From contig JANXBJ010000001.1 of the NCBI GenBank assembly GCA_025057645.1, forward strand, positions 62,001 to 126,000: a stretch of 64,000 nt of DNA. Direction: 5' to 3'. A program made the translations under genes and the position numbers. Positions 1 to 64,000 of this stretch are shown here, in pieces (within the stretch, counting starts at the first letter, position 1; each line of letters begins with the position of its first letter). The notes below the pieces were generated by a model. The model had not been told where the DNA came from, did not search any database, and saw only the letters and a list, made by a program, of their open reading frames with translations. This DNA is from Anaerolineales bacterium. Its GTDB lineage: Bacteria; Chloroflexota; Anaerolineae; Anaerolineales; UBA4823.

Positions 1-72
1 AGTCTCCCGAGGGCCGAGCGTGTTCGGAGCAGCCTTGAGGAAGGTGAATGGAGAGAAAGATTTCTCTTGCAC

Positions 73-1203
73 TTATCTCCTCTCTCTCTGATAACGGTAG
101 AGGTTCTTTGCCTTTTCGGCCTTGCGTTCGAGGGCTAGTTCGATCAGGCGATCGACCAGTTGAGGGTAGCTGATTCCGACCGCATTCCAAAGTTTGGGGT
201 ACATGCTAATCCGGGTAAACCCGGGAATGGTATTGATTTCATTGACATATAGTTCGCCGTCGTCCTTGTCCAGGAGCATGTCCACCCGCGCCATCCCGGC
301 GGCGTCAATTGCTTTGAAAGTGCGGACCGCCAAGGAGCGGGCATGTTCACTCAAATGTGGTTCTAGGGGTGCTGGGATCAACAATTGAGAACGATCATCG
401 TGGTATTTTGCGTGGTAGGAATAAAATTCATCCGCAGGGATGATCTCACCCGGAATCGAAGCTTCAACCTCCTCATTGCCCAATACACTCACTTCGATTT
501 CCCTGGCGTTGACCCCTCGTTCCACAAGGATGCGCCGGTCGTAGCGGATCGCCTCCTTTAGGCCGGAGATCAATTCGTCTCGGTTGCGACACTTGCTGAC
601 CCCCACCGAGGAACCCAAGTTTGCTGGCTTGACGAAAAGGGGGTAAGGAGCGATGGCTTCGCTTTTTGCAACCACTTCCTCAAGCCCGCTTTCAACTTCT
701 CGGCGGGTGAAGACTTTCCAATCGACAACCGGAATCCCGTGCGCCCGCATGACGTCCTTAAAGATGCCTTTATCCATTCCGACTGCAGAACCGACCACAC
801 CCGAACCCACGTAGGCCACATTGGCTATCTCTAAAAGGCCTTGGATAGTGCCGTCTTCGCCAAAGGTGCCATGGAGGACAGGGAAAACAACGTCCACTTG
901 GCAAAGCCGCTGAAGGAGCCAAGCAGAGGCTTCTTCGCGCAAGAGGTAAATCCCGCTCCGAGTGGGATCGGGCAAGAGAGTGGCTGGGATGCAAGTGGAG
1001 AGAGTTCCCTCGCCGAGTTCTTCTAGCGCCTTTTCTCCGTAAAGCCACTCTCCCTCGTGGGTGATTCCAATTGGAATGACCTCGTAACGCTCCGGGTCTA
1101 GGGCGGAGAGAATCGAACGGGCAGAGAGCAGGGAAATCTCGTGCTCACCTGAAACCCCACCGAAGAGGACGGCGACTTTCAATTTCCGGCTTTGGTTATC
1201 CAT
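73..1203 (-). CDS. ddl: D-alanine--D-alanine ligase
   Basis: This 376-residue ATP-grasp enzyme joins two D-alanines to make the dipeptide that MurF adds to the peptidoglycan precursor in the cytoplasm. The N-terminus has the family motif GGVSGEHEISLLSA near residues 15-28. The ATP-grasp core includes FVKPANLGSSVGVSK, and the metal/substrate loop near the C-terminus is VNEINTIPGFT. Length is normal for Ddl. The ATG lies 8 bp inside the end of murB, so translation is probably coupled. It is the last dcw gene visible here; ftsQ, ftsA or ftsZ, if present, would lie left of the window. Confidence 0.96.
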   Translation of the reverse strand: MDNQSRKLKVAVLFGGVSGEHEISLLSARSILSALDPERYEVIPIGITHEGEWLYGEKALEELGEGTLSTCIPATLLPDPTRSGIYLLREEASAWLLQRLCQVDVVFPVLHGTFGEDGTIQGLLEIANVAYVGSGVVGSAVGMDKGIFKDVMRAHGIPVVDWKVFTRREVESGLEEVVAKSEAIAPYPLFVKPANLGSSVGVSKCRNRDELISGLKEAIRYDRRILVERGVNAREIEVSVLGNEEVEASIPGEIIPADEFYSYHAKYHDDRSQLLIPAPLEPHLSEHARSLAVRTFKAIDAAGMARVDMLLDKDDGELYVNEINTIPGFTRISMYPKLWNAVGISYPQLVDRLIELALERKAEKAKNLYRYQRERR

Positions 1204-2236
1204 ACTTTCCCTCGATCAAAATGGTGGTCTGACCTGATCGGGCTCTCGAGGTAGGGAAGTTTCCCAAGGGCTGAATTTCCAATTCCAAGTCGATGCCAAA
1301 CTTTTCTCGAACGGCTTGATGAGCTGTCTGAATCAAATCCCAGACATCGCCCGCAGTGGCGTGGCCCAAGTTGATAAAGAAGTTGGCATGGAGAGGGCTG
1401 ATCATAGCGCCGCCGATGGTCAACCCTTTCAGTCCTGCGGCATCAATGAGGCGGCCAGCAAAGTCTCCGGGCGGATTCTTGAACATCGAACCCAAACTTG
1501 CTCCCGGTGGTTGAGTTTGTCTACGCCGTCGAGAAAGCTCTTCCATCTTCTCCCGAATCTCCCTGGGGTTTCCTCGCTCCAAGCGCAAAAGGGCGGATAG
1601 GACTACAGCTTGTCCTGGGGAGTGCTTCAAACGGCTAGAGCGGTATTGGTAGTTCATCTCCGCAGCCGTCCACTGCTCTTGAAAGGCGAGTATGTGATCT
1701 CCCCGGTAATGGCGGTGCAAGATCGTGACCACCGCCAAGTTCTGAGAAATTTCACCGCCGAATGCGCCGGCGTTGTTGACAACCGCCCCTCCGAGGGTGC
1801 CAGGGATGCCACATGCCCACTCCAATCCGCTCAGGCCACGAGCAGCCGCCTGACGCGCGAGATGACTCAGGCTCACACCGGCATCGGCCCAGAGAAGGGG
1901 AGGGGTGGCGTTCAGATCGAAGCGCATTCGTGCGCGGCCTTTGGCTCGATTGATGATGACCAGACCGTCCAACCCCTCGTCGCTGATCAATACATTCGAG
2001 CCGCCCCCCAGAAGCGTGTAAGGGATTTGATGTTCCCAGACGAAAGCGATCAAGGGCTTGAGCTGGGCAGATGAGTGCACCTCGACTAGAAGTTGGGCAG
2101 GACCGCCGATGCGTGCAGAGGTGTAGCGAGAAAGTGGCACTTGGGTTTGAAGTTCTAACCCTAAGTCGATGGCAACTCTCTGTAGCTGCTCCCAGTAGGA
2201 GGTTTTTTCTAGAAAGCTTGGCGCGCGTTCGTTCAT
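1196..2236 (-). CDS. murB: UDP-N-acetylenolpyruvoylglucosamine reductase
   Basis: MurB reduces UDP-GlcNAc-enolpyruvate to UDP-MurNAc using FAD and NADPH, the second committed step of peptidoglycan synthesis. The 346-residue product has the FAD-binding pattern [18 protein letters not shown] near residues 96-113 and the domain segment [25 protein letters not shown]. The [11 protein letters not shown] segment carries the conserved Ser proton donor of the family. Its ATG overlaps the murC stop by 4 bp (ATGA type), which suggests translational coupling within the dcw operon. Confidence 0.96.
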
Positions 2237-3639
2237 CTCGCCTCCTCTAAAGACAGGTCGAGTTCCCTTAGGAGGCGGGTGCTGAGCTGGTCTGCATCCC
2301 CCGCCGAAAGGACAACTACAACGTGCTTTGGAGCGAGACTTTCCAAGAAAAACTGCACCGCTGAGTCGATCTGGGGTATGAAGAAGCGCTGCTCGGCTTG
2401 GATCTCTGTGACTAACTTAGCCATCGAAAATCCCGAGGGGGCGCTTTCGCGGGCGCCATAGACATCGAGGACAACCACTGCATTGGCGTTGCTGAAGGCA
2501 CTCCGAAAGTCCTGCCAAAAGGTCAGGGTTCGCGAGTAGGTATGGGGTTGCCAAACTGCCCAGATGAACTGCCCCGGAAAGCGATCTCGGGCTGCTGCGA
2601 GCGTGGCCCTGATCTCACTCGGATGATGCGCATAGTCGTCAATTACCGTGATATCCCGTATCACGCCCCGCGTCTGAAAGCGGCGCGCAACCCCCTTAAA
2701 CTCCCTCAGAGCGCAAGCAACCTCGTCTAAAGGCAGGTTTAGCTGATGGCATAGAGCTAGAACGGCGGTTGCGTTGTAGACGTTGTGAATTCCGGGAACC
2801 CGCAGCTCAATATTGGCTATCGGTTGCTTTTGCCACTCAACCCGAAAGGAATAAGCACCGTAGGAGTTCTTGGTGACCCCATCCGCAAAGTATGCGGCTT
2901 CCTTAGGTGCGGAGTCGGTTTTCAGGGCATACCCATACCGGGAGGGGATCGGCCCGAGCTTGGCAAATAAGCGGCGCACTCCTTCGTCTTCTACGCAGGC
3001 CAGCAGAAATCCTTCGCTGCGGATTTGAGAGGCAAATTTCGCAAACGCAGCTTCGAAGTGGTGCGGAGTGGGATAACAGTCCGGATGGTCGTGCTCGATA
3101 TTGGTGATGATCGCATAAGTGGGGTTTAGACCGAGGAACATCTGATCGTATTCATCTGCCTCGATAACGAAGTAGCTGCCTTTCCCGGCGTGGGCGTTGC
3201 GCTGCAGATTCAGACAGATACCGCCGATCACGTAAGAAGGCTCTAATCCCAAGCGGGATAGAACCCAAGCCACCATTGCGGTCGTGGTCGTTTTGCCGTG
3301 TGTGCCGGCGATTGCGATAACTCCTTGATCACCCACTAGATAGGGAAGGAATTCGACCCGTTTTAGCACCGGGATTCCTTGAGCTCGAGCGGCTTGCACT
3401 TCGGTATTCTCGTCGGGAATTGCTGAGGAGCGGATCACCAGTTGAGCTCCGGAGACATTTTGGGGATGATGACCGATGCTCACCGCAATGCCCTCACGGC
3501 TTAGTTCTTCTACTAGAGGAGACCAAGCGCGGTCCGAGCCGCTGACCTTGAAGCCACGTTCGTGCAGCACTCGGGCCATTGCCGACAGACCACTGCCTCC
3601 GATACCGATGAAGTGGATAGGTCTGCTCTTCTCAATCAT
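2233..3639 (-). CDS. murC: UDP-N-acetylmuramate--L-alanine ligase
   Basis: MurC attaches L-alanine to UDP-MurNAc with ATP. The frame is open well upstream of the gene, but the family start is MIEKSRPIHFIGIGGSGLSA, whose ATG is at 3637-3639; this gives 468 residues. Visible motifs are the N-terminal Rossmann loop GIGGSGLSA, the ATP loop AGTHGKTTTTAM, and the central-domain segment VIEADEYDQMF. The start codon shares its A with the TGA of the preceding CvpA-like gene (TGATG). A longer 672-residue reading would run backwards through the CvpA-like gene and is rejected. Confidence 0.96.
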   Translation of the reverse strand: MIEKSRPIHFIGIGGSGLSAMARVLHERGFKVSGSDRAWSPLVEELSREGIAVSIGHHPQNVSGAQLVIRSSAIPDENTEVQAARAQGIPVLKRVEFLPYLVGDQGVIAIAGTHGKTTTTAMVAWVLSRLGLEPSYVIGGICLNLQRNAHAGKGSYFVIEADEYDQMFLGLNPTYAIITNIEHDHPDCYPTPHHFEAAFAKFASQIRSEGFLLACVEDEGVRRLFAKLGPIPSRYGYALKTDSAPKEAAYFADGVTKNSYGAYSFRVEWQKQPIANIELRVPGIHNVYNATAVLALCHQLNLPLDEVACALREFKGVARRFQTRGVIRDITVIDDYAHHPSEIRATLAAARDRFPGQFIWAVWQPHTYSRTLTFWQDFRSAFSNANAVVVLDVYGARESAPSGFSMAKLVTEIQAEQRFFIPQIDSAVQFFLESLAPKHVVVVLSAGDADQLSTRLLRELDLSLEEAR

Positions 3640-4178
3640 CAGATAAACACCACCAAGACGAAGAGTGCAAACAAGATCACCGCAAAGAAGATGGTTGGGA
3701 TGCCCAACCAACGTGGTGCGAGCAAGGGAAGTAAGTCTTGAGCCGCCTCGTAGCCGGGGTGATCGGGTCGGGGAGCCACGATGATATTGGGGAAGGGATA
3801 TCCAGATTGTTCGAGAAAATACCAAACGCTGCTTATCACTAGGAAGCCGTTTAGCACTCCTAAGACAAACCCTAGAAGCACGTCGGAAAGCTTGTCGCGG
3901 GCAAATTTTCCCCCGCTGAGCTTGGGGATGTTGGGAGTCTGGTAGCCGAAGAAGACCAGAGTGAGAACCACAATTGTGCGCGTCCAGAATACGGATATTC
4001 CCTCTCTGGTGTCGAAGAAGGTTCGTACGGGTGGGACATAGCGTTCTAGAACCGCGAGGATGAACAGAGCCAAAATGGCACTGAACGTGACCAGCACTTC
4101 TTTTGCCCAGCCGCGCATAGCGCCGATCACTCCGAAAATGAACACGAGCAGCCAAAAGGTTGCAACTAGACTGATCAT
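3639..4178 (-). CDS. CvpA-like integral membrane protein in the dcw cluster
   Basis: This 179-residue product is almost entirely hydrophobic, with about four to five transmembrane helices. The opening pattern (hydrophobic helix, then GVIGAMRGWAKEVL) resembles the CvpA/colicin V production family of inner-membrane proteins. A loop of about 30 residues (YPFPNIIVAPRPDHPGYEAA) separates the last helices. It sits between murG and murC with 4 bp and 1 bp overlaps, so it must be cotranslated with wall-synthesis genes. A role in the envelope or in division is inferred from position only. The CvpA assignment is by pattern and is not certain. Confidence 0.7.
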   Translation of the reverse strand: MISLVATFWLLVFIFGVIGAMRGWAKEVLVTFSAILALFILAVLERYVPPVRTFFDTREGISVFWTRTIVVLTLVFFGYQTPNIPKLSGGKFARDKLSDVLLGFVLGVLNGFLVISSVWYFLEQSGYPFPNIIVAPRPDHPGYEAAQDLLPLLAPRWLGIPTIFFAVILFALFVLVVFI

Positions 4179-5395
4179 TCCGACCCTCTACTTTCTGCCG
4201 CTGCATGCAGGATGCTCTCGGCAATCGCAAATGCGCCGAAGGGTTGGGCAAGGGATTGCAAGGCCTGGCGCATCTCGGCTAATCTTGAGGGTGTGCCGAG
4301 CAGGGCTTGAATTTCGGAAAGCAGTTTGGTGGATAATTCATTATCTTCCAAAATCTGCGCAGCGCGTTTTTGGGCTAAGTACTCGGCATTGACCCGTTGA
4401 TAACGCCAGGCGTAGGGGTAAGGGACTAAGATGGCCGGCAAGCCGAAGAGAGGCAGTTCGCCCAGCACCGAGGCGCCAGCGCGGCAGACTGCTAGATCGG
4501 ATGCAGCGAAGGCAGCGCTCATTTCTTCGTGGAGGTAAGGAAAAGCCCTGTAGCGCCGGAACTGCTCCTTCGGGAGCTGGACCTCGAGTTGGTTTTGGAA
4601 GCGGTGTACCTCTTGCCAATCCAAGTGACCGCTGATGTGGATAACTTGCGTGAACTGCAAAAGTTGAGGCAAAACCCTCATCAGTGCACGGTTAATCGAG
4701 CGCGCGCCCTTGCTACCTCCGAAGACGAGCAGCACCGGATCGCGAGGGTTGAGCTGAAAGAGCTGGCAAGCTTTTTCTTTCCTCGCGGGCAGGGTCGCCC
4801 AAAGGTAATGTTCTGTGCGGATCGGATAACCGCTGACCGTTATAGGAGAGCGGGGAGGAAAATATCCCCGACTCTCAGGGGCAGTTACGTTGATGCGATC
4901 CGCAAACCGTGAGACCATTTTTAGTGCGAGCGCTGGTTCGATGTCCGGAACGTAAAGGACGATTTTGGGTCTTTTCGATTTTGGCAGGGTGTAACGAGCC
5001 GCGATCGCCATTGGAAAGGCTAGATACCCCCCGGTAAGGAAAACTACCTGGGGTTGGAAGCGGCTGAGGAGGGCGCGTGAGGCAAGGATACCGCGCCAGA
5101 TTTGAAGAAGGTTGAGCGGTAAGCGCTTCCATCCTACTCCGTGCACACCTGCAGCGGGTATTTCTGCATAGGGTACGCCATGACGGCGCACAATTTGCGC
5201 CTCCATACCCCCAATCCCTCCGACCCACAGGGTGGCAATCTGCTGGCTTGGGGGAAAAGAGGTCTGCGCTTTCATCTGATAGGCTTCTCGCAGTGGGTTC
5301 GCCTCATCGTTTAGCGCCTGGAGCACGGCGAGAGCGGGGTAGACGCCACCGCCGGTCCCACCGGCGCAAATTAACCACTTTACTGAGGAGATCAT
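4175..5395 (-). CDS. murG: UDP-GlcNAc: lipid I GlcNAc transferase
   Basis: MurG converts lipid I to lipid II on the inner face of the membrane. The start is taken as ATG 5395, giving MISSVKWLICAGGTGGGVYPA, because an AAGGA sequence precedes it and this places the GGTGGG donor-binding loop at the usual N-terminal position; the frame is open 13 codons further. About 406 residues. GT-B features include VFGGSKGARSINRAL in the middle and the sugar-nucleotide pocket CRAGASVLGELPLFGLPAILVPYP. The gene overlaps the tail of ftsW by 92 bp, which is unusually long. Confidence 0.95.
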   Translation of the reverse strand: MISSVKWLICAGGTGGGVYPALAVLQALNDEANPLREAYQMKAQTSFPPSQQIATLWVGGIGGMEAQIVRRHGVPYAEIPAAGVHGVGWKRLPLNLLQIWRGILASRALLSRFQPQVVFLTGGYLAFPMAIAARYTLPKSKRPKIVLYVPDIEPALALKMVSRFADRINVTAPESRGYFPPRSPITVSGYPIRTEHYLWATLPARKEKACQLFQLNPRDPVLLVFGGSKGARSINRALMRVLPQLLQFTQVIHISGHLDWQEVHRFQNQLEVQLPKEQFRRYRAFPYLHEEMSAAFAASDLAVCRAGASVLGELPLFGLPAILVPYPYAWRYQRVNAEYLAQKRAAQILEDNELSTKLLSEIQALLGTPSRLAEMRQALQSLAQPFGAFAIAESILHAAAESRGSE

Positions 5396-6587
5396 CCTGT
5401 AATTCCTTACTGCTATCTGAGCGGATTCCAACATTTAAGATTGTTGCAATTGCGAAGATCGAAACCACCAGGTTCGAGCCTCCTGCACTGATAAACGGGA
5501 GAGCGTTCCCTGTGAAAGGGATCAGGTTAACGATTTGTGCCATGTTGATCAAGGCTTCCATCACAATCCAGCTCGTCATCCCGGCGGCGAGCAAGGCGCC
5601 GAGGGAGTCCGGAGCTCGCTGGGAGATCGCTAAGCCACGCCATAGAATGACCAGATACAATCCGATCAAAAGCGTTGTTCCGACCAAACCAAACTCTTCA
5701 CCCACGATGGCAAAAATACTATCGGACTGCGGGGTGGGCAAGCCGGTGCTTTTGGTTACGCTGTTGCCTAGGCCTACTCCGAAGAGGCCACCTTTATAGA
5801 AGGCCTCCAGAGCGCGCTGCACTTGATAGGGTGCGAGGGTGGGGTCCGAGATGCCTTGAATCCAATTCATTACCCGATTGCGTCCGGTTTCGGTCAAGAG
5901 GATGATCAACACCCCTAGAGAGAATACGCTCAGGATAAACAAGAGAATCTGTTTCCAATCCCCTCCAGCAAGGAAGAAGAGCATTCCCCCGATAGCAAGA
6001 ATAGTGAGGACGGCACTGTAATCAGGCTGTAAAAGGATAAAGGCGCTCATAATTCCGAGGATTAGGACGAGGGGGATCAGTCCAAAAGTGATTTCCTGAA
6101 GGGTTTCCTTTTTACCATCCAGCCAAAAGGCGACGTAGATCACGGTGATGAGCTTGGCGAGCTCGGCGGGCTGATAGGACCCTCCCAGAAGTCCTCTGCG
6201 GGCGCCGAACCGGCTTTCGCCGATAAACAGCACCAAGAGCAGCATCAGGATCACCAGAATAGCTGCAGGAAGTACGAAAGGCTTCCAGGCGTGGTAGTCA
6301 ACGAGGACAACCACGGGAGCAGCAGCTAGCGCTACCATTAGTGCGAGCACCTGACGAAGGAAAATACCGTAAATTGCAAACAGATCGCGAGTAGCACTAT
6401 AGTAAAAGGAAAGCTCGGCGCTGGCGGAGTAAATCATCATTAGTCCGAAGAGTAGCAACGCTGCACACACCAGGATCAAGGGCAGATCAAGCCGCAGCAA
6501 GGCGTTTCTTTGAAGCCACTGGCGCAAGCGGTTTGGGGTAGGGGGTGGAGTCTCTTTTACAAATCCATGACCCATTTTCGGAAGCAT
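5304..6587 (-). CDS. ftsW: Lipid II polymerase of the SEDS family, FtsW type
   Basis: This 427-residue polytopic membrane protein (about ten helices) belongs to the SEDS family, which polymerises lipid II at the septum together with a class B PBP. Landmarks are the early motif MMIYSASAELSFY, the central QPDYSAVLTILAIGG and the late NLIPFTGNALPFISAGGSN, a variant of the family TG(I/L)PLPF(V/I)S motif. The ATG at 6587 has GAGGAG eight bases upstream; a second ATG lies four codons later. A basic tail of about 40 residues is encoded inside the beginning of murG, so this tail has no counterpart I can predict in most FtsW proteins. Confidence 0.93.
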   Translation of the reverse strand: MLPKMGHGFVKETPPPTPNRLRQWLQRNALLRLDLPLILVCAALLLFGLMMIYSASAELSFYYSATRDLFAIYGIFLRQVLALMVALAAAPVVVLVDYHAWKPFVLPAAILVILMLLLVLFIGESRFGARRGLLGGSYQPAELAKLITVIYVAFWLDGKKETLQEITFGLIPLVLILGIMSAFILLQPDYSAVLTILAIGGMLFFLAGGDWKQILLFILSVFSLGVLIILLTETGRNRVMNWIQGISDPTLAPYQVQRALEAFYKGGLFGVGLGNSVTKSTGLPTPQSDSIFAIVGEEFGLVGTTLLIGLYLVILWRGLAISQRAPDSLGALLAAGMTSWIVMEALINMAQIVNLIPFTGNALPFISAGGSNLVVSIFAIATILNVGIRSDSSKELQDDLLSKVVNLRRWDRRWRLPRSRRAPGAKR

Positions 6588-8005
6588 TCTCCACGCTCCT
6601 CAAAATCTCGAAACTCATCAAAACTGGTTGCGCCGGGTGATAGAAGCACCACATCTCCGTTGTGGACGACTTCTTTGGCCACTTGCACGGCTTGGAACAA
6701 GCCCGAGCAAAGGGTGACCGGTAGTCGATGGTCTCGATCGGCTTTTTCTATAGCTCGGCGAATCTTCTCAGCCGCCTCACCGAATAGGATCAGGTGACGC
6801 ACCCTTTGAACAACCAACTCAGCGAAAGCTTCCCAGGGCAAGTCTTTATCTCGTCCGCCGGCGAGCAGCACAATCGGTTGCTGGAAGGATCGGAGAGCTG
6901 CCATGCTCCGTTCGGGTGTGGTAGCAATCGAGTCGTTATACCAATCTGCGCCCCCCCAATGGCGGACAAACTCCAAACGGTGCGCTACGCCGTGAAAGTC
7001 CCTGATCCCTTCGCGACAGGCCTCCGGGGGCAAACCGGCAGCCATGGCCGTAGCGCAGGCGGCGAGTACGTTCATAAGATTGTGTGTGCCGCGCAGGGCG
7101 ATCTCTTGGACCGAGAGAAGCGGAATGCGTTCACCGCTCTGGGCAAAATAGATAGTCCCTTGATGAACTGAGGCCCCGTTTAGGGTATGCGGCAGCTCAA
7201 GCCCAAAGGCGAGCAAGCGAGCGGGCGTGCGCTGGCGCAAGCGCCACGTGTTAGCATCTTCGCAATTTAGCACCGCTATGTCTTTGGGAGTTTGGTAACT
7301 GATCAGTCGGGCTTTGGCTTCGATGTAGGCCTCCATGCTTCCGTGGCGGTCTAAATGGTCTGGTGTGATATTGAGCAGCGTGGCGATTTGAGGAGAGCGG
7401 CTCATCAGTTCGAGTTGGAAACTGGATAGCTCGAGCACGACCAAATCGTGCGCGCCGATCTCATCCACGAGGTGGATCAGCGGAGTGCCGATATTTCCGC
7501 CCACCCATACCTTGCGAAAGGGGGTAGTGGAAGGAAAGTTCTGCACGGCTGCCTGAGCGATGCGACCGACTAGGGTGGTGGTGGTTGTTTTTCCCGCCGA
7601 ACCGCTGATTCCGACCACGGTTGCCGAGGTTGTTTCCAGAAAGAGCTGAGAGTCATTAGTGAGGGGAATGCCGCGTCGTTGTGCTTCGGCGATCAGGGGC
7701 AGAGTCAAGGGCACGCCACCCGAGATACAAACCAGATCAACGCCGTCAAGGGCTTGAAGTGGATGGCCTCCTAGAAGCCACCGAACGGGCAGGTCGGCTA
7801 AGGCTTGCATGGAGTTCTTCAGCGCCTCGGCGGACTGACGGTCGTTTATGGTGATCTCCGCACCTCTTGTAGCGAAGAAGCGAGCGAGGGCAATCCCTTG
7901 CCGAGCAGCGCCGATCACCAAGACGTGAGTCCCTTGCCAATCTCTAGAAGCGGTTTTCTCCAACTCCGCAGTCAATCGTTCTGCCTCCGAGCAACCCCAA
8001 AGCAC
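6557..8005 (-). CDS. murD: UDP-N-acetylmuramoyl-L-alanine--D-glutamate ligase
   Basis: MurD adds D-glutamate to UDP-MurNAc-L-Ala. Motifs include the N-terminal VLVIGAARQGIALARFF, the ATP loop VGISGSAGKTTTTTL, and LNITPDHLDRHGSMEAY in the central domain. The frame continues upstream to a TTG at 8065 inside mraY; I prefer the GTG at 8003-8005, six bases after the mraY stop, which gives 482 residues. That still leaves about 28 residues before the Rossmann strand, so later TTG codons are also possible. The 3' end overlaps ftsW by 31 bp. Confidence 0.93.
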   Translation of the reverse strand: MLWGCSEAERLTAELEKTASRDWQGTHVLVIGAARQGIALARFFATRGAEITINDRQSAEALKNSMQALADLPVRWLLGGHPLQALDGVDLVCISGGVPLTLPLIAEAQRRGIPLTNDSQLFLETTSATVVGISGSAGKTTTTTLVGRIAQAAVQNFPSTTPFRKVWVGGNIGTPLIHLVDEIGAHDLVVLELSSFQLELMSRSPQIATLLNITPDHLDRHGSMEAYIEAKARLISYQTPKDIAVLNCEDANTWRLRQRTPARLLAFGLELPHTLNGASVHQGTIYFAQSGERIPLLSVQEIALRGTHNLMNVLAACATAMAAGLPPEACREGIRDFHGVAHRLEFVRHWGGADWYNDSIATTPERSMAALRSFQQPIVLLAGGRDKDLPWEAFAELVVQRVRHLILFGEAAEKIRRAIEKADRDHRLPVTLCSGLFQAVQVAKEVVHNGDVVLLSPGATSFDEFRDFEERGECFRKWVMDL

Positions 8006-8010
8006 GACTC

Positions 8011-9018
8011 TCAGACTATAGCTAGGGCGATACCGACCATGGCTGCCAATAAACTCACCAGCCAAAAGCGTTGAACGATCTGAGTTTCACTCCAACCCAA
8101 TAGTTCGAAGTGATGATGAATTGGAGCCATCTTGAACACTCGTTGCCCTTCGCCGTATTTCCGTTTGGTATACTTGAAATAAGAGGTTTGGATGATCACG
8201 CTCAGTGTCTCGCTGACCGGGATGATGGCGATAATCGGCAGCAGAATCCAATGGCCGGTCATTAAGGCCACCACGGCCAGGCTGGAACCCAGCGCCATGG
8301 AGCCGGTGTCTCCCATAATCAGTTCGGCCGGGTGAACGTTGAACCATAGGAAACCGAAGATCGCTCCGACCAAGGCAAAGCAGAACCGCGCAAGATAAAT
8401 TTGTCCCTGGAAGAGGGCAATTCCACCGTAACAGGCAAAGGCGGTGGCGGTGATCAATCCGGCCAAGCCGTCCAAACCGTCGGTGAAATTGACTGCGTTA
8501 GACATGCCTACGATGATGAAGACCACGATAGGGAGGTAGAAGACTCCGAGGTTGATGCTCCCCCGAATGCCGGGAAGAAACATCTCGGGCACTTGCAGAA
8601 AATATTTCAGACCCACCCCGGCTCCAATCGCCAGTACAACCTGACCGAGGAACTTTGCCCGTACGCTGAGTCCGCTCTTGCGGGCGGAGCTGATCAAACC
8701 TTGCCAGTCGTCAATTGTGCCCAAGGTTGCAAACCCGATCATGACCAGTAGCGGCAGTAGCACCGAACGGCCGAGCAATGTGAGGCCACGAATGGGAGTG
8801 ACGTTGAGCAGAATGGTGATCAAAGTGACCGGCAAGACAAACAACCAACCTCCCATAGTTGGTGTGCCCATTTTGGAGAGATGACGCTGGGGCCCTTCGA
8901 TGCGGATGGCTTTTCCGGCTCCAAAGTACCTTAGCAGCCGCAGAACGGGTGGCCCCCAAATCACCGTGAGTAGGAAGGTCAAGCCGGCCAGGGCGAGAGT
9001 CATAGGAGCTTGGCTCAT
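8011..9018 (-). CDS. mraY: Phospho-N-acetylmuramoyl-pentapeptide transferase
   Basis: MraY transfers phospho-MurNAc-pentapeptide to undecaprenyl phosphate, making lipid I. The 335-residue polytopic protein contains the family signatures KMGTPTMGG near residue 50, VGMSNAVNFTDGLDGLAGL with the catalytic Asp pair, MGDTGSMALG, and the histidine motif FKMAPIHHHFELLGWSE near the C-terminus. The ATG overlaps the murF stop (ATGA). Confidence 0.97.
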   Translation of the reverse strand: MSQAPMTLALAGLTFLLTVIWGPPVLRLLRYFGAGKAIRIEGPQRHLSKMGTPTMGGWLFVLPVTLITILLNVTPIRGLTLLGRSVLLPLLVMIGFATLGTIDDWQGLISSARKSGLSVRAKFLGQVVLAIGAGVGLKYFLQVPEMFLPGIRGSINLGVFYLPIVVFIIVGMSNAVNFTDGLDGLAGLITATAFACYGGIALFQGQIYLARFCFALVGAIFGFLWFNVHPAELIMGDTGSMALGSSLAVVALMTGHWILLPIIAIIPVSETLSVIIQTSYFKYTKRKYGEGQRVFKMAPIHHHFELLGWSETQIVQRFWLVSLLAAMVGIALAIV

Positions 9019-10424
9019 TCTTGCATCTCCAGTGCAGAAACGATGCGGTCCATCCGCATTGCACGGGAGCCTTTGACTAGGACGATATCGCTCTCGCCAA
9101 GTTCTTCTTTCAGTAAGGGGATTACATCCAAAGCGTCTTTCACCTCGTCAATCAAAGCTGCTGGCATCCCGGCTCGGCGCGCAGCCGCAGCGATCAACTT
9201 CCCGCGTTCACCGACGGTGATCAACCGATGGGCGACCTCTGCAGCCCGTCGTCCGACCAATTCGTGGCCTTGGGCTTCATAAATACCTAATTCTAGCATA
9301 TCCCCGAGGACTGCGATTCTGTGTCCATCGAGATCGGCCAGTAGATTCAAAGCAGCAAGCGTGGACTCCGGGGCGGCGTTATAGGAGTCGTCCAGAATCA
9401 GTGCTCCTTGTTCGGTGCGTACCACTGTCAAGCGCAGTTGGGTGGGGGTTGAGCGCAAGCCCTCAACGATCTCTTGCCAAGTTAGATTGTCTACCAGACC
9501 GACGGCAATCGCTCGCAAAGCGGTTTGGACGGAGTGCCGGCCTAGAATTGGCAGGCGCAGGTATAAGCTTTCATTTCGGTAATGGACGCGGAAGGAGATG
9601 CCTTCGAGGCCGTGGCTTCGGATCTCGTCCGCCCACAAGTCGGCTTGGGGGTCTAAGCCGTAAAAGAAAACCCTTGCTCGGGTTTTCTTGGCCATCTCGC
9701 GCACATAGGGGTCGTCGAAGTTGAGAATGGCAAAGCCCTCGGGAGGAAGAGCCTGTACTAGTTCGCTCTTGCCTTGGGCGATGGCTTCCTGACTGCCGGC
9801 TCTCTCCGCATGAACTGTGCCGACGTTGGTCACCACCCCGATATAGGGCAGAGCGATGTCGCACAGAAAGGCGATTTCGCCAATGACATAGAAACCCATT
9901 TCCAGAACGGCCCTCTGGTGACTTTCGCTTAGGCGCAGGATGCTGAGGGGCAGGCCAATTTCATTGTTGAAGTTGCCCGGTGACTTGAGTGTAACGTAGC
10001 GGCGACTAAGGACTTCGGCGATAAGTTCCTTCGCAGTGGACTTTCCGACGCTTCCGGTGATGCCTATCACTCTGACGGGCAACTTGCGGCGCCAAAAGCG
10101 GGCGGTTTCCTGAAGCGCTTTCAGGCTGTCTTCGACCAGCAAACACAGTGGAGGCTGGGGAATCTCTTGGACTACCGGGAGGGAGCGTAAGTCCAGAATA
10201 GGAAATTCGATTTCGATAGCACGTTGAATTAGTGCAAGCTGGGCGCCGCGGCGGAAAGCATCGCCAACGAAATCATGTCCGTCTTGGCGCTCACCGGGCA
10301 AGGCTACGAATAAAGAGCCTGGGATGGCCAACCGTGAATCAACCACGGTCTCTGGGATCGGCTGCCGAAGATAGTCAAAGCGCTGATGGGTAAGGGCCTC
10401 TAAAATGTGTCCTAAGGTCAACAT
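9015..10424 (-). CDS. murF: UDP-MurNAc-tripeptide--D-alanyl-D-alanine ligase
   Basis: MurF adds D-Ala-D-Ala to complete the UDP-MurNAc-pentapeptide. The 469-residue protein has the small N-terminal domain with DSRLAIPGSLFVALPGERQDGHDF, the ATP loop VIGITGSVGKSTAKEL near residue 118, the MurF pattern SPGNFNNEIGLPLSIL and the C-terminal-domain segment DDSYNAAPESTLAAL. It lies 11 bp downstream of the ftsI-like gene and overlaps mraY by 4 bp. Confidence 0.96.
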   Translation of the reverse strand: MLTLGHILEALTHQRFDYLRQPIPETVVDSRLAIPGSLFVALPGERQDGHDFVGDAFRRGAQLALIQRAIEIEFPILDLRSLPVVQEIPQPPLCLLVEDSLKALQETARFWRRKLPVRVIGITGSVGKSTAKELIAEVLSRRYVTLKSPGNFNNEIGLPLSILRLSESHQRAVLEMGFYVIGEIAFLCDIALPYIGVVTNVGTVHAERAGSQEAIAQGKSELVQALPPEGFAILNFDDPYVREMAKKTRARVFFYGLDPQADLWADEIRSHGLEGISFRVHYRNESLYLRLPILGRHSVQTALRAIAVGLVDNLTWQEIVEGLRSTPTQLRLTVVRTEQGALILDDSYNAAPESTLAALNLLADLDGHRIAVLGDMLELGIYEAQGHELVGRRAAEVAHRLITVGERGKLIAAAARRAGMPAALIDEVKDALDVIPLLKEELGESDIVLVKGSRAMRMDRIVSALEMQE

Positions 10425-10435
10425 TTGCTATCCTT

Positions 10436-12232
10436 CTACTGAGCTGCTTTTCGGTAGCGGTCGGGAGGGATGTTCATGAGCAAGGCGATTTGCTTGACTA
10501 CCTGAGGAAAGATCGGGGCGGCAACTTCTGAGCCCCAGATCGAGGTCGAGGGTTTTTCCAGCCAGATATAAACTACAAAGCGGGGGTCATCCACAGGGCC
10601 CCAGCCGGCGAAAGAGGCATTAGTCTCGTTGCTAGTGTATCCAACATTAGGGATGGCAATTTCGCCCGTCCCGGTCTTCCCGGCTACGCGGTAACCTTCC
10701 ACGAGCGCAACGGAAGCTTCCGCTTCAAGAGAGCGGGCCAGCATTTCTGTTAGGGAGCGCGCAGTCTTGGCTGAGATCGGGATAGAGCTAACCGAGGGGG
10801 AGATCATAAACTGTTCGCCCTCCTTAACGATAGCGCGCACGACGTGAGGGCGCATAATCTTTCCCTCATTGGCAAGAGCAGAAATGGCGCTGGCCATCTG
10901 AATTGGGGTTACGGAGACCCCTTGCCCAAAGGAGTTAGTCCCAATCTCCGAGGGAGACCAATATTCCTCATGGGGGAGTTTGAGGATTCCTGCGCGTTCG
11001 CCATCTAGGTCAATTCCAGTGGTATGTCCGATGCCAAAGGCTTGTAAATAGGCGTAAAAGTCCGGCGCGCCGAGTTGGGTGGCAACCCAGGCGAGACAGA
11101 CGTTGAGGGAGAGTTGCATACATCCTTGCATGGTCTGTTTCCCGTGTCCGGCGCGATCCCAGTTGTAAATGACCAATCCGCCGACCTCGATAGCGCCTTT
11201 GTCCAAGAAGGTGGTCTCTTCGGTCACGACCCCCTTGTCCAGGGCGGCAGCCATAGTCAGCACCTTGAACACTGACCCCGGTTCATACATAGCGCTAATG
11301 GCGCGGTTAAACACAAAATGTCCACTGCGGGAGAGCGTTTCGTACTCCCAATAGCGGCTGATGTCCAGTCGGGGGTAGGAAGCCATCGCCCACACTTCAC
11401 CGCTCTTCGGATCCAGAACCACGATTACACCGGTTTCGGATCCGGTTTTCTGGATGTTCTCCTCTAGGATGCGCTCGACGGCCGCCTGAAGCTCACGATC
11501 GATGGTCAAGATCAAGCTTGCGCCTTCCGGGATCGGGGGAAACTCCCGGACCATACGCGGATCGTTAGGCACCCAAATCCGGATGGGGGTGCCGGAAAGC
11601 ATTTCATTATACTTGGCTTCTACGCCGAAATAGCCCTCTGGTAGGCCCTGTTGGGTATATCCGACAAATCCAAGCACATTGGATGCGAGCAGGGGTTCGG
11701 GGTATACTCTTTTCATGTAGGGTTGTAAGACCAATCCGTCTAACTGAGCAGCCAAGCGTGCCTTCTCTGCGCGCTCTAGGCGAGAGTCACTCTCTTTGAT
11801 TGCCAAGAGATTTTGAAGTTGATCCACTTTTTCTTTCTCGATCCCTTTTGCAAGGGGTAAATAGACTTGATGGGGGTTAGGCGGGTTTTCGATCGTAACT
11901 TTGACCTTGTAATAGTCTAGACCAAAATAAACGTTGGAGGTCAAAGCAATAGTATGAGCTTGGTTGGAGCTCTCGTCAATCGAGCGATAATCTATACCTA
12001 CTTCATAGACCATCTCATTACCGGCCAACAGTTGACCCTTGCGGTCGAAGATCAGGCCTCGGGGAGGGTGAATAGTCCAAATTGAGCCCAGATGGCTTGT
12101 GCGCACTTCTTCCAAGATTTCGCCACGTTGGTGGTCTAACAGTAAAGAAACATGCTGCCCGAAGATCAGAGCGGCCAGCATTGTAAACAACGTGCCAAGA
12201 AGGGTGTAGCGCGAACTATAGTCTCGGCTCAT
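10436..12232 (-). CDS. ftsI: Class B penicillin-binding protein (FtsI/PBP2-type transpeptidase)
   Basis: This 598-residue protein should be the septal transpeptidase partner of FtsW. One N-terminal membrane anchor (about residues 10-30) is followed by a dimerisation domain and the penicillin-binding domain. Active-site motifs are visible: SVFK (S-x-x-K) in EPGSVFKVLTMAAAL, SLN in MQLSLNVCLAWVA, and KTGTG in RVAGKTGTGEIAI. The protein ends shortly after the transpeptidase domain, so no PASTA repeats are present. Position in the dcw operon, next to an FtsL-like gene and upstream of murF, supports FtsI rather than an elongation PBP2. Confidence 0.94.
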   Translation of the reverse strand: MSRDYSSRYTLLGTLFTMLAALIFGQHVSLLLDHQRGEILEEVRTSHLGSIWTIHPPRGLIFDRKGQLLAGNEMVYEVGIDYRSIDESSNQAHTIALTSNVYFGLDYYKVKVTIENPPNPHQVYLPLAKGIEKEKVDQLQNLLAIKESDSRLERAEKARLAAQLDGLVLQPYMKRVYPEPLLASNVLGFVGYTQQGLPEGYFGVEAKYNEMLSGTPIRIWVPNDPRMVREFPPIPEGASLILTIDRELQAAVERILEENIQKTGSETGVIVVLDPKSGEVWAMASYPRLDISRYWEYETLSRSGHFVFNRAISAMYEPGSVFKVLTMAAALDKGVVTEETTFLDKGAIEVGGLVIYNWDRAGHGKQTMQGCMQLSLNVCLAWVATQLGAPDFYAYLQAFGIGHTTGIDLDGERAGILKLPHEEYWSPSEIGTNSFGQGVSVTPIQMASAISALANEGKIMRPHVVRAIVKEGEQFMISPSVSSIPISAKTARSLTEMLARSLEAEASVALVEGYRVAGKTGTGEIAIPNVGYTSNETNASFAGWGPVDDPRFVVYIWLEKPSTSIWGSEVAAPIFPQVVKQIALLMNIPPDRYRKAAQ

Positions 12233-12753
12233 GGACTGCTATCCCTCTCTAGTCTCATCCATTCGTCAAGTTGGATTTTCAGCCACTCAAGCAAAGATTG
12301 TCTGTAGATGGAAGGAAGGGTGTAAGAGAGACTTTGGGTTTTCCTTGGGGTCGAAGAGCTCAGGCTTTGGTCTAAGGGGACATAGCCGGGCACGATAAGG
12401 TAGGTCGCTTCGCCCGGATCGATGCGGCGAAAACCCATCTCAAGAGCCCGCTTTTCCATCACTGCGGAGGAGGTGAGGATGCCTAACTGCGTCCGCAAGT
12501 GAGCGTTGAGCATTTCTACTTCTCTAATTTCGTTTTCCATAATCAGGATTGCTCTGCCTAAGGCGAGGGTGCGAGCCGTGACGTCCAGATAAAGAGAGGC
12601 GGCCAAGATCGTCCCTAGCAATCCGACTAGGATCAGCATACCGCTGCTAACCTGCTTGCGCCACGGGGTAATTTTGTAGGCTTGAGCGAAGCGATAAAGT
12701 GGTTTCATGCTCAGACTACCTTTGCTCTTTGGGCCAAAGCTTGCAAGTGTCAT
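12229..12753 (-). CDS. ftsL: FtsL/DivIC-like single-pass division protein
   Basis: The product has a basic N-terminus, one transmembrane helix (GMLILVGLLGTILAASLYL), then a predicted coiled coil (RAILIMENEIREVEMLNAHL) and a hydrophilic tail. This architecture, and its place between rsmH and ftsI, is that of FtsL. The tail includes MEKRALEMGFRRIDPGEATYL, like the conserved end of FtsL/septum-formation-initiator proteins. The start is uncertain: GTG 12765 overlaps rsmH by 8 bp, ATG 12753 has GAGG upstream, and ATG 12708 is also plausible. FtsL sequences diverge fast, so the call leans on context. Confidence 0.8.
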   Translation of the reverse strand: MTLASFGPKSKGSLSMKPLYRFAQAYKITPWRKQVSSGMLILVGLLGTILAASLYLDVTARTLALGRAILIMENEIREVEMLNAHLRTQLGILTSSAVMEKRALEMGFRRIDPGEATYLIVPGYVPLDQSLSSSTPRKTQSLSYTLPSIYRQSLLEWLKIQLDEWMRLERDSSP

Positions 12754-12757
12754 GCCA

Positions 12758-13681
12758 TCACTCACCTCTAGCTAGCTTTTCGGCAGCCCGCAGGCGGGCG
12801 CTACGGGCGCGTGGATTTGACTTCACTTCCTGTGCAGAGGGACGCACAGGTTTTGGGGTCAAGACTTTCACGCGAGCGCGGTGCCCACAGGTGCATATTG
12901 GTTGCTTGGGTGGGCAGAGGCAATCCCTCGATTCAATTTGAAAGCAATTTTTCACCAATCGGTCTTCCAAAGAGTGAAAAGAAATCACGACTAGGCGACC
13001 ACGCGGTTTTAGGGCGTCAATTGCCTGAGGCAGACCTTCTTTGAGAGCATCAAGCTCCTCGTTTACGACTATCCGCAAGGCTTGGAAGGTTCGTGTGGCA
13101 GGGTGAATGCCGCCGCAGTGCCGCCCCACCACGCGAGAGACCAATTCGGCGAGTTGGGTGGTCGTAAGAATGGGGCGGGAGGATACAATCGCACGGGCAA
13201 TTTGGGTGGCGAAGCGCTCTTCTCCGTAGCGAAAAAGGAGTTTCGCCAGTTCCTCCTGAGATAGGTTGTTAACAAGGTCAGCCGCAGTTGGCGATTTGCC
13301 CCGGTCGAAGCGCATATCCAGCGGCCCCTCGGCACGAAAGGAAAAGCCGCGTTCGGGTGCCTCGAGTTGCAAGGAGGACACACCTAGATCCAACAGCACT
13401 CCGTCGACCTCATTCCAACCGATCTGAGCCAAGTGCCGGGCAAGGTCACGATAGCTACCTTCAATTAACCAGTAGCGGCCTCGGAAGGCCTTTAGGTTCT
13501 GTTCGGCGACCTCCAGAGCGGAGGCATCTACGTCTAGTCCCAGCAGCAACCCGTCAGGCTGTGTGGCTTGAAGAATTCCAAAGGCATGTCCGCCGCCGCC
13601 AACCGTTCCATCGACAAACCTTTGCCCGGGGCGAGGCTGAAGGTAGTGAAGCACTTCTTGGTAAAGTACGGGTTTATGCAC
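12758..13681 (-). CDS. rsmH: 16S rRNA (cytosine-1402-N4)-methyltransferase
   Basis: RsmH (MraW) methylates C1402 of 16S rRNA using SAM and is a standard second gene of dcw clusters. The 307-residue protein begins MHKPVLYQEVLHYLQP and has the SAM loop VDGTVGGGGHAFGIL near residue 24. Further motifs are GVLLDLGVSSLQLE, HPATRTFQALRIVVNEELD and VISFHSLEDRLVKN near the C-terminus. It overlaps mraZ by 8 bp and the ftsL-like gene. Confidence 0.97.
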   Translation of the reverse strand: MHKPVLYQEVLHYLQPRPGQRFVDGTVGGGGHAFGILQATQPDGLLLGLDVDASALEVAEQNLKAFRGRYWLIEGSYRDLARHLAQIGWNEVDGVLLDLGVSSLQLEAPERGFSFRAEGPLDMRFDRGKSPTAADLVNNLSQEELAKLLFRYGEERFATQIARAIVSSRPILTTTQLAELVSRVVGRHCGGIHPATRTFQALRIVVNEELDALKEGLPQAIDALKPRGRLVVISFHSLEDRLVKNCFQIESRDCLCPPKQPICTCGHRARVKVLTPKPVRPSAQEVKSNPRARSARLRAAEKLARGE

Positions 13682-14123
13682 GGCCGCGATTTGTGGTCAA
13701 CTGAAAGTCTATAAACCGCGCAACATCACTCTCGGCTTCTTCTAGGAGCAGCTTATGCTTTTCCCAATTCTCTTTCGACCAAATCTCAAAGAAGTTGCCT
13801 ACACCGACAATCACCACCTCGGAGATCAGGTTAGCCTTTTCTCGCAGGTACTGGGGAATCAGGATCCGTCCTGCCCGGTCGACTTCTACCAGCTCCCCGT
13901 TTGAGAAAAGGTAGCGACGCAATAACCGGGCATTCGGGTCGGCATAGTTTTGCTCGTTGATCTGATTTGCCCAACTCTCGAAGACCTCGCTTGGCATCAC
14001 CAAGAGATTCATATCGAAGCCTTTGGTAATAATTACCTCCCCGACCAGTAGTTCGCGATACTTAGCGGGGATGGTCAAGCGCCCCTTTTGGTCCAGAGAG
14101 TGGAAGTATTGTCCTAAGAACAT
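13674..14123 (-). CDS. mraZ: Transcriptional regulator MraZ
   Basis: MraZ is a ring-forming AbrB-fold DNA-binding protein that represses its own dcw operon in characterised bacteria. The start is ATG 14123 (MFLGQYFHSLDQKGRLTIPA), with AAAGGGA upstream; this gives 149 residues, normal for the family. The two tandem domains each show the DxxGR motif: DQKGRLTIPAKYRELL and DRAGRILIPQYLREKA. The frame is open to 14207, but that point lies at the promoter -10, so the longer version would start before the predicted transcript. Confidence 0.96.
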   Translation of the reverse strand: MFLGQYFHSLDQKGRLTIPAKYRELLVGEVIITKGFDMNLLVMPSEVFESWANQINEQNYADPNARLLRRYLFSNGELVEVDRAGRILIPQYLREKANLISEVVIVGVGNFFEIWSKENWEKHKLLLEEAESDVARFIDFQLTTNRGRA

Positions 14124-14150
14124 CTGTTCCCTTTGCTTTATTAAACCACG

Positions 14151-14184
14151 ACGCCGGAAATCCCCGGCGTCCCACTTCAACCCA
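14151..14184 (-). promoter_or_regulatory. Putative MraZ operator and leader hairpin
   Basis: Reading the minus strand, two TGGG repeats begin exactly 10 bp apart (14184-14181 and 14174-14171), the spacing known for MraZ binding sites. They overlap a perfect 7-bp inverted repeat, ACGCCGG at 14170-14164 and CCGGCGT at 14157-14151. Both lie between the predicted transcription start and the mraZ ATG, consistent with autorepression of the dcw operon. A third repeat in phase is imperfect. Confidence 0.6.
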
Positions 14185-14205
14185 CTTTCCTGCACAGTCT
14201 TACAC

Positions 14206-14234
14206 ATTGTAGCTTAAGATACGATGAAAATCAA
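14206..14234 (-). promoter_or_regulatory. dcw operon promoter
   Basis: On the minus strand, TTGATT (14234-14229) is separated by exactly 17 bp from TACAAT (14211-14206). The predicted transcription start is near 14199, leaving a leader of about 75 nt that contains the MraZ-type repeats. No other good promoter is visible inside the dcw operon. Confidence 0.75.
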
Positions 14235-14393
14235 GGGATTTCACCACTTAATTTCTATAAGATTTGTTTAAAGGAGAGGGGCTTGCCGGACACAATGCCT
14301 TTTCTTTGGCCGGAAAGGTTGAAGGGGGCACGGAATGAAGCAAGCCGGGTTTGACAGGGGGCACTTAAGGGAGTCGCTTCGGGCGGGATTGGA

Positions 14394-14423
14394 TTCTTAA
14401 ATTTCGCATAAATCATGTATAAT
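14394..14423 (+). promoter_or_regulatory. Promoter for the structured RNA upstream of recX
   Basis: TTCTTA (14394-14399) and a perfect TATAAT (14418-14423) are separated by 18 bp. The predicted start is near 14430, exactly where the self-complementary region begins. Confidence 0.55.
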
Positions 14424-14429
14424 TTTATT

Positions 14430-14751
14430 AACCATTAGCCGCAACGGGTTTTCTGTGAATGGCTTCTTCTCTGTGGCAATGGCTGTTGGAGCGATCTCAG
14501 TGCTTTTGACTGTGCTTGATGTACTGGTAAACCAAATCGGGTTGGATTTAGAAAGTGTTTGGGCTGTGGCGTAGGTCTGCGCCGAGAAGCTTGAGGAATT
14601 GGAAGAGTTGAGTACACAAGCACAATGAGAGCGGGTTGGAATAGGACTCTCGCTCAGAGTGTTTAGTCCTCTGAGCGCTTGAGGGTGGTGTAATCCAAAC
14701 TGAGTCGGGTTCAAGCAGCCGTTGTCCTCAGGGAAGGATAACGGCTTTTTG
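14430..14751 (+). ncRNA. Candidate structured non-coding RNA of unknown family
   Basis: About 320 nt lie between a promoter and an intrinsic terminator and are full of complementary segments. The strongest is a long-range helix of 14 pairs with one bulged A: 14511-14525 with 14611-14624. Others are 14432-14440 with 14475-14482 (8 pairs, one bulged A), a 6-pair hairpin at 14568-14583 with a GGUC loop, a perfect 9-pair hairpin 14651-14659/14669-14677, 14678-14683 with 14710-14715, and the terminator stem. I find none of the hallmark motifs of RNase P RNA, tmRNA, SRP RNA or 6S RNA. A 39-codon hydrophobic GTG-started frame (14455-14574) crosses it without a clear ribosome-binding site. It might act in trans or as a leader of recX-rny. 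Confidence 0.55.
14717..14751 (+). terminator. Intrinsic terminator just before recX
   Basis: AGCCGTTGTCC (14717-14727) pairs with GGATAACGGCT (14736-14746), 11 pairs with one G-U, around an 8-nt loop, followed by a T-run to 14750. It ends 13 bp before the recX ATG, so it either ends an independent small RNA or attenuates recX-rny. Confidence 0.8.
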
Positions 14752-14763
14752 GATTGGTATTTT

Positions 14764-15420
14764 ATGGAAGGATCGGTGCGAACGATCACTGCACTAAAAG
14801 TGCAAAAGAATCGTCAACGAGTCAATGTCTTCTTGGACGGACGGTTCGCTTTTGGCCTGCTGCGCTCCACCGCTGCCCAGTTAAGGGTGGGGCAAAGGCT
14901 CACCGAGGAGCAAGTGGAGCAATTGCTCTGCGAGGATCGCGTCGATACTTTATATCAGCAGGCTCTGCGATACCTTTCTTTCCGGCCGCGCTCAGAGCAG
15001 GAAATGCACCGCTATCTAAGCAGCCGGGAAACAGAAGAACGAGTACGAGCTCAGGTTTTGGAACGTTTGCGGACAAACGGGTGGTTGGACGATCGGCGCT
15101 TTGCCGAGCAATGGGTAGAAAACCGCTCCGCTTTTCGTCCGCGCAGCAAAAAAGCCCTGAGGCTTGAGCTGCGCCAGCATGGCGTTCAACCGGCTGTCGT
15201 TGAGCAGGCGCTGCAGGAGCTTGATGAAGAGGAACTCGCTTACCTCGCTGTGCGTAAGGTTCTTGATCGCTATCGGGGTCTAGACAGAGTGACTTTTCAG
15301 CGCAGGTTGCAAGGGTTCCTCGTTCGGCGTGGCTTCTCCTATGATATCGTTCCACTGGTCCTCCACCGTTGCTGGCAAGAACTGCATCAAAATCCCGGGA
15401 TGGAACGAGAGGAAGTTTGA
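14764..15420 (+). CDS. recX: Recombination regulatory protein RecX
   Basis: RecX binds and inhibits RecA filaments. The 218-residue product starts at ATG 14764 (MEGSVRTITALKVQKNRQRV). It shows the helical repeats of the family: LRYLSFRPRSEQEMHRYL, LRTNGWLDDRRFAEQWVENR and SKKALRLELRQHGVQP. The frame is open 14 codons upstream, but that part lies inside the terminator hairpin. It is followed after 3 bp by rny, so the two form an operon; recA is not in the window. Confidence 0.92.
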   Translation: MEGSVRTITALKVQKNRQRVNVFLDGRFAFGLLRSTAAQLRVGQRLTEEQVEQLLCEDRVDTLYQQALRYLSFRPRSEQEMHRYLSSRETEERVRAQVLERLRTNGWLDDRRFAEQWVENRSAFRPRSKKALRLELRQHGVQPAVVEQALQELDEEELAYLAVRKVLDRYRGLDRVTFQRRLQGFLVRRGFSYDIVPLVLHRCWQELHQNPGMEREEV

Positions 15421-15423
15421 AGG

Positions 15424-16947
15424 ATGGACTGGCCATGGATTCTCACAATCTCAGTTTTTCTTGTCGGCGTGGCAGGTGGCTACCTCTTGAGAGAGTGGAT
15501 CGCTCGCCGCAAGATCCAGCAAGGGAAAGAGGAAGCCGAAAGGCTGATCCGCGAGGCAGCTCAGCGCGCAAGTGATATCGAGCTGGAGGCGAAAAACCAT
15601 GCGCTGGAGATTCGGCAACAAGCCGAAGCGGAAATTGCCCGCCGGCGTAATGAACTAAGCCGCGAGGAAGACCGACTGCAGAAACGCCGTGAAGAGTTGG
15701 ATTTGCGCGCCGATCGGCTGGAAAAGCGCGAACAGGCGTTGAACAAACGCCAGAGCGCCATCGACAAACGCGCCAATGAGATCGAAAAGATGTACGCCCA
15801 AGAGCTGGAGGAGCTGCAGCGGATCGCCAACATGAGCATGGAAGAGGCGCGTAACGTGCTTCTCGCAGAAGCGGAAAAAGAAGCCCGAGCCGATATGGCA
15901 CGGATTATCCGTCAGATCGAGGCAGAGGCCCGAGAGGAGGGTGAGAATCGAGCGCGCAAGCTGATCGTTGCGGCAATTCAGCGCATTGCCTCAGAACACG
16001 TTGCGGAAGTTTGTACCTCAGTGGTGCCGCTGCCCTCGGATGAGATGAAGGGACGCATCATCGGGCGCAATGGACGGAATATCCATGCCTTTGAGCAGGT
16101 GGCTGGGGTTGACGTCATCGTGGATGATACCCCTGAGGCCGTCACGATCTCTTGCTTCGACCCCATTCGGCGCGAGGTTGCTCGACGGGCGTTAGAGAAA
16201 TTGGTCTTGGATGGACGCATTCACCCTGCTCACATCGAGAAGGTAATCAAGAATGAGCAGAAGGAGGTCGAACGCGACATTGTCGAAGCCGGGGAGCGAG
16301 CTGCTTACGAGGCGGGGGTTACCGGATTGCATCCTGAGGTGATCAGGATGCTTGGGCGGCTAAAATATCGCTCCTCTTACGGGCAGAATCAGCTAGCTCA
16401 CGCTGTCGAAACGGCCCGCTTAGCTGCGATTCTTGCGGCCGAGCTGGGGGCGGATGTCGAAGTGGCCAAGGCCGGAGGGTTGCTTCATGACCTTGGCAAG
16501 GCGATGGATTATAACATGGAGGGAACCCATGCTTTGCTAGGAGCGGAATTTGCCAAACGATATGGCGTACATCCGGCGGTAGTCAATATTATTGCCTCTC
16601 ATCATCACGAGGTCGAGCAGGAGAGCGTGGAGGCAGCTATTGTCGAGGCCGCTGATGCAATCTCCGGTGCGAGACCAGGTGCACGGCGCGAGTCACTCGA
16701 GCAGTACCTGAAACGTGTGCGTGCCTTGGAGGAGATCGCTAACTCATACAAAGGGGTTAGCCAAAGTTATGCTCTGCAGGCAGGACGGGAGATCCGCATC
16801 TTTGTCAAGCCCGAGGAGATCGACGATTTGGAGTCGATCCGATTGGCACGGGATATCGCCAAGAAGATCGAGGAGAGCATGCAATATCCCGGGCAGATCA
16901 AAGTCACCGTTATTCGTGAGACACGTTCGATCGATTATGCTCGGTAG
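15424..16947 (+). CDS. rny: Ribonuclease Y
   Basis: RNase Y is a membrane-anchored endoribonuclease that initiates mRNA decay in many bacteria. The 507 residues follow the family order: an N-terminal membrane helix (residues 5-22), a long charged coiled coil (about 30-190), a KH domain with GRIIGRNGRNIHAFE near 217, and an HD domain with GLLHDLGKAMDYNMEGTH near 357 and ASHHHEVEQES. The C-terminus FVKPEEIDD...YPGQIKVTVIRE is typical. It is likely cotranscribed with recX. Confidence 0.97.
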   Translation: MDWPWILTISVFLVGVAGGYLLREWIARRKIQQGKEEAERLIREAAQRASDIELEAKNHALEIRQQAEAEIARRRNELSREEDRLQKRREELDLRADRLEKREQALNKRQSAIDKRANEIEKMYAQELEELQRIANMSMEEARNVLLAEAEKEARADMARIIRQIEAEAREEGENRARKLIVAAIQRIASEHVAEVCTSVVPLPSDEMKGRIIGRNGRNIHAFEQVAGVDVIVDDTPEAVTISCFDPIRREVARRALEKLVLDGRIHPAHIEKVIKNEQKEVERDIVEAGERAAYEAGVTGLHPEVIRMLGRLKYRSSYGQNQLAHAVETARLAAILAAELGADVEVAKAGGLLHDLGKAMDYNMEGTHALLGAEFAKRYGVHPAVVNIIASHHHEVEQESVEAAIVEAADAISGARPGARRESLEQYLKRVRALEEIANSYKGVSQSYALQAGREIRIFVKPEEIDDLESIRLARDIAKKIEESMQYPGQIKVTVIRETRSIDYAR

Positions 16948-17030
16948 CTGCTCGTTTCCGGGCATCGAACTGTCGCAGGAGGCGGGTTTCTCCAGGCAAA
17001 GTCACCTTGCTCGCCGAATTGGGGTACCCC

Positions 17031-17073
17031 GGCTCTAAGACTCTGGAAAAAGCAGCTTTGGGTCTTAGAGCCT
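17031..17073. terminator. Bidirectional terminator between convergent genes
   Basis: GGCTCTAAGAC (17031-17041) and GTCTTAGAGCC (17062-17072) form a perfect 11-bp inverted repeat with a 20-nt loop. It lies between rny (plus) and the converging metallo-hydrolase gene (minus). There is no long T-run on either side, so efficiency is uncertain. Confidence 0.55.
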
Positions 17074-17097
17074 TGGGTGTAATCTACGGGAGATCGG

Positions 17098-17733
17098 TCA
17101 CCAATGTAACCATGGATTGTGGTGGCGTTCTTGGGCAACGGTGGTCTCCTCGCCGTGCCCAGAGAGCAAACGGGTTTGGTCTGGAAGTGTGAGGATTTGT
17201 TCGCGAATGCTGTTCATCAGGGTTTCGAAATCTCCTCCGGGCAGGTCAGTTCTGCCGATCCCTGATTCGAAGATCACATCACCGCAGAAGCATACCTCCG
17301 CTTGGGGGATATAAAACACAACGTGACCGGGCGTATGCCCCGGCGCGTGACGCACTTCAACTTCATACTCGCCCACTCGGAGAACCTGGCCATGCCGTAG
17401 ATACAGGTTGGGTTCAGGGGGAGATTCCACTCGGAATCCGAAGAATTGAGCTCCTCCTTGGGCTCGCCAAAGCGGAAGATCGCTCGGGTGAAGCGCCACT
17501 AAGGGCGGTGGGGAGGTTGACTTCAGAATCCCGGATACGCCGCCAAAATGGTCGAAATGAGCATGCGTCAGCCAAACCTGGGAAATTTTCCACCGGTTCT
17601 GCTCGGCAAACGCAGCGATTTTCTCTCCCTCCCAGGCGGGATCGATCGCAACGGTTGTCTGCGTTTGTGGATCATGAATTAAGTAGGCGTTTGTTTGGAC
17701 AGGTCCTAGGATCATGCGCTCGATGATCAGCAT
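17098..17733 (-). CDS. Metallo-beta-lactamase-fold hydrolase (glyoxalase II-like)
   Basis: This 211-residue protein has the metal-binding signature THAHFDHFGG near residue 56, a second His in RHAPGHTPGHVVFY, an Asp in CFCGDVIFESGIGRTDL, and a late His in LLSGHGEETTV. This set is typical of the glyoxalase II/YcbL branch, which hydrolyses thioesters such as S-lactoylglutathione, though the real substrate cannot be read from sequence. It stands alone on the minus strand. Confidence 0.85.
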   Translation of the reverse strand: MLIIERMILGPVQTNAYLIHDPQTQTTVAIDPAWEGEKIAAFAEQNRWKISQVWLTHAHFDHFGGVSGILKSTSPPPLVALHPSDLPLWRAQGGAQFFGFRVESPPEPNLYLRHGQVLRVGEYEVEVRHAPGHTPGHVVFYIPQAEVCFCGDVIFESGIGRTDLPGGDFETLMNSIREQILTLPDQTRLLSGHGEETTVAQERHHNPWLHW

Positions 17734-17791
17734 TTTCGCTCCTCGAAGGCGGTTTCGACAGAGTTAGAAAGCGTTCTCTCTAATGAGTCTA

Positions 17792-18526
17792 TCAGGACGG
17801 TCGGGTGTTCTTCCGAAGTTTACCAAGGATTACAAGAAGCGCATCGGAGTTAAGTAGAAAGCCAAGGACGAGCCCCACGGCCCCTATCCACCGTGCGGCG
17901 GCACCGCTCAGGCCGAGGAAATTTAGGGCGCGAATTTCGATCTGCTGTGCCGAAAGGAGAAAGCGTTTTTCTTCCCCGCCTCCTTTCGGCCTACAGGCCA
18001 AGTGCAGCCAAACCACCCCGCGGTACTTCCCAGCCCGCTCGGAGCGGACATCCCAAATAAAACGAACTTCTCGGCCGGGGCGTAGCGGGGAACGGACTAG
18101 AGGGTTGGGTCGGACTTCAAACCCGTCGAGGTCTAGCCATCCTTCGGCGAAGATGGCGTGGGTGTCGTAGAGATTGAGCGGGGACTCTACTCCTCCTTGA
18201 ACTCGGTTTTCTTGAAATGAAGGGGGTGAGGAAAACTCCCTCGTTGGATCGACTTCAAAAGCGAGAAGAACCATGCCATGGTCACCCACTCGCACGGTCT
18301 CAGGATATTCGAGGACGAGACGGCGTTGCTCCGGAATTTGGGCAACCGCAGTGGCTGCAGCCCCAATGACCCCAGAGGAGTTTGGAGAAGAGAAGGGCAA
18401 AAGGGCCTGTCTGGAGGCTTGCTTCTCGGCCGTCACCCCGCCAGCCGCGCAAAGAGAGAGAAGAGCAATCATCAGCAGCCCTTTCCCTGCAGCTTCAGAG
18501 ACTTTCTTGGAGCGGATAAAGTGCAT
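17792..18526 (-). CDS. Secreted or membrane-anchored protein of unknown function
   Basis: I do not recognise this protein. From ATG 18526 it has about 244 residues: an N-terminal hydrophobic segment (GKGLLMIALLSLCAAGG) that looks like a signal sequence or anchor, an extracellular beta-rich middle, and a C-terminal membrane helix (WIGAVGLVLGFLLNSDALLVIL) followed by a basic tail. The frame is open to 18595. It overlaps the small membrane ORF upstream and may be coupled to it. The middle part (LEYPETVRVGDHGMVLLAFE) could be an immunoglobulin-like fold, but that is a guess. Confidence 0.6.
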   Translation of the reverse strand: MHFIRSKKVSEAAGKGLLMIALLSLCAAGGVTAEKQASRQALLPFSSPNSSGVIGAAATAVAQIPEQRRLVLEYPETVRVGDHGMVLLAFEVDPTREFSSPPSFQENRVQGGVESPLNLYDTHAIFAEGWLDLDGFEVRPNPLVRSPLRPGREVRFIWDVRSERAGKYRGVVWLHLACRPKGGGEEKRFLLSAQQIEIRALNFLGLSGAAARWIGAVGLVLGFLLNSDALLVILGKLRKNTRPS

Positions 18527-18695
18527 AAAGTGCACAGGGAAGTGCCTCTTGGAGTGAGGGGAGTTGCATGTCTGCGGGGGAGAGATGGAGTTCACGCCGC
18601 TTTTCTTGCCAGGGTAGAAAGCCCCAAACTAACAGTAGAACCGAGATCAAAATTAGAAGCCACCCGATCCAGATGCGTAGCGAGTACCGTCTCAT
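18495..18695 (-). CDS. Small single-pass membrane protein, possibly leaderless
   Basis: The 66-residue frame begins MRRYSLRIWIGWLLILISVL, one strong membrane helix, followed by a hydrophilic tail. A perfect TATAAT lies on the minus strand at 18707-18702, exactly six bases before the ATG, so the transcript probably starts at the start codon. It overlaps the following gene by about 30 bp. No function can be assigned. Confidence 0.5.
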   Translation of the reverse strand: MRRYSLRIWIGWLLILISVLLLVWGFLPWQEKRRELHLSPADMQLPSLQEALPCALYALYPLQESL

Positions 18696-18793
18696 AAACA
18701 AATTATAACATTCCCTACTTTGGCTTCCGTTTTATAATTTGCTCACGGGCATCGCCCGCCGATTGCCGGATTTCCTGCATGGAGAGACATGGG

Positions 18794-19045
18794 ATGGATA
18801 TCACCAATTTGCTTTGGTTTGTCGTGATCGGTTTTATAGCCGGTTGGGTTGCCACGCGCCTGATGCGCAAGTCGAGCTTTGGTTTGCTCGGCAATGTCAT
18901 TGTTGGGGTGCTCGGCGCAGTGATTGGGGGATATATCTTCGATGTTTTGCGCATCTCCGCGAGCGGTTTGTTAGGATCCCTGGTCACAGCAATCGTAGGT
19001 GCAGTTGTCCTTCTCTATCTGATCAGCTTGGCCAAGAAGATTTGA
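18794..19045 (+). CDS. GlsB/YeaQ/YmgE-family small membrane protein
   Basis: This 83-residue protein starts at ATG 18794 with GGAGAG eight bases before. It has three glycine-rich membrane helices: LLWFVVIGFIAGWVATRLM, GLLGNVIVGVLGAVIGGYIF, and LLGSLVTAIVGAVVLLYLI. This is the pattern of the transglycosylase-associated/YeaQ family, often linked with envelope stress but without a defined biochemical activity. A TATAAT on the plus strand at 18734-18739 is a possible promoter element. Confidence 0.85.
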   Translation: MDITNLLWFVVIGFIAGWVATRLMRKSSFGLLGNVIVGVLGAVIGGYIFDVLRISASGLLGSLVTAIVGAVVLLYLISLAKKI

Positions 19046-19061
19046 CTTCTGAGGATTCACC

Positions 19062-19490
19062 TTGAGCACTCAAAAATGGCTTATCCTCCATGCCGCTCTC
19101 TTGATCGCCGCAGGTATGGTGTTTTTGCTCTACAGCCCCCTTGTGATCACGGGGTTGGGTTTCGATCAACTTGTCCAGGACTCCGAAGGCTACTGGGCAA
19201 TGGTCTCCTTTGCGCGGCTGTTTGGGGTAGCGCTGACTGCCTGGGGGCTTACGATTTTGGGCGGTGAACGGTTTGCATCGGCTGTGCAGTCCGCCGAAGG
19301 CGCATCTCTCCGAGGAATCTTAGGGGCAGTGACAGTGGGCGACTTCCTCGGCGCTTTTAGTGCGGCAATTCAAGCGGCTTCGGTCTGGGGCTTGCCGTCA
19401 AGTTGGAGCCTGAGCCTGGGGTTTACTCTCCTTGGAGCGATCAGTCTGTGGGTTTTGTGGCGTCAATCGAAATTGGGGCGAAAGGATTGA
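19062..19490 (+). CDS. Four-helix integral membrane protein, unknown function
   Basis: The 142-residue product starts at a TTG (19062) preceded by GAGGA at good spacing. It shows four membrane helices, with a polar segment GFDQLVQDSEGYWAMVSFARL after the first. The layout resembles small uncharacterised DoxX/DUF-type membrane proteins, but I do not recognise a family. It follows the YeaQ-like gene by 16 bp and is probably in the same operon. Confidence 0.7.
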   Translation: MSTQKWLILHAALLIAAGMVFLLYSPLVITGLGFDQLVQDSEGYWAMVSFARLFGVALTAWGLTILGGERFASAVQSAEGASLRGILGAVTVGDFLGAFSAAIQAASVWGLPSSWSLSLGFTLLGAISLWVLWRQSKLGRKD

Positions 19491-19500
19491 CGGTTCTGTT

Positions 19501-20139
19501 CTATCCGAAGCGCTCTTCTTTCCAGACGTCAGCCTCGTTGTGGTAACCGGCTTGCTCCCAAAAGCCCGGGCGATCCTGAGCGGCGAATTCTAGACCGCGC
19601 AACCACTTTGCCCCCTTCCAGAAGTAGGGGACTTTGAGGTCGTTTCTGCCGACAATATGACCGATGACTCCCCGTACGGGGTAGCCATGCTCCGGAGTCA
19701 GCGGCTGACCGTCATAGTGGGTGGCCAGCAGAAAGTTGTCCTGTAGAACTACCTCTAGGGGGAGATTGGCGGTAAACCCGTATTCCGCATGTTGAATTAC
19801 ATAGCGGGCTGAGGGCTTAAGCTTGATGAATCCCTGTTCCACCAGTGTGCGCACCGAAACCCCGGCCCACTTTGTGTCAAACTTGCTCCACCGGGTGACG
19901 CAGTGGATGTCCAGGGTGATTTCGGTGCGGGGCAGTTGGTTGAACTCTTCCCAGGTCCAACGCACCGGCTGTTCCACCTCGCCCCAAATCCGAAAATCCC
20001 ATGTGGCGGGGTTGAAGGACGGAACAGGCCCATAGTGCAGCACAGGGAATTTTTGGGTTAAGTACTGCCCGGGCGGCAGGCGCCCTTCGCGGGCTACTTT
20101 TTCCTCTTCCTCGCGGCGGCGAAACAAGCTCTCAAACAT
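19501..20139 (-). CDS. Sulfite-oxidase-fold molybdopterin-dependent oxidoreductase
   Basis: This 212-residue protein (ATG 20139 with GGAG upstream) matches the molybdopterin-binding domain of the sulfite oxidase/MsrP (YedY) family. Signatures are the segment TLDIHCVTRWSKFDTKWAGV, whose Cys is the expected molybdenum ligand, YGFTANLPLEVVLQDNFLLA, and GYPVRGVIGHIVGRNDLKVPYFWKGAKW. No Tat signal is visible, so it looks cytoplasmic, unlike MsrP. The substrate is unknown. A TTACGA-16-TAAAAT promoter lies just upstream. Confidence 0.85.
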   Translation of the reverse strand: MFESLFRRREEEEKVAREGRLPPGQYLTQKFPVLHYGPVPSFNPATWDFRIWGEVEQPVRWTWEEFNQLPRTEITLDIHCVTRWSKFDTKWAGVSVRTLVEQGFIKLKPSARYVIQHAEYGFTANLPLEVVLQDNFLLATHYDGQPLTPEHGYPVRGVIGHIVGRNDLKVPYFWKGAKWLRGLEFAAQDRPGFWEQAGYHNEADVWKEERFG

Positions 20140-20159
20140 GGTTATCTCCGGCACTCGCA

Positions 20160-20187
20160 ATTTTATCAAATTTTTTGGGCATCGTAA
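20160..20187 (-). promoter_or_regulatory. Promoter of the sulfite-oxidase-fold gene
   Basis: On the minus strand, TTACGA (20187-20182) and TAAAAT (20165-20160) are 16 bp apart, with a predicted start near 20153 and a GGAG before ATG 20139. Confidence 0.5.
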
Positions 20188-20531
20188 GTCCATTTAGTCT
20201 GTTTAGGAGTTCTCGTGTGTTCGGAGCGGGAAATGTTGAATTTAGAGCTCTTTCTCCTCTGTTCCCTAGAGCTCGCCTTTTCCGAGTTCAGAATGGTTTC
20301 ATGGGGGTACAAAGTTCTCACTCTCCCATCCTACCATGGAGTGGGTTTCTCAAAGTGCTGCTTATGTAGTCCCGGGGCAGCGGCGAGAACGCCTTTGCCT
20401 GCCTCGGGACTCCTCAATAAGGGTACAGAGTCAACCTTATTGACTGCTTTCCGAGGCGGCCTGAATCGTTTCCGTCTCGACAATGCAGGCAATTGCCTTG
20501 GGGTCGACCGCCGAAATGGGTGGTTCCCCGC
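20188..20531. other. Hairpin-rich intergenic region
   Basis: About 340 bp without a convincing gene lie between two minus-strand genes. Two nested inverted repeats stand out. One is 20368-20411, with stems AGTCCCG/CGGGACT, GGCAG/CTGCC and GGCG/CGCC around an AGAA loop. The other is 20401-20457, with stems GCCTCGG/CCGAGGC and TCAATAAGG/CCTTATTGA. They could serve as a 3' stabilising structure or terminator for the upstream UPF0173 gene, but there is no clear T-run. Confidence 0.45.
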
Positions 20532-21215
20532 TCATGAGAGCTCGAGCGATTGCCCTGGAGCAAGAACATGGACTTGGGTGGAAGTTTCGGCCTCCACTTT
20601 GGCTTTCCAAGCGTGAACATCCTGAGCGATTAAGTCCCAGGTGTTGTAATGTATGGGGATGACATGCCGGGGTTGGATCAGCTTCACTGCCCGCAAAGCG
20701 TCCTCTGGCCCCATCGTGAAGTTGTCTCCGATGGGTAAGACGGCGAGATCGATCCCTTCTTCTCCGATCAGGCGCATATCTCCGAACAACCCCGTGTCGC
20801 AAGCTAGGTAGATTTTCCTTCCTTCATGGGTGGTCAGCAGAAAGCCGGCAGGGTTGCCGCCGTAGGAGCCGTCTGGTAAGCCAGAGCCGTGCAAGGCTTG
20901 GGTGAGTTTGAGATAACCGAAAGGATGCCGGTAGCCGCCGCCGATATGTTGGGGATGGGTGCGAATGCCGTGGTTGTTCAACCAGTTTGAGATCTCGAAA
21001 TTGGTGATCACCAGCGCATTAGTGCGTTTAGCGATCGAAATCGTATCACCTACGTGATCGCCGTGACCATGGCTCACGAGAATGAAATCCGCTTTTAGTT
21101 CTTCTTCCTTGACGGGAGCGGCAGGGTTGCCGTTGATGAAGGGGTCGACCAGAACATGGTAGTTCGCCGTTTCGATTGCCATGCTGGCGTGTCCTAGCCA
21201 AGTTACCTTAGTCAT
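20532..21215 (-). CDS. UPF0173-family metal-dependent hydrolase
   Basis: The 227-residue protein is a compact metallo-beta-lactamase-fold hydrolase. It starts MTKVTWLGHASMAIETANYH and has the metal motif VSHGHGDHVGDTISIAK near residue 48. Later ligands lie in YLACDTGLFGDMRLIGE and RHVIPIHYNTWDLI, all typical of UPF0173 (YtkL-like) proteins. A strong AGGAGG precedes the ATG. The substrate is not known for this family. The leader contains three consecutive hairpins. Confidence 0.9.
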   Translation of the reverse strand: MTKVTWLGHASMAIETANYHVLVDPFINGNPAAPVKEEELKADFILVSHGHGDHVGDTISIAKRTNALVITNFEISNWLNNHGIRTHPQHIGGGYRHPFGYLKLTQALHGSGLPDGSYGGNPAGFLLTTHEGRKIYLACDTGLFGDMRLIGEEGIDLAVLPIGDNFTMGPEDALRAVKLIQPRHVIPIHYNTWDLIAQDVHAWKAKVEAETSTQVHVLAPGQSLELS

Positions 21216-21239
21216 ACTTACACCTCCTTCTTAGTAAAT

Positions 21240-21307
21240 GGGACGAGAACCCGCTCTTGTCCCGCTGTCCGGTGCTCTTGGCACCGCAACAGGGACGATT
21301 TCCGTCC
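21240..21307 (-). promoter_or_regulatory. Three-hairpin 5' leader of the UPF0173 gene
   Basis: Read on the minus strand, three stems occur in series. First is GGACG/CGTCC (21307-21293). Second is a composite CTGT + GGTGC / GCACC + ACAG stem with a small internal loop (about 21292-21265). Third is GGGACaAGA/TCTcGTCCC (21263-21240). The last ends about 25 nt before the start codon. A TAAAAT at about 21313-21318 could be the -10. I do not recognise a known riboswitch class. Confidence 0.4.
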
Positions 21308-21430
21308 TCAATTTTATCTGAGAATTTGTCCGGTTTGCTCTATGCCCTCAAAAGCAATTCGGGAAATCTTGCCTATTAGAAAGGGAGCTTGCACTCTTCT
21401 CTCAGGACGGTTGTAATGGTGTTCTTTGGC

Positions 21431-21459
21431 TTGGCGATCCTCGCTCTTGTCGGTATAAT
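21431..21459 (+). promoter_or_regulatory. Promoter of the thioesterase-glycosyltransferase pair
   Basis: TTGGCG (21431-21436) and a perfect TATAAT (21454-21459) are separated by 17 bp; the predicted start is about 40 bp before the thioesterase ATG. Confidence 0.65.
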
Positions 21460-21504
21460 GCTCCTTGTCCCGCCGAGGACGCATTCCTCTCCGAGGAAAA
21501 GTCG

Positions 21505-21903
21505 ATGGAGTTTAGTGGGTTGATTCAGCCCGGGCTTATCCGCGTGGATACCTATACTGTCGAGGAGGAACACACCGCCAAACATTTAGGCAGTGGCTCT
21601 TCCCGGGTGCTGGCTACGCCGTGGATGATCCTGTTTATGGAACGCACTTGTCATCGCTCTCTGGCCGAGCGCTTGCCAGCCGGCTATTCCAGCGTAGGGA
21701 TTGGAGTAAACGTACGGCATCTTGCTCCCTCTCGGGTGGGGAGCACGGTTCAAGTGCGCAGCGAGGTGCTGAGGGTGGAAGGCCCGAAAGTGCTCTTTGC
21801 TGTGGAAGTGCGGCAAGGGGAAACCCTAATCGGCCAGGGGGAGCACGAGCGATTTATCATCGATGAACAACGTTTCCTGAAGCGCGTCCATGAGTCCAAG
21901 TAA
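21505..21903 (+). CDS. Hotdog-fold thioesterase (fluoroacetyl-CoA-specific type family)
   Basis: The 132-residue product matches the small FlK-type hotdog thioesterases: TVEEEHTAKHLGSGSSRVLATP at the start, MILFMERTCHRSLAERLPAG in the central helix, and VGIGVNVRHLAPSRVGSTV in the sheet. The Thr, Glu and His positions known in FlK have plausible counterparts here. Most members act on unknown acyl-CoAs, so a fluoroacetate role should not be assumed. The 3' end overlaps the next gene by 14 bp. Confidence 0.8.
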   Translation: MEFSGLIQPGLIRVDTYTVEEEHTAKHLGSGSSRVLATPWMILFMERTCHRSLAERLPAGYSSVGIGVNVRHLAPSRVGSTVQVRSEVLRVEGPKVLFAVEVRQGETLIGQGEHERFIIDEQRFLKRVHESK

Positions 21904-22972
21904 GCTGCGTGTTTTACTGGACGGTTGGGATTTAGTTTACCGGCCGGTTTCTCCGGCTGCCTTTCACCTTCTTGAAATCCTCAAGGCCTTGCAGGGAGAG
22001 ATAGAACTCTTTCTGGCTATTCCTGCCAGAAGACCGGCTTGGCTCTCAGAGGGGGCTGAAGTCGTTGAGCTCCTGCGCGCATGCTCTCCCTTGGGTCATT
22101 TGCGTTGGGTACAGGCAGATTTGCCTCGGTTGGCCCGGCGGGTTCGGGCGAATCTGATCCATACTGTGCAAGCAGCAGCGCCACTCTTTGCTTCGCAAAC
22201 GGTAGTATATAGCCCAACCCAAATTGAGCACCCGAGAGAGAGAAGCAGGACTTTTTTGGAAAGACTGGATGAGGCCCTAGGCTGGGGCGGGTTGGTCAAA
22301 GCGATTCGCGTTGATCAGGAGGGGATCTTTGCCCAAGCAGAAGCACAAATGCGGGACGAACCGACTGTGGAAGGCGCGCTTGCGGATGCGGGTGTTGTTG
22401 GGGTTGCCGAGTCAAGCTTTTCGGTCGATACCCCGTTTTTTCTCTACCAAAGTGCGGGCAGTTGGGAGGAATTGCGGTTCTTGCTGCGAGTCTGGTCGAA
22501 GGCGGCCTCCCACTTGGGGGACCAGGCTGCGTTAGCTATCGTTTGTTTGAATCAGGCCGAACTAGAGAAGATTCAAGCGCACAGCACACCTGAGTTTCTG
22601 GCAACTCTGCGACTTTTTGTGAATGTGACCCCTCCGATTTTTCTCTCTCTGCTGGAGAGCGCGATTGCCCTGATTCAACTGCAAGCTGAACCACCGTGGG
22701 GAGGTACGGCAGTGCGGGCGATCAGCTTGGGCATCCCTGTGGTGGGTTTTGAGCTGCCTTCCCTCGGAGAGGCGGTCGGCCCCGCAGGTTATCTCGTCCC
22801 CGAGGGTGATGAGCGGGCGCTTCTCGCCGCCATGCTCACAGTCGTGGTGGAGGAAGAAGTCCTGACCAGCTTACGGCTCAAGGCGCGCCGGGAAGCCTGC
22901 AGACGGGATATGGGAATCTTTCGCACGGGATTGCTTCGCTTGTATCGGCAAGCACTGGCGCGAAAGTTTTAG
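21890..22972 (+). CDS. Divergent GT-B glycosyltransferase
   Basis: This 360-residue protein begins MSPSKLRVLLDGWDLVYRP and looks like a degenerate group-1 glycosyltransferase. The C-terminal half has the donor-site-like pattern LIQLQAEPPWGGTAVRAISL followed by GIPVVGFELPSLGEAVGPAG and PEGDERALLAAML, as in GT4 enzymes. The N-terminal half (LIHTVQAAAPLFASQTVVYS) fits the acceptor domain. The usual EPFG motif is altered, so activity is uncertain. It is coupled to the thioesterase gene. Confidence 0.6.
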   Translation: MSPSKLRVLLDGWDLVYRPVSPAAFHLLEILKALQGEIELFLAIPARRPAWLSEGAEVVELLRACSPLGHLRWVQADLPRLARRVRANLIHTVQAAAPLFASQTVVYSPTQIEHPRERSRTFLERLDEALGWGGLVKAIRVDQEGIFAQAEAQMRDEPTVEGALADAGVVGVAESSFSVDTPFFLYQSAGSWEELRFLLRVWSKAASHLGDQAALAIVCLNQAELEKIQAHSTPEFLATLRLFVNVTPPIFLSLLESAIALIQLQAEPPWGGTAVRAISLGIPVVGFELPSLGEAVGPAGYLVPEGDERALLAAMLTVVVEEEVLTSLRLKARREACRRDMGIFRTGLLRLYRQALARKF

Positions 22973-22994
22973 CTGCGCTCTCTCGGTGGCCGGG

Positions 22995-23019
22995 GTAGCA
23001 GGCCCTTGGGGGCTGCTAC
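22995..23019 (+). terminator. Inverted repeat after the glycosyltransferase gene
   Basis: GTAGCAG (22995-23001) pairs with CTGCTAC (23013-23019) and the stem is extended by GCCC/GGGC-like pairs. No strong T-run follows. It probably ends the 21505-22972 transcript and may also serve the converging LysM operon. Confidence 0.45.
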
Positions 23020-23115
23020 TTATCTGAGGGTGGCGGAGAAAGTGCTTGGGATAAAATGCCGAACACAGGCAGCCCTTCTAGAGAGCTCTCTATCTTGCCC
23101 GGGTGGCCCCTAGCC

Positions 23116-23901
23116 CTACCTTCCCCGCAAGAGCCGGGTGCCAAAAAGCCCTAGGAGGATGCCTGCGAGTAGGAAGCTAAACCCGATAATGCCCAGCAAG
23201 GGGGAGGAGGGAGAGCCGGTTTCGGTAAATCCATCGGCGAGGGCCTCTGAGTTCTTTTGGGCGCCGAAGTCAAGGTATGCTTCATCCCCTGACCTCAGTT
23301 CAAGGATAGCAGTATTGAGGGTTGTCGGATTGTAGCCTGCGGGGATGGCTACCGAGATGGTGTATTCACCTTCTGGCAAGTCGTTGAAGCAGATCGGATC
23401 GCTACCGCTGCGCGACTCGGCGTTGAAGGAGGCCTTTCCGGAACGCTCTGAGAGGCTGATAGCGCCCCCGGGAATGGCATTTTCGCTTTCTTGCCGCATG
23501 GCGTCTCCGTTGATGTCCTCGTATAAGAGAACGCAAATTGTTCCGATGCCCGGAAGCGGGGTGGGAGTGGGCTCTTCTAGGGTCGGTGTTGGACTCGGCC
23601 CGGGTGTAGGGGTTTGGATTGTCGGGCCACCCAACCCGAGCAGGAGCTCCTGCCCCACAATGATGTTATCTCCGGTCAGTTTGTTGAGCCCTCGGAGCTC
23701 TTCGATCGGCACTCCCGAGATAAGGGAGATGCGGATCAGCGTGTCGCCGGGCTGGACAATATAGATGATCCGCCCGTCAGGACGGGGTGTTGGGGTCGGA
23801 AACGGAGTCAGTTGAGCCGGGTGCGATGCGTAGGTCAGAGAGGGTAGCGCAAGCGACCCGACCAAGCAGAGAAGCAGTCCTACAAGCCACGGTTTTTTCA
23901 T
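23116..23901 (-). CDS. Secreted LysM-domain protein with C-terminal membrane anchor
   Basis: The 261-residue product has a signal peptide (residues 1-26), a LysM domain (IIYIVQPGDTLIRISLISGV, about 45-90) expected to bind peptidoglycan, and a Pro-Thr-rich linker. A beta-sandwich of the Cna-B/SdrD type follows (VLLYEDINGDAMRQESENAI, GEYTISVAIPAGYNPTTLN). It ends with a membrane helix (LLGIIGFSFLLAGILLGLFG) and a basic tail. It is the third gene of a minus-strand operon after the MFS gene. Role inferred: a cell-surface protein anchored in the membrane and wall. Confidence 0.8.
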   Translation of the reverse strand: MKKPWLVGLLLCLVGSLALPSLTYASHPAQLTPFPTPTPRPDGRIIYIVQPGDTLIRISLISGVPIEELRGLNKLTGDNIIVGQELLLGLGGPTIQTPTPGPSPTPTLEEPTPTPLPGIGTICVLLYEDINGDAMRQESENAIPGGAISLSERSGKASFNAESRSGSDPICFNDLPEGEYTISVAIPAGYNPTTLNTAILELRSGDEAYLDFGAQKNSEALADGFTETGSPSSPLLGIIGFSFLLAGILLGLFGTRLLRGR

Positions 23902-23920
23902 CAGATCGACGATTATATCA

Positions 23921-25081
23921 TCAGAGAGTTTTCCGCTGAGTGAGAGCTCGCAAGGCTAAAAGGGCCAAAAGGTTAAGTGCAATGGCCACGGCAAGGTTAG
24001 CGGAGAGACCCATTTGGTAGAGTGGGGCAGCGATCAGCGCCCCAAAGGCGCGTCCGAGAGCGTGGCTAGCTCCGGTTGAGGAGAGCATCGTTGCCCGCTG
24101 TTCGGGGAAGATTTCGCTCACCAAGGGGATGCTGCTGACAAGAGTCAACTCAAAAGTAACGTAAAAGAAGAACAGACCGCTCACTGCTGAGATTGAACTC
24201 CGGCTTTGAGCAAGCCCAATTGCAGCCAAAATATTGAGCAAAATACCGAGGCTCACAGTTTGGGGCTTGCCCAACCGGTCCACCAGAGCGGCAACCAGAG
24301 ATTCTCCGATCAATTCCGAAAGGCCAATCACCGCCGTAGCTGCTCCCAGGGCGGCGATTCTGAACCGGAATGTCTCTTCGAGCCAAACCCCGAACACCAA
24401 GTTGATCACTTCGTTGGCCGCACTGATTGCCCAGCCCGTTGCCAATGCATAGAGGGCTATCCTTGAGGAGAAGATGGCGCGAAAGCTTTGCCATCTGCTC
24501 GGAGATTTTGCCGGTGGGCTTGCCTGATTGAGCGAAAGTAAACCTACTAAGAGAACTGCGCCGAGCACAGCCGAAATTCCAAAGGGCGCTTTCCATCCGA
24601 ACTCCTTGAGCAGCAAGCCCATCAGAGGAACCCCGACCAGGAACGACAGCGACCAGCTAAATTCCATAAGGGCCATTACACGTCCGCGAACCGAATAGAC
24701 TACTTGATCTCCGACATAGGCCAATAGGGAAGGGTCAAAGATGTATTTGCCCAGCATGGTCAGCAAGAGGGCGATGGCAAAGAAGAAGTAAGTTTGGCGA
24801 ATCCAAATCAGGCTGCATCCAAGGGTAAATAGGGCGATTCCCACGAGCATGCCCGCCTTCCGTCCCCGACTGTCACCGATGCTGGCAAATAGGGGTGTCA
24901 GGACACCAAGGGTGGAGCGGAGGGTTAGAATCCAAGACATCTGTTCTAGGGAAGCCCCTAGTGCTGTGCGGAAGACCCCTAAAAAGGGGTAGACCATCCG
25001 ATAGATGGTGTTGACCAGAATGCGGGCTAAGGTGAGGAAGGCTAGGCGCCGTCTGGGTACCGAGAGGGAAGCCCGGCTCAT
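23921..25081 (-). CDS. Major facilitator superfamily transporter
   Basis: The 386-residue protein has about twelve membrane helices. Between helices 2 and 3 is the MFS motif-A-like segment LFASIGDSRGRKAGMLVGIAL, repeated in the second half as ALVDRLGKPQTVSLGILL. No substrate motif is recognisable; drug efflux or metabolite export are both possible. It begins 3 bp after the upstream CcmC/CcsA-like gene. Confidence 0.85.
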   Translation of the reverse strand: MSRASLSVPRRRLAFLTLARILVNTIYRMVYPFLGVFRTALGASLEQMSWILTLRSTLGVLTPLFASIGDSRGRKAGMLVGIALFTLGCSLIWIRQTYFFFAIALLLTMLGKYIFDPSLLAYVGDQVVYSVRGRVMALMEFSWSLSFLVGVPLMGLLLKEFGWKAPFGISAVLGAVLLVGLLSLNQASPPAKSPSRWQSFRAIFSSRIALYALATGWAISAANEVINLVFGVWLEETFRFRIAALGAATAVIGLSELIGESLVAALVDRLGKPQTVSLGILLNILAAIGLAQSRSSISAVSGLFFFYVTFELTLVSSIPLVSEIFPEQRATMLSSTGASHALGRAFGALIAAPLYQMGLSANLAVAIALNLLALLALRALTQRKTL

Positions 25082-25084
25082 GCC

Positions 25085-25714
25085 TCAGAGGGAAACGTTA
25101 GGGAAGAGTTTAGAGGAAGGTTGTACAGGGCGCATCAGAAAAGCGGCTAAGCTCCAGCATGCTCCACTGAGCAGCAAAACCAGAGCAAAGAAAGTGAAGC
25201 GCAATGTGCCCGCTCGGTCGTTAAGCATGGGCATTTGGGGATGCAACACGTACTCTGCGCCTTGCAAAGCGAGGAAGAGCATTGCTGTAAAAAGGAAATT
25301 CGCCAGTCCACTAATGGCAGGTTTGGAAATGAGCGTTGTGGCTGCTTGAAGCAGCAGGCCGATGACGGCAAAGTGGAGCGGGATACGAAAGCGCGGTTCG
25401 GCAAGAAAGAGCCCGTTCCAGCTTACTTGCATCACCCATAGTGACATCGGGAGGAAGACCAGCCAGAAGACCAGCGCACTGCGCTGGAGGGCAATCGACC
25501 ACGAAAGAGGGTTGGATCTGCGGCTGAGGAAACCGATCAAGCCGGTCAGGCCGCTAAGGCCGAAGCTTAGTAAGGCAGCCCAAACCCACCCTGCGTGGAA
25601 ATAGATCAGCCGCGCTCGCTCGCCTAAAGTCTTCTCGGGCGGGGCTAGCAGTGCAGAGCAAACAGCCAACAAGATCAGGAGCACGGCTATCCATAGACCG
25701 GAAAAGCGTTTCAT
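25085..25714 (-). CDS. CcmC/CcsA-like membrane protein
   Basis: This protein has about 209 residues from ATG 25714 and six predicted membrane helices. The N-terminal APPEKTLGERARLIYFHAGW followed by VWAALLSFGLSGLTGLIGFL resembles the start of cytochrome c assembly proteins of the CcmC/CcsA superfamily. The tryptophan-rich WWD haem-binding motif of true CcmC/CcsA is not evident, so a cytochrome role is uncertain. It heads an operon with the MFS and LysM genes; a TATAAT at 25755-25750 (minus strand) is a candidate -10. Confidence 0.55.
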   Translation of the reverse strand: MKRFSGLWIAVLLILLAVCSALLAPPEKTLGERARLIYFHAGWVWAALLSFGLSGLTGLIGFLSRRSNPLSWSIALQRSALVFWLVFLPMSLWVMQVSWNGLFLAEPRFRIPLHFAVIGLLLQAATTLISKPAISGLANFLFTAMLFLALQGAEYVLHPQMPMLNDRAGTLRFTFFALVLLLSGACWSLAAFLMRPVQPSSKLFPNVSL

Positions 25715-25796
25715 CGAATGAACCACCCCGGGTTCTCTCACGAATCGGTATTATACCCTAGGCGGATTGGAGCGTGTGCGTTCGCTTCGGGGTATT

Positions 25797-25955
25797 TTAG
25801 AGGACTTTCTCGAAGTTGAGGTAAATCGATCGCTGCCGGGGGTAACTCTCCGCCTCTTCCAACCCTCGCAGTCGGGTGTCCTCAAATCCCGTCTCTCGTT
25901 CAACTCGAATGAATGAATCCTCTGCGAGGCTCGATAAGCGCAGATATCCCAACAC
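25797..25955 (-). CDS. Possible small ORF or gene remnant
   Basis: The minus-strand frame from GTG 25955 to TAA 25797 encodes 52 residues including RVERETGFEDTRLRGLEEAE and PRQRSIYLNFEKVL. It is open about 20 codons further up. Composition looks protein-like, but there is no clear ribosome-binding site and no family that I recognise. It could be the end of a decayed gene. Confidence 0.3.
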   Translation of the reverse strand: MLGYLRLSSLAEDSFIRVERETGFEDTRLRGLEEAESYPRQRSIYLNFEKVL

Positions 25956-26060
25956 TGGTTTCCCGCTACCTCGGTTCTCTGTGGCGTGCGCTCCCTGCTG
26001 CCGGGGTGAAATGCGCTATAATGAAATCGGCTATGACAATCAAAGGGACGAGAAGACAGC
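25956..26060. other. Upstream region of ftsK
   Basis: The intergenic stretch 25742-26060 holds the small minus-strand frame at 25797-25955 and a plus-strand TATAAT at 26017-26022, about 40 bp before the ftsK ATG, without a good -35. I see nothing else in it. Confidence 0.4.
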
Positions 26061-28478
26061 ATGCCGAAGAAATCTTCCCCTTCTCGAAGCCGGATCTCCT
26101 CTTCGAAATCCTTCTCTAAGCCGGCAAAGGGGCTCTCCAAGCCGGTAGGCAAGAGCCCAACAGGTGCACCTTCTCTGCTGCGATTGGCATGGTTGAGAAG
26201 CTTGCTGCGCAATCCTCCTCGCAGCACCGCATCGCAAAAGCCCGCTCGTCAAATCCCTCCTAGGGCTAGAAGCGCCGGCCCGTCGAGAGAGGGATTGTCC
26301 TTGGACCAAAAATTGGATTTGCTGGGGGTGGCTTCCCTTGGCGTAGGAGCCTTGTCGTTGCTCAGCATGGTCTCGGTCTCTCGGGGATGGTTGACCAATA
26401 TGGTGGTCGAGGGGATGATCGCTGCCTTCGGGTGGGGATCGGTCATCTTACCGCTGTTCTTGATTGCGCTGGGCTTGTGGCTTATTTTGCGCCGCTTTGA
26501 GAAAGTGCCCACCCCAACCATCGAGCGCATAATCGGCTTCTCGCTCCTTTTTTTGAATCTGCTTGCCGTTTTCCACTGGCTTGGGTCTCTCCTCTTATCC
26601 GAAGGGGCGCAGTTGAGCGCGGGAAGCGGCTGGGGTGGAGGTAGGGTAGGCTACTGGCTATTCCACCTGCTGGATCGGGGGTTGGGTTTCCTCGGAGCCA
26701 CTATCGCCTTGTTTACTTGGACGCTGGTCGCACTAATCCTAGCGTTTGATTTGCCCCTGGCCCAAGTGATGGCGAGCCTGGCCCATGCTCGAAATCTTTT
26801 TCTGGATTGGTGGTCAGGGCGTCAGCCCCCCGGGATGGAGCAGCAGCGAGTTGAAGAGAGTCCTTCCTCCACCGCCCCTCAAGGGTTGCCTGCATTTCCC
26901 TTGCGCTCGGGTCCTTCAGTTCCGAGCGCGGCGCCGGTGGGGCCAGTCTCCTTCGCCGGGAGCATAGGGAAAGAAAAGGGAGAAAGTCTTGGCTCAAACT
27001 GGCAGCTACCCGAGTTGCAAGCGGTTTTAGAAGCTGGGTCGCTTCCCCAAGATTCCGAGGAAGTCGAGCAGCACCGCGCTCGGGTGATTGAGGAAACCCT
27101 TCGTTCCTTTGGCGCGCCGGCTCACGTGGTCGAGATCAACCGCGGCCCCGTGGTCACTCAGTTTGGCGTCGAACCGGATTTCATCGAAACGCGCAGCGGA
27201 AGGGTGCGGGTGCGCGTAGGGAAGATCGCCGCCCTGGCGGACGACTTGGCGCTGGCGCTCTCGGCGCGCAGTGTGCGCATTCAAGCTCCGGTTCCCGGCA
27301 AGGGGTATGTCGGAATCGAAGTGCCCAACGAGCAGCCGACCTTGGTGCGCTTGAGAAGCGTGATCGAAAGCGAGGCTTTTCAACGCTTGCGCTCTCCCTT
27401 GCGCATAGGATTAGGGCAGGATGTCAGCGGCCGGGCGGTGGCAATTGACCTGGCGGCCATGCCCCATTTGTTGATCGCCGGCACCACTGGCTCGGGGAAG
27501 TCGGTTTGCGTCAATGCTTTGATCGCCTGCCTGCTCCTTCATAACACCCCCGCTCAGTTGCGCTTGATCCTTGTCGATCCCAAACGGGTGGAGCTCTCGG
27601 TTTATAACGGCATCCCTCACTTGATGACCCCCGTAGTGGTCGAGTTAGATCGCGTGACCGGCGTCTTGCAATGGGTGACCAGGGAAATGGAGGGACGCTA
27701 CCAGAAGTTGGCCGACGCCGGCTGCCGCAACGTTGTTGAGTACAACGCTAAAGCGGTTCCAAAAGGCGGCGGCCCATTGCCCTACTTGGTGGTGGTTATC
27801 GATGAGCTAGCTGACCTGATGATGCTGGCTCCTGAGGAGACCGAGCGCTCGCTCACCCGCCTGGCCCAATTGGCGCGGGCCACGGGAATTCACTTGGTGC
27901 TGGCTACCCAACGTCCCTCGGTGGATGTTCTGACCGGGTTAATCAAAGCCAATTTTCCGGCGCGCATTGCCTTTGCGGTGGCGTCGGGGGTGGATAGTCG
28001 CGTGATTCTCGACCAGCTCGGCGCAGAGCGTTTGCTGGGCCGCGGGGATATGCTCTTTCAGGCGCCGGACGCCGCAGCGCCGATTCGGTTGCAAGGGGCG
28101 TTCGTCTCGGATGGGGAAATTTTGCGCTTGGTTGAGTTTTGGCAGGCGCAAAATCACTCTGCGGGAGAAACGGGGAGCGGCGAACCGCTTTCTCAACTCC
28201 CAAGCGGGATTCCTCTCAGACAGATGCCGCTCTGGAACGAGCTGCCGAGCAGGGAAGATCAGGACCCGCTCTTTAATGAGGCGGTGGACCTTGCTCGGCG
28301 TCAGGGACGGGCTTCGATTTCGATGCTTCAACGTCGGTTGCGCATTGGCTACACCCGGGCGGCACGCCTGATTGAAGCGATGGAAGCGAAAGGGATTCTT
28401 GGCCCACCGATGCCAGGGACGGGAACCAGGGAAGTGCTCGACTACGGTGAGGCAGGCCCGCCGGTGGATCAAGAGTAG
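26061..28478 (+). CDS. ftsK: DNA translocase FtsK/SpoIIIE
   Basis: FtsK pumps chromosomal DNA through the closing septum. The 805 residues comprise a basic N-terminal tail, four membrane helices (about 95-240), a linker of about 120 residues, and the alpha/beta motor with HVVEINRGPVVTQFGVEP. Walker A is AGTTGSGKSVCVNALI, followed by ILVDPKRVELSVYNGIPHL and a Walker B near YLVVVIDELADLMMLAPEE. The C-terminal gamma winged helix (QGRASISMLQRRLRIGYTRA) reads polar DNA sequences. Start ATG 26061 follows GGGACGAGAAG. Confidence 0.96.
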   Translation: MPKKSSPSRSRISSSKSFSKPAKGLSKPVGKSPTGAPSLLRLAWLRSLLRNPPRSTASQKPARQIPPRARSAGPSREGLSLDQKLDLLGVASLGVGALSLLSMVSVSRGWLTNMVVEGMIAAFGWGSVILPLFLIALGLWLILRRFEKVPTPTIERIIGFSLLFLNLLAVFHWLGSLLLSEGAQLSAGSGWGGGRVGYWLFHLLDRGLGFLGATIALFTWTLVALILAFDLPLAQVMASLAHARNLFLDWWSGRQPPGMEQQRVEESPSSTAPQGLPAFPLRSGPSVPSAAPVGPVSFAGSIGKEKGESLGSNWQLPELQAVLEAGSLPQDSEEVEQHRARVIEETLRSFGAPAHVVEINRGPVVTQFGVEPDFIETRSGRVRVRVGKIAALADDLALALSARSVRIQAPVPGKGYVGIEVPNEQPTLVRLRSVIESEAFQRLRSPLRIGLGQDVSGRAVAIDLAAMPHLLIAGTTGSGKSVCVNALIACLLLHNTPAQLRLILVDPKRVELSVYNGIPHLMTPVVVELDRVTGVLQWVTREMEGRYQKLADAGCRNVVEYNAKAVPKGGGPLPYLVVVIDELADLMMLAPEETERSLTRLAQLARATGIHLVLATQRPSVDVLTGLIKANFPARIAFAVASGVDSRVILDQLGAERLLGRGDMLFQAPDAAAPIRLQGAFVSDGEILRLVEFWQAQNHSAGETGSGEPLSQLPSGIPLRQMPLWNELPSREDQDPLFNEAVDLARRQGRASISMLQRRLRIGYTRAARLIEAMEAKGILGPPMPGTGTREVLDYGEAGPPVDQE

Positions 28479-28558
28479 CCTCTATTGCCGATCTCTTGCC
28501 TGCTGGCGAGGGGGCAAGTGCGTTTCGGTTTGTGGTAGAGCGCAGTGAAGCATCTCAA

Positions 28559-30880
28559 TTATGCCGGGTCGAGAACACTCAGCTTGCGCAGCTTTTGGAG
28601 AAGGGCATTGCGCAGTTCCTGACCCTCGGAAGGGGCTATTTGGGATAAGCGGTCTAAGGCAGCCAGATATTGAGCCTGGGCAGCTTTCTCGTCCCCTAGA
28701 GTTTGGTAAACCTCGCCTAGCCCAAGATGGATTTCTAAGGCCTGCTGATGGGCTTTTTCCAAGCCGGGCAAAAGGGCTAGGGCGTGCTCATAGTGCTTCT
28801 GGGCTTGCTCATAGAGGGAACCGGCCAGGGCCTTTTGTGCAGCCAGAATCAAGTATTGGATGGCTTTTTCGGGCCGGTTGCCCCAGGAAAAGTGACGGGC
28901 TAGGAGTTCAACGACTTCGTTCAGCCGGTCGCTGTATCGGCTCTCCAGAGCTGTGCCGACTAAGGCATGCAAGCGGCTGCGCTCTTTCTTGAGCAAGGTG
29001 TTGTAAACCGCCTCGGAAATGATCAGATGGCGGAAGGCAAACTCGCCTTGGGGGTGATCTGGTGTGGCGAGGATGAATTCCCGCTCAATCAGCTCTTGGA
29101 GGGCTTTACGCAGGTCTTGCTCATCCACCGGAAGGACCGCCTTTAAAACCTCCTGTAAAATCTCCCCACTGAAGTGATGACCGATAATTGAGGCGCACTG
29201 TAAGGCGGTGCGTTGCAGGCTGGTTAGGCGGTCAAAGCGGGCCTGGACTAGGCCCTGAAGGTTGATAGGCACGCCCAGAGCTTCGCTGTCGATCGCCCGA
29301 TGAAGCTGAAGCCCATGAGGGGTATGCACCAGAGCCCCCTCATCGAGTAGCATGCGCAGAATCTCTTCGAGGAAGAGGGGGATGCCGTTAGCATGGTCGA
29401 GGATGCTCTGGACGAGCTTGGGGGGAAACCGGCGGATGTCCGCTAGGCTGGCGAGCATCGCATAGCTCTCTTCGCTCGTCAGGCTGCGCAGTTCAATCCG
29501 CTCGACCACGCAAGAGCCGGCTTGCTGCGCTGTGTGGAGGAACTTTTGGAGCGGGGGAATGTTTTCGTTTCGCGTGGCAGCAAGGATCAAGAGCGGCGTT
29601 TGCGGGAGATCGGCGACAATCGCTTCTAAGATGCTCAGCGAGGCTTCGTCTGCCCATTGCAGGTCCTCGAGAATCCAAATCCGAGGTTGATTGGGGTGGT
29701 GAGGATAGAGGAGCAAACGGATAGCCGTGAGCATCCGGCGGCGGAATTGGGCGCCTTCTAAACCCTGAACGAGGGTTGGGTAGCTGGAGTCGGAAGTCGG
29801 CAGAGAGAAGAGGTACTCCACGTAGGGAAGCAGCTCGGCTGCGCTTTGCGGTGCCACAGCTCTCAAGGCATAGCGCAAGGAGCGCGAGATCTCCGGTGGA
29901 GTGCCCTTCGAGGGGAGATTGAGCCGATGTCGCAAAAGGTCGGTGAAGATCCAATAAGGGACGGAACGGCGGTAGGTAAGGCTGGCTCCTTCGATGTAGC
30001 GGATTTTTGCCTTGGCCAGCCGGGTTTTGAGTTCCTGAAGCAGGCGACTCTTGCCGATGCCCGCCTCGCCGCAGATCAAGATCAGTTTCCCCTTTTGGGC
30101 GCTCTGAATTGCATCGGCAAGTTGGAGCAGACTCGCTAGCTCTTTGTGACGCCCGACCAAGGGGGCGTGAAGGCCTTCCCGGACGCGGGAGGTCGCAGAG
30201 GAGGGCTTTAGCCCAAGGAGACGGTAGCAGGCTATCGGTCGCTCAAAGCCTTTGAGTGTGACATCGGGGAGTTTTTCATACTCGAAAAGGGCTCGGGTCT
30301 GGTGCACGATTTCAGCACTGGTGTAAATACAGCCCGGCTCGGCGATCTCTTCTAATCGATAAGCGAGGTTGACCGTTTCCCCAATTGCCGTGTAATCCAT
30401 CAAGAGATTTGAACCGATTTCCCCGACAATTACCGGGCCGCAGTGTAAGCCGATGCGCAAATTGAGGTCGATCCCCAGACTCTGTTGGACTTTTTGGCGC
30501 CAGAGCGCAAAGTTGGCTTGCATGTCTAAGGCGGCACGTACGGCGCGTTCGGTGTTGTTTTCGTAACTCACTGGTGCACCGAACAGGGCCATAATACCGT
30601 CCCCAGTCATTTTGTCGATCACGCCTTCATATTTGTAAACTTCACGGCTGAGGAGGTCTGTGTATTGCTGGACGAGCTCATAGAGGGCTTCGCTGTCCAA
30701 GCGGCTGGCAGCGGCGGTGTAGCCTGCGAGATCGGCAAACAGAACGGTGACATGGCGGATCTGACTGCGCTGGCGGGCTTCCAGAATTAAGGGCGGGTCG
30801 CCCAACCTGGATCCGCAATAGCCACAAAAGCGCATCCCCTGAGGCATTTGCCTATGGCATTGGCTGCAGATGATTCCCAT
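28559..30880 (-). CDS. Class III nucleotide cyclase with AAA ATPase and TPR domains
   Basis: From ATG 30880 the product has 773 residues. It contains an N-terminal zinc ribbon (CSQCHRQMPQGMRFCGYC), then a class III cyclase homology domain: VLFADLAGYTAAASRL with the first metal Asp, MTGDGIMALFGAP with the second, and AIGETVNLAYRLEEIAEPG with the Asn and Arg of the transition-state pair. An AAA-type ATPase follows (LICGEAGIGKSRLLQELK), then a long helical region ending in TPR-like repeats. The catalytic set appears intact, so it should make cAMP or cGMP; such multidomain cyclases usually respond to protein partners. A TATAGT lies 12 bp upstream of the ATG, giving a very short leader. Confidence 0.85.
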   Translation of the reverse strand: MGIICSQCHRQMPQGMRFCGYCGSRLGDPPLILEARQRSQIRHVTVLFADLAGYTAAASRLDSEALYELVQQYTDLLSREVYKYEGVIDKMTGDGIMALFGAPVSYENNTERAVRAALDMQANFALWRQKVQQSLGIDLNLRIGLHCGPVIVGEIGSNLLMDYTAIGETVNLAYRLEEIAEPGCIYTSAEIVHQTRALFEYEKLPDVTLKGFERPIACYRLLGLKPSSATSRVREGLHAPLVGRHKELASLLQLADAIQSAQKGKLILICGEAGIGKSRLLQELKTRLAKAKIRYIEGASLTYRRSVPYWIFTDLLRHRLNLPSKGTPPEISRSLRYALRAVAPQSAAELLPYVEYLFSLPTSDSSYPTLVQGLEGAQFRRRMLTAIRLLLYPHHPNQPRIWILEDLQWADEASLSILEAIVADLPQTPLLILAATRNENIPPLQKFLHTAQQAGSCVVERIELRSLTSEESYAMLASLADIRRFPPKLVQSILDHANGIPLFLEEILRMLLDEGALVHTPHGLQLHRAIDSEALGVPINLQGLVQARFDRLTSLQRTALQCASIIGHHFSGEILQEVLKAVLPVDEQDLRKALQELIEREFILATPDHPQGEFAFRHLIISEAVYNTLLKKERSRLHALVGTALESRYSDRLNEVVELLARHFSWGNRPEKAIQYLILAAQKALAGSLYEQAQKHYEHALALLPGLEKAHQQALEIHLGLGEVYQTLGDEKAAQAQYLAALDRLSQIAPSEGQELRNALLQKLRKLSVLDPA

Positions 30881-30892
30881 CGAGCCTATGCT

Positions 30893-30944
30893 ACTATAAA
30901 AACGTCCAAACGGACTTGACACTTTTGTTGGGCGTTCGTATAAT
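30893..30944. promoter_or_regulatory. Divergent promoters of the cyclase gene and the rplU operon
   Basis: On the plus strand, TTGACA (30916-30921) and TATAAT (30939-30944) are exactly 17 bp apart: a full consensus promoter for rplU-rpmA-rpmE. On the minus strand, TATAGT (30898-30893) is the likely -10 of the cyclase gene, so the two promoters nearly overlap and may interfere. A short GTCC/GGAC repeat lies between them. Confidence 0.8.
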
Positions 30945-31071
30945 TCCAACTTGCCCCTAGTTCTAAGCTAGGAAGCCATTTTGTATCCCCAACTTCCTCA
31001 TCGTTGTGCGGAAGCGCCGGAAAGAGGCGTGGAGCGCGCATCCGGTGGAGAAGTGAAGCTTGGAGAGCACA

Positions 31072-31389
31072 ATGAAGTATGCAATTGTAGAAGATGGCGG
31101 GAAGCAATATAAGGCGGTGGTCGGTAGCACCATCGAGGTAGATTACTTTCCCGCCGAAGTCGGTGAACAGGTGGATTTGGAGCGGGTGCTGCTGCTGGTT
31201 GAGGATGGGAATGTGGTGGTCGGCAAGCCCTTGGTGCAAGGAGCAAAGGTTCTCGCCACGGTAGAGGCGCAGATCAAGGGTGAAAAGATCATCGTCTTCA
31301 AGTACCGCCCGAAAAAGCGCTATCGTGTGAAATCGGGACATCGGCAGCGCTACACCCGCTTGCGGATCGATGAAATTGTGAGAGGATAG
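31072..31389 (+). CDS. rplU: 50S ribosomal protein L21
   Basis: The 105-residue L21 binds 23S rRNA in the large subunit. The start is ATG 31072 ([20 protein letters not shown]), with GGAG upstream; a TTG four codons earlier is not needed. The C-terminal signature [20 protein letters not shown] is present. A leader of about 120 nt contains a CCTAG/CTAGG hairpin near 30955-30972 that could be an autoregulatory L21 leader. First gene of rplU-rpmA-rpmE. Confidence 0.97.
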
Positions 31390-31399
31390 GAAGGCAGCT

Positions 31400-31666
31400 A
31401 TGGCGCACAAGAAAGGCGGCGGCTCCAGCCGCAACGGACGAGAGAGTCACTCCAAACGCTTGGGCATTAAGGTTTTTGGAGGACAGCGCGTGCTAGCGGG
31501 GAACATCCTCGTTCGTCAGCGGGGTACGCGTATTAAGCCGGGCAAGAATGTCGGCGTCGGTGGAGACGATACTCTGTTTGCAACGGCTGCGGGTGTGGTC
31601 GTCTATGAGCCGATCCGCGGCAATCGCCGACGCGTCAGTGTCATTCCCCTAGAAGAACTGGCCTAG
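31400..31666 (+). CDS. rpmA: 50S ribosomal protein L27
   Basis: The 88-residue L27 begins [20 protein letters not shown], so its flexible N-terminus reaching the peptidyl-transferase centre is already exposed; no Firmicute-type cleaved extension is present. [20 protein letters not shown] is the family core. It lies 10 bp after rplU, the usual pairing. Confidence 0.98.
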
Positions 31667-31695
31667 TCTTTACCTAGGGAGAGGGAATAAAGCTT

Positions 31696-32169
31696 ATGAA
31701 GAAAGGCATTCATCCTACCTACTACCCGGATGCCCAGGTTATCTGTGCTTGTGGCAACACTTGGACAACAGGTTCGACCAAGAAAGTGATCCACACCGAC
31801 CTGTGTTCTAAATGTCATCCCTTCTATACCGGCGAGCAACGCATTGTGGATACCGAGGGGCAAGTCGACCGGTTCTACCGCAAGTTGGAGGTTCGGAAAC
31901 AGTATCAAGCGGAGAAGGAAGCCCGCGAGGCCGCTCGCACTTCGCCTTTGCGCCCGATCGCCGATCTGAACCTCGGCCCGCGCGCTACCGAAGCCTTGGC
32001 CAAGGCAGGGATCACCACGGTGGGGCAGGCTTTGGAACGCCTAGCACAGGGCGAACAGGCGCTTTTGGCAATCGATGGTTTTGGGCGCAAATCTTTAGCT
32101 GATCTCAAGAAACGCTTGCGTTCCTTCGGCTATCAGTTGCCGGAGGCCGCCGAGGAGATTGTGGTCTAA
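31696..32169 (+). CDS. rpmE: 50S ribosomal protein L31 fused to an alpha-CTD-like domain
   Basis: The first 70 residues are a zinc-type L31: MKKGIHPTYYPDAQVICACG, with CxC and CSKCHPFYTGEQRIVDTEG providing four cysteines, and RFYRKL. L31 normally ends there. After a charged linker, residues about 90-150 add a second domain: LNLGPRATEALAKAGITTVG ... AIDGFGRKSLADLKKRL. This closely resembles the helix-hairpin-helix C-terminal domain of the RNA polymerase alpha subunit (RSYNCLKRAGI, NLGRKSLEEVKAKL). Total length 157. The fused domain could contact nucleic acid or another protein. A strong terminator follows. Confidence 0.93.
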   Translation: MKKGIHPTYYPDAQVICACGNTWTTGSTKKVIHTDLCSKCHPFYTGEQRIVDTEGQVDRFYRKLEVRKQYQAEKEAREAARTSPLRPIADLNLGPRATEALAKAGITTVGQALERLAQGEQALLAIDGFGRKSLADLKKRLRSFGYQLPEAAEEIVV

Positions 32170-32192
32170 GCTCAAACGGTCGGAGAAGTGTG

Positions 32193-32219
32193 AAAAATCC
32201 CCCGCTAGGGGGATTTTTG
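32193..32219 (+). terminator. Terminator of the rplU-rpmA-rpmE operon
   Basis: AAAAATCCCCC (32193-32203) and GGGGGATTTTT (32208-32218) form an 11-bp perfect stem with a GCTA loop and a T-run: a textbook intrinsic terminator. Confidence 0.95.
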
Positions 32220-32221
32220 TT

Positions 32222-32453
32222 TGACTTAAGTTCAGGCTTGCGATTAGAACGCACTTCCGGGTTGAGGGGATAGGAGGGGGAGTTGTCTTTCGTCGCTTGG
32301 CAGCTTTCCCATAATCACACTTCTTTGAAGTAAATCAACTGCCATCATATTCAGGCCTCAATGTAAGTTGCTGCTCTATCTTGCATGATTCGGAGTTGAG
32401 CAGTGCAGCCAGGCAAAACCTGCTGAGGTCAAGCTTAAAGTTACATTTCCCCT
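32222..32453. other. Intergenic region, nothing recognised
   Basis: About 230 bp between the ribosomal-operon terminator and the riboswitch promoter. I see no open frame with good start signals and no strong repeat. Confidence 0.5.
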
Positions 32454-32482
32454 TGACAGAAGATTAAGAATCGGTTAAACTA
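32454..32482 (+). promoter_or_regulatory. Promoter of the first c-di-GMP riboswitch transcript
   Basis: TTGACA near 32454-32459 is followed after 17 bp by TAAACT. The predicted start lies just before the aptamer. Confidence 0.6.
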
Positions 32483-32493
32483 AGTGAAAAGCT

Positions 32494-32572
32494 TCGAAAA
32501 GGCAAACCCGTCGTGAGGCGGGGGCGCAAAGCCATGGGGTCTTCCCCTAGGAAGATAGCCCGGCTGCCGAAA
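32494..32572 (+). promoter_or_regulatory. c-di-GMP-I (GEMM-I) riboswitch aptamer, copy 1
   Basis: The conserved GEMM-I core is present in order: GGCAAACC (from 32501), a P1b hairpin with GTGA tetraloop, GCGCAAAGCC, a second helical arm, and GGCTGCCG closing the first helix. These elements match class I c-di-GMP aptamers. A terminator follows directly, so ligand binding probably switches transcription of the downstream surface-protein gene; the direction (ON or OFF) cannot be read with certainty. Confidence 0.93.
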
Positions 32573-32617
32573 AGCCTGACAGAAAGAACTTCTCTGGTCG
32601 GGGGTCAGGCTTTTTGG
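32570..32617 (+). terminator. Riboswitch expression-platform terminator
   Basis: AAAGCCTGAC (from 32571) pairs with GTCAGGCTTT (ending near 32612), followed by a T-run. The 5' strand begins right at the 3' end of the aptamer, whose closing helix uses the neighbouring GGCTGCCG, so the two structures may compete. Confidence 0.85.
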
Positions 32618-32695
32618 TTTACTTCGTAATAAGGGTCTAGTCCCCTAAGAACTGCTCGCATCCTGAACTCGCTGCGCCTTACCTTTACTGCATAG

Positions 32696-32863
32696 GTGGT
32701 TATCAAGATTACGGATAAGGTCGAGACTCAACGCCTCATAGATTGGCTAGGGGAGAGCTTGAGTATCCCTTTGGAGAAGGTGAGACGATACGGTGCGCTT
32801 CTCCACGAGGAGAGGTGTTGCTCTACCTGCGAAAAAAGAAAGGAGGAACTGACCGGGATCTGA
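32696..32863 (+). CDS. Possible small protein downstream of the riboswitch
   Basis: A GTG-started frame of 55 codons encodes a charged peptide ending in RCCSTCEKRKEELTGI, with three clustered cysteines. Composition is protein-like, but there is no clear ribosome-binding site, and I recognise no family. It would lie in the same transcript as the surface-protein gene. Alternatively, it is untranslated leader. Confidence 0.3.
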   Translation: MVIKITDKVETQRLIDWLGESLSIPLEKVRRYGALLHEERCCSTCEKRKEELTGI

Positions 32864-32918
32864 AGGCTTTTCGAGCTTCAAAGCAGGAGATTTGAACTCG
32901 TGGCTAAGGAGACTATCG

Positions 32919-35544
32919 ATGAAAGGGACACTGTTACATACTCTGAATATTCTTGTTTCATTGTTGGTGGTTTTCTCTCTTGTTACCCCTACCTCTGCAG
33001 CTTCACCGATCTATGTGCGCATAGATGGACATGATACAGAATGCAATGGCACGGCGAATGTTGCTTACTCCGGTAGCGCTAAGCCAAATTGTGCCGTCAG
33101 GACCGTTCAAAAGGGGATTGACCTCGTTGACATAGGGGGGACGGTGTATGTCAATGATGGTGTTTATAATGAGAATATCACCATTCTAAATAAAAACGTG
33201 AAATTACTTTCTATCAATGGGCGCTCCAGCACAACCATTCAGGGAGTGTCAGGGGTCGGAAGTTTGGCAACTTTGCTTGTGGACGGCGCAACGACCGGTG
33301 TTCAGATTGGGGATGTCGGTCACGGATTCACGATTGTCGGAATTGACAATGGCAATCCCGCTGTTGAGAACGCAGCACTATACTTCAGGGGTACACACAG
33401 CAATGCAATCATCAAAGGGAACGAGATAAGGGCAAATGGTGATCACGGGCTTTTATCCGAGTATGGAGCAACGATCACAAATTTCGTGATTGACTCAAAC
33501 ATCTTTTCTGGGAAGACATTTGTTGGTGAGACTCCAGGTGGAGAAGGGCTTGGCGGGCAGTTTACCATTCCGAATGTGCCTCGCCAATTGGTGGTGATGG
33601 GAGGTGGACCTTCGGGTACACTAACAACTGCCGTCCAATTTACGAACAATCAGGTTACCGGCATTGCGGGTGGCGTTAATTCGGATGGCAAAGAACAAGG
33701 AAACACTCTGGTGACCATTGATGCCGACAACAGTCTAATCGAGGGCAACACCTTTGCCGGGGTAACAACGCGAGACGCAGCCAGTCTAAGGGCACGCCGT
33801 CCGGGTACGATTATTAGGAATAACAACTTCTCCAGCGCCGGTTTGACACCCACGACAAGACACTTATTTATCCAAAGTAATCCTCTCACTGATGAACTGG
33901 TTGCGGCAAATACTTTTGATAAGGGCGTATATATTTCTGATCCGTCCGGTGGAGTGGTGGGTATCTCTCTCAAGCCATTCGGCGCAAGTGCCCCTAATGG
34001 CAGTGTAGTCAAAGTCCTTCCCGGGACGTATAACGAGCCCACAGGGGTCGCAATTAATCGCAGAATAACTTTTCTAGGCAGTGGGTCAACCCGTTCAATC
34101 ATCAAAGGGTCGTTCGAAGTCTACACGAATACGGTCACGATCCAGGGTTTCAAGATTGAAAACGGCACGACAAGCGGCGGGGAACTCCATGGGATCTACA
34201 TTGCGGCTGGGCTCTTGGGCGTTCAGATCAGAGATAATTGGCTGGTTGGAACCTGGACCGGAGGGGAAAATAATTTTGTCGGTGGTCGGGGGGTTCTGAC
34301 CGGTTATAACGTCAGCAACCTGACAGTTGAGAACAACGTCATCGAGAAATGGGTCAGCGGCATCTATCTCAACCCAACCGACGGCGCTGTCACCGTCCGC
34401 AACAATGAAATCAAGAACAACTGGGCTGGTGCGGGCACGGATGGTCAAGCCAATGTGCTGTTCAAGAACAATTATTTCATCGGCAACATCGAAGGCATCG
34501 GTGCTTCTGCGGTCGGCGCATCCTTCAAAGTTGAGGAGAATGCCTTCATAGGTAATACCGATGCGGTGAAATGGTATAACGGCATGCCCATTTCAGCGAA
34601 ATTCAATTGGTGGAATGGGAATAAAGGTCCAGTGGTCTCCAGCAATCCGAAGGGGAACGGGCAGCGCATCTCGAGCAACGTCGAATACCGCCCCTGGCTC
34701 TGCGATGGGACGGATGCCCAACCGGGGGTGCCCCGGCTTCCAACCCGCTGCCAACGTGGCCACATGCACCAATCTCGCCACCAAGCTGGTCTTCGCCCAA
34801 TATCCCAGCACTGCCTTCGAAAACATCCCCTTTGAGCAACAACCGGTGGTCCGCGCCGAAGACGATCAGGGCAATCTGGCCATTACTTTTGAGAGCTTCG
34901 TGTTTCTCAGCCTCGCCAATAACCCGGCTGGTGGGTTGCTGTTGCCCGGACCCTATTACAAGAAGGCTGCGGATGGCGTGGCGGCGTTTAGCGGACTTTA
35001 CATCAACAAAGCCGGGCAAGGATACACCCTCAAGGCATTCGGGTTAGGCTCCGGTGGTGATTTCATCCTTGTCGAGGGGCCCGCATTCGAGGTCCGCAAA
35101 CAACAAGCCGACCTCGCTATCACCCTGACCGATAACCCCGACCCAGTGAATGTGGGTGCTGCGCTGAGCTACACGGTCGCCGTCACCAACAACGGGCCGC
35201 ATGTCGCTCAAGCGGTCAGCGTCAGCTTGCTTTTGCCCAACGGTTTTGCCCTGCAGAGCGCCAGCGGCAGCGGTTGGTCCTGCAGCCAAGCCGGCAATAC
35301 CCTCACCTGCAATCGAACCGACCTCCCCAGCGGACAGTCTTCTCAAATCCTCGTCCAAGGCACTGCTCCCGCCCAAGCCGGTTCGATCACAGCTACTGCC
35401 TCGGTGAGTTTGTCGCAGGCTATGGACGACCCCAACTCGGCCAATAACCAAGCCACGGCGACAACCACGGTTGTCGAACTCCCACCCACCGGTCCATCCC
35501 ATTTCCTCTACTTGCCGCTGGTGTTCAAGAGCGGAGCGCCATAG
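32919..35544 (+). CDS. Secreted beta-helix/DUF11 surface protein, frameshifted
   Basis: Start ATG 32919 with AGGAG upstream. The protein has a signal peptide (MKGTLLHTLNILVSLLVVFS ... PTSA), a long right-handed parallel beta-helix region rich in repeated Asn-containing turns (for example NLTVENNVIEKWVSGIYLNP), and a domain of the DUF11 type (ADLAITLTDNPDPVNVGAAL, LSYTVAVTNNGP). The C-terminus is ELPPTGPSHFLYLPLVFK. The reading frame breaks at the GGGGG run 34724-34728: the first frame ends at 34835, while the sequel continues in the +1 frame to 35544. Removing one G joins them as DAQPG-CPGFQPAANVATC. It could be a sequencing error, a mutation or phase variation. Likely an adhesin or matrix protein under c-di-GMP control. 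Confidence 0.8.
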
Positions 35545-35585
35545 GTCGGGTACTCTCCTTAGTCTTGGGAGTCCCCTAGCAGACA

Positions 35586-35667
35586 TCGGATCGCAGGCAT
35601 CCCTGCCTGCGATCCGACATTATTGCGGGTGTCTGCCTGCGCACGATGGTGGGCGATGACGCCCACC
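35586..35667. repeat. Two perfect hairpins between convergent genes
   Basis: TCGGATCGCAGGCA (35586-35599) and its exact complement (35604-35617) form a 14-bp stem with a TCCC loop. GGTGGGCG (35648-35655) and CGCCCACC (35660-35667) form an 8-bp stem with an ATGA loop. They lie between the convergent surface-protein and sortase genes and may terminate both, or be dispersed palindromic repeats. A low-complexity stretch rich in AACTCAAAACCC-like units follows at about 35780-35835. Confidence 0.65.
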
Positions 35668-35837
35668 CTCCATAGCTACCTCTGGGAGCAAGAAGAGGAA
35701 GTCAATGTCGCGAGGACAGCTCCATCGGGATTGAATATCACGCTCACTCCCCCACCACAAAGCCGAGCACCCAGGCTCGGAACTCAAAACCCAAAACCCA
35801 GAACTTCCAACTCACAACTTACAACTCAAAACCCCAT

Positions 35838-36545
35838 TCATTCTACCGGACTCGCAACCACAAACAATCTCCCCCAATTTGCCAAGCCGTTTTGGGCGAT
35901 GCAGGTCTGTAAAGTGACGTGCGGCTCGCCCATATAATAACGGGCAAAGATTTGCGCCGTGCTCAGGATTTCACCCGTCTCCAGGTTCTTGTAGTCGCTG
36001 ATGTTGCTGCCGGGCTGCAGGGCTTGGTAGCGATCAATTTGCCGAACCTGATACAGACGGGTATGCTTGTCATCCGAGACCAAGTAAAATTGATCGCCCA
36101 AGCGCAACAGAAAATAATACTGCCCTGCATGGGTGTTATGCGCCAACAACCCCACGACCTCTTCTTCTGCAAGCATATACTGGGTCAAAACATCCATTTC
36201 CCAGGAGATAAAGCTGTAGTTATTCGGGGGTTGTTGCACAATGCGGGCAGTAAATTTCCCATCGGCGTAAAAACCCCGCCATGCAGAGCTCTGCCCACTG
36301 GTAACTTGGGTGATGAATTCTTCTAGGGTCGGAAAGGTGGGTTCAGGGGTAGGAGTTGGGGTTGGTGTAGGTTGGGTGGTCGACCCTCCAGCCGTTTCTT
36401 CAGGCTTGATCAGGAGTGGCAAAAAGACCTGATGTTGAACTTCTGCTTTTACCGGCGCAATCCTTGCTAGATTTGGCAGGCAAAGGGTTGGCAAGCTGCA
36501 GGCAAAAAAGGCTGCGCTAATCATTCCAACGAGGCGTCTTGTCAT
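35838..36545 (-). CDS. Secreted sortase-like transpeptidase
   Basis: Start ATG 36545 has a perfect AGGAGGAAAG upstream; the product has 235 residues. An N-terminal hydrophobic segment (residues 4-25) is followed by QHQVFLPLLIKPEE, a PT-repeat linker (about 55-70) and a C-terminal domain with sortase hallmarks. These are His136 in VGLLAHNTHAG, the exact TLxTC signature TLQTC with Cys215, and Arg226 in NWGRLFVVA. These are the three catalytic residues of sortases, which cleave a sorting motif and attach proteins to a nucleophile on the surface. Its gene has its own c-di-GMP riboswitch and converges on a surface protein with an LPPTG tail. Confidence 0.75.
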   Translation of the reverse strand: MTRRLVGMISAAFFACSLPTLCLPNLARIAPVKAEVQHQVFLPLLIKPEETAGGSTTQPTPTPTPTPEPTFPTLEEFITQVTSGQSSAWRGFYADGKFTARIVQQPPNNYSFISWEMDVLTQYMLAEEEVVGLLAHNTHAGQYYFLLRLGDQFYLVSDDKHTRLYQVRQIDRYQALQPGSNISDYKNLETGEILSTAQIFARYYMGEPHVTLQTCIAQNGLANWGRLFVVASPVE

Positions 36546-36568
36546 CTTTCCTCCTAGCTGACAAAGAC

Positions 36569-36673
36569 GCCCCGACAAGAAGCCGGATCAGACTTGCCAT
36601 CTGCGGGTCAAGAGCAGCGACAATGCCCCGAGTGCAAATGACAGACGAATTTTGTCTGCGCCTAGCTCGGGGC
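36569..36673 (-). promoter_or_regulatory. Expression platform between riboswitch 2 and the sortase gene
   Basis: On the minus strand, GCCCCGAG (36673-36666) can pair with CTCGGGGC (36632-36625), enclosing a smaller CAGAC/GTCTG hairpin, or with TCGGGGC (36575-36569) close to the ribosome-binding site. The two pairings exclude each other. No T-run follows, so control may be translational. Confidence 0.4.
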
Positions 36674-36737
36674 GGTTCTAGAGGGAAGTCCCCCTGTGGG
36701 AATGGACGGCTAGTAGGTGTGCCACTCATCGCTCGTT

Positions 36738-36816
36738 TTCGGCAGCCTGGCAGTCATAGACAGATCGTCCTTAGACCCATGGCTTTGCGTCGCCGGCTTT
36801 CGCCGGGTTTGCCTTT
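36738..36816 (-). promoter_or_regulatory. c-di-GMP-I (GEMM-I) riboswitch aptamer, copy 2
   Basis: Read on the minus strand the core is complete: GGCAAACC, a P1b hairpin closed by a GAAA tetraloop (GGCGAAAGCC), GACGCAAAGCC, an arm containing CTAAG and CTATGA that resembles the 11-nt receptor for a GAAA tetraloop, and GGCTGCCG. This is a canonical class I c-di-GMP aptamer. It precedes the sortase-like gene by about 190 nt. Confidence 0.94.
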
Positions 36817-37154
36817 GTCGAACGAAAGCTTTCTCTTCCTGCGCGAGGATTGAACCAGATCGCGCTCTTCTAAATTTTAACTGCAAAACTTGGAAAAATT
36901 CCTATTATTATTGTAAGGTAGAGAACTGTATCGACCCTTGGGGGCGGATACCTCCATCTCTGTTTGTAGGCAAGGGGGCCGCTCCTTGCATCTACTCCTT
37001 TTGCCCTCCTCTAGGGGAAGGATGCAGAAAAAGGAGTTCGACCGGCTGCGCCGTTCAACTCACTACCCTGAACCGGCCGGAGGAAGGCGTCAGCCTTTCT
37101 TCGAGTCCTAGCCCGAAGTGCACTCAACGCTCGAGCAGGGCCGGCCCTCGACCC
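36817..37154. other. Intergenic region upstream of riboswitch 2
   Basis: About 340 bp between riboswitch 2 and the end of the DICT-like gene. An AT-rich patch at 36870-36925 could hold the minus-strand promoter for the riboswitch, but no clear -35/-10 pair is visible. A CTCCTTTT ... AAAAGGAG repeat occurs near 36996-37038. Confidence 0.4.
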
Positions 37155-37739
37155 CTAGGGCAGCTCAGGGGGCAAAGGTGGAGGGACTTGGCCGGGGAAG
37201 TTCAGATGGAGCAGGTTAAGCAGCTTATAAGCGAGCTGCTCATCGAACGTGTAAAGTCCTTCGTAGACGCGTTTGGCTACGGGGCTGCCCTGGCTGGGGA
37301 CTTTTTCCTCGGCGACCAAGGTCATGCTGAGGCCGGTGCCGTAGGCCACGACAAACCAGTAGTTGACTAATGGACTGTTGGCGAGTTCGATGAAAGTAGT
37401 GTTTGGCCACCCAGGGAGCTCGGCATCTGCCACGGCATAAAGCCACAGGCCCTGTAACCTTGGGGTGATCTCTTGGTAGCGCTGTCGCTGATCGCGAACG
37501 CGCGAGAGGTACTGAAAACAGACGTGTAGCTGAGCCGGCCGTAAAGACTGGGCGGCGGCGTCTTCAATCAGATGGCTGATCGAGGTCATCGCTTCGACAG
37601 AGAAGATATAGCGGAATTGTGCTTGGCGCAATTGCTCGGGCTTCAGTTCACCAAGAGCAGCTTCGGATTGAGGGGAGAACACAGGTAAAGCCTTGTTGAA
37701 AAACTGGATGAAAAGGGAAACAGCGTCTTGTGTCTGCAT
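37155..37739 (-). CDS. DICT-like sensory-domain protein
   Basis: The 194-residue protein (ATG 37739; a TTG at 37748 is possible) has no membrane segment. The segment RYIFSVEAMTSISHLIEDAA, the FQYLSR...QRYQEI stretch, and SPLVNYWFVVAYGTGLSMTL followed by YEGLYTFDEQLAYKLLNLL resemble the DICT domain, a sensory module usually attached to diguanylate cyclases and histidine kinases. Here it stands alone. It may take part in the c-di-GMP signalling suggested by the neighbouring riboswitches, but this is inference from proximity. A TATAAT lies about 35 bp upstream. Confidence 0.5.
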   Translation of the reverse strand: MQTQDAVSLFIQFFNKALPVFSPQSEAALGELKPEQLRQAQFRYIFSVEAMTSISHLIEDAAAQSLRPAQLHVCFQYLSRVRDQRQRYQEITPRLQGLWLYAVADAELPGWPNTTFIELANSPLVNYWFVVAYGTGLSMTLVAEEKVPSQGSPVAKRVYEGLYTFDEQLAYKLLNLLHLNFPGQVPPPLPPELP

Positions 37740-37912
37740 CGGTGGCAAGTCTCCGCCTTGAAGATTTGGGATCGTAATGCTGATTATATCAAAAGTGTGA
37801 GTTTACCCCAGGCCCTGCGTTCGGTAACATTTTCGCCGGGCCTAACCCAGATTGCTGAACGACATACAGCCCGCCTTAGAGAACCTTGGCACAGTTGTTT
37901 CAAAGGGCGCTC

Positions 37913-38953
37913 TCAGGCCTGAGCGATTTCTCTAACTAATCCCGGTCCTCGATACACTAGGCCAGTGTACACCTGAAGCAGATCTGCTCCTGCGTCCAGC
38001 ATTGCCCTAGCTTGCTCTCGTCCTACAACCCCCCCGACCCCGATCAGCGGCAACCGCTCCCCCGCCCGTCTGCGGATCTTCTTCACAGTCTCCAAACTCA
38101 AGGCGAATAAGGGCAAGCCGCTAAGCCCTCCGTCTTCGCCGGCCGTGGGGCTGAGGGATAGAACGTCCGGCTGCAACCCTTTACGCTGAACAGTCGTGTT
38201 TGTAGCGATGATTCCGTCCATGGCTTGGGTAGTCACTACCTCTAGGATATCGTCTAACTCGCGGTCTTCTAGGTCGGGGGCGATCTTGACTAGGATAGGG
38301 ATGTGCTTTCCTAGCTCGGTTTGGGTTTCCCGGCGGCGTGCATGGAGAGCGCTAAGCAGCTCTTCCAGCGCTTGGCGCGCTTGCAGCCGGCGTAAGCCCA
38401 GAGTGTTGGGGGAGCTGACGTTGACCGCCAGATAGTCGGCTAACGGCGCAAAGACATCAAAAAGAGCAAGATAGTCCTCGGCCGCTCTCTCCAACGGCGT
38501 GGCTTGATTTTTACCCAAGTTGACCCCAAGAACAACTCCTGCAGGACGCTTGCAGCGCAACTGCTGCGCAACGAAGGCCGCTCCTCTTCCGGGAAACCCC
38601 ATACGGTTGATTAGGGCTTGGGCTTCGGGTAAGCGAAATAGACGCGGTTTGGGGTTGCCCGGTTGAGGCTTAGGGGTTACTGTCCCCACCTCGATATGAC
38701 CGAAACCCAAGCAGGATAAACCCTGCCAAGCGATCCCATCCTTATCGTAGCCGGCGGCCAACCCCACCCGGTTGGGAAAGATCAGCCCGAAACACCTTAC
38801 CGGCTGAGAAGGAGTGGTGAAAAGGCTCCTGAGGAGAGAGGCCACTGGCGGGAAGCGGCCACAAACCCTAAGCAGGGACAAAGTAAATTGGTGCACCCAT
38901 TCCGGGTCGAAGCGGAAGAGGAACTGGCGCACCAAAGGATAGAGTTCCGTCAT
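37913..38953 (-). CDS. pyrD: Dihydroorotate dehydrogenase (quinone), class 2
   Basis: PyrD oxidises dihydroorotate to orotate with FMN, passing electrons to membrane quinone in class 2 enzymes. The 346 residues include the N-terminal helical region, FPNRVGLAAGYDKDGIAWQG, GVNLGKNQATPLERAAEDYL, LAVNVSSPNTLGLRRLQ with the catalytic Ser region, and LIGVGGVVGREQARAMLDAG for the phosphate site. It overlaps the pyrFE stop by 4 bp and ends the pyr operon. Confidence 0.95.
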   Translation of the reverse strand: MTELYPLVRQFLFRFDPEWVHQFTLSLLRVCGRFPPVASLLRSLFTTPSQPVRCFGLIFPNRVGLAAGYDKDGIAWQGLSCLGFGHIEVGTVTPKPQPGNPKPRLFRLPEAQALINRMGFPGRGAAFVAQQLRCKRPAGVVLGVNLGKNQATPLERAAEDYLALFDVFAPLADYLAVNVSSPNTLGLRRLQARQALEELLSALHARRRETQTELGKHIPILVKIAPDLEDRELDDILEVVTTQAMDGIIATNTTVQRKGLQPDVLSLSPTAGEDGGLSGLPLFALSLETVKKIRRRAGERLPLIGVGGVVGREQARAMLDAGADLLQVYTGLVYRGPGLVREIAQA

Positions 38954-40398
38954 CCCGTGGCTGTCCTGTGCAGGAAGTCACGCACTGCTTGCGCAGTTTG
39001 AACTTCGATCTTCCCTCGTGCTTCCCAGTAGTTCATCAAGTCGCTAAGCCTGAACACGCTGTGGAGTGCATAGCCCCGTTCTGCGAGTGCCTCCTTGGCT
39101 CCCGACTGACGATCGATCAGAACGACCACGTCTGTGACTCTCAAGCCGGCTTGAGTGAGCTTCGCAATCCCCTCAAACTTACTTTCCCCTGTGGTAGCCA
39201 AATCATCGATCAGCACGATTCGTTCCCCCTCATGGTAGTCCCCTTCGATTTGAGCTTGGGTGCCGTATTCCTTGACTTCCCGTCGCGGGTAGATCCAAGG
39301 GTAGCCGCCTTGGAGGCTGATGGCAGCGGCAATCGGCAAAGCGGCATAGGGAATGGCTGCGAGGCGGTCGAAGGTTAGAGACCTCAAGATCGGCAGATAG
39401 GCTGCGGCCACCTCGGCGAGCAGGGAGGGATATCCAATGAGCCGGCGCAAGTCGATGTAAATGGGCGAGACCAGGCCTGATTTCAGGGTGAACCGCCCGA
39501 AACAGACGCAACCGCTTTCCAGTAAGGCGTCCGCCACGCTTCGAAGTTGCGGCTGGAAAAATGCCGACTCGGAGGGAGCGCTCTGCTTCTCTCGGAGAAG
39601 TTTATTGCGCAGATAGTTAATTTGCTCCCTATACTGCCGAGCTGCTTGGGCGGGATCGGGATGGCGGGCGATCGAGCGCGAAACGTTGATCAGGGTTCCC
39701 AAGCCGTCCGAGCGCAATCCGGCTCGCAGGGCAAGCTCCAGATCTCCTCCCTGAGCGCCCACCCCGGGGATTAGCAGCCACATTTCGGGCACAATTGCGC
39801 GGATGCGCTCGATGGCTTGGGGATAGGTGGCTCCGGCCACCAAGCCGACGTTCTTGAGGCGGTTGAGTTGCCTCGCCATTCGGGCGACGCGTTCAAAGAG
39901 CCGTTCTATTCCCACCTCGCCGTCGAGGCAGCGCGCTTCTTGGAGGAAATCAGCCGTGGGGTTAGAGGTCTTGCAGAGGAGAAAAGCCCCCTTCTGTGCG
40001 GTGGCGAGGAAGGGCTGAAGCGCACCCTCCCCTAAATAGGGGTTGACCGTAACGGCATCCGCTCCGAGCCACCCGAACGCAGCTCGAGCGTAAGCCTCCG
40101 CCGAAGAGGCAATATCCCCTCGCTTGGCATCTAGGATTGTCGGAATTTCTTCGGGGATGGAGGATATGACCTCTTTTAGAACCTTCCATCCCTCGCCGCC
40201 AAACGCTTCGAAAAAAGCGCTATTGGGTTTGAACGCAGCCGCAAAGGGAGCGCAAAGTTCGACAAGCGTATGGCAATATCGAGAAAGGGCTGCTGCTGTG
40301 GGTTCTAAGAGGTCCTGCGGGTGAGGGTCAATGCCGATGCATAGCAGCGAATTGGCCTTCCGACAACGTTCCTCTAGCTTTTCGATAAAGGATTTCAT
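38950..40398 (-). CDS. pyrFE: Bifunctional orotidine-5'-phosphate decarboxylase / orotate phosphoribosyltransferase
   Basis: One 482-residue chain performs the last two steps to UMP. Residues 1-275 are a type-2 OMP decarboxylase: LLCIGIDPHPQDLL, the catalytic ILDAKRGDIASSAEAYARAA near 90, and GAQGGDLELALRAGLRSDGL. Residues about 290-480 are an orotate phosphoribosyltransferase: RFTLKSGLVSPIYIDLR and the PRPP loop RIVLIDDLATTGESKFEG. The order is decarboxylase first, the reverse of the animal UMP synthase. It lies 7 bp after pyrB. Confidence 0.95.
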   Translation of the reverse strand: MKSFIEKLEERCRKANSLLCIGIDPHPQDLLEPTAAALSRYCHTLVELCAPFAAAFKPNSAFFEAFGGEGWKVLKEVISSIPEEIPTILDAKRGDIASSAEAYARAAFGWLGADAVTVNPYLGEGALQPFLATAQKGAFLLCKTSNPTADFLQEARCLDGEVGIERLFERVARMARQLNRLKNVGLVAGATYPQAIERIRAIVPEMWLLIPGVGAQGGDLELALRAGLRSDGLGTLINVSRSIARHPDPAQAARQYREQINYLRNKLLREKQSAPSESAFFQPQLRSVADALLESGCVCFGRFTLKSGLVSPIYIDLRRLIGYPSLLAEVAAAYLPILRSLTFDRLAAIPYAALPIAAAISLQGGYPWIYPRREVKEYGTQAQIEGDYHEGERIVLIDDLATTGESKFEGIAKLTQAGLRVTDVVVLIDRQSGAKEALAERGYALHSVFRLSDLMNYWEARGKIEVQTAQAVRDFLHRTATG

Positions 40399-40405
40399 CT
40401 CCGGA

Positions 40406-41398
40406 TCAGGCTCTCCCGAGAACCATGGCTAAGAGCGCCATGCGCACATACAAACCGTATTCCATTTGACGGAAATAAGCGGCCCGCGGATCGGTGTCAA
40501 ATTCGGGGCTGATCTCCCCGACGCGAGGGAAGGGGTGCATGACGATCATCCGGTCTTTCGCCTCGCGCATCACTTCGGGGGTGATCACATAAGCGTCCTT
40601 AACGCTTTCATACTCCTCCAGATTCTCAAAGCGCTCCTTCTGCACTCGGGTCACATAAAGAACATCGGTTTGGGCTAGCACTTCATCGAGTGTGGTATAT
40701 TCCTTTTGGACGATGTTCTTTTCGTTCAACTCTTGAACGATCTCTGCTGGCATGCGCAGGATTTCGGGGGAGACATAGTTAATTTTGACATCGTAGAGCG
40801 AGAGCAGACGGGCTAAGGAGTGCACTGTGCGCCCGTATTTCAAGTCTCCCAGCATCGTAACGGTCAAGCCGTCAACCTGACCCAGCTCGCTGACAATCGT
40901 GAACAGGTCTAACAGAGCTTGGGTGGGATGCTCGCCAACCCCATCCCCGGCGTTGATAATTGGTTTTCTAGCATACTGCGCAGCAAGCGCCGAGGCGCCG
41001 ATTTCCGGGTGGCGCAAGACGATCACATCGGCATAACACTCAAGAGTCCGCACCGTGTCGGGCAAGGATTCCCCCTTGGCCACAGAAGAATACCGCACTT
41101 CGTTGATGGGGATCACGCTGCCGCCCAGGCGCTCCATCGCTGCGGTAAACGAAGAGGAGGTGCGAGTAGAAGGCTCGTAAAACAGATTGGCCAGAATTTT
41201 GCCCTTCAGCAGATCAAATGTGCCGATGCGCTCGACCATCTCACGCATCTCATGGGCAACGCCAAAGATGTACTCTAAATCGGCGCGGTTGAATTGCTTG
41301 ACCGAGAGGATGTCCTTCCCGTAAAAGCGACCGGTGCGTTGCTCACCGAAGGGTAGATAAGGGCTTTGCTTGCGGAAAGGGGGAGAGTACGTAACCAT
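40406..41398 (-). CDS. pyrB: Aspartate carbamoyltransferase catalytic subunit
   Basis: PyrB condenses carbamoyl phosphate with aspartate. The 330 residues contain the carbamoyl-phosphate motif [20 protein letters not shown] near 70, the flexible loop [13 protein letters not shown], and [20 protein letters not shown] near 150. No regulatory pyrI gene follows, so allosteric control by the usual subunit is not expected. It is 4 bp from pyrC. Confidence 0.96.
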
Positions 41399-41401
41399 CG
41401 C

Positions 41402-42490
41402 TCACGCTCCTGAAGATAAGGATAAACCGATTTCTCGGATGGATCGGCCGTAACCTGGATGAGCGAGGACACGGCCATTCTCGTATGCCACCTGCCCCCG
41501 CAGGATGACGCGTTCGACACGTCCCTTGACCGACCACCCCTCGAAGGGCGTCCAAGCGCAGCGGGTGAAGAACTCCTGAGCTTGGATAGTCCATTCTTGG
41601 TCGATGTCGACCTCGATCCACGTGTTGGGTTGTTCGGGCAGGTTGAAGATTTTTCTCGGGTTGGTATACAAGCGGGTGATGAGATCGTCCAAGCTTAGCT
41701 TTTCCTGATGGACTGCGGTGAGTAGCAGCGGCAAAATGGTTTCCAGTCCGGGAAAGCCGGGGGGTGGGTTCTGCCCATCTTTTTCGCTCAGGGTGTGCGG
41801 GGCATGGTCGGTGGCGAAACAGTCGATCACTTCAAGGTTTTCCCATAGGCAACGCTGATCCTCAGGGGTGTTCAGTCTTGGACGTACCTCGCTGCGTCCC
41901 TCACCGATGGAGGGAATGTCTTCCTGGCTGAGAAACAAATGATGAGGGCACACCTCACAAGTGACCGGGATTCCTTTTTCTTTGGCTCTGCGGATGAGCA
42001 GGATTTCTTCCGCTCTCGAAACATGGGCTAGGTGAATCGGTCTGTTAAAGAGTTGCGCCATTAGAATCATTGCCGCTAAGGTTCGCCCCTCTGCATGGGC
42101 GACAATGGGGCGATCCGGCGGCCAGCTTTCAAGATGGTTCATCCAGAGGCGCATGTCATCTAGGCGTAACGGTCCATAGGTTTGATCGAGATACATCTTC
42201 AACCCTGCGGCGCGACTGGCTAAAGCGGCTACGTGTCCTGCGTTATCTGCTCCTGCCCCTACGTATTGGGCATAATCGCAGCGCGCCTTCTGAGAAGCGA
42301 GGAGAAGCACTTCTTGAAGGGATGCTTCGTCTGTGATCGGGGGCTGCGTGTTCGGCATGGCAAGGACGAGCGTGAAACCGCCTGCTAGTGCCGCTGCAGT
42401 GCCGCTATCCCAATCTTCCTTGTGGGTCGCTCCGGGTTCGCGAAGGTGTACGTGGATATCGATCAGCCCGGGCAATCGAAGGCTACTCAT
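41402..42490 (-). CDS. pyrC: Dihydroorotase
   Basis: PyrC cyclises carbamoyl aspartate to dihydroorotate. From ATG 42490 ([20 protein letters not shown]) it has 362 residues; [10 protein letters not shown] supplies the two zinc-binding His. Later ligands lie in [20 protein letters not shown] and [16 protein letters not shown]. The start codon lies just after a terminator hairpin and overlaps the stop codon of a predicted 47-codon leader ORF. First enzyme gene of the pyr operon. Confidence 0.94.
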
Positions 42491-42662
42491 TGTTCCTCGC
42501 TTGGCAAAAAAGAAGGTTGCTTTCCAAAGCAACCTTCCGCAGAGTGAAAACCCACAAAAACGCCCTCAGAACATTGGATTCTGGGGCGCAGCTTGCCGCA
42601 GTTTGTGGAAACCTTATTGCGCACATTCTATAAAATTCTATGGCAAATCTCCATCCTGTCAA
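42483..42662 (-). promoter_or_regulatory. pyr leader: promoter, leader ORF and attenuator
   Basis: On the minus strand TTGACA (42662-42657) and TAGAAT (42640-42635) are 16 bp apart. An ORF of 47 codons begins at ATG 42626 (MCAIRFPQTAAS) and ends at 42483, overlapping the pyrC start. Inside it are two T-rich tracts (GCGTTTTTG and GGGTTTTC), then a terminator hairpin with AAGGTTGCTTT/AAAGCAACCTT stems (about 42535-42511) and a run of six Ts. This matches the logic of E. coli pyrBI attenuation, where UTP shortage stalls polymerase at U-tracts so that a translating ribosome blocks the terminator. No PyrR-binding loop is seen. Confidence 0.65.
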
Positions 42663-42735
42663 GAGAAATTTTCTCATCTTAACCGCTTTCTAAGAGGATG
42701 AACGCCTCCTTTTGATCATGTGTTTGGGTGTGGAG

Positions 42736-43506
42736 CTATTCCCAGCCCCAAGCCTGCAGAGCCTTTAGCGCACTCCAAGCGGTGAGGTCTAATTGCAGAG
42801 GGGTGATAGAAACATAGCCGTTGGCTATGGCCTCGTAGTCGGTTCCCTCTTCCGGGATTGCGGTAGGCGCTTCCCCGCCGATCCAGTAATAAGGCTGGCC
42901 GCGCGGGTCAATCCGCTGTTCAAGTGCGTCACGGTAGACACGCAGTCCCTGTCGGGTAATCCGAAAGCCCTTGATCTGCTCCAGGGGAAGGTAGGGTATG
43001 TTGACGTTGAGGAAGACACCCTGGGGCAACCCCTTTTCGAGCACCTTTCGAGCGATCCGCTTGGCAATAGTCGCAGCAGGAGCGTAATCGAGGGAAGCAG
43101 TATGAACCCTCGAACCATCAAGGGAAAGCGCTATGGCGGGTAGATTGCCTGTGATCACGGCTTCCATGGCTGCTGTAACGGTCCCGGAATAGGTGACATC
43201 GTGGCCGATGTTAGCGTTGGGGTTGACACCCGAGACGACCAAGTTAACCGGCTGCTTAACTAAGCCCAGTAGGGCGAGGGCTACACAATCGGACGGCGCG
43301 CCGTCCGAAGCGAGCGCTCGACTCCCATCGTGCAGCCTCACCTCTTTTACCCGTAGAGGACGGTGCATGGTCTTGACATGCCCAGAAGCCGACCAATTTT
43401 GCTCCGGAGCCACGATGCTCACTTCCCCTAGTTCACGCATTGCTTGGGCCAGGGCCAACAGACCCGGTGCCAGCACGCCGTCGTCGTTGGTGACCAGAAT
43501 GTGCAT
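42736..43506 (-). CDS. surE: 5'/3'-nucleotidase SurE
   Basis: SurE dephosphorylates nucleoside monophosphates with divalent metal. The 256 residues from ATG 43506 begin MHILVTNDDGVLAPGLLALA with the Asp-Asp metal pair. SIVAPEQNWSASGHVKTMHR and NLVVSGVNPNANIGHDVTYS are family signatures. GGAG lies five bases before the ATG. A TATAAT at 43543-43538 between trpA and surE suggests its own promoter, although it could also be read from the trp operon. Confidence 0.95.
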   Translation of the reverse strand: MHILVTNDDGVLAPGLLALAQAMRELGEVSIVAPEQNWSASGHVKTMHRPLRVKEVRLHDGSRALASDGAPSDCVALALLGLVKQPVNLVVSGVNPNANIGHDVTYSGTVTAAMEAVITGNLPAIALSLDGSRVHTASLDYAPAATIAKRIARKVLEKGLPQGVFLNVNIPYLPLEQIKGFRITRQGLRVYRDALEQRIDPRGQPYYWIGGEAPTAIPEEGTDYEAIANGYVSITPLQLDLTAWSALKALQAWGWE

Positions 43507-43560
43507 ACTCACTCCGGGGGTGGGGAATTTGCCCCAGATTATACCTTCCCTTGAGGGCGA

Positions 43561-44382
43561 TCAGGCCTTTTTAGCAGAGAATATGCTCTCGAGTGCCGTG
43601 CGAAATTCTCGTACGAAGGCTGTGGCGGCTTGGATTGGGTTCTCCGAGCGGCGCACGAACTCAATCAGGGCGGAGCCGACAATCACCCCGTCCACCCAAC
43701 GCCCGTACATCACCGCTTGTTGCGGACGGGAAATGCCAAACCCCAGTGCGAGAGGAAGTTCGGTCACTGCGCGCACCTGCTGGATAAACTCTACCAATTC
43801 CGGGGGAAGCTCTTCTCTAGCCCCGGTGACGCCGGTAACGGAGACCACGTAGAGAAACCCGCTTGTGTGTTCTGCGATCGATCGAATCCGCTCTGGAGGG
43901 GTGGTCGGAGCGATGAGATGAATCATTGCTAAGCCGAGGTGTTGGCAAGCTTGACGCAAGCCCCCTGCTTCTTCAGGGGGGAGATCGGGGATGATCAGGC
44001 CCTGTGCTCCGCATTCCGATGCCAAGTGAACGAATCGCTCTTCGCCGAAAGAGAAAATTGGGTTATAGTAGCCCATGAGGAGCAAGGGAACGGTTACACC
44101 ACTCTGACGCAGTTGGCGCACAAAAGTCAGGCAGGTCTCGAGCGTCACTCCGTTTTGCAGGGCAACCTGAGTGGAATGCTGGATGGTCGGTCCATCGGCG
44201 AGGGGGTCGGAAAAGGGGATGCCCAGTTCAATGATGTCTGCTCCGGCTTGGGCGATCCCTTGGACAATTGCAAAGGACGTGAGCAAGTCGGGGTAGCCGA
44301 TGGTGAAATACGGCATGAGCGCCGCTCGGCCTTGGGAACGAGCCGCTTGGAAGGCTTCTTCAAGGGTGGGTAGCCTGTTCAT
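43561..44382 (-). CDS. trpA: Tryptophan synthase alpha chain
   Basis: TrpA cleaves indole-3-glycerol phosphate to indole. The 273 residues include [20 protein letters not shown], the catalytic Glu in [21 protein letters not shown], the Asp loop [15 protein letters not shown], and the phosphate site [13 protein letters not shown]. It overlaps trpB by 4 bp. Confidence 0.97.
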
Positions 44383-45605
44383 TGCGCCGTTTTCCCAAGA
44401 GGTCGCTCACTGCTTTGCGGGGAGAGGGCTTTTAGGATGGTATCCAGGTCCTTGTCGCCGCGCCCGGAGAGATTGATCAAGAGAATGTGGTTCTCTCCGA
44501 GGCGAGGGGCCCGCTTGAGGGCTTCGGCGACAGCGTGGGCGGACTCCAGCGCCGGCAAGATTCCCTCCAGTTTTGCCAAAAGCAGAAAGGCTTCTAGCGC
44601 CTCTTGATCGGTCACATATGTATACTCAACCCGCCCGATGGAGCGCAAGTATGCGTGCTGAGGCCCAACCGCCGGGTAGTCCAAACCGGCCGAGATGGAG
44701 TGAGTTTGGGCGATCTGTCCGTGCTCGTCTTGCAAGACGTAGGTCATCGTCCCGTGAAGTACGCCAATGCGTCCGCGCCGGGGATCGGCGAAGCGGGCTG
44801 CGTGGAGTCCGCTTTCGATTCCACTTCCCCCCGCTTCTACGCCGACCAAGCATACTTCAGGGTCGGCGAGAAAGGCCGAGAAAATCCCGATGGCGTTTGA
44901 ACCTCCTCCTACACAGGCAATGACCATGCTCGGAAGACGGCCGGCTTGGGCTAGAATCTGCGCTCGAGCTTCGCTGCCGATCACCGATTGAAAATCGCGC
45001 ACGATTTGAGGGTAAGGGTAAGGCCCCAGCGCAGAGCCGAGCAAATAGTGGGTGTCTCTCACGTTCGTCACCCAGTCGCGGATGGCTTCGTTAATGGCAT
45101 CCTTAAGCGTCCGCGAGCCGCTGCTCACCGCTCTGACTTCAGCGCCTAGTAATTGCATGCGCAAAAGGTTGGGCTTTTGACGTTCCATGTCTAATTCCCC
45201 CATGTAGATGACGCATTCCAATCCCAAGAGAGCAGCTGCCGTAGCCGTGGCAACCCCGTGCTGCCCGGCGCCGGTTTCGGCAACCAGACGCTTTTTGCCC
45301 ATTTTTTTCGCCAACAAGGCTTGTCCTAAGGCATTGTTGATTTTATGGGCGCCGCTGTGGGCTAAGTCTTCGCGCTTGAGGTAAATTCTAGCTCCGCCGA
45401 AATGGGCCGAAAGTCGCTCGGCAAGGGTCAGGGGAGTCGGTCGCCCGACATAAGTTTGCAAGAGATGTTGGAACTCTTTCTGGAAATCCCTGTCGGATAA
45501 CGCTTGGTGATAGGCTGCTTCTAATTCGATCAGAGCCGGCATGAGCACTTCGGGAACGTATTGTCCGCCGAATTTTCCGAATTTTGTTCGTTCAGCTCCG
45601 TTCAT
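44379..45605 (-). CDS. trpB: Tryptophan synthase beta chain
   Basis: TrpB joins indole with serine using PLP. The 408 residues carry the PLP lysine in [20 protein letters not shown], and [20 protein letters not shown] and [17 protein letters not shown] for cofactor phosphate and substrate. It matches the TrpB1 type that pairs with TrpA. It begins 9 bp after trpF. Confidence 0.97.
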
Positions 45606-45614
45606 CCTCTTTCC

Positions 45615-46268
45615 TCAGCTTTCCCTCAACGCTGCAAAAGCTCGATGAGCATTGCGGATAAACGCTTCGATTTTTGAGCGCTCTTTCTTTCCGGGTTCTG
45701 CTTCAACCCCAGAGGCGACATCCACTCCCCATGGTCGCACTTCTCGGATGGCTTGGGCGACGTTGTCGGGGGTTAGGCCGCCGGCCAGGAAGATCGGATG
45801 CTGGGCTGCAAGCCAGGCCGCTAGTTTCCAGTCGGTTGGGTGTCCGGTGCCACCGTATTGACCAGGAAGCGAAGCATCGACCAAGAAGGCCGGCGGCGTA
45901 TTGCGCAAGTAGAAGTGTCGGTCTAAAGTGATCGCTTGGGCTCCCTGCGGGAGGCGTAAGGCTTTGTAGGCGCGCTCGCCGAGGAGGAATTGCTCTTCCA
46001 GAGCTTCATCTCCGCTTAGCTGAGCTAAGTCCAGCTCGCAATACTCCAGAGTCTCCAGCACTTGGTGCGCCGGCTGGTTCACGAACACCCCAACCAACAC
46101 GGTTGATGGGGATTCCCTGCGCAGAAAGCGCGTAATCCGGCGACACTCTTCCACCGAGATCGAACGCGGGCTAGGAGGGTAAAAGTTAAAGCCCAAAAAA
46201 TCTGCTCCACTGTCTATCGACCAGCGGGCTTCTTCGAGGGTCCTAATGCCGCAAATCTTTACTTTCAT
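45615..46268 (-). CDS. trpF: Phosphoribosylanthranilate isomerase
   Basis: TrpF performs the Amadori rearrangement of phosphoribosylanthranilate. From ATG 46268 (MKVKICGIRTLEEARW) it has 217 residues with KICGIR bearing the catalytic Cys, FLGFNFYPPSPRSISVEE, VGVFVNQPAHQVLE, and the catalytic Asp/phosphate end GVDVASGVEAEPGKKE. The frame is open 18 codons upstream, inside trpC; even from the chosen ATG the two genes overlap by 26 bp. Confidence 0.95.
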   Translation of the reverse strand: MKVKICGIRTLEEARWSIDSGADFLGFNFYPPSPRSISVEECRRITRFLRRESPSTVLVGVFVNQPAHQVLETLEYCELDLAQLSGDEALEEQFLLGERAYKALRLPQGAQAITLDRHFYLRNTPPAFLVDASLPGQYGGTGHPTDWKLAAWLAAQHPIFLAGGLTPDNVAQAIREVRPWGVDVASGVEAEPGKKERSKIEAFIRNAHRAFAALRES

Positions 46269-47064
46269 CTTTCTCAAGCAAAAACTCCCGCAGTGTTTGG
46301 GCCGGATTTCCCGAACGCACAAGTGCCTCGCCGACCAAAAACGCAGTGATCCCGTGCTCGATCAGCAAGCGAATGTCATCGGCGCTTTGGATACCGCTCT
46401 CTGCCACGAGGAGTAGTTCTGAGGGCACGTGGGGTCTCAGCTCGAGACAGGTGCGTAAATTGACCGAAAAGTCATGCAGGTTGCGGTTGTTCACCCCGAT
46501 GATCCTTAGCCCCCGTAAGCGTAAAGCCTTCTCCAATTCTCGAGCGGTGTGCACCTCGACAAGCGCAGCCATACCCAGCTCTGTGGCCAGGTCGTGTAAT
46601 TCTTGCATCAACCCGAAGTCCAGATAAGATGCAATGAGCAAAACGGCGTCGGCCCCGTATGCCCTAGCCTCGTAGACTTGGTAAGGATCGCAGAGGAAGT
46701 CTTTCTGAAGGAGCGGGACGCGTTGGGGAAGTTGTGCAACCGCTCTCAAATCCTCGAGACTGCCTCGGAAGTAACGTTCATCGGTTAAGACACTGATGGC
46801 TGCTGCACCGTGGGCAGCATAAAGTTGCGCCAGCTCCGATGCAGAATATTTCAAGCCGAATTCCCCTTTCGAAGGAGAGGCCCGTTTGATCTCGGCGATC
46901 AGAGCCAGTTTTGCCTGTTTCAACGCAGAGAAGAAGTCGAGGGGAGGATTTTGCTCTGCGGCTCGCAACCGGATGGTGTGATCGTCGAGGCTCTTTTTTC
47001 GTTGAGCGACTTCTGCCTGCTTATGCTCGAAAATTTCCTCCAGAATAGTGTTCGGGGAGGTCAT
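46243..47064 (-). CDS. trpC: Indole-3-glycerol phosphate synthase
   Basis: TrpC closes the indole ring with decarboxylation. From ATG 47064 (MTSPNTILEEIFEHKQAEVA) it has 273 residues. Motifs are the catalytic Lys in LIAEIKRASPSKGEFGLKY, LQKDFLCDPYQVYEARAYGA, the second Lys/Glu region LAALVEVHTARELEKAL-like segment, and LLVAESGIQSADDIRLL. It is followed by trpF with overlap. Confidence 0.95.
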   Translation of the reverse strand: MTSPNTILEEIFEHKQAEVAQRKKSLDDHTIRLRAAEQNPPLDFFSALKQAKLALIAEIKRASPSKGEFGLKYSASELAQLYAAHGAAAISVLTDERYFRGSLEDLRAVAQLPQRVPLLQKDFLCDPYQVYEARAYGADAVLLIASYLDFGLMQELHDLATELGMAALVEVHTARELEKALRLRGLRIIGVNNRNLHDFSVNLRTCLELRPHVPSELLLVAESGIQSADDIRLLIEHGITAFLVGEALVRSGNPAQTLREFLLEKDESKDLRH

Positions 47065-47080
47065 GCGGGAACTCCGGGGT

Positions 47081-50000
47081 TCAGGAAGCAAAAGAGGAAG
47101 TCAAATCAACCAGTTGATTGAGCTTTTCCAGGGCGGCGCCGCTCTCTAGAGAGAGGCGAGCTTGTTCCAACGCTTCTTCGATCTCGCCTGTGACCGTGGA
47201 GATGGCAACAGCAGCGTTGAAGAGGACTACGTCTCGGCAGGGCGTTTTCAGCTTTCCGGCCAGCAAGTCCCGTAAAACCTGGGCGTTCTGCTGAGGGGAG
47301 CCGCCCCGTAAGTCCTCTAGAGAAGCGGGCTGCAAGCCAAACTCGCGGCCATCCAGTTCAAAGGTTTCCACCCGGTGAGCTGTAGCACGGGTAACCCGAT
47401 TCTTGCCCCCGGTGGTCAGTTCATCTAGTCCCCCCTCGCCGTGCACCACCATGGTGGCTTGGTTGCCTAATTCCACTGCTGCCTGAGCGATAAGCTCCGT
47501 GAGTGCCGGGTCGTATACCCCGATCAGTTGATGGGTCACCCGCGCCGGGTTAACCAAAGGGCCGAGTAAGTTGAAGATCGAACGCTGCCCAATCTCTCTG
47601 CGAGGAGCCATAGCGTGTTTCATTGCTGGGTGGAAACGAGGAGCAAATAGAAAACCAATGCCTACCTCCTCGATGCACCGAGCTACTTGTTCGGGTGTGG
47701 TATCAATGCGGACACCGAGGGCCTCGAACAGATCGGCACTGCCGCAAACGGACGAAACGGCCCGGTTGCCATGCTTGGCTACTTTGTAGCCAGCGCCGGC
47801 GATCACAAAGGCTGCGGCGGTCGAAACATTGAAGGAGTGTTTGCCATCCCCGCCGGTGCCGGCGGTGTCGAGCAGCACGAGAGGGTCTCTGACGAAGGGC
47901 ACAGGGGTTGCCTGAGCTCGCATCGCCAAAGCGCAGCCTACAATCTCGTCCAGAGTTTCCCCTTTCATGCGCAGTCCGACCAAAAACGCTCCGATCTGGG
48001 CGGGGGTTGCTTGCCCCGTCATAATCAGGGTCATGGCTTCCTCGGCTTCTTTGCGAGTCAGGTTTTGACCTTGGACGATTTTGGAGAGATAAGGCTTGAG
48101 CTTGTGACTCTCCTCTTGGCTAAAAGATAGGCTTGGGGAGGGGGGAGTGGCCTTAACTGCAAGGAAATTGGCCAAAATCTGTTTTCCGTGAGAGGTCAGG
48201 ATGGACTCGGGGTGAAATTGAACGCCGTAAATCGGATAGTGCTTGTGGCGCAAACCCATAATCACCCCATCTTCTGTGCGGGCGACCACTTCCAGTTCTG
48301 CAGGCAGGGGTTCGGTGACAACCAGTGAGTGATAGCGTGTGGCTTCGAACGGCGAAGGGACTCCGGCGAAAATGCCGTCCCCTTGGTGATAAATCAGAGA
48401 GGTTTTGCCGTGCATCAGAGCAGGGGCTTGGGTCACCTTGCCACCGAAGATGTATCCGATACATTGGTGACCTAGACAGACCCCCAGAGTGGGGATGCTC
48501 TTGCCGAACTTTTGGATCACCTCGTTAGAGATTCCCGCCTGCTCAGGTGAGCCGGGTCCGGGAGAAATCACTAGGTGCGTAGGTTGATAAGCGGCGATCT
48601 CGTCCGCTGAGAGGGCATCGTTGCGAAAGATCAACACTTCTGCGCCCAGTTCCCCCAAGTATTGGGCTAAGTTGTAAGTGAACGAGTCGTAATTGTCAAT
48701 CAGAACTACTCTTGGAGCGGCCTTTTTCGAGGCAGGGGGACTAAGTTTGGCCGAGAGACTCAATGACCTTTCTGCAAGCTCCACCGCTTGGAAGAGTGCG
48801 CTGGCTTTGTTCAGGCATTCTTGGTGTTCCCGGAAGGGGTCGGAATCGGCAACGATCCCCGCTCCGGCTTGAACTTCGACTTGGTGGCCGCGCATCACCA
48901 GAGTGCGGATCGCAATGCACGAGTCCAGCGCACCGCTGTAAGAAACATACCCCACAACACCGGCATAAATGCCGCGCGGTTGCCCCTCCAATTCGTTGAT
49001 CACTTGCATCGCCCTGACCTTGGGTGCACCGCTAACCGTTCCTGCAGGAAACGTAGCCTGAAGTAAGTCGAAAGCGTCAAACTCGGGCCGCAGCTCGCCG
49101 TCAACTTGGGAGACGATATGCATAACATGGGAATACCGTTCCACGACCATTTGTTGCGAGACTTTCACGCTCCCAAAGCGGCAGACTCTGCCTAAATCGT
49201 TGCGGGCCAAGTCGACAAGCATGATATGTTCCGCTCGTTCTTTCGGGTCGGCTAAGAGTTCCTTCTCAAGGCGTAGGTCTTCTTCTAGGTTGTTTGAGCG
49301 CGGGCGCGTGCCGGCGATGGGGCGGAGAGAAGCCACCCCACGATCGAGCCGCACGTGCATTTCCGGAGAGGCACCGATAAGGAAGAACGGCGCTCCACCG
49401 CCTAAATCTCCGAAGTCGAAGAAGTACATATAGGGAGAGGGATTCAGCCGACGTAAGGAGCGATAAATCGCCAGAGGTGGTGCATGGGTTGACCCCAAGA
49501 AGCGCTGCGAAAGTACAATCTGAAAACAGTCCCCTCGGCGGATGTATTCTTTGGCTTGAGCAACCATTTGCTCAAACCTTTCCCTTGAGATGGAAGGTTG
49601 TAGCGGAGCAGAATTGACTTTTTCGACTCGCTCTGCAACCTCCTCCGGAGGTTGAGCTAAGCGTTCCTCGAGCCCATCCAGACGCTCTTTGGCTTTGTTT
49701 GTAACCTCAGCCTCATCTTCGACGGCGATGAGGATTAATTTTCCGAAGGCGTGATCGAAGGCGATAAAGGTGTTGGTTTCAAGGAAGATCGCCTCCGGCA
49801 AATCCGCACGCGGCTCGATCGTGACTGTGGGTTCAAAGAAGCGAACGAAGTCATAGCTCAGGTATCCCACTAAACCGCCCATGAAGCGCAGAGGGTGATT
49901 CCATCCCTGGCTGGTCAAGTTGAGCGGTTTTTTGAAGACCCGACGCAGCACATCCAAGGGGTTTTCCCCTTCCTGGAGAGCGAGAGTCTCGCTCCCAGAA

Positions 50001-50260
50001 GGAGAGTAAATGTGCCAAGCGTTGCGGTGAAAAACGAATGCCTGTCTAGGCCAGACGCCGATGAACGAGAAGCGGGCGACTTGCTCCCCACCGCTCACGC
50101 TCTCCAACAAGAACGAGGCTCCTCCGTCGCGCAATTTCAAATATACGGAGAGAGGGGTTTCCAAATCGGCAGCTCTTTCGCGCAACAGGGCCACTCGCCC
50201 GTCAGGTAGTCTCAGCGTTTGCTCCAAGTCGAATGAGAACACGTGTGTCCGATGATTCAT
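47081..50260 (-). CDS. trpEGD: TrpE-TrpG-TrpD fusion: anthranilate synthase and anthranilate phosphoribosyltransferase
   Basis: One uninterrupted 1059-residue chain carries three enzymes. Residues about 1-505 are anthranilate synthase component I: the tryptophan-feedback segment ASFLLESVSGGEQVARFSFI, IAGTRPRSNNLEEDLRLEKE, and AGAGIVADSDPFREHQECLN. About 520-710 are the glutamine amidotransferase TrpG: VLIDNYDSFTYNLAQYLG, the nucleophile in LGVCLGHQCIGYIFGG, and GVQFHPESILTSHG. About 725-1059 are TrpD: LLDTAGTGGDGKHSFNVSTA, KHGNRAVSSVCGSADLFEAL, and FNLLGPLVNPARVTHQLIGV. Start ATG 50260 has GGAGG six bases before. A tRNA-Trp T-box precedes it. Confidence 0.96.
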   Translation of the reverse strand: MNHRTHVFSFDLEQTLRLPDGRVALLRERAADLETPLSVYLKLRDGGASFLLESVSGGEQVARFSFIGVWPRQAFVFHRNAWHIYSPSGSETLALQEGENPLDVLRRVFKKPLNLTSQGWNHPLRFMGGLVGYLSYDFVRFFEPTVTIEPRADLPEAIFLETNTFIAFDHAFGKLILIAVEDEAEVTNKAKERLDGLEERLAQPPEEVAERVEKVNSAPLQPSISRERFEQMVAQAKEYIRRGDCFQIVLSQRFLGSTHAPPLAIYRSLRRLNPSPYMYFFDFGDLGGGAPFFLIGASPEMHVRLDRGVASLRPIAGTRPRSNNLEEDLRLEKELLADPKERAEHIMLVDLARNDLGRVCRFGSVKVSQQMVVERYSHVMHIVSQVDGELRPEFDAFDLLQATFPAGTVSGAPKVRAMQVINELEGQPRGIYAGVVGYVSYSGALDSCIAIRTLVMRGHQVEVQAGAGIVADSDPFREHQECLNKASALFQAVELAERSLSLSAKLSPPASKKAAPRVVLIDNYDSFTYNLAQYLGELGAEVLIFRNDALSADEIAAYQPTHLVISPGPGSPEQAGISNEVIQKFGKSIPTLGVCLGHQCIGYIFGGKVTQAPALMHGKTSLIYHQGDGIFAGVPSPFEATRYHSLVVTEPLPAELEVVARTEDGVIMGLRHKHYPIYGVQFHPESILTSHGKQILANFLAVKATPPSPSLSFSQEESHKLKPYLSKIVQGQNLTRKEAEEAMTLIMTGQATPAQIGAFLVGLRMKGETLDEIVGCALAMRAQATPVPFVRDPLVLLDTAGTGGDGKHSFNVSTAAAFVIAGAGYKVAKHGNRAVSSVCGSADLFEALGVRIDTTPEQVARCIEEVGIGFLFAPRFHPAMKHAMAPRREIGQRSIFNLLGPLVNPARVTHQLIGVYDPALTELIAQAAVELGNQATMVVHGEGGLDELTTGGKNRVTRATAHRVETFELDGREFGLQPASLEDLRGGSPQQNAQVLRDLLAGKLKTPCRDVVLFNAAVAISTVTGEIEEALEQARLSLESGAALEKLNQLVDLTSSFAS

Positions 50261-50291
50261 TCTCAACCTCCAAGGCACTTACAAACTCAAA

Positions 50292-50321
50292 ACGCCTCAT
50301 CGTCTCAGGGACGAGAGGCGT
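50292..50321 (-). terminator. T-box regulatory terminator
   Basis: On the minus strand ACGCCTC-TCGTC pairs with GACGA-T-GAGGCGT around a CCTGA loop, followed by TTTT. It lies between the T-box sequence and trpEGD, as expected for a transcriptional T-box. Confidence 0.85.
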
Positions 50322-50625
50322 CTCCCGTGGTGCCACCCTGCTTAGACCGGCTCTTACCGCTAAACGTAAAACCCGTTGTCAGACAACGGGTTGAGATAGC
50401 CAGTCTCACTCTTTTCGGGTACGACTTGCAATGCAAGCTTATACCCTTTGCCGCGATAACGGTGGCAACTCCGGCACAGGCTACTGCCGATTCTTGAAAT
50501 CGGGTTCGCCTTGCAGCTCTGAGATCCATTCCCTTGCTCGACCGGTCGGGTTCGCACCATCCACCCGCTCTCTGAACCGTCCAGAAGCAAGGTACTCTTT
50601 CTCTTCAACGCCTTTTAACAGTCGA
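50292..50625 (-). promoter_or_regulatory. T-box leader responding to tRNA-Trp
   Basis: Minus-strand features fit a T-box riboswitch: AGAGTACC near the 5' end of stem I, GGGTGGATGGTGCGAACC in its distal part, and a specifier loop with GAA-TGG-A. Its TGG codon at 50528-50526 is tryptophan. The T-box AGGGTGGCACCACGG is at about 50341-50327. The antiterminator bulge TGGC would pair with an NCCA end whose discriminator is G, as in bacterial tRNA-Trp. Uncharged tRNA-Trp should therefore turn on trpEGD-C-F-B-A. Confidence 0.9.
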
Positions 50626-50629
50626 CTGC

Positions 50630-50657
50630 AGTGTACTATGAACCTTGTGACTGTCAA
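50630..50657 (-). promoter_or_regulatory. trp operon promoter
   Basis: On the minus strand TTGACA (50657-50652) and TACACT (50635-50630) are 16 bp apart; transcription would begin just ahead of the T-box stem I. Confidence 0.65.
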
Positions 50658-50841
50658 CGAGAAAAATATACAAGAAAAAAGGCCGAAATCTTGGCAAAGT
50701 TGCCTATTTCCGTAACGGTTTTCTCAGACGAAATTCCGCAATCCCAGGTGCTACGAATGGCGAGGTCGGAGTAGAGAAGCGCTCTACTTAGAGCAGGTTT
50801 TCCTTCGCCCTCCGGTGCGCTCATCGGTGGATGCCTTGGGT

Positions 50842-50871
50842 TTGCTGAGTTTCGCCGGAGTGCGATAAAAT
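50842..50871 (+). promoter_or_regulatory. Promoter of the dehydrogenase / hydro-lyase operon
   Basis: TTGCTG (50842-50847) and TAAAAT (50866-50871) are 18 bp apart; the predicted start is about 55 bp before the first ATG. The rest of 50658-50841 shows no convincing gene; a GCTCTACTTAGAGC palindrome lies near 50780-50794. Confidence 0.5.
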
Positions 50872-50933
50872 AGGGCGCGATGTTTAAGAGCCTTGTGGAG
50901 ACGATCCACAATTCTGCCTAAAGGGAGCTTGGG

Positions 50934-52052
50934 ATGCCCAAATATCGCATTGCCTGGTTGCCGGGTGACGGGATCGGGGTCGAGGTCTTGGAGGCTGCTC
51001 GAATTGTGCTTGAACAGCTTGACTTTGACGCCGAAATCCTCCCCGGAGATATCGGTTGGGAATTTTGGTGCAAAGAGGGCGATCCGCTGCCTCAGCGCAC
51101 GATCGAGCTTCTTCACACTGTTGATGCCGCATTGTTCGGGGCAATTACTTCCAAGCCGAGCGATGTGGCCGAGGCTGAGCTGAGTCCTGAGCTGCGGGGC
51201 AAGGGGTTTGTATATCGCTCTCCCATTGTGCGAATGCGCCAAATCTTCGATTTGTATGTTTGTCTGAGACCCTGTAAGGCCTACCCGGGCAATCCGCTCA
51301 ATTATCGAGAGGGCATTGACATTGTCGTCTTCCGTGAAAACACCGAAGACTTGTACTGTGGGGTTGAGTTTTCTCCTGTGCCCCAAGCGATCCGGCAAGT
51401 GCTTCAAACTTGTTCTCCAAACTTTGCTCCTTTCACTTCCCTATCCGAAGATCAGTATGCCATTTCTTGTAAGATCAACACGCAGAGAGCCTCGCAGCGA
51501 ATCGTGCGCGCCGCTTTTGAGTTCGCCCGAAAGAATCATCGAAAAAAAGTCACGGTTATTCACAAAGCCAACGTGGTGCGCGCTTCGGATGGGCTTTTTC
51601 TGCAAGCTGCGCGTGAAGTTGCTCAGGAGTATCCAGACATTGTCTGGGAAGAAGCGAATGTGGACGCAATTTGCATGTGGCTGTTAAAGAACCCCTTAAA
51701 CTATGATGTGTTGGTTGCGCCGAACCTTTATGGGGATATTATTTCGGACCTTTGTGCTCAAATGGTGGGAGGGCTGGGTTTTGGCTGTTCGGGCAATATC
51801 GGTGAGAAGCTGGCTGTTTTCGAGCCCACTCATGGCTCGGCGCCAAAGTATGCCGGGCAGTATAAGGTCAACCCCATTGCAACCATTCTCTCGGCGAAGA
51901 TGATGCTGGAATGGCTAGGTGAGATAGAAAAGGCTCAACGCCTCGAGGCGGCTGTCGCTGCAGTGGTTGCAGAGGGGCGGGTGCGCACTTATGACATGGG
52001 GGGAAGTCATTCCACGCTGGAAATGGCCCGCGCCATTGCTGCCAAATTGTGA
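50934..52052 (+). CDS. Isocitrate/isopropylmalate-type decarboxylating dehydrogenase
   Basis: The 372-residue protein belongs to the beta-decarboxylating dehydrogenase family. It has YRIAWLPGDGIGVEVLEAAR at the start, the substrate-binding Arg set around VRMRQIFDLYVCLRPCKAYP, VVFRENTEDLYCGVEF, and the cofactor region VFEPTHGSAPKYAGQYKVNP. The FRENTEDLY segment is like NAD-dependent isocitrate or homoisocitrate dehydrogenases more than standard LeuB. Start ATG 50934 has AGGGAG upstream. The two next genes encode an aconitase-family hydro-lyase, so the three probably perform consecutive steps on a 2-alkylmalate or tricarboxylate. Confidence 0.8.
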   Translation: MPKYRIAWLPGDGIGVEVLEAARIVLEQLDFDAEILPGDIGWEFWCKEGDPLPQRTIELLHTVDAALFGAITSKPSDVAEAELSPELRGKGFVYRSPIVRMRQIFDLYVCLRPCKAYPGNPLNYREGIDIVVFRENTEDLYCGVEFSPVPQAIRQVLQTCSPNFAPFTSLSEDQYAISCKINTQRASQRIVRAAFEFARKNHRKKVTVIHKANVVRASDGLFLQAAREVAQEYPDIVWEEANVDAICMWLLKNPLNYDVLVAPNLYGDIISDLCAQMVGGLGFGCSGNIGEKLAVFEPTHGSAPKYAGQYKVNPIATILSAKMMLEWLGEIEKAQRLEAAVAAVVAEGRVRTYDMGGSHSTLEMARAIAAKL

Positions 52053-52068
52053 GTTTGGAGGTAGAAAA

Positions 52069-53385
52069 ATGGGTATGACGGTAGTAGAAAAAATCCTCGC
52101 CAGAGCAACCGGCCGCACGCATGTGCAGCCTGGGGAAGTGCTGGAACCTTGCGTTGACCTAGCGATGTCGCACGAGAATTCGGCTTTGGTGATTAATCAA
52201 TTCCAGGAAATTTTCAAGGGCACCGGCCTGGAGGCGCGAGTTTGGGACCCATCCAAAATTGCGATTATCTTTGATCACCGAGTGCCGGCCGAAAGTGCCA
52301 AAACTGCAACCAACCAAAAGCGAATCCGCCAGTTTGTGCGTGAACAGGGTATCCAGAAGTTTCACGATATTCGCGGCGACGAGGGGGGCATTTGCCATCA
52401 GGTCTTGGTTGAGTCCGGTTATGTTTTACCGGGCTATGTGGTTGTGGGCACCGATAGTCACACCACCACTCATGGGGCGTTGGGGGCTTTTGCTTTTGGC
52501 ATCGGAGCCACCGAAATGGCCAGCGTTTGGACGCTCGGCAGGGTGCTTAATGTGGAAGTCCCGCAAACCATCAAAGTGATCCTCAGCGGAAGGATCCCTC
52601 CCTTTGTCGGCGCTAAAGATGTGATCCTCGCCTTGATCGGCAAATTGACTGCGCAGGGGGCAAACTTTAAGGTCCTAGAGTTCCACGGTGATACAGTGCG
52701 TCGCCTACCCACTTCTGGACGGCTGACGCTCTGCAATATGGCGATCGAGGCTGGGGCGACAAGCGGAATTGTCCCCCCCGATGAGGAAACCCTGCGTTAC
52801 CTCCGCTCTGAGTGCGGGATTACCGGGCTTCAAATTGAGGACCTACTGCCAGACCCCGATGCCTCATATGCTGAAGTGGTCGAGCTGGATGTCTCGTCTC
52901 TGACTCCGATGGTGGCATTCCCCCATGCAGTGGATAACGTTCGCTCGGTTGAAGAAGCCTACGGGCTGGCTGTGGATCAGATCATGATCGGTTCCTGCAC
53001 CAACGGGCGGTTAGAGGACATCGAGATCGCTGCGCGCATCTTGCGCGGCAAGAAGATTGCCCGGACGGTTCGCTTGTTGGTCTTTCCGGCATCTTACCGG
53101 GTCTATCACCAAGCTCTGGAGAAAGGATATATCAAGGAGTTGCTCGAAGCCGGAGCGGTGATTATGAATCCGGGATGTGGCCCTTGTCTCGGGGTGCACC
53201 AGGGAATCCTCGGCGATGGTGAACGAGGGTTGTCCACGACCAATCGCAACTTCAAAGGGCGCATGGGAAACCCTAACGCAGAGGTCTATCTCTGCTCTCC
53301 TGCGGTTGCTGCCGCCAGTGCGCTGACCGGCGTTATCACCGACCCGCGTCAAATTGGTCTAACCACTGAAGATAACCTTTCCTAG
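52069..53385 (+). CDS. Aconitase-family hydro-lyase, large subunit (LeuC/HacA type)
   Basis: The 438-residue protein starts at ATG 52069 with GGAGG upstream. It has IIFDHRVPAESAKTATNQKR, VVGTDSHTTTHGALGAFAFG, and the three Fe-S cysteines in IGSCTNGRLEDIEIAA and MNPGCGPCLGVHQGIL. It belongs to the two-subunit isopropylmalate/homoaconitate isomerase group. It lies 16 bp after the dehydrogenase. Leucine biosynthesis is the default guess, but no leuA or canonical leuB is present nearby. Confidence 0.85.
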   Translation: MGMTVVEKILARATGRTHVQPGEVLEPCVDLAMSHENSALVINQFQEIFKGTGLEARVWDPSKIAIIFDHRVPAESAKTATNQKRIRQFVREQGIQKFHDIRGDEGGICHQVLVESGYVLPGYVVVGTDSHTTTHGALGAFAFGIGATEMASVWTLGRVLNVEVPQTIKVILSGRIPPFVGAKDVILALIGKLTAQGANFKVLEFHGDTVRRLPTSGRLTLCNMAIEAGATSGIVPPDEETLRYLRSECGITGLQIEDLLPDPDASYAEVVELDVSSLTPMVAFPHAVDNVRSVEEAYGLAVDQIMIGSCTNGRLEDIEIAARILRGKKIARTVRLLVFPASYRVYHQALEKGYIKELLEAGAVIMNPGCGPCLGVHQGILGDGERGLSTTNRNFKGRMGNPNAEVYLCSPAVAAASALTGVITDPRQIGLTTEDNLS

Positions 53386-53394
53386 GAGAAAAAG

Positions 53395-53892
53395 ATGGCT
53401 AAGGTGGTTCTCCTGTTGGGCGATGACATTTCAACAGACCACATCTATCCCGGCCGCTTTATGGCGACGGTCCTTCCTAGTGAGACTCCTAAGTATGCCT
53501 TTGCCGACTATCCCTTAAACGAGAAACTCAATGCTGGTCAGATTCCACCCGACAGTATCGTTGTTGCCGGAGAGAACTTCGGGTGCGGTTCCTCTCGAGA
53601 GCAGGCGGTTTCAGCGCTCAAGGGTTGGGGGTTGGTGGTGATCGCTAAGAGCTTCGCACGCATTTTTCTTCACAATGCTATTAATCTGGGCCTGAGGGTG
53701 GTCATTTGTCCTCAACTTGAAGCTGCAGAGGGGGATGAGCTGGAGGTGACCGAGAAGGAGGTGATCAACCACACTAGTGGCAAGCGTTTTCCAATCGTTC
53801 CTCTGCCGGCTGCGCGCCAAGCTATCCTGGATGCCGGTGGCCTGATCGCCTACACGCGGAAGAGGCTACTCGAAGAGCGCGGCGGTTACTGA
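53395..53892 (+). CDS. Aconitase-family hydro-lyase, small subunit (LeuD/HacB type)
   Basis: The 165-residue partner begins MAKVVLLLGDDISTDHIYPG and has the swivel-domain signature VAGENFGCGSSREQAVSALK and ARIFLHNAINLGL. In characterised small subunits, the loop after the first strand discriminates substrates (YLRT for isopropylmalate, YLVY for homoaconitate). Here the loop reads RFMAT, which matches neither. The substrate is therefore left open. Confidence 0.85.
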   Translation: MAKVVLLLGDDISTDHIYPGRFMATVLPSETPKYAFADYPLNEKLNAGQIPPDSIVVAGENFGCGSSREQAVSALKGWGLVVIAKSFARIFLHNAINLGLRVVICPQLEAAEGDELEVTEKEVINHTSGKRFPIVPLPAARQAILDAGGLIAYTRKRLLEERGGY

Positions 53893-53901
53893 TTATATCG
53901 G

Positions 53902-53917
53902 TTTGTCCATGGACAAA
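53902..53917. promoter_or_regulatory. Perfect 16-bp palindrome downstream of the small subunit gene
   Basis: TTTGTCCATGGACAAA is an exact palindrome 10 bp after the stop codon and about 40 bp upstream of the rrf2 promoter. It has no loop and no T-run, so it looks like a protein-binding site rather than a terminator. Confidence 0.4.
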
Positions 53918-53957
53918 ATCACCAAGAAATAGGGGGGATTTTTGCACGGAAGTTCAC

Positions 53958-53985
53958 TTGACAGGCGAAGTTTCGCCCTTATAAT
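53958..53985 (+). promoter_or_regulatory. rrf2-cysK-metY-metA promoter with internal operator
   Basis: TTGACA (53958-53963) and TATAAT (53980-53985) are 16 bp apart. The spacer contains GGCGAAGTTTCGCC (53964-53977), a near-perfect palindrome exactly between the two hexamers. A repressor bound there would block polymerase; the Rrf2 protein encoded just downstream is the obvious candidate. Confidence 0.75.
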
Positions 53986-54021
53986 CACGACTCAACTAAT
54001 CGTATATAGGCTGGATGAGCA

Positions 54022-54486
54022 ATGAAAATCTCCAAAAAGTGCGACTATGCCTTGCGGGCGATGATGACCCTGGTCGAGAACTACGGAAACGGCCCTCTTT
54101 CAATTCGCCAGCTTGCCCAGCGAAATGTAGTCCCCAAGCGGTTTTTGGAGCATATCTTGCTCGACTTAAAAGCCAAAGGTTGGGTCACCAGCGTCCCGGG
54201 CAAGCACGGCGGTTATCTTCTTGCTAAAAGCCCAGATCAGATTACCCTAGGCGAGATTGTGCGTTATTTTGATGGCTTGCTGGCGCCTATTGCCTGTGTT
54301 TCAGTGACACATTACCAACCTTGCCCTATTGAGTCAGGATGTCGCTTTCGCCGTCTCTTTTTGATGATTCGCAACGAAGCGGCCGCCCTCCTCGATCGGA
54401 CGAGTCTGCGTCAGGCTTATCAAGGCAAACCGGTCAAGCGGCAGGAGATCTTTGACGAAGCACTGGTAGAAGGTGCAGGGATCTAA
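54022..54486 (+). CDS. Rrf2-family transcriptional regulator (CymR/IscR type)
   Basis: The 154-residue protein starts MKISKKCDYALRAMMTLVEN, followed by a winged helix with LSIRQLAQRNVVPKRFLEHI and VTSVPGKHGGYLLAKSPDQI. Rrf2 proteins include CymR, the cysteine-metabolism repressor, and IscR, the Fe-S regulator. Three cysteines (CVSVTHYQPCPIESGC) lie at a position where some members bind Fe-S, though the spacing differs from IscR. Its position before cysK, metY and metA favours a cysteine/methionine regulator. Confidence 0.9.
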   Translation: MKISKKCDYALRAMMTLVENYGNGPLSIRQLAQRNVVPKRFLEHILLDLKAKGWVTSVPGKHGGYLLAKSPDQITLGEIVRYFDGLLAPIACVSVTHYQPCPIESGCRFRRLFLMIRNEAAALLDRTSLRQAYQGKPVKRQEIFDEALVEGAGI

Positions 54487-54555
54487 AAGCTTGCTCCCTC
54501 TATGGGAGTTCTGCTCAGACCTGCGGGGAGTCCCCCTTCTCGAGAAGAGGTAGAA

Positions 54556-56834
<2,279 letters not shown>

Positions 56835-56836
56835 GT

Positions 56837-57775
56837 ATGCCCGTCATCATTCCCTCAACCCTGCCCGCAAGGGAGACCCTTCAAAAAGAAAACATCTTCG
56901 TGATGGGCGAGGAACGCGCCCTGCATCAGGACATTCGCCCGTTGGAGCTGGCGATCTTAAACTTAATGCCGACCAAGATTGCAACCGAAACGCAATTGCT
57001 CCGTCTGGTGGGAAACAGCCCTCTTCAGGTGAAGATTACTCTTCTTCATACCGCTACTCACGAGAGCAAGAACACTTCCGCCGAGCACTTGCTCAATCAT
57101 TATCAGACATTCGCCCAAGTGCAGAACCGCAAGTTTGATGGACTGATCATTACCGGAGCGCCTGTAGAGCAGATGGACTTTGAGGAAGTAGACTATTGGC
57201 AGGAATTGGTGGATATCATGGACTGGGCAGAGGAAAACGTGGAGTCCACCTTTTATCTATGCTGGGGTGCCCAGGCCGGGCTATACCATCGTTATGGGAT
57301 TCCCAAATATCCTCTGCCGAAGAAGATGTTTGGAGTGTTCGAGCACCGCCCTTTGGTTCGCACGTCGAAGCTCTTGAGGGGTTTTGATGATGTCTTCTAC
57401 GCGCCTCACTCTCGCCATACTGAGGTGCGCCGCGAGGATATCGAAAAGGTTTCTGAACTTGAGATTCTCTCCGAGTCGGAGGAGGCAGGAATCTATATCG
57501 TGGCCACTAAGGATGGGCGGCACATCTTCGTAACCGGTCATTCTGAGTATGATCCGCTGACCTTGAAGAGTGAGTACGAACGCGATCTGAGCAGAGGTTT
57601 ACCGATCGAGATTCCCAAGAATTACTTCCCCAACGATGACCCTAGCCAGTTTCCTATCGTGCGTTGGCGTGCCCATGCCAATTTGCTCTATACCAATTGG
57701 CTGAATTATTATGTCTATCAAGTCACCCCCTATGACCTGAACCAAATTCCTAAGGGAATTTACACCGATTTTTAG
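56837..57775 (+). CDS. metA: Homoserine O-acyltransferase, MetA type
   Basis: MetA activates homoserine. The 312 residues contain [20 protein letters not shown], the nucleophilic Cys in [20 protein letters not shown], and the His/Glu region [13 protein letters not shown] and [12 protein letters not shown]. Some MetA enzymes use acetyl-CoA and others succinyl-CoA; pairing with metY, which needs O-acetylhomoserine, favours acetyl-CoA. It begins 2 bp after metY. Confidence 0.94.
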
Positions 57776-57937
57776 CAAGGTGACTGGCCTCGCCTCGATG
57801 TCCTTGTCGGTACATGGTTTAGGATATCGGCAACTTGTTTAGAAACTTTCCCCGATGGATAAAGCCTTTTCTTAGGCTAACTGTGAGAATTAGGACAATG
57901 ACTCCATACTCAGTCAATTTTGTTTTACAATTGGGGT

Positions 57938-59641
57938 ATGAATGCCGAACATACCCAGTGGGTTACACAGACACTAGCAAGACTTCAGGGGGAACGGGTC
58001 ATTTCCCGTGTTTGGGCTCATGACTACACCCTTTGGAGCTCAGAGCCTGCCGAAATCACAAACCGACTAGGATGGTTGCACTGCACCGAATGGATGCCAG
58101 CGCAGATTCAACAGCTTACTGCGCTGGTCAAGGGACTGCAAGAGGAGGGATATCGCCGAGCGGTTTTGTTGGGCATGGGCGGTTCAAGCCTAGCACCGTT
58201 CGTCCTTCGGCAAGTCTTCGGTGTTCGAGAAGGTTTCCTCGATTTGCAAGTTTTGGATACCACCGATCCGGACTCTATTGCAGCAGTCGAGAGACCGTTG
58301 GACTACCGCAAGACTTTGTTCATTGTCTCAACCAAGTCCGGAGGTACGGTGGAAACCTTTTCCCTTTTCCGCTACTTCTATAACCGCTGTCGAGATGAGC
58401 TGGGTGAGGACGAAGTTGGTGCTCACTTCCTCGCGATCACCGACCCGGGTAGCGCACTTGCCGAAATTGCCGAGCGGCTTCGTTTCCGTGCCCTGTTTCT
58501 CAACGATCCAAATATCGGTGGGCGCTATTCTGCCCTCTCGCTATTTGGGATGGTCCCGGCAGCGCTGATTGGAGTGGACTTGGACACCTTGTTAGCTCGC
58601 GCTGCGCATGCGGTTCAACTCAGTCGGGAGGAGAGCCTTTTCCCAGAATGCCGAAATCCGGCAGCTATGCTAGGCGCAACTCTGGGAGCGATGGCGCTGC
58701 ATGGCAAAGATAAGATCACTTTTTTGATTTCCCCCAGCCTGGAAAGTTTCGGAGATTGGGCAGAGCAGTTGATCGCCGAAAGCAGTGGCAAAGCAGGCAA
58801 AGGCCTTGTACCAGTTGTGCGCGAACCCATCGGGAAGCCCGAAGAATATGGCCGCGATCGTTTCTTTGTCTACCTTCGTCTGAACGGCGAGGAGGAATTC
58901 GACAACCTGACCATTGCCCTACAAGAGCGAGAACACCCTATACTGATTCTTCCCCTCTCAGATCGATATCAGGTAGCGGAACAGTTCTTCTTCTGGGAAA
59001 TGGCAACTGCCATTGCTTGTCATCTCATCGGTGTTCATCCCTTTGACCAGCCCAACGTAGAAGAGACCAAAACCCTGACTCGTCAGTTCCTTGCAACTTA
59101 CACAGAAAGCGGTAAGCTCTCAGCAGAGACACCCGATTTCGATGACGGATCTATAGAGGTCTTCGGCAGCCCATCGGCAAGCACACCCGAAGAAGCCTTA
59201 ATCAACTTCCTTGCTGAGGCTGCACCCCCAGCTTATGTTGCTTTGCAGGCTTTTCTCCCTCAAACCCCTGAGGTCGATCAGGCGCTTCAGACTTTGCGGA
59301 GGGTTATCCGCCAGCAGAGCGGTTGCGCAGTCACGCTCGGATACGGACCTCGCTATTTGCATTCCACTGGCCAGCTTCACAAAGGGGGTGGAGGAAAGGC
59401 TTATTTTGTGCAGTTCACCTGTGAGCCTCAGTCAACCGATCTTGCCGTTCCAGATGAGACTGGTTCGGCTCGTTCTAGGATTAGCTTTGGCACCTTGAAG
59501 CTCGCCCAAGCCTTAGGGGATCGACAAGCACTCCTTAACCGAGGCCACCGTGTCTTAAGTTTTCATGTGAAGAAAGGTTTGTCTAGGGCACTCTTTTCTC
59601 TGAGCTCCTCTAAGCTTGCCGGTGAATCTAGACCCTTATAG
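57938..59641 (+). CDS. pgi: Glucose-6-phosphate isomerase, transaldolase/PGI-related type
   Basis: The 567-residue protein has the SIS-fold signatures LGMGGSSLAPFVLRQVFG, FIVSTKSGGTVETFSLFRYF, and a C-terminal GYGPRYLHSTGQLHKGGGGK. In several bacteria this PGI form is fused after a transaldolase; here it stands alone, with no transaldolase in the 160 bp upstream. A TACAAT at 57926-57931 lies six bases before ATG 57938, so translation may begin at the transcript 5' end. The exact start could be the TTG at 57920. Confidence 0.88.
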   Translation: MNAEHTQWVTQTLARLQGERVISRVWAHDYTLWSSEPAEITNRLGWLHCTEWMPAQIQQLTALVKGLQEEGYRRAVLLGMGGSSLAPFVLRQVFGVREGFLDLQVLDTTDPDSIAAVERPLDYRKTLFIVSTKSGGTVETFSLFRYFYNRCRDELGEDEVGAHFLAITDPGSALAEIAERLRFRALFLNDPNIGGRYSALSLFGMVPAALIGVDLDTLLARAAHAVQLSREESLFPECRNPAAMLGATLGAMALHGKDKITFLISPSLESFGDWAEQLIAESSGKAGKGLVPVVREPIGKPEEYGRDRFFVYLRLNGEEEFDNLTIALQEREHPILILPLSDRYQVAEQFFFWEMATAIACHLIGVHPFDQPNVEETKTLTRQFLATYTESGKLSAETPDFDDGSIEVFGSPSASTPEEALINFLAEAAPPAYVALQAFLPQTPEVDQALQTLRRVIRQQSGCAVTLGYGPRYLHSTGQLHKGGGGKAYFVQFTCEPQSTDLAVPDETGSARSRISFGTLKLAQALGDRQALLNRGHRVLSFHVKKGLSRALFSLSSSKLAGESRPL

Positions 59642-59680
59642 CCGGGGAGGGAGGCTTTTGCAGACGCGCTAGGAGGCGAT

Positions 59681-60421
59681 ATGGCTCTCAACCCTCAGCA
59701 GATTCAGGACTTAATCAGCCAGGATTTGGAGCATTGCTGCGATGGATATGGGCCAGACCAGATTTGTGTGCGGATCGTGGCCATCGCAGAGCTGCCCACT
59801 CGCTTCGGTCAGTTTCAAGTTGTTGCCTTTTACAACAATAAAGACGGCAAGGAGCATGCCGCACTCATCCACGGTGACGTGATCGGGGCAGAAGATGTGC
59901 CAGTGCGCATTCATTCCGAGTGTCTCACGGGGGATGTGTTTGGCTCATTGCGGTGTGATTGCCGGGATCAGCTTGAAACAGCCTTATGTCTCTTAGGTCA
60001 GATGGATAAAGGCCTCCTTCTCTATCTCCGCCAAGAAGGCCGTGGGATCGGCTTTATCAATAAAATTCGTGCCTACAGCCTGCAAGATCGGGGCTTGGAT
60101 ACCGTAGAGGCCAATCTAGCCCTTGGATTCCGAGATGATGAACGGGACTATTGGATCGCTGCCCATATGCTTGACTCCCTAAAGGTGCGGTCAATCCGTT
60201 TGATGACCAACAATCCGCGTAAGATACGGGAGTTGAGGCAGTATGGCATCCGCATTACTGAGCGAATTCCCCTAGTCATACCTGCGAATCCTTTCAACGA
60301 ATTCTATCTGAGAACCAAGGCTATAAAGTCTGGGCATATGATCGAGCCCAACGGAAGGCGCCATCTGAGAGAACAGATGGACTTTCCCGGTGAAGAGAGG
60401 CCCCCTAGCCCGGAGGAATAG
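59681..60421 (+). CDS. ribA: GTP cyclohydrolase II
   Basis: RibA opens GTP in the first step of riboflavin synthesis. The 246 residues contain HSECLTGDVFGSLRCDCRDQ with the zinc cysteines, LLYLRQEGRGIGFINKIRAY, and RLMTNNPRKIRELRQYGI. No RibB domain is fused. It is followed 3 bp later by an SDR gene. Confidence 0.93.
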   Translation: MALNPQQIQDLISQDLEHCCDGYGPDQICVRIVAIAELPTRFGQFQVVAFYNNKDGKEHAALIHGDVIGAEDVPVRIHSECLTGDVFGSLRCDCRDQLETALCLLGQMDKGLLLYLRQEGRGIGFINKIRAYSLQDRGLDTVEANLALGFRDDERDYWIAAHMLDSLKVRSIRLMTNNPRKIRELRQYGIRITERIPLVIPANPFNEFYLRTKAIKSGHMIEPNGRRHLREQMDFPGEERPPSPEE

Positions 60422-60424
60422 AGC

Positions 60425-61135
60425 ATGAGCTTTAGGGGAGTGGTTGTCGTTGCCGGAGCCAATAGCGCCACTGCGCGAGCGCTTGCACGCCGTTTTGCCG
60501 GAGAATCGGTTTCTCTAGCCCTCTTTTCTAGGGATAAAGAAAAGCTCTTGCGGTTTCGGGAGGAATTGTCCCTCCCCCCGGAACGGACTTTAATCGAGGC
60601 ATTTGACTTTCGAGAGGCGGACTCTGCTTCTCAGGCGGCGGCGTTGGTGAAGGAGAAATTTCAGGGTTGTGATGTGCTCGTTAACCTAATTGGGGGTTGG
60701 ATCGGAGGCAAGTCCATTGATGCCTTTGAACCCGCAGATTATGCGTTAATGCTGGAGCAGCATTTTTGGACGACCCTCCATTTGGTGCGTGCCTTCTTGC
60801 CCCTGCTTCGTCTTTCCCGGTGTGGACGGGTTTTCGTAGTGAGTTCGCCCACGGCTGCCTTGCCTCCGGCGAATAACGCGCCCTACTCCGTCGCCAAAGC
60901 TGCCCAGGAAGCTCTAATGCTAGCTCTAGCGCAGGAGGCCAAGGGGAGTTCTCTAACGGCAAATGTGCTGCGTGTGACTGCGATTGACGTAGAGGGTCTT
61001 CGTGACCGAAAACTTTCGGAGAAAACCGCCGGCCGGACGACCCCAGAGGAAATTGCTGAAACGATCTTCTTTTTATGCAGCGAAGCAGCGAACAAGATCA
61101 ACGGGGCTCGAATACCCTTGTATGGAAGTCCATAA
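60425..61135 (+). CDS. Short-chain dehydrogenase/reductase
   Basis: The 236-residue SDR has a nucleotide-binding N-terminus (VVVVAGANSATARALARRFA), the NLIGG-type strand, and a catalytic S/Y/K set in VFVVSSPTAALPPANNAPYSVAKAAQEAL. The usual TGxxxGIG loop is changed to AGANSATA, so cofactor binding may differ. Substrate unknown. It is probably cotranscribed with ribA. Confidence 0.85.
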   Translation: MSFRGVVVVAGANSATARALARRFAGESVSLALFSRDKEKLLRFREELSLPPERTLIEAFDFREADSASQAAALVKEKFQGCDVLVNLIGGWIGGKSIDAFEPADYALMLEQHFWTTLHLVRAFLPLLRLSRCGRVFVVSSPTAALPPANNAPYSVAKAAQEALMLALAQEAKGSSLTANVLRVTAIDVEGLRDRKLSEKTAGRTTPEEIAETIFFLCSEAANKINGARIPLYGSP

Positions 61136-61173
61136 GCTTGCCTTATCCATAATGCAATGATGGAAGGTATGCT

Positions 61174-62181
61174 ATGAAATCTTTATCCCCCTCCCTCACA
61201 AAATGGCGGTTTTTATGCCTTACGATGCTCACCCTCCTGGCCTGTTCGACAGTGGATCTTCTCACGCAAAGAACCGCTACGCCTGAGCCGACCCTCGGTG
61301 TTACAGAGACCCCCACAGCCACCGTAGATTTCGTTGCTCAGACCGCTACCGCTCAAGAGACCCAAGCAGCTCAAGACGCTCAAGCTACTCAGGTGGCCGC
61401 CCAGCAAACGCAACAGGCGGAAGAGGCCCTTAGAGCGACAAAAGTCGCCTTAGAGCCTTATGAAATTGCTTTGTCCGGACTGGGGGTCGTGCCTTCGGAA
61501 GGACAAATCTATCTTGCCGATTCTTCGGTAACCCTTCAGGGCAGTGGTTTCCAGAAGTACTTTTACGCTGATCAATTTCCCGGCATTGTGGGGAGAAACA
61601 TAGCTATTCAAGCAGAGATCCAGTGGAATTCGCGCTTCGGTGATGCAGGCTGTGGCTTTGCGTTTCGCTCTAATGGCGATCTAGATAAGCCGAATCAATA
61701 TGCACTGATCGCCATGCGAGCGTTCGGTGGTCATGTTGCTTTTGAAGTGCACAGCGAGGGCACGGTGATCAACCGTATAGAGGTCTATCCGCATTCCTAC
61801 GATCCTCAATTTGATTGGCAAAACGGTGTGACCAATCGTGTCTCGGCTGTCCTGAGAGAGAACTCGCTTCAAATCTTCACCCATGGGATCTTGCTTGAGA
61901 CCATGGACCCTACGGCAGAGCCTAGGCCGCCGGTTCTACCGCCTCCGCCTGCGCCACCCCAAAGTAATGACACGAGCGAATGGGCCGAGTATAGAGCGGA
62001 ATTAGAAGCCTACAACGCAATGAAGCAGGAGGTTCTGAAGAAATATAACTTCTTCCGCTCCCGCTTTCGGGAGGGGGCTGGCAACTACCCAGAGGGTTTG
62101 GTTTACTTAGTTGCCTACGCTGGCAGTGGCGACATCACTTGCCAGTTCAAGAATGCCTTCTTGTGGGTTGGTTCTCCGTAG
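61174..62181 (+). CDS. Lipoprotein of unknown function
   Basis: The 335-residue product has an N-terminal hydrophobic segment ending in the lipobox LLAC (about residue 24). A Thr/Pro linker and an Ala/Gln-rich helical stretch (TAQETQAAQDAQATQVAAQQ) follow, then a beta-rich domain from about residue 90 (FAFRSNGDLDKPNQYALIAM) that resembles laminin-G/concanavalin-like folds, with a proline-rich insert (PPVLPPPPAPPQ). Likely attached to the outside of the cell membrane; function unknown. Confidence 0.75.
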   Translation: MKSLSPSLTKWRFLCLTMLTLLACSTVDLLTQRTATPEPTLGVTETPTATVDFVAQTATAQETQAAQDAQATQVAAQQTQQAEEALRATKVALEPYEIALSGLGVVPSEGQIYLADSSVTLQGSGFQKYFYADQFPGIVGRNIAIQAEIQWNSRFGDAGCGFAFRSNGDLDKPNQYALIAMRAFGGHVAFEVHSEGTVINRIEVYPHSYDPQFDWQNGVTNRVSAVLRENSLQIFTHGILLETMDPTAEPRPPVLPPPPAPPQSNDTSEWAEYRAELEAYNAMKQEVLKKYNFFRSRFREGAGNYPEGLVYLVAYAGSGDITCQFKNAFLWVGSP

Positions 62182-62225
62182 GGAATCTGGGCCTGATCGA
62201 GTCTGATCGTCAAGTTGGCCTTGGC

Positions 62226-63338
62226 TTACGATAAGCTAATTCCTTCCATCACATATTGGGTTAACTCACCTACGCTTAAGCCGCTGATCCCGAGGCTTTC
62301 GGTGGTGCGTCCACGCCGCCAGTAGTCGGTGCGATGGATGATGCAGGCTAGGCGAATAATGGCGTCAATGCCGCGCACCGAGACACCGTATTGTTGCCCT
62401 AGTGAAGCGATAGGCACAAGGCTCATTGGCACGTCTTCGGTGATATAACGATGGTTCAAGACTGCCGGCGCCTTAATTCCGTAGTAGCCGGGCTGGTTAT
62501 GGATTGCCTCGTATAGGTCATTGCCGGTGGCATCGTAAGCCATTTTCAGCCACTCCAGCGCAGTGCGGGCGCGGATTCCCAGGGCAGAGGCTACGGTTAC
62601 TCGTTCCCGATCCAGAACTTCCAGGACGCGTGCTACCGAGGGGGTGACTCCATCAATGTAAAACTGAAAGTCTCCGCGGGTTGACTCAATCCGGCCGGCG
62701 TTTAGCAGGGTAAGTGCCGGGTGGAAGATAGCTCCCATGTTGTTTAAGCCGGTGTGTAGCACACTGGTCCCATCGATGAATTGGGGATAGGCGGGACGAA
62801 GGGCTGCGAGGGCTTCGGCAGTGCGGCTCGCCGGGAGGGCAGCTAGGGGGACTGTTTCCTTGATGCTAAAAATACGCGCTTGAGCAGGACCGTCCGAGCG
62901 AGAAGCATAGATGAGGGTTTCCGTTTCTGCGATCAGCGGTTGGGTTTTGCATCCTTGGCTGCGAAGGGTGCGCTCGAACTCTATAGCGCCTAAAGTGCGC
63001 CCGGGGTTGAGGACAACAACATGGGAATCCTTGAGATAGGGCGCTGCCCGGCGGGCAATATCTGCATGAGCCGAGGAGGGGACTACGACCATAAGGATGT
63101 TTGCGAACTCTAGAGCTTCGGCGATGTCGGAGGTGACCAGAGCCAGGTGAGCAAAGCCAGAAGGCAAGCGTTCTGGACCTTCCAGTTCAATCCCACCTCG
63201 TTCCTTGATGACATGAATGTTTTCGTAGGTTCGGTTCCAAAGGGCTACCTCAAAGCCCATAAGAGCTAAATGGGCTGCCATAGCTTTCCCACCGTGTCCT
63301 GCGCCTAGAACTGCAAAGCGATTTGCCTTATCACTCAC
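62226..63338 (-). CDS. NAD/NADP octopine/nopaline-type (opine) dehydrogenase
   Basis: The 370-residue protein has an N-terminal Rossmann domain (FAVLGAGHGGKAMAAHLALM), then VVVPSSAHADIARRAAPYL, and a C-terminal helical domain with LHTGLNNMGAIFHPALTLLN, whose His is the expected catalytic residue of opine dehydrogenases. Such enzymes reductively join an amino acid and an oxoacid. The substrate is unknown. It overlaps the next upstream gene by 4 bp, so the two are coupled. Confidence 0.85.
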   Translation of the reverse strand: MSDKANRFAVLGAGHGGKAMAAHLALMGFEVALWNRTYENIHVIKERGGIELEGPERLPSGFAHLALVTSDIAEALEFANILMVVVPSSAHADIARRAAPYLKDSHVVVLNPGRTLGAIEFERTLRSQGCKTQPLIAETETLIYASRSDGPAQARIFSIKETVPLAALPASRTAEALAALRPAYPQFIDGTSVLHTGLNNMGAIFHPALTLLNAGRIESTRGDFQFYIDGVTPSVARVLEVLDRERVTVASALGIRARTALEWLKMAYDATGNDLYEAIHNQPGYYGIKAPAVLNHRYITEDVPMSLVPIASLGQQYGVSVRGIDAIIRLACIIHRTDYWRRGRTTESLGISGLSVGELTQYVMEGISLS

Positions 63339-64000
63339 GGCGAAACCTCCTTAGGTCGATACTTTGTGAAAACCCGGTTGAGCCTTTGTCGCTCATCCAA
63401 GGGTTGCCCGCTTTCGGGATCGACTTCCACGCACGCCCCCCGTCCATCAATCCGAGTGACCGATTGACCGCAAGCATAAGGATTATTTTTCAATTGCGGC
63501 GCGTCAAGGATACCGAGTCGCACCGCCATTGCCAAGGTTTGGGGGTCGGTTAGAGGCTCTTCCACTGAATCAGGAGCGAGTTTCCGAATCGCCTCCAAGG
63601 TTATTTCGGCTTGATGAATAAGCTCCTCGACCCGTTCCCGGACCTGCGGGTCATGGCTCATGTTCGGTTGTCCGTTCAGGGCGGTTTGGATGACCTGTCG
63701 CGCCATTTTACACGAGGCGATAACCTCGTCTGCTGTGGCCGCATGGTGAGCCTCGTTGTATCCCACCACATGGACGATGTGAGGTCGAATAGCCATTTGG
63801 AGATAGATGGTGGCTGCAAGATGGGCCTTGGCGGCGTCTAGGTCGAGGGGGTAGCTGAGCAAACCGGTGCGGGTTTGCCTCCAGATGCGAAACTCTTCGT
63901 CTTGCAAAGGCTCGATAAGCTTTAGGATAGCCAGCATTTTCGCTAAGTCCATGGCATCGGATAGCCCTGGAGGGCTGTTGAACATCATTTGGGCAATGTA
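63335..64000 (-). CDS. C-terminal part of an unidentified enzyme, truncated by the window edge
   Basis: The frame is open to the window edge, so an N-terminal part lies outside. The visible 221 residues are soluble and look enzymatic: MDLAKMLAILKLIEPLQDEE, ATIYLQMAIRPHIVHVVGYN, EAHHAATADEVIASCKMARQ, and late conserved-looking DPQTLAMAVRLGILDAPQL. The His-rich HIVHVVGYNEAHHAATA segment may be part of a cofactor site; similarity to the TIM-barrel subunit of cobalamin-dependent mutases crossed my mind but I cannot support it. It is coupled to the opine dehydrogenase gene. Confidence 0.6.
   Translation of the reverse strand, partial: YIAQMMFNSPPGLSDAMDLAKMLAILKLIEPLQDEEFRIWRQTRTGLLSYPLDLDAAKAHLAATIYLQMAIRPHIVHVVGYNEAHHAATADEVIASCKMARQVIQTALNGQPNMSHDPQVRERVEELIHQAEITLEAIRKLAPDSVEEPLTDPQTLAMAVRLGILDAPQLKNNPYACGQSVTRIDGRGACVEVDPESGQPLDERQRLNRVFTKYRPKEVSP

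Follow-up and report, generated by a model that had tools for sequence, protein, structure and literature searches.

We identified, in a 64,000-nucleotide stretch of DNA from an Anaerolineales bacterium (the whole stretch analysed, hereafter the window; G000:C11:62001-126000), a structured RNA element that, judging from its sequence and that of its relatives, probably acts as a cis-acting terminator/antiterminator transcription attenuator of the recX-rny operon. The element (14394-14750) comprises a promoter, an RNA stretch of approximately 310 nt and an intrinsic terminator; it is flanked by the divergent mraZ/dcw cluster on one side and by recX-rny on the other. The recX gene is a DNA-repair gene, whose product RecX is a modulator of RecA, and rny is an RNA-decay gene. 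The region had been described in an earlier note, made from the letters of the window, as a candidate structured RNA, and this observation is confirmed. The features of the element and the two genes proposed to be controlled by it are as follows.

14394-14423 (+): sigma-70-type leader promoter (TTCTTA 14394-14399, 18-nt spacer, TATAAT 14418-14423)
14438-14477 (+): H1, 5' hairpin, proposed anti-antiterminator (GCCGCA 14438-14443 / TGTGGC 14472-14477; genus consensus fold)
14475-14484 (+): P1 5' strand, proposed antiterminator (GGCAATGGCT; pairs with 14717-14726)
14493-14706 (+): P2 helix (GATCTCAGT 14493-14501 / ACTGAGTC 14699-14706), closing a domain of about 200 nt
14511-14624 (+): P3 long helix (14511-14525 / 14611-14624)
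14658-14679 (+): P4 hairpin (AGTGTTTAG 14658-14666 / CTGAGCGCT 14671-14679; genus alignment and consensus fold)
14717-14750 (+): T, intrinsic terminator (AGCCGTTGTCC 14717-14727 / GGATAACGGCT 14736-14746, with T run)
14764-15420 (+): recX, first of the two genes proposed to be controlled; its start codon lies 13 nt past the last U of the terminator
15424-16947 (+): rny (RNase Y), second of these genes, directly after recX

Fold and Mutually Exclusive Helices of the Element

The TTCTTA-18-TATAAT promoter proposed in the earlier note could be read in the window, and it is backed by the identity of CATGTATAAT (-10 region) in 6/6 genus genomes in the genus alignment. The promoter scanner did not list it, because the -35 hexamer agrees with TTGACA at 3/6 positions. 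In the genome of the window, recA is approximately 107 kb distant.

The folding energy of the element RNA was -124 kcal/mol, whereas 100 dinucleotide shuffles gave -100.45 kcal/mol (sd 5.04); this corresponds to a z of -4.67, and no shuffle was as good, in line with the previous argument that the pairing is beyond chance. The median fold z across loci was -3.17, with 65 of 84 loci below -2, indicating that the low folding energy is general. The locus L124 (order family f13) showed an element fold z of -10.3, far beyond the other loci. The long helix noticed previously, P3 (TGTGCTTGATGTACT/AGTACACAAGCACA), has 14 pairs with a single bulged A and was retained in 6/6 genus sequences. The second hairpin noticed previously, at 14651-14677, forms in the window sequence with 9 pairs (CGCTCAGAG/CTCTGAGCG, 14651-14659/14669-14677), but it is not conserved, and the overlapping P4 takes its place in relatives. 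The strong terminator was recovered by the terminator scan as a hairpin of 12 pairs (14717-14746) followed by a T run.

The key feature of the element is P1, a pairing that was not mentioned in the earlier note. The terminator 5' arm (14717-14726) doubles as the P1 3' strand, and the H1 3' arm overlaps the P1 5' strand; P1 and the terminator are thus mutually exclusive, and P1 also overlaps H1. The three exclusive pairings stand in the classical attenuator order, H1 (1:2), P1 (2:3) and T (3:4), with P1 enclosing P2, P3 and P4. The P1 duplex in the window had an energy of -18.0 kcal/mol, and 2/200 shuffled upstream regions were equally good. The free fold of the window sequence corresponded to the P1 state (-124.0 kcal/mol; -123.5 kcal/mol with P1 forced), and the state containing H1 and T had an energy of -116.8 kcal/mol. 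Since both states are stable in the window, a switch between them is energetically possible. In energy terms, the P1 (read-through) state is the one preferred at equilibrium in the window, which counts against the attenuator reading, though kinetics decide.

Known RNA Families, Reading Frames and Literature

No Rfam family matched at the gathering threshold in the region of the element in the window or in the loci of 20 relatives, and a search with E values up to 10 gave three chance-level matches, all outside 14394-14751. The claim of novelty, for which the earlier note had proposed an Rfam search, therefore stands, and no membership in a known riboswitch aptamer family was found in Rfam. As stated previously, the element bears no signature of 6S or RNase P RNA: neither covariance model (RF00013 or RF00010) matched here, and both RNAs sit elsewhere in the genome, the 6S RNA at G000:C11:637450-637624 (81 bits) and a copy of RNase P RNA at G000:C6:56219-56639.

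Several other features were observed in the window. A T-box leader (RF00230, 119.9 bits) lies at 50304-50617 (-), ahead of a 1065-aa frame (47081-50278, -) which we take to resemble a fused anthranilate synthase and phosphoribosyltransferase. Two riboswitches of the c-di-GMP-I type (RF01051, RF03167) are located at 36738-36823 (-) and 32492-32572 (+), the latter ahead of a long protein frame (32892-34835) of repeat type and secreted appearance. By eye, the frame at 38950-40398 (-) resembles an orotidine-5'-phosphate decarboxylase/orotate phosphoribosyltransferase fusion.

An ORF of 31 aa at 14479-14574 (+) (MAVGAISVLLTVLDV..., MAVGMISV...) begins in P1, and its start is common to 6/6 genus members. 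A protein-coding reading was rejected, as the length of this ORF varies from 19 to 55 aa among the 6 members; a conserved protein frame, named in the earlier note as evidence that would speak against an RNA structure, was not found, as no frame is of conserved length even inside the genus. The antisense ORFs in the region of the element were taken as chance. A conserved leader peptide overlapping region 1, as in trp-type attenuators, was not found either, in the genus or, by eye, in other families; the genus ORF starts in P1 and not before H1.

We found no description of the element in the open-licence papers searched, the 2017 survey of 224 structured RNAs being covered via Rfam only; recX is absent from the main text of PMC2864571 and PMC2965389. 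The recX gene of M. tuberculosis has a promoter inside recA, according to the passages cited from PMC3062782. The terminator/antiterminator device as such is already known; what is new, within the sources checked, is the enclosed domain of 200 nt, the setting among recA, recX and rny, and the conservation of the element throughout the order.

Conservation and Gene Layout in Relatives

A DNA search detected the element in 6/6 genus genomes, as conserved 5'-end and 3'-end blocks, and in 6/41 genomes when applied to the wider relatives. The consensus of the genus alignment (6 sequences) comprised the -10 region, H1, P2, P3, P4 and T, and several blocks were near-identical inside the genus. A covariance model (R1; 17 sequences, with long insertions) matched 32 loci, weakly, which counts against the attenuator reading. 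Because of these weak matches, R1 was left out of the genome-wide analysis, and loci were collected via recX. Homologues of recX were found in 30/38 genomes in the family search, 150/161 in the order and 123/141 in the phylum, and a RecX search of the genome contigs gave 2 loci. The loci fetched covered 60 places in the order outside the own family, representing 14 families, and 40 places in the class or phylum. We found the element in front of recX-rny in loci from throughout the order Anaerolineales. Inspection by eye indicated that cross-family conservation is found mainly in the H1-P1, CTCAG/CTGAG and terminator segments, and that the 200-nt domain has little conserved primary sequence between families, which also counts against the attenuator reading. 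The loci L011 and L012 are included in the counts over 91 loci (rny order and recA adjacency) and excluded from those over 89, 80 and 84 loci.

A hairpin scan for the terminator covered 91 loci, and 80/89 loci passed the energy and T-run filter; the automatic finder misses some terminators, such as that of G087/L116, which was recovered by the terminator pattern. The distance from the terminator end to the first in-frame recX start codon had a median of 14.5 nt (quartiles 6.75-21) and was 60 nt or less in 76/80 loci. An intrinsic terminator is thus found between the promoter or upstream gene and the start codon of the gene proposed to be controlled, as expected for an attenuator, and the gap of 14.5 nt leaves scarcely any room for a recX promoter, so that recX transcripts must cross the terminator or begin within the leader. 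The rny gene was the next gene after recX on the same strand in 91/91 loci of the Anaerolineales type, and recA was the directly upstream gene on the same strand in 45/91. A -10 of the TGTATAAT type was present within 520 nt upstream of recX in 27/46 loci without recA upstream, and in 4/45 recA-linked loci, all at positions inside the recA frame. The earlier note had called the element a complete small transcription unit, and this description holds for the window, where promoter and terminator are both present, but not for the 45/91 loci in which recA precedes the element.

An exact consensus pattern of the terminator was found in 17/161 order genomes and lay beside recX in 16/17, and a reversed control pattern matched once. 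The element therefore appears to be single-copy and tied to recX, most loci having been collected through recX. The sole exact match away from recX was at G114:C7:7216-7238 (-). Outside the order, three of the class loci L126-L130 were examined for P1, namely L130, L127 and L129, and none was convincing, as 12, 88 and 55 of 200 shuffles, respectively, were as good. In phylum loci outside the order, examined by eye, adjacency of recA and recX was common, most loci had a short gap or no recA upstream, and a plain terminator was seen in several, for example L127, L141 and L146.

Co-Variation of P1, H1 and P2

In the upstream regions, the H1 3' arm and the bases after it (e.g., GCGGCCACGGCT) were complementary to the terminator 5' arm (AGCCGTGGCC), and paired changes in P1 were observed, as in GGCAATGGCTG/CAGCCGTTGTC in the genus, GGTCACGGTTG/CAGCCGTGACC in L058, GTGGTTGG/CCAGCCAC in L053 and GGGCTACGG/CCGTAGCCC in L067. 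A quantitative analysis was carried out with an arm-exchange test, in which each upstream region was paired with its own terminator arm and with the arms of other genomes, so that the pairs were not picked by eye. For P1 in 73/91 loci, the mean energy with the own arm was -18.47, as compared to -15.96 (sd 0.266) with permuted arms (z -9.5, 0/5000). When each genus was represented by a single locus (60 genera), z ranged from -7.5 to -8.6, with 0/2000 permutations as good in each of five draws; with one locus per family (15), the mean gain was 2.14 kcal/mol, and 200/200 draws went in the same direction. A mock arm gave z values of -0.9 and -1.0. Similarly, H1 gave z values of -5.4 and -5.5 (0/3000, 52 genera; mocks -0.5 and -1.3), and P2 gave -6.8 and -7.2 (0/3000, 52 genera; mocks -1.7 and -2.1). 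In a curated set of 18 sequences, 177-218 nt separated the two arms of P2. Of the loci available, 18/91 were dropped from the first P1 test and 9/89 from the second, and the H1 and P2 tests used 70/80.

Exceptions were found among individual loci. P1 was individually striking (10/200 shuffles or fewer) in only 18/31 loci, which counts against the attenuator reading, and in several loci, e.g., L040, L043, L046, L070, L109, L119 and L122, the best P1 duplex lay at a non-canonical place. By eye, P1 is shifted several nt nearer to the 5' end, inside the H1 3' arm, in the L050/L052 and L054/L056/L059 clades, and this shift explains the poor column counts of 3 to 6/10 pairs in L056, L054, L050 and L052. 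An antiterminator helix that excludes the terminator is kept by co-variation, with these exceptions among loci.

The earlier note had proposed alignment of relatives for covariation, and the arm-exchange tests indicate that P1, H1 and P2 co-vary with their partners across genera. Taken together, the lack of an Rfam family, the co-varying helices and the absence of a length-conserved frame support its central claim of a new structured RNA. Of its two suggestions, a new ncRNA class or a regulatory leader of recX-rny, the leader is favoured, and the stand-alone ncRNA class appears less likely.

Discussion

In the proposed attenuator, formation of H1 and T would represent the off state, in which RNA polymerase would stop at approximately 14750, leaving a leader RNA of about 320 nt in the window, or the 3' end of the recA mRNA in relatives. 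In the on state, P2/P1 would close before the T 3' arm emerges, so that the terminator would be blocked and transcription would read through into recX-rny. Opening of T may also aid the translation of recX, as T ends approximately 15 nt before the recX start codon. The choice between the two states would depend on a factor that makes the 200-nt domain more or less stable, perhaps a metabolite or feedback by RecX or RNase Y, and this is the weakest step of the model. It is possible, albeit doubtful, that this domain is a genuine sensor of a new class, binding a ligand or a protein; RecX and RNase Y would then be under a riboswitch-like control that uncouples them from recA at the RNA level throughout the order. 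In the simplest history, an antiterminator domain would have been added in front of the terminator between recA and recX in the Anaerolineales, and loci that lost recA, including that of the window, may often use a promoter directly in front of the element.

One rival explanation is a constitutively leaky terminator, whose hairpin merely lowers the expression of recX-rny relative to recA, the upstream structure having no switching role. In its favour, recA is followed after a short gap by recX in Chloroflexota outside the order, with a plain terminator in several loci by eye. In E. coli, a terminator lies immediately upstream of recX, and read-through accounts for approximately 10% of recX transcription, according to the cited passage of PMC3542578. 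However, co-variation across 52-60 genera shows that P1, H1 and P2 are kept, although a plain terminator needs none of these helices and a helix competing strongly for the terminator 5' arm would face counter-selection, making a merely leaky terminator improbable. We consider it still less probable that the element is a stand-alone, trans-acting sRNA of about 320 nt, with P1 as its closing stem and recX downstream by history. The window does contain a dedicated promoter and terminator, a promoter-like -10 is found in 27/46 loci without upstream recA, and the fold is strong; set against this, recA takes the place of the promoter in 45/91 loci, 16/17 exact terminators lie at recX, and little primary sequence is conserved between families. 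As recX served to gather the loci, most copies at other sites would have escaped notice, save by the DNA searches and the terminator pattern.

Two further explanations concern what might operate such a switch. A narrower form of the attenuator, a feedback leader in which RNase Y or RecX would bind or cleave the 200-nt domain and thereby set read-through or mRNA life, seems rather unlikely on the sequences compared. It is in keeping with the constant position of rny after recX and with B. subtilis, where RNase Y controls its own expression through cleavage of the rny mRNA, 5' UTR included, as described in the cited passages of PMC10303841; on the other hand, cleavage by RNase Y is expected after, not before, the termination decision. 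This autoregulation and the read-through into E. coli recX make control at the recX leader no more than plausible. A ribosome-controlled attenuator, in which translation of the end of recA or of a leader peptide would mask H1 and thereby release the P1 strand, is very unlikely. The P1 strand does lie 1-50 nt past the recA stop in 12/39 recA-linked loci, and the genus-shared ORF start (MAVGMISV...) lies in P1, but the distance from stop to P1 varies widely, reaching 177 nt and turning negative in loci whose best duplex lies within recA, H1 persists without recA, and the ORF, of 19-55 aa in the 6 genus members, has no counterpart in other families by eye. We therefore prefer the cis-acting terminator/antiterminator attenuator of recX-rny as the probable function of the element.

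The ratio of RecX to RecA bears on recombination and the SOS response. Anaerolineales would represent an order in which the terminator between recA and recX evolved into a conserved RNA device, apparently able to switch, whose reach extends to RNase Y. The element offers a testable instance in which recombination would be controlled at the RNA level, and a defined structure for assays in a group in which few regulatory RNAs have been studied.

Attenuators of the trp type and other terminator/antiterminator attenuators use exclusive 1:2, 2:3 and 3:4 helices, and the same scheme is seen here as H1, P1 and T. The present element differs from the trp type in having 200 nt of structure between segments 2 and 3, in having no conserved leader peptide and in preceding other genes. 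In ON-type riboswitches, such as the pbuE adenine riboswitch, P1 holds the terminator 5' arm, and P1 of the present element likewise pairs with that arm at the base of a structured domain; unlike the pbuE type, the element has no Rfam aptamer and, by eye, no strongly conserved cross-family core. Most riboswitch aptamers have a conserved primary sequence, in contrast to the little seen by eye across families in the 200-nt domain. Like 6S RNA (RF00013), the element measures a few hundred nt and is elongated, rod-like and closed, with no covariance match here. If the attenuator reading is correct, RNA-level control of rny would be common to the element and the autoregulation of B. subtilis RNase Y (PMC10303841); there, cleavage occurs within the rny ORF and 5' UTR, and the cited passages describe neither a terminator/antiterminator nor a linkage to recX. 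The terminator before recX is common to the element and E. coli recA-recX, which in the cited passage has a terminator and read-through only, whereas the Anaerolineales element adds a proposed antiterminator, a proposed anti-antiterminator, the 200-nt domain and rny in the operon.

Follow-up and report, generated by a model that had tools for sequence, protein, structure and literature searches.

Predicted c-di-GMP-I riboswitches facing each other before a sortase gene and a convergent surface protein gene in an Anaerolineales bacterium

Introduction

Could a single second messenger act both on the supply of a surface protein and on the enzyme that may anchor it, and if so, in the same direction? 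This question is raised by a stretch of 64,000 nucleotides from an Anaerolineales bacterium (GenBank assembly GCA_025057645.1, contig JANXBJ010000001.1, positions 62,001 to 126,000 of the forward strand), hereafter called the window. In its middle part, a gene for a secreted beta-helix/DUF11 protein and a gene for a sortase converge, and each is preceded by a c-di-GMP-I aptamer (Table 1). A sequence-only reading of the locus had proposed a joint switch of both genes, which would serve biofilm formation or attachment, with an adjoining DICT-like protein as part of the same module. Here we dissect the two leaders, the two gene products, and their counterparts in relatives.

Results

The two GEMM-I riboswitches that had been proposed, facing each other about 4.2 kb apart, were both recovered by Rfam above the gathering cut-offs, and no further c-di-GMP aptamer was detected in the window with Rfam. 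The aptamer before the surface gene also scored 68.8 bits against RF01051. The 3.1 Mb genome contained only 6 c-di-GMP-I aptamers, located at 5 places, and we estimate that about 3% of such genomes would have two aptamer places within 4.2 kb of each other by chance. The facing pair was found again in the sister genome G296 and at locus L128, and was therefore not a product of chance. The position that we take to select the ligand was G in each window aptamer and in every one of the 28 aligned aptamers; an A there would point to c-AMP-GMP. Judged by these sequences, the window aptamers probably bind c-di-GMP. Moreover, ten GGDEF proteins were encoded in the genome and, together with the six aptamers, indicated that c-di-GMP is very likely made by this bacterium.

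Table 1. Features of the convergent locus, with positions counted from the first letter of the window
Feature	Position	Strand	Basis
Promoter-like site TTGACA-17-TAAACT of surface gene	32453..32481	+	Consensus scan 10/12; consensus match only
c-di-GMP-I aptamer of surface gene (RF03167 c-di-GMP-I-GGC)	32492..32572	+	Rfam 68.4 bits, gathering 59
Terminator of surface gene, 5' arm formed by aptamer 3' strand (ON design)	32567..32619	+	Overlap shared by G296 and L128 leaders
Secreted beta-helix/DUF11 surface protein gene	32919..35544	+	Pfam Beta_helix, DUF11; two frames
C-terminal tail LPPTGPSHFLYLPLVFKSGAP of surface protein	35479..35541	+	Translation; conserved in convergent partners
Sortase (NCBIfam NF053836), 235 aa; H136, C215, R226	35838..36545	-	Profile match, alignment, predicted fold
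VFLPLLIK motif of sortase, behind signal peptide	36405..36428	-	Translation, alignment
Hairpin around sortase ribosome-binding site and start codon	36526..36579	-	Compensatory changes among four close leaders
Mid-leader hairpin of sortase	36625..36673	-	T-run behind it in G296 and L127, none in window
c-di-GMP-I aptamer of sortase (RF01051)	36738..36823	-	Rfam 83.5 bits, gathering 35
DICT domain	37155-37748	-	44.5 bits

Several other features were noted in the window. Ribosomal protein L31 carried a fused domain resembling the C-terminal domain of RNA polymerase alpha (31696-32169, +; Pfam L31 98.8 bits, RNA_pol_A_CTD 39.6 bits), and a T-box leader scored 119.9 bits (50304-50617, -). Another protein (28559-30949, -) began with a zinc ribbon and joined a class III nucleotide cyclase domain to regions of AAA ATPase and TPR type. 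In a pyrimidine gene cluster, a 482-aa protein (38950-40398, -) read by eye as orotidine-phosphate decarboxylase fused to orotate phosphoribosyltransferase.

The enzyme, previously described as sortase-like, carried the full His-Cys-Arg site and the fold of a sortase. It scored 203 bits against the NCBIfam family sortase_YLP (NF053836, cut-off 125), and 20.7 bits against Pfam Sortase, under the cut-off of 26.6. Among 52 sequences, H136 and C215 (within TLxTC) were invariant and R226 was conserved in at least 90%. The AlphaFold model (pLDDT 87.7) showed the eight-strand sortase fold and matched sortases C, E and A, the best match being sortase C1 of S. suis (Z 12.9, 118 residues, 2.5 A); a profile search against PDB sequences returned no relative. 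The model and the active site thus point to a sortase, with transpeptidase activity predicted. This protein was the only NF053836 member in the genome, which encoded three other sortases, and the family has so far been labelled only 'putative sortase'. The sortase-domain matches L210 (G000:C61:68311-68709) and L211 (G000:C22:4981-5385) lay in open frames of 1033 and 1800 aa, respectively, possibly sortases joined to large proteins.

The surface protein gene started with the ATG at 32919 and was read in one frame to about 34730 and in a second frame from there on. Comparison with the intact orthologues of G296 (a sister species; 1450 aa) and L128 located the frameshift at 34724-34735, beside a G-run; either an error of sequencing or a genuine interruption of the gene could account for it. 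The C-terminus of the protein read LPPTG-PSHFL-YLPLVFKSGAP, with LPPTG placed 16 residues before the end and followed by just PSHFLYLPLVFKSGAP, a short hydrophobic stretch. An LPXTG-like motif near the C-terminus was thus present in the window protein, as in its counterparts in relatives (LPPTG or IPVTG/IPITS). The window tail lacked the membrane-spanning segment (about 20 residues, then basic residues) of a classical sorting signal. The YLP-tail pattern gave about 100 matches versus about 20 in the control, and a DNA pattern for YLPL[IV] alone showed no enrichment over its control (30 versus 31). The tail was rejected as a strict marker of this sortase since the pattern also occurred in genomes without this sortase (11 times in G243 and 15 times in G253), and for the same reason the tail alone is no proof of a substrate. 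Other secreted proteins of this genome behind c-di-GMP riboswitches ended in VFLPILAKP (L008 3675-5393, +) and IYLPLVIKSP (L009 9817-12084, -); in both leaders, a terminator lay beyond the aptamer with no overlap. SdrD-like surface proteins were also found behind c-di-GMP aptamers in the genus (L010 11253-13355, -; L089, L116, L120, L121), and those of the sister genome shared a C-terminus of an AAPQQS-like motif, a hydrophobic segment, and RRRRK, without LPxTG.

Is the surface protein the substrate of the facing sortase? Convergent neighbours immediately behind the sortase, ending in an LPxTG-like motif and then a YLP tail, were found in the window, G296, L127-L129, L130 (the locus of Thermanaerothrix daxensis), L131 and L154, that is, in the lineage of the window and three others. 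The four relatives' partners that were scanned contained beta-helix and DUF11 or Ig/cadherin-type domains. In these partner-bearing loci, the sortase itself carried a YLP motif behind its signal peptide. Such a partner was found beside 6 of the 8 YLP-type sortases and 0 of the 72 others (p = 9e-8, with kinship ignored); the two YLP-type sortases without one were the Bellilinea loci L132 and L138. YLP sortases occupied two places in the sortase tree. At L164, L171 and L184, the convergent neighbour ended in IPVTG and a long hydrophobic segment. Near its mature N-terminus, the sortase carried a motif like that of the partner's tail, YLP beside YLP partners and VPVTG beside the IPVTG partner of L184. 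Because the convergent beta-helix partner recurs beside the sortase in four lineages, the two are likely an enzyme-substrate pair, as far as gene order and motifs can tell. The earlier suggestion of a surface substrate next to its possible anchoring enzyme is thus strengthened by the C-terminal LPPTG and by an arrangement conserved beyond the genus.

We further examined how far riboswitch control of the sortase extends. A covariance model was built from 28 aptamers of the order and applied to 1.2 Mb of DNA from 80 sortase loci. Upstream DNA was present at 76 loci, and at 49 of these a riboswitch immediately preceded the sortase; 37 sortase leaders contained tandem aptamers, and the window leader had a single one. 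Of 89 aptamer positions near sortase loci, 86 were directly upstream of the sortase; the other three were two just behind a sortase (L193) and one facing it (L128). At L193, the tandem aptamers (5225-5480, +) were directly 3' of the sortase and not in front. Rfam's own models, applied to nine loci from a separate search, placed an aptamer upstream in seven. In the midpoint-rooted sortase tree, one large clade carried the riboswitch almost throughout, as did all YLP-type members with a readable leader, and several groups lacked it; the Levilinea saccharolytica locus had none. By this comparison of sequences, the riboswitch-sortase link is widespread across the class. Three c-di-GMP-I aptamers in series were seen at L118 (G027:C1:2991443-2991705, -), where the first long reading frame behind them read as RuvB, an unexpected target.

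Riboswitch control of the surface gene was more restricted. A riboswitch preceded the convergent surface gene in the window, G296 and L128, and none was found in L130, L131 or L154, though the pair was kept and upstream DNA was present; L127 and L129 ended too early to be assessed. Since it was not found beyond close relatives, dual riboswitch control appears to be a local elaboration. The expected co-occurrence of riboswitches with both genes was therefore borne out broadly for the sortase and only in close relatives for the surface gene. As to the DICT-like protein, the domain itself was genuine, and its membership in the module did not hold: no DICT homologue was found at any other sortase locus fetched, including that of G296, and we regard this neighbour as incidental.

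The two kinds of leader differed in design. Blocking the aptamer 3' strand abolished a strong terminator in all three surface-gene leaders (window, G296 and L128). Since the 5' arm of this terminator is the aptamer's own 3' strand, the leader is of ON design. The same overlap was seen at other aptamers of the order, before SdrD-like and trypsin-like proteins. In most tandem sortase leaders, a separate terminator followed the first aptamer, usually 20-60 nt further on, and none of the terminators found in relatives' sortase leaders overlapped the aptamer's 3' strand. In the tandem leaders, the 5' arm of the terminator was instead able to pair with the 3' half of the aptamer (duplex median -22.2 kcal/mol, versus -7.7 for the 3' arm), with z < -2 in 28 of 36 tandem leaders and with compensatory matched variants (GCCAGGCC/GGCCUGGC, GCCAAGCC/GGCUUGGC, and GCCAGACC/GGGUCUGGC). 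Pairing of this kind constitutes an antiterminator, and the tandem sortase leaders are hence of OFF design. In nearly every sortase leader examined, the last aptamer was followed by a hairpin at the ribosome-binding site and the start codon. The sortase leaders of L127 and G296 also contained a terminator-like hairpin without aptamer overlap. On second or single aptamers, including that of the window sortase leader, P1-strand blocking and aptamer complementarity had no consistent effect and gave no direction. Because no test gave a direction for the window sortase leader, OFF control of this gene is proposed by analogy with the tandem leaders of relatives. Together, the two kinds of leader look built for opposite responses.

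Discussion

We slightly favour a c-di-GMP-responsive surface module, in which the LPPTG-YLP protein would be the substrate of the facing sortase and each gene would respond, through its own c-di-GMP-I riboswitch, in the opposite direction to the other. Upon binding, c-di-GMP would prevent termination and turn the surface gene ON, and would turn the sortase gene OFF if the window leader behaves like the tandem leaders of relatives. The sortase would cleave the LPPTG-YLP tail and attach the surface protein to the envelope.

The two genes might instead be neighbours by happenstance within a c-di-GMP regulon, with the sortase acting on other proteins and the beta-helix protein anchored otherwise. 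The c-di-GMP aptamers of the order do precede many kinds of secreted protein, YLP tails occur in genomes without this sortase, and the genome has three other sortases. We nevertheless hold this to be rather unlikely, since four lineages share the convergent pair, which tracks the YLP type of sortase, and since other aptamers are almost absent from the 1.2 Mb around sortases. Much the same weight is given to control of both genes in one direction, the joint up-switch of the sequence-only reading. This would suit the sortase leader of the window, with its single aptamer and no clear terminator. The ON-design surface leader set against the OFF-design tandem sortase leaders of relatives speaks against it: none of the terminators found in relatives' sortase leaders overlaps the aptamer 3' strand, whereas those of surface-gene leaders do, and the tandem leaders show antiterminator complementarity.

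Opposite leader designs would also be expected if the enzyme released the protein rather than anchored it. At low c-di-GMP the sortase-fold enzyme would be made, cut the tail and so free the protein, and at high c-di-GMP the protein would be made and the enzyme off, as with PPEP-1 and CD2831 of C. difficile (PMC6447587, PMC6366702). That precedent notwithstanding, we consider release improbable. In fold and active-site residues the enzyme agrees with transpeptidase sortases, LPPTG belongs to the anchoring motifs, nothing specific to a hydrolase was found, and the OFF response of the window sortase is itself drawn from relatives. Attachment of the surface protein by the facing sortase thus remains our preferred reading.

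The closest precedent for this reading is the inverse control of sortase substrates and their releasing protease in C. difficile. There, c-di-GMP raises the sortase substrate CD2831 via a class II riboswitch and, via a class I riboswitch, lowers the adjacent protease gene CD2830 (PPEP-1/ZmpI) (PMC6447587, PMC6366702). Both systems place adjoining genes for an LPXTG-like surface protein and an enzyme that acts on it under separate c-di-GMP riboswitches; opposite responses are established in C. difficile and predicted here. In contrast to the present locus, where the enzyme is a sortase and both genes carry class I aptamers, C. difficile has a metalloprotease as the enzyme, a class II riboswitch before the surface gene, and a sortase that is not itself the partner under riboswitch control. 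The Bc2 RNA of B. thuringiensis, a class I ON switch acting by transcription read-through before the collagen adhesion protein gene cap (PMC4933901, PMC6366702), resembles the surface-gene leader in class, design and position before a surface adhesin, but no sortase gene under a facing riboswitch has been described for it. Tandem c-di-GMP-I riboswitches are common (PMC9481103), and two class I aptamers in series also occur in the 37 relatives' sortase leaders, unlike the single aptamer of the window. In those leaders a terminator comes after the first aptamer, and the ribosome-binding-site hairpin after the second. That review mentions neither Chloroflexota nor sortase, and in the open-access literature we found no paper that describes a sortase under riboswitch control or deals with c-di-GMP riboswitches of Anaerolineae. 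To the family NF053836, of which the window sortase is a member, the present analysis adds riboswitch control and a convergent LPxTG/YLP partner.

A bolder generalization is offered tentatively and is, in our judgement, doubtful: that across Anaerolineae c-di-GMP riboswitches drive a sortase and its facing substrate oppositely, that the copy of the tail motif in the sortase reflects self-anchoring or pseudo-substrate autoinhibition, and that LPxTG plus a YLP tail forms a minimal sorting signal of a new kind, lacking a complete transmembrane segment.

For a family known so far only as putative sortases, the LPxTG/YLP tail offers a specific predicted substrate. The riboswitch-sortase link, mostly tandem where present, is conserved enough to be pursued in cultivated relatives, among them Thermanaerothrix daxensis and Bellilinea caldifistulae; the riboswitch-free Levilinea saccharolytica locus provides a natural contrast. 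If the proposed module is true, c-di-GMP riboswitches would target protein sorting itself, beyond the supply of adhesins.
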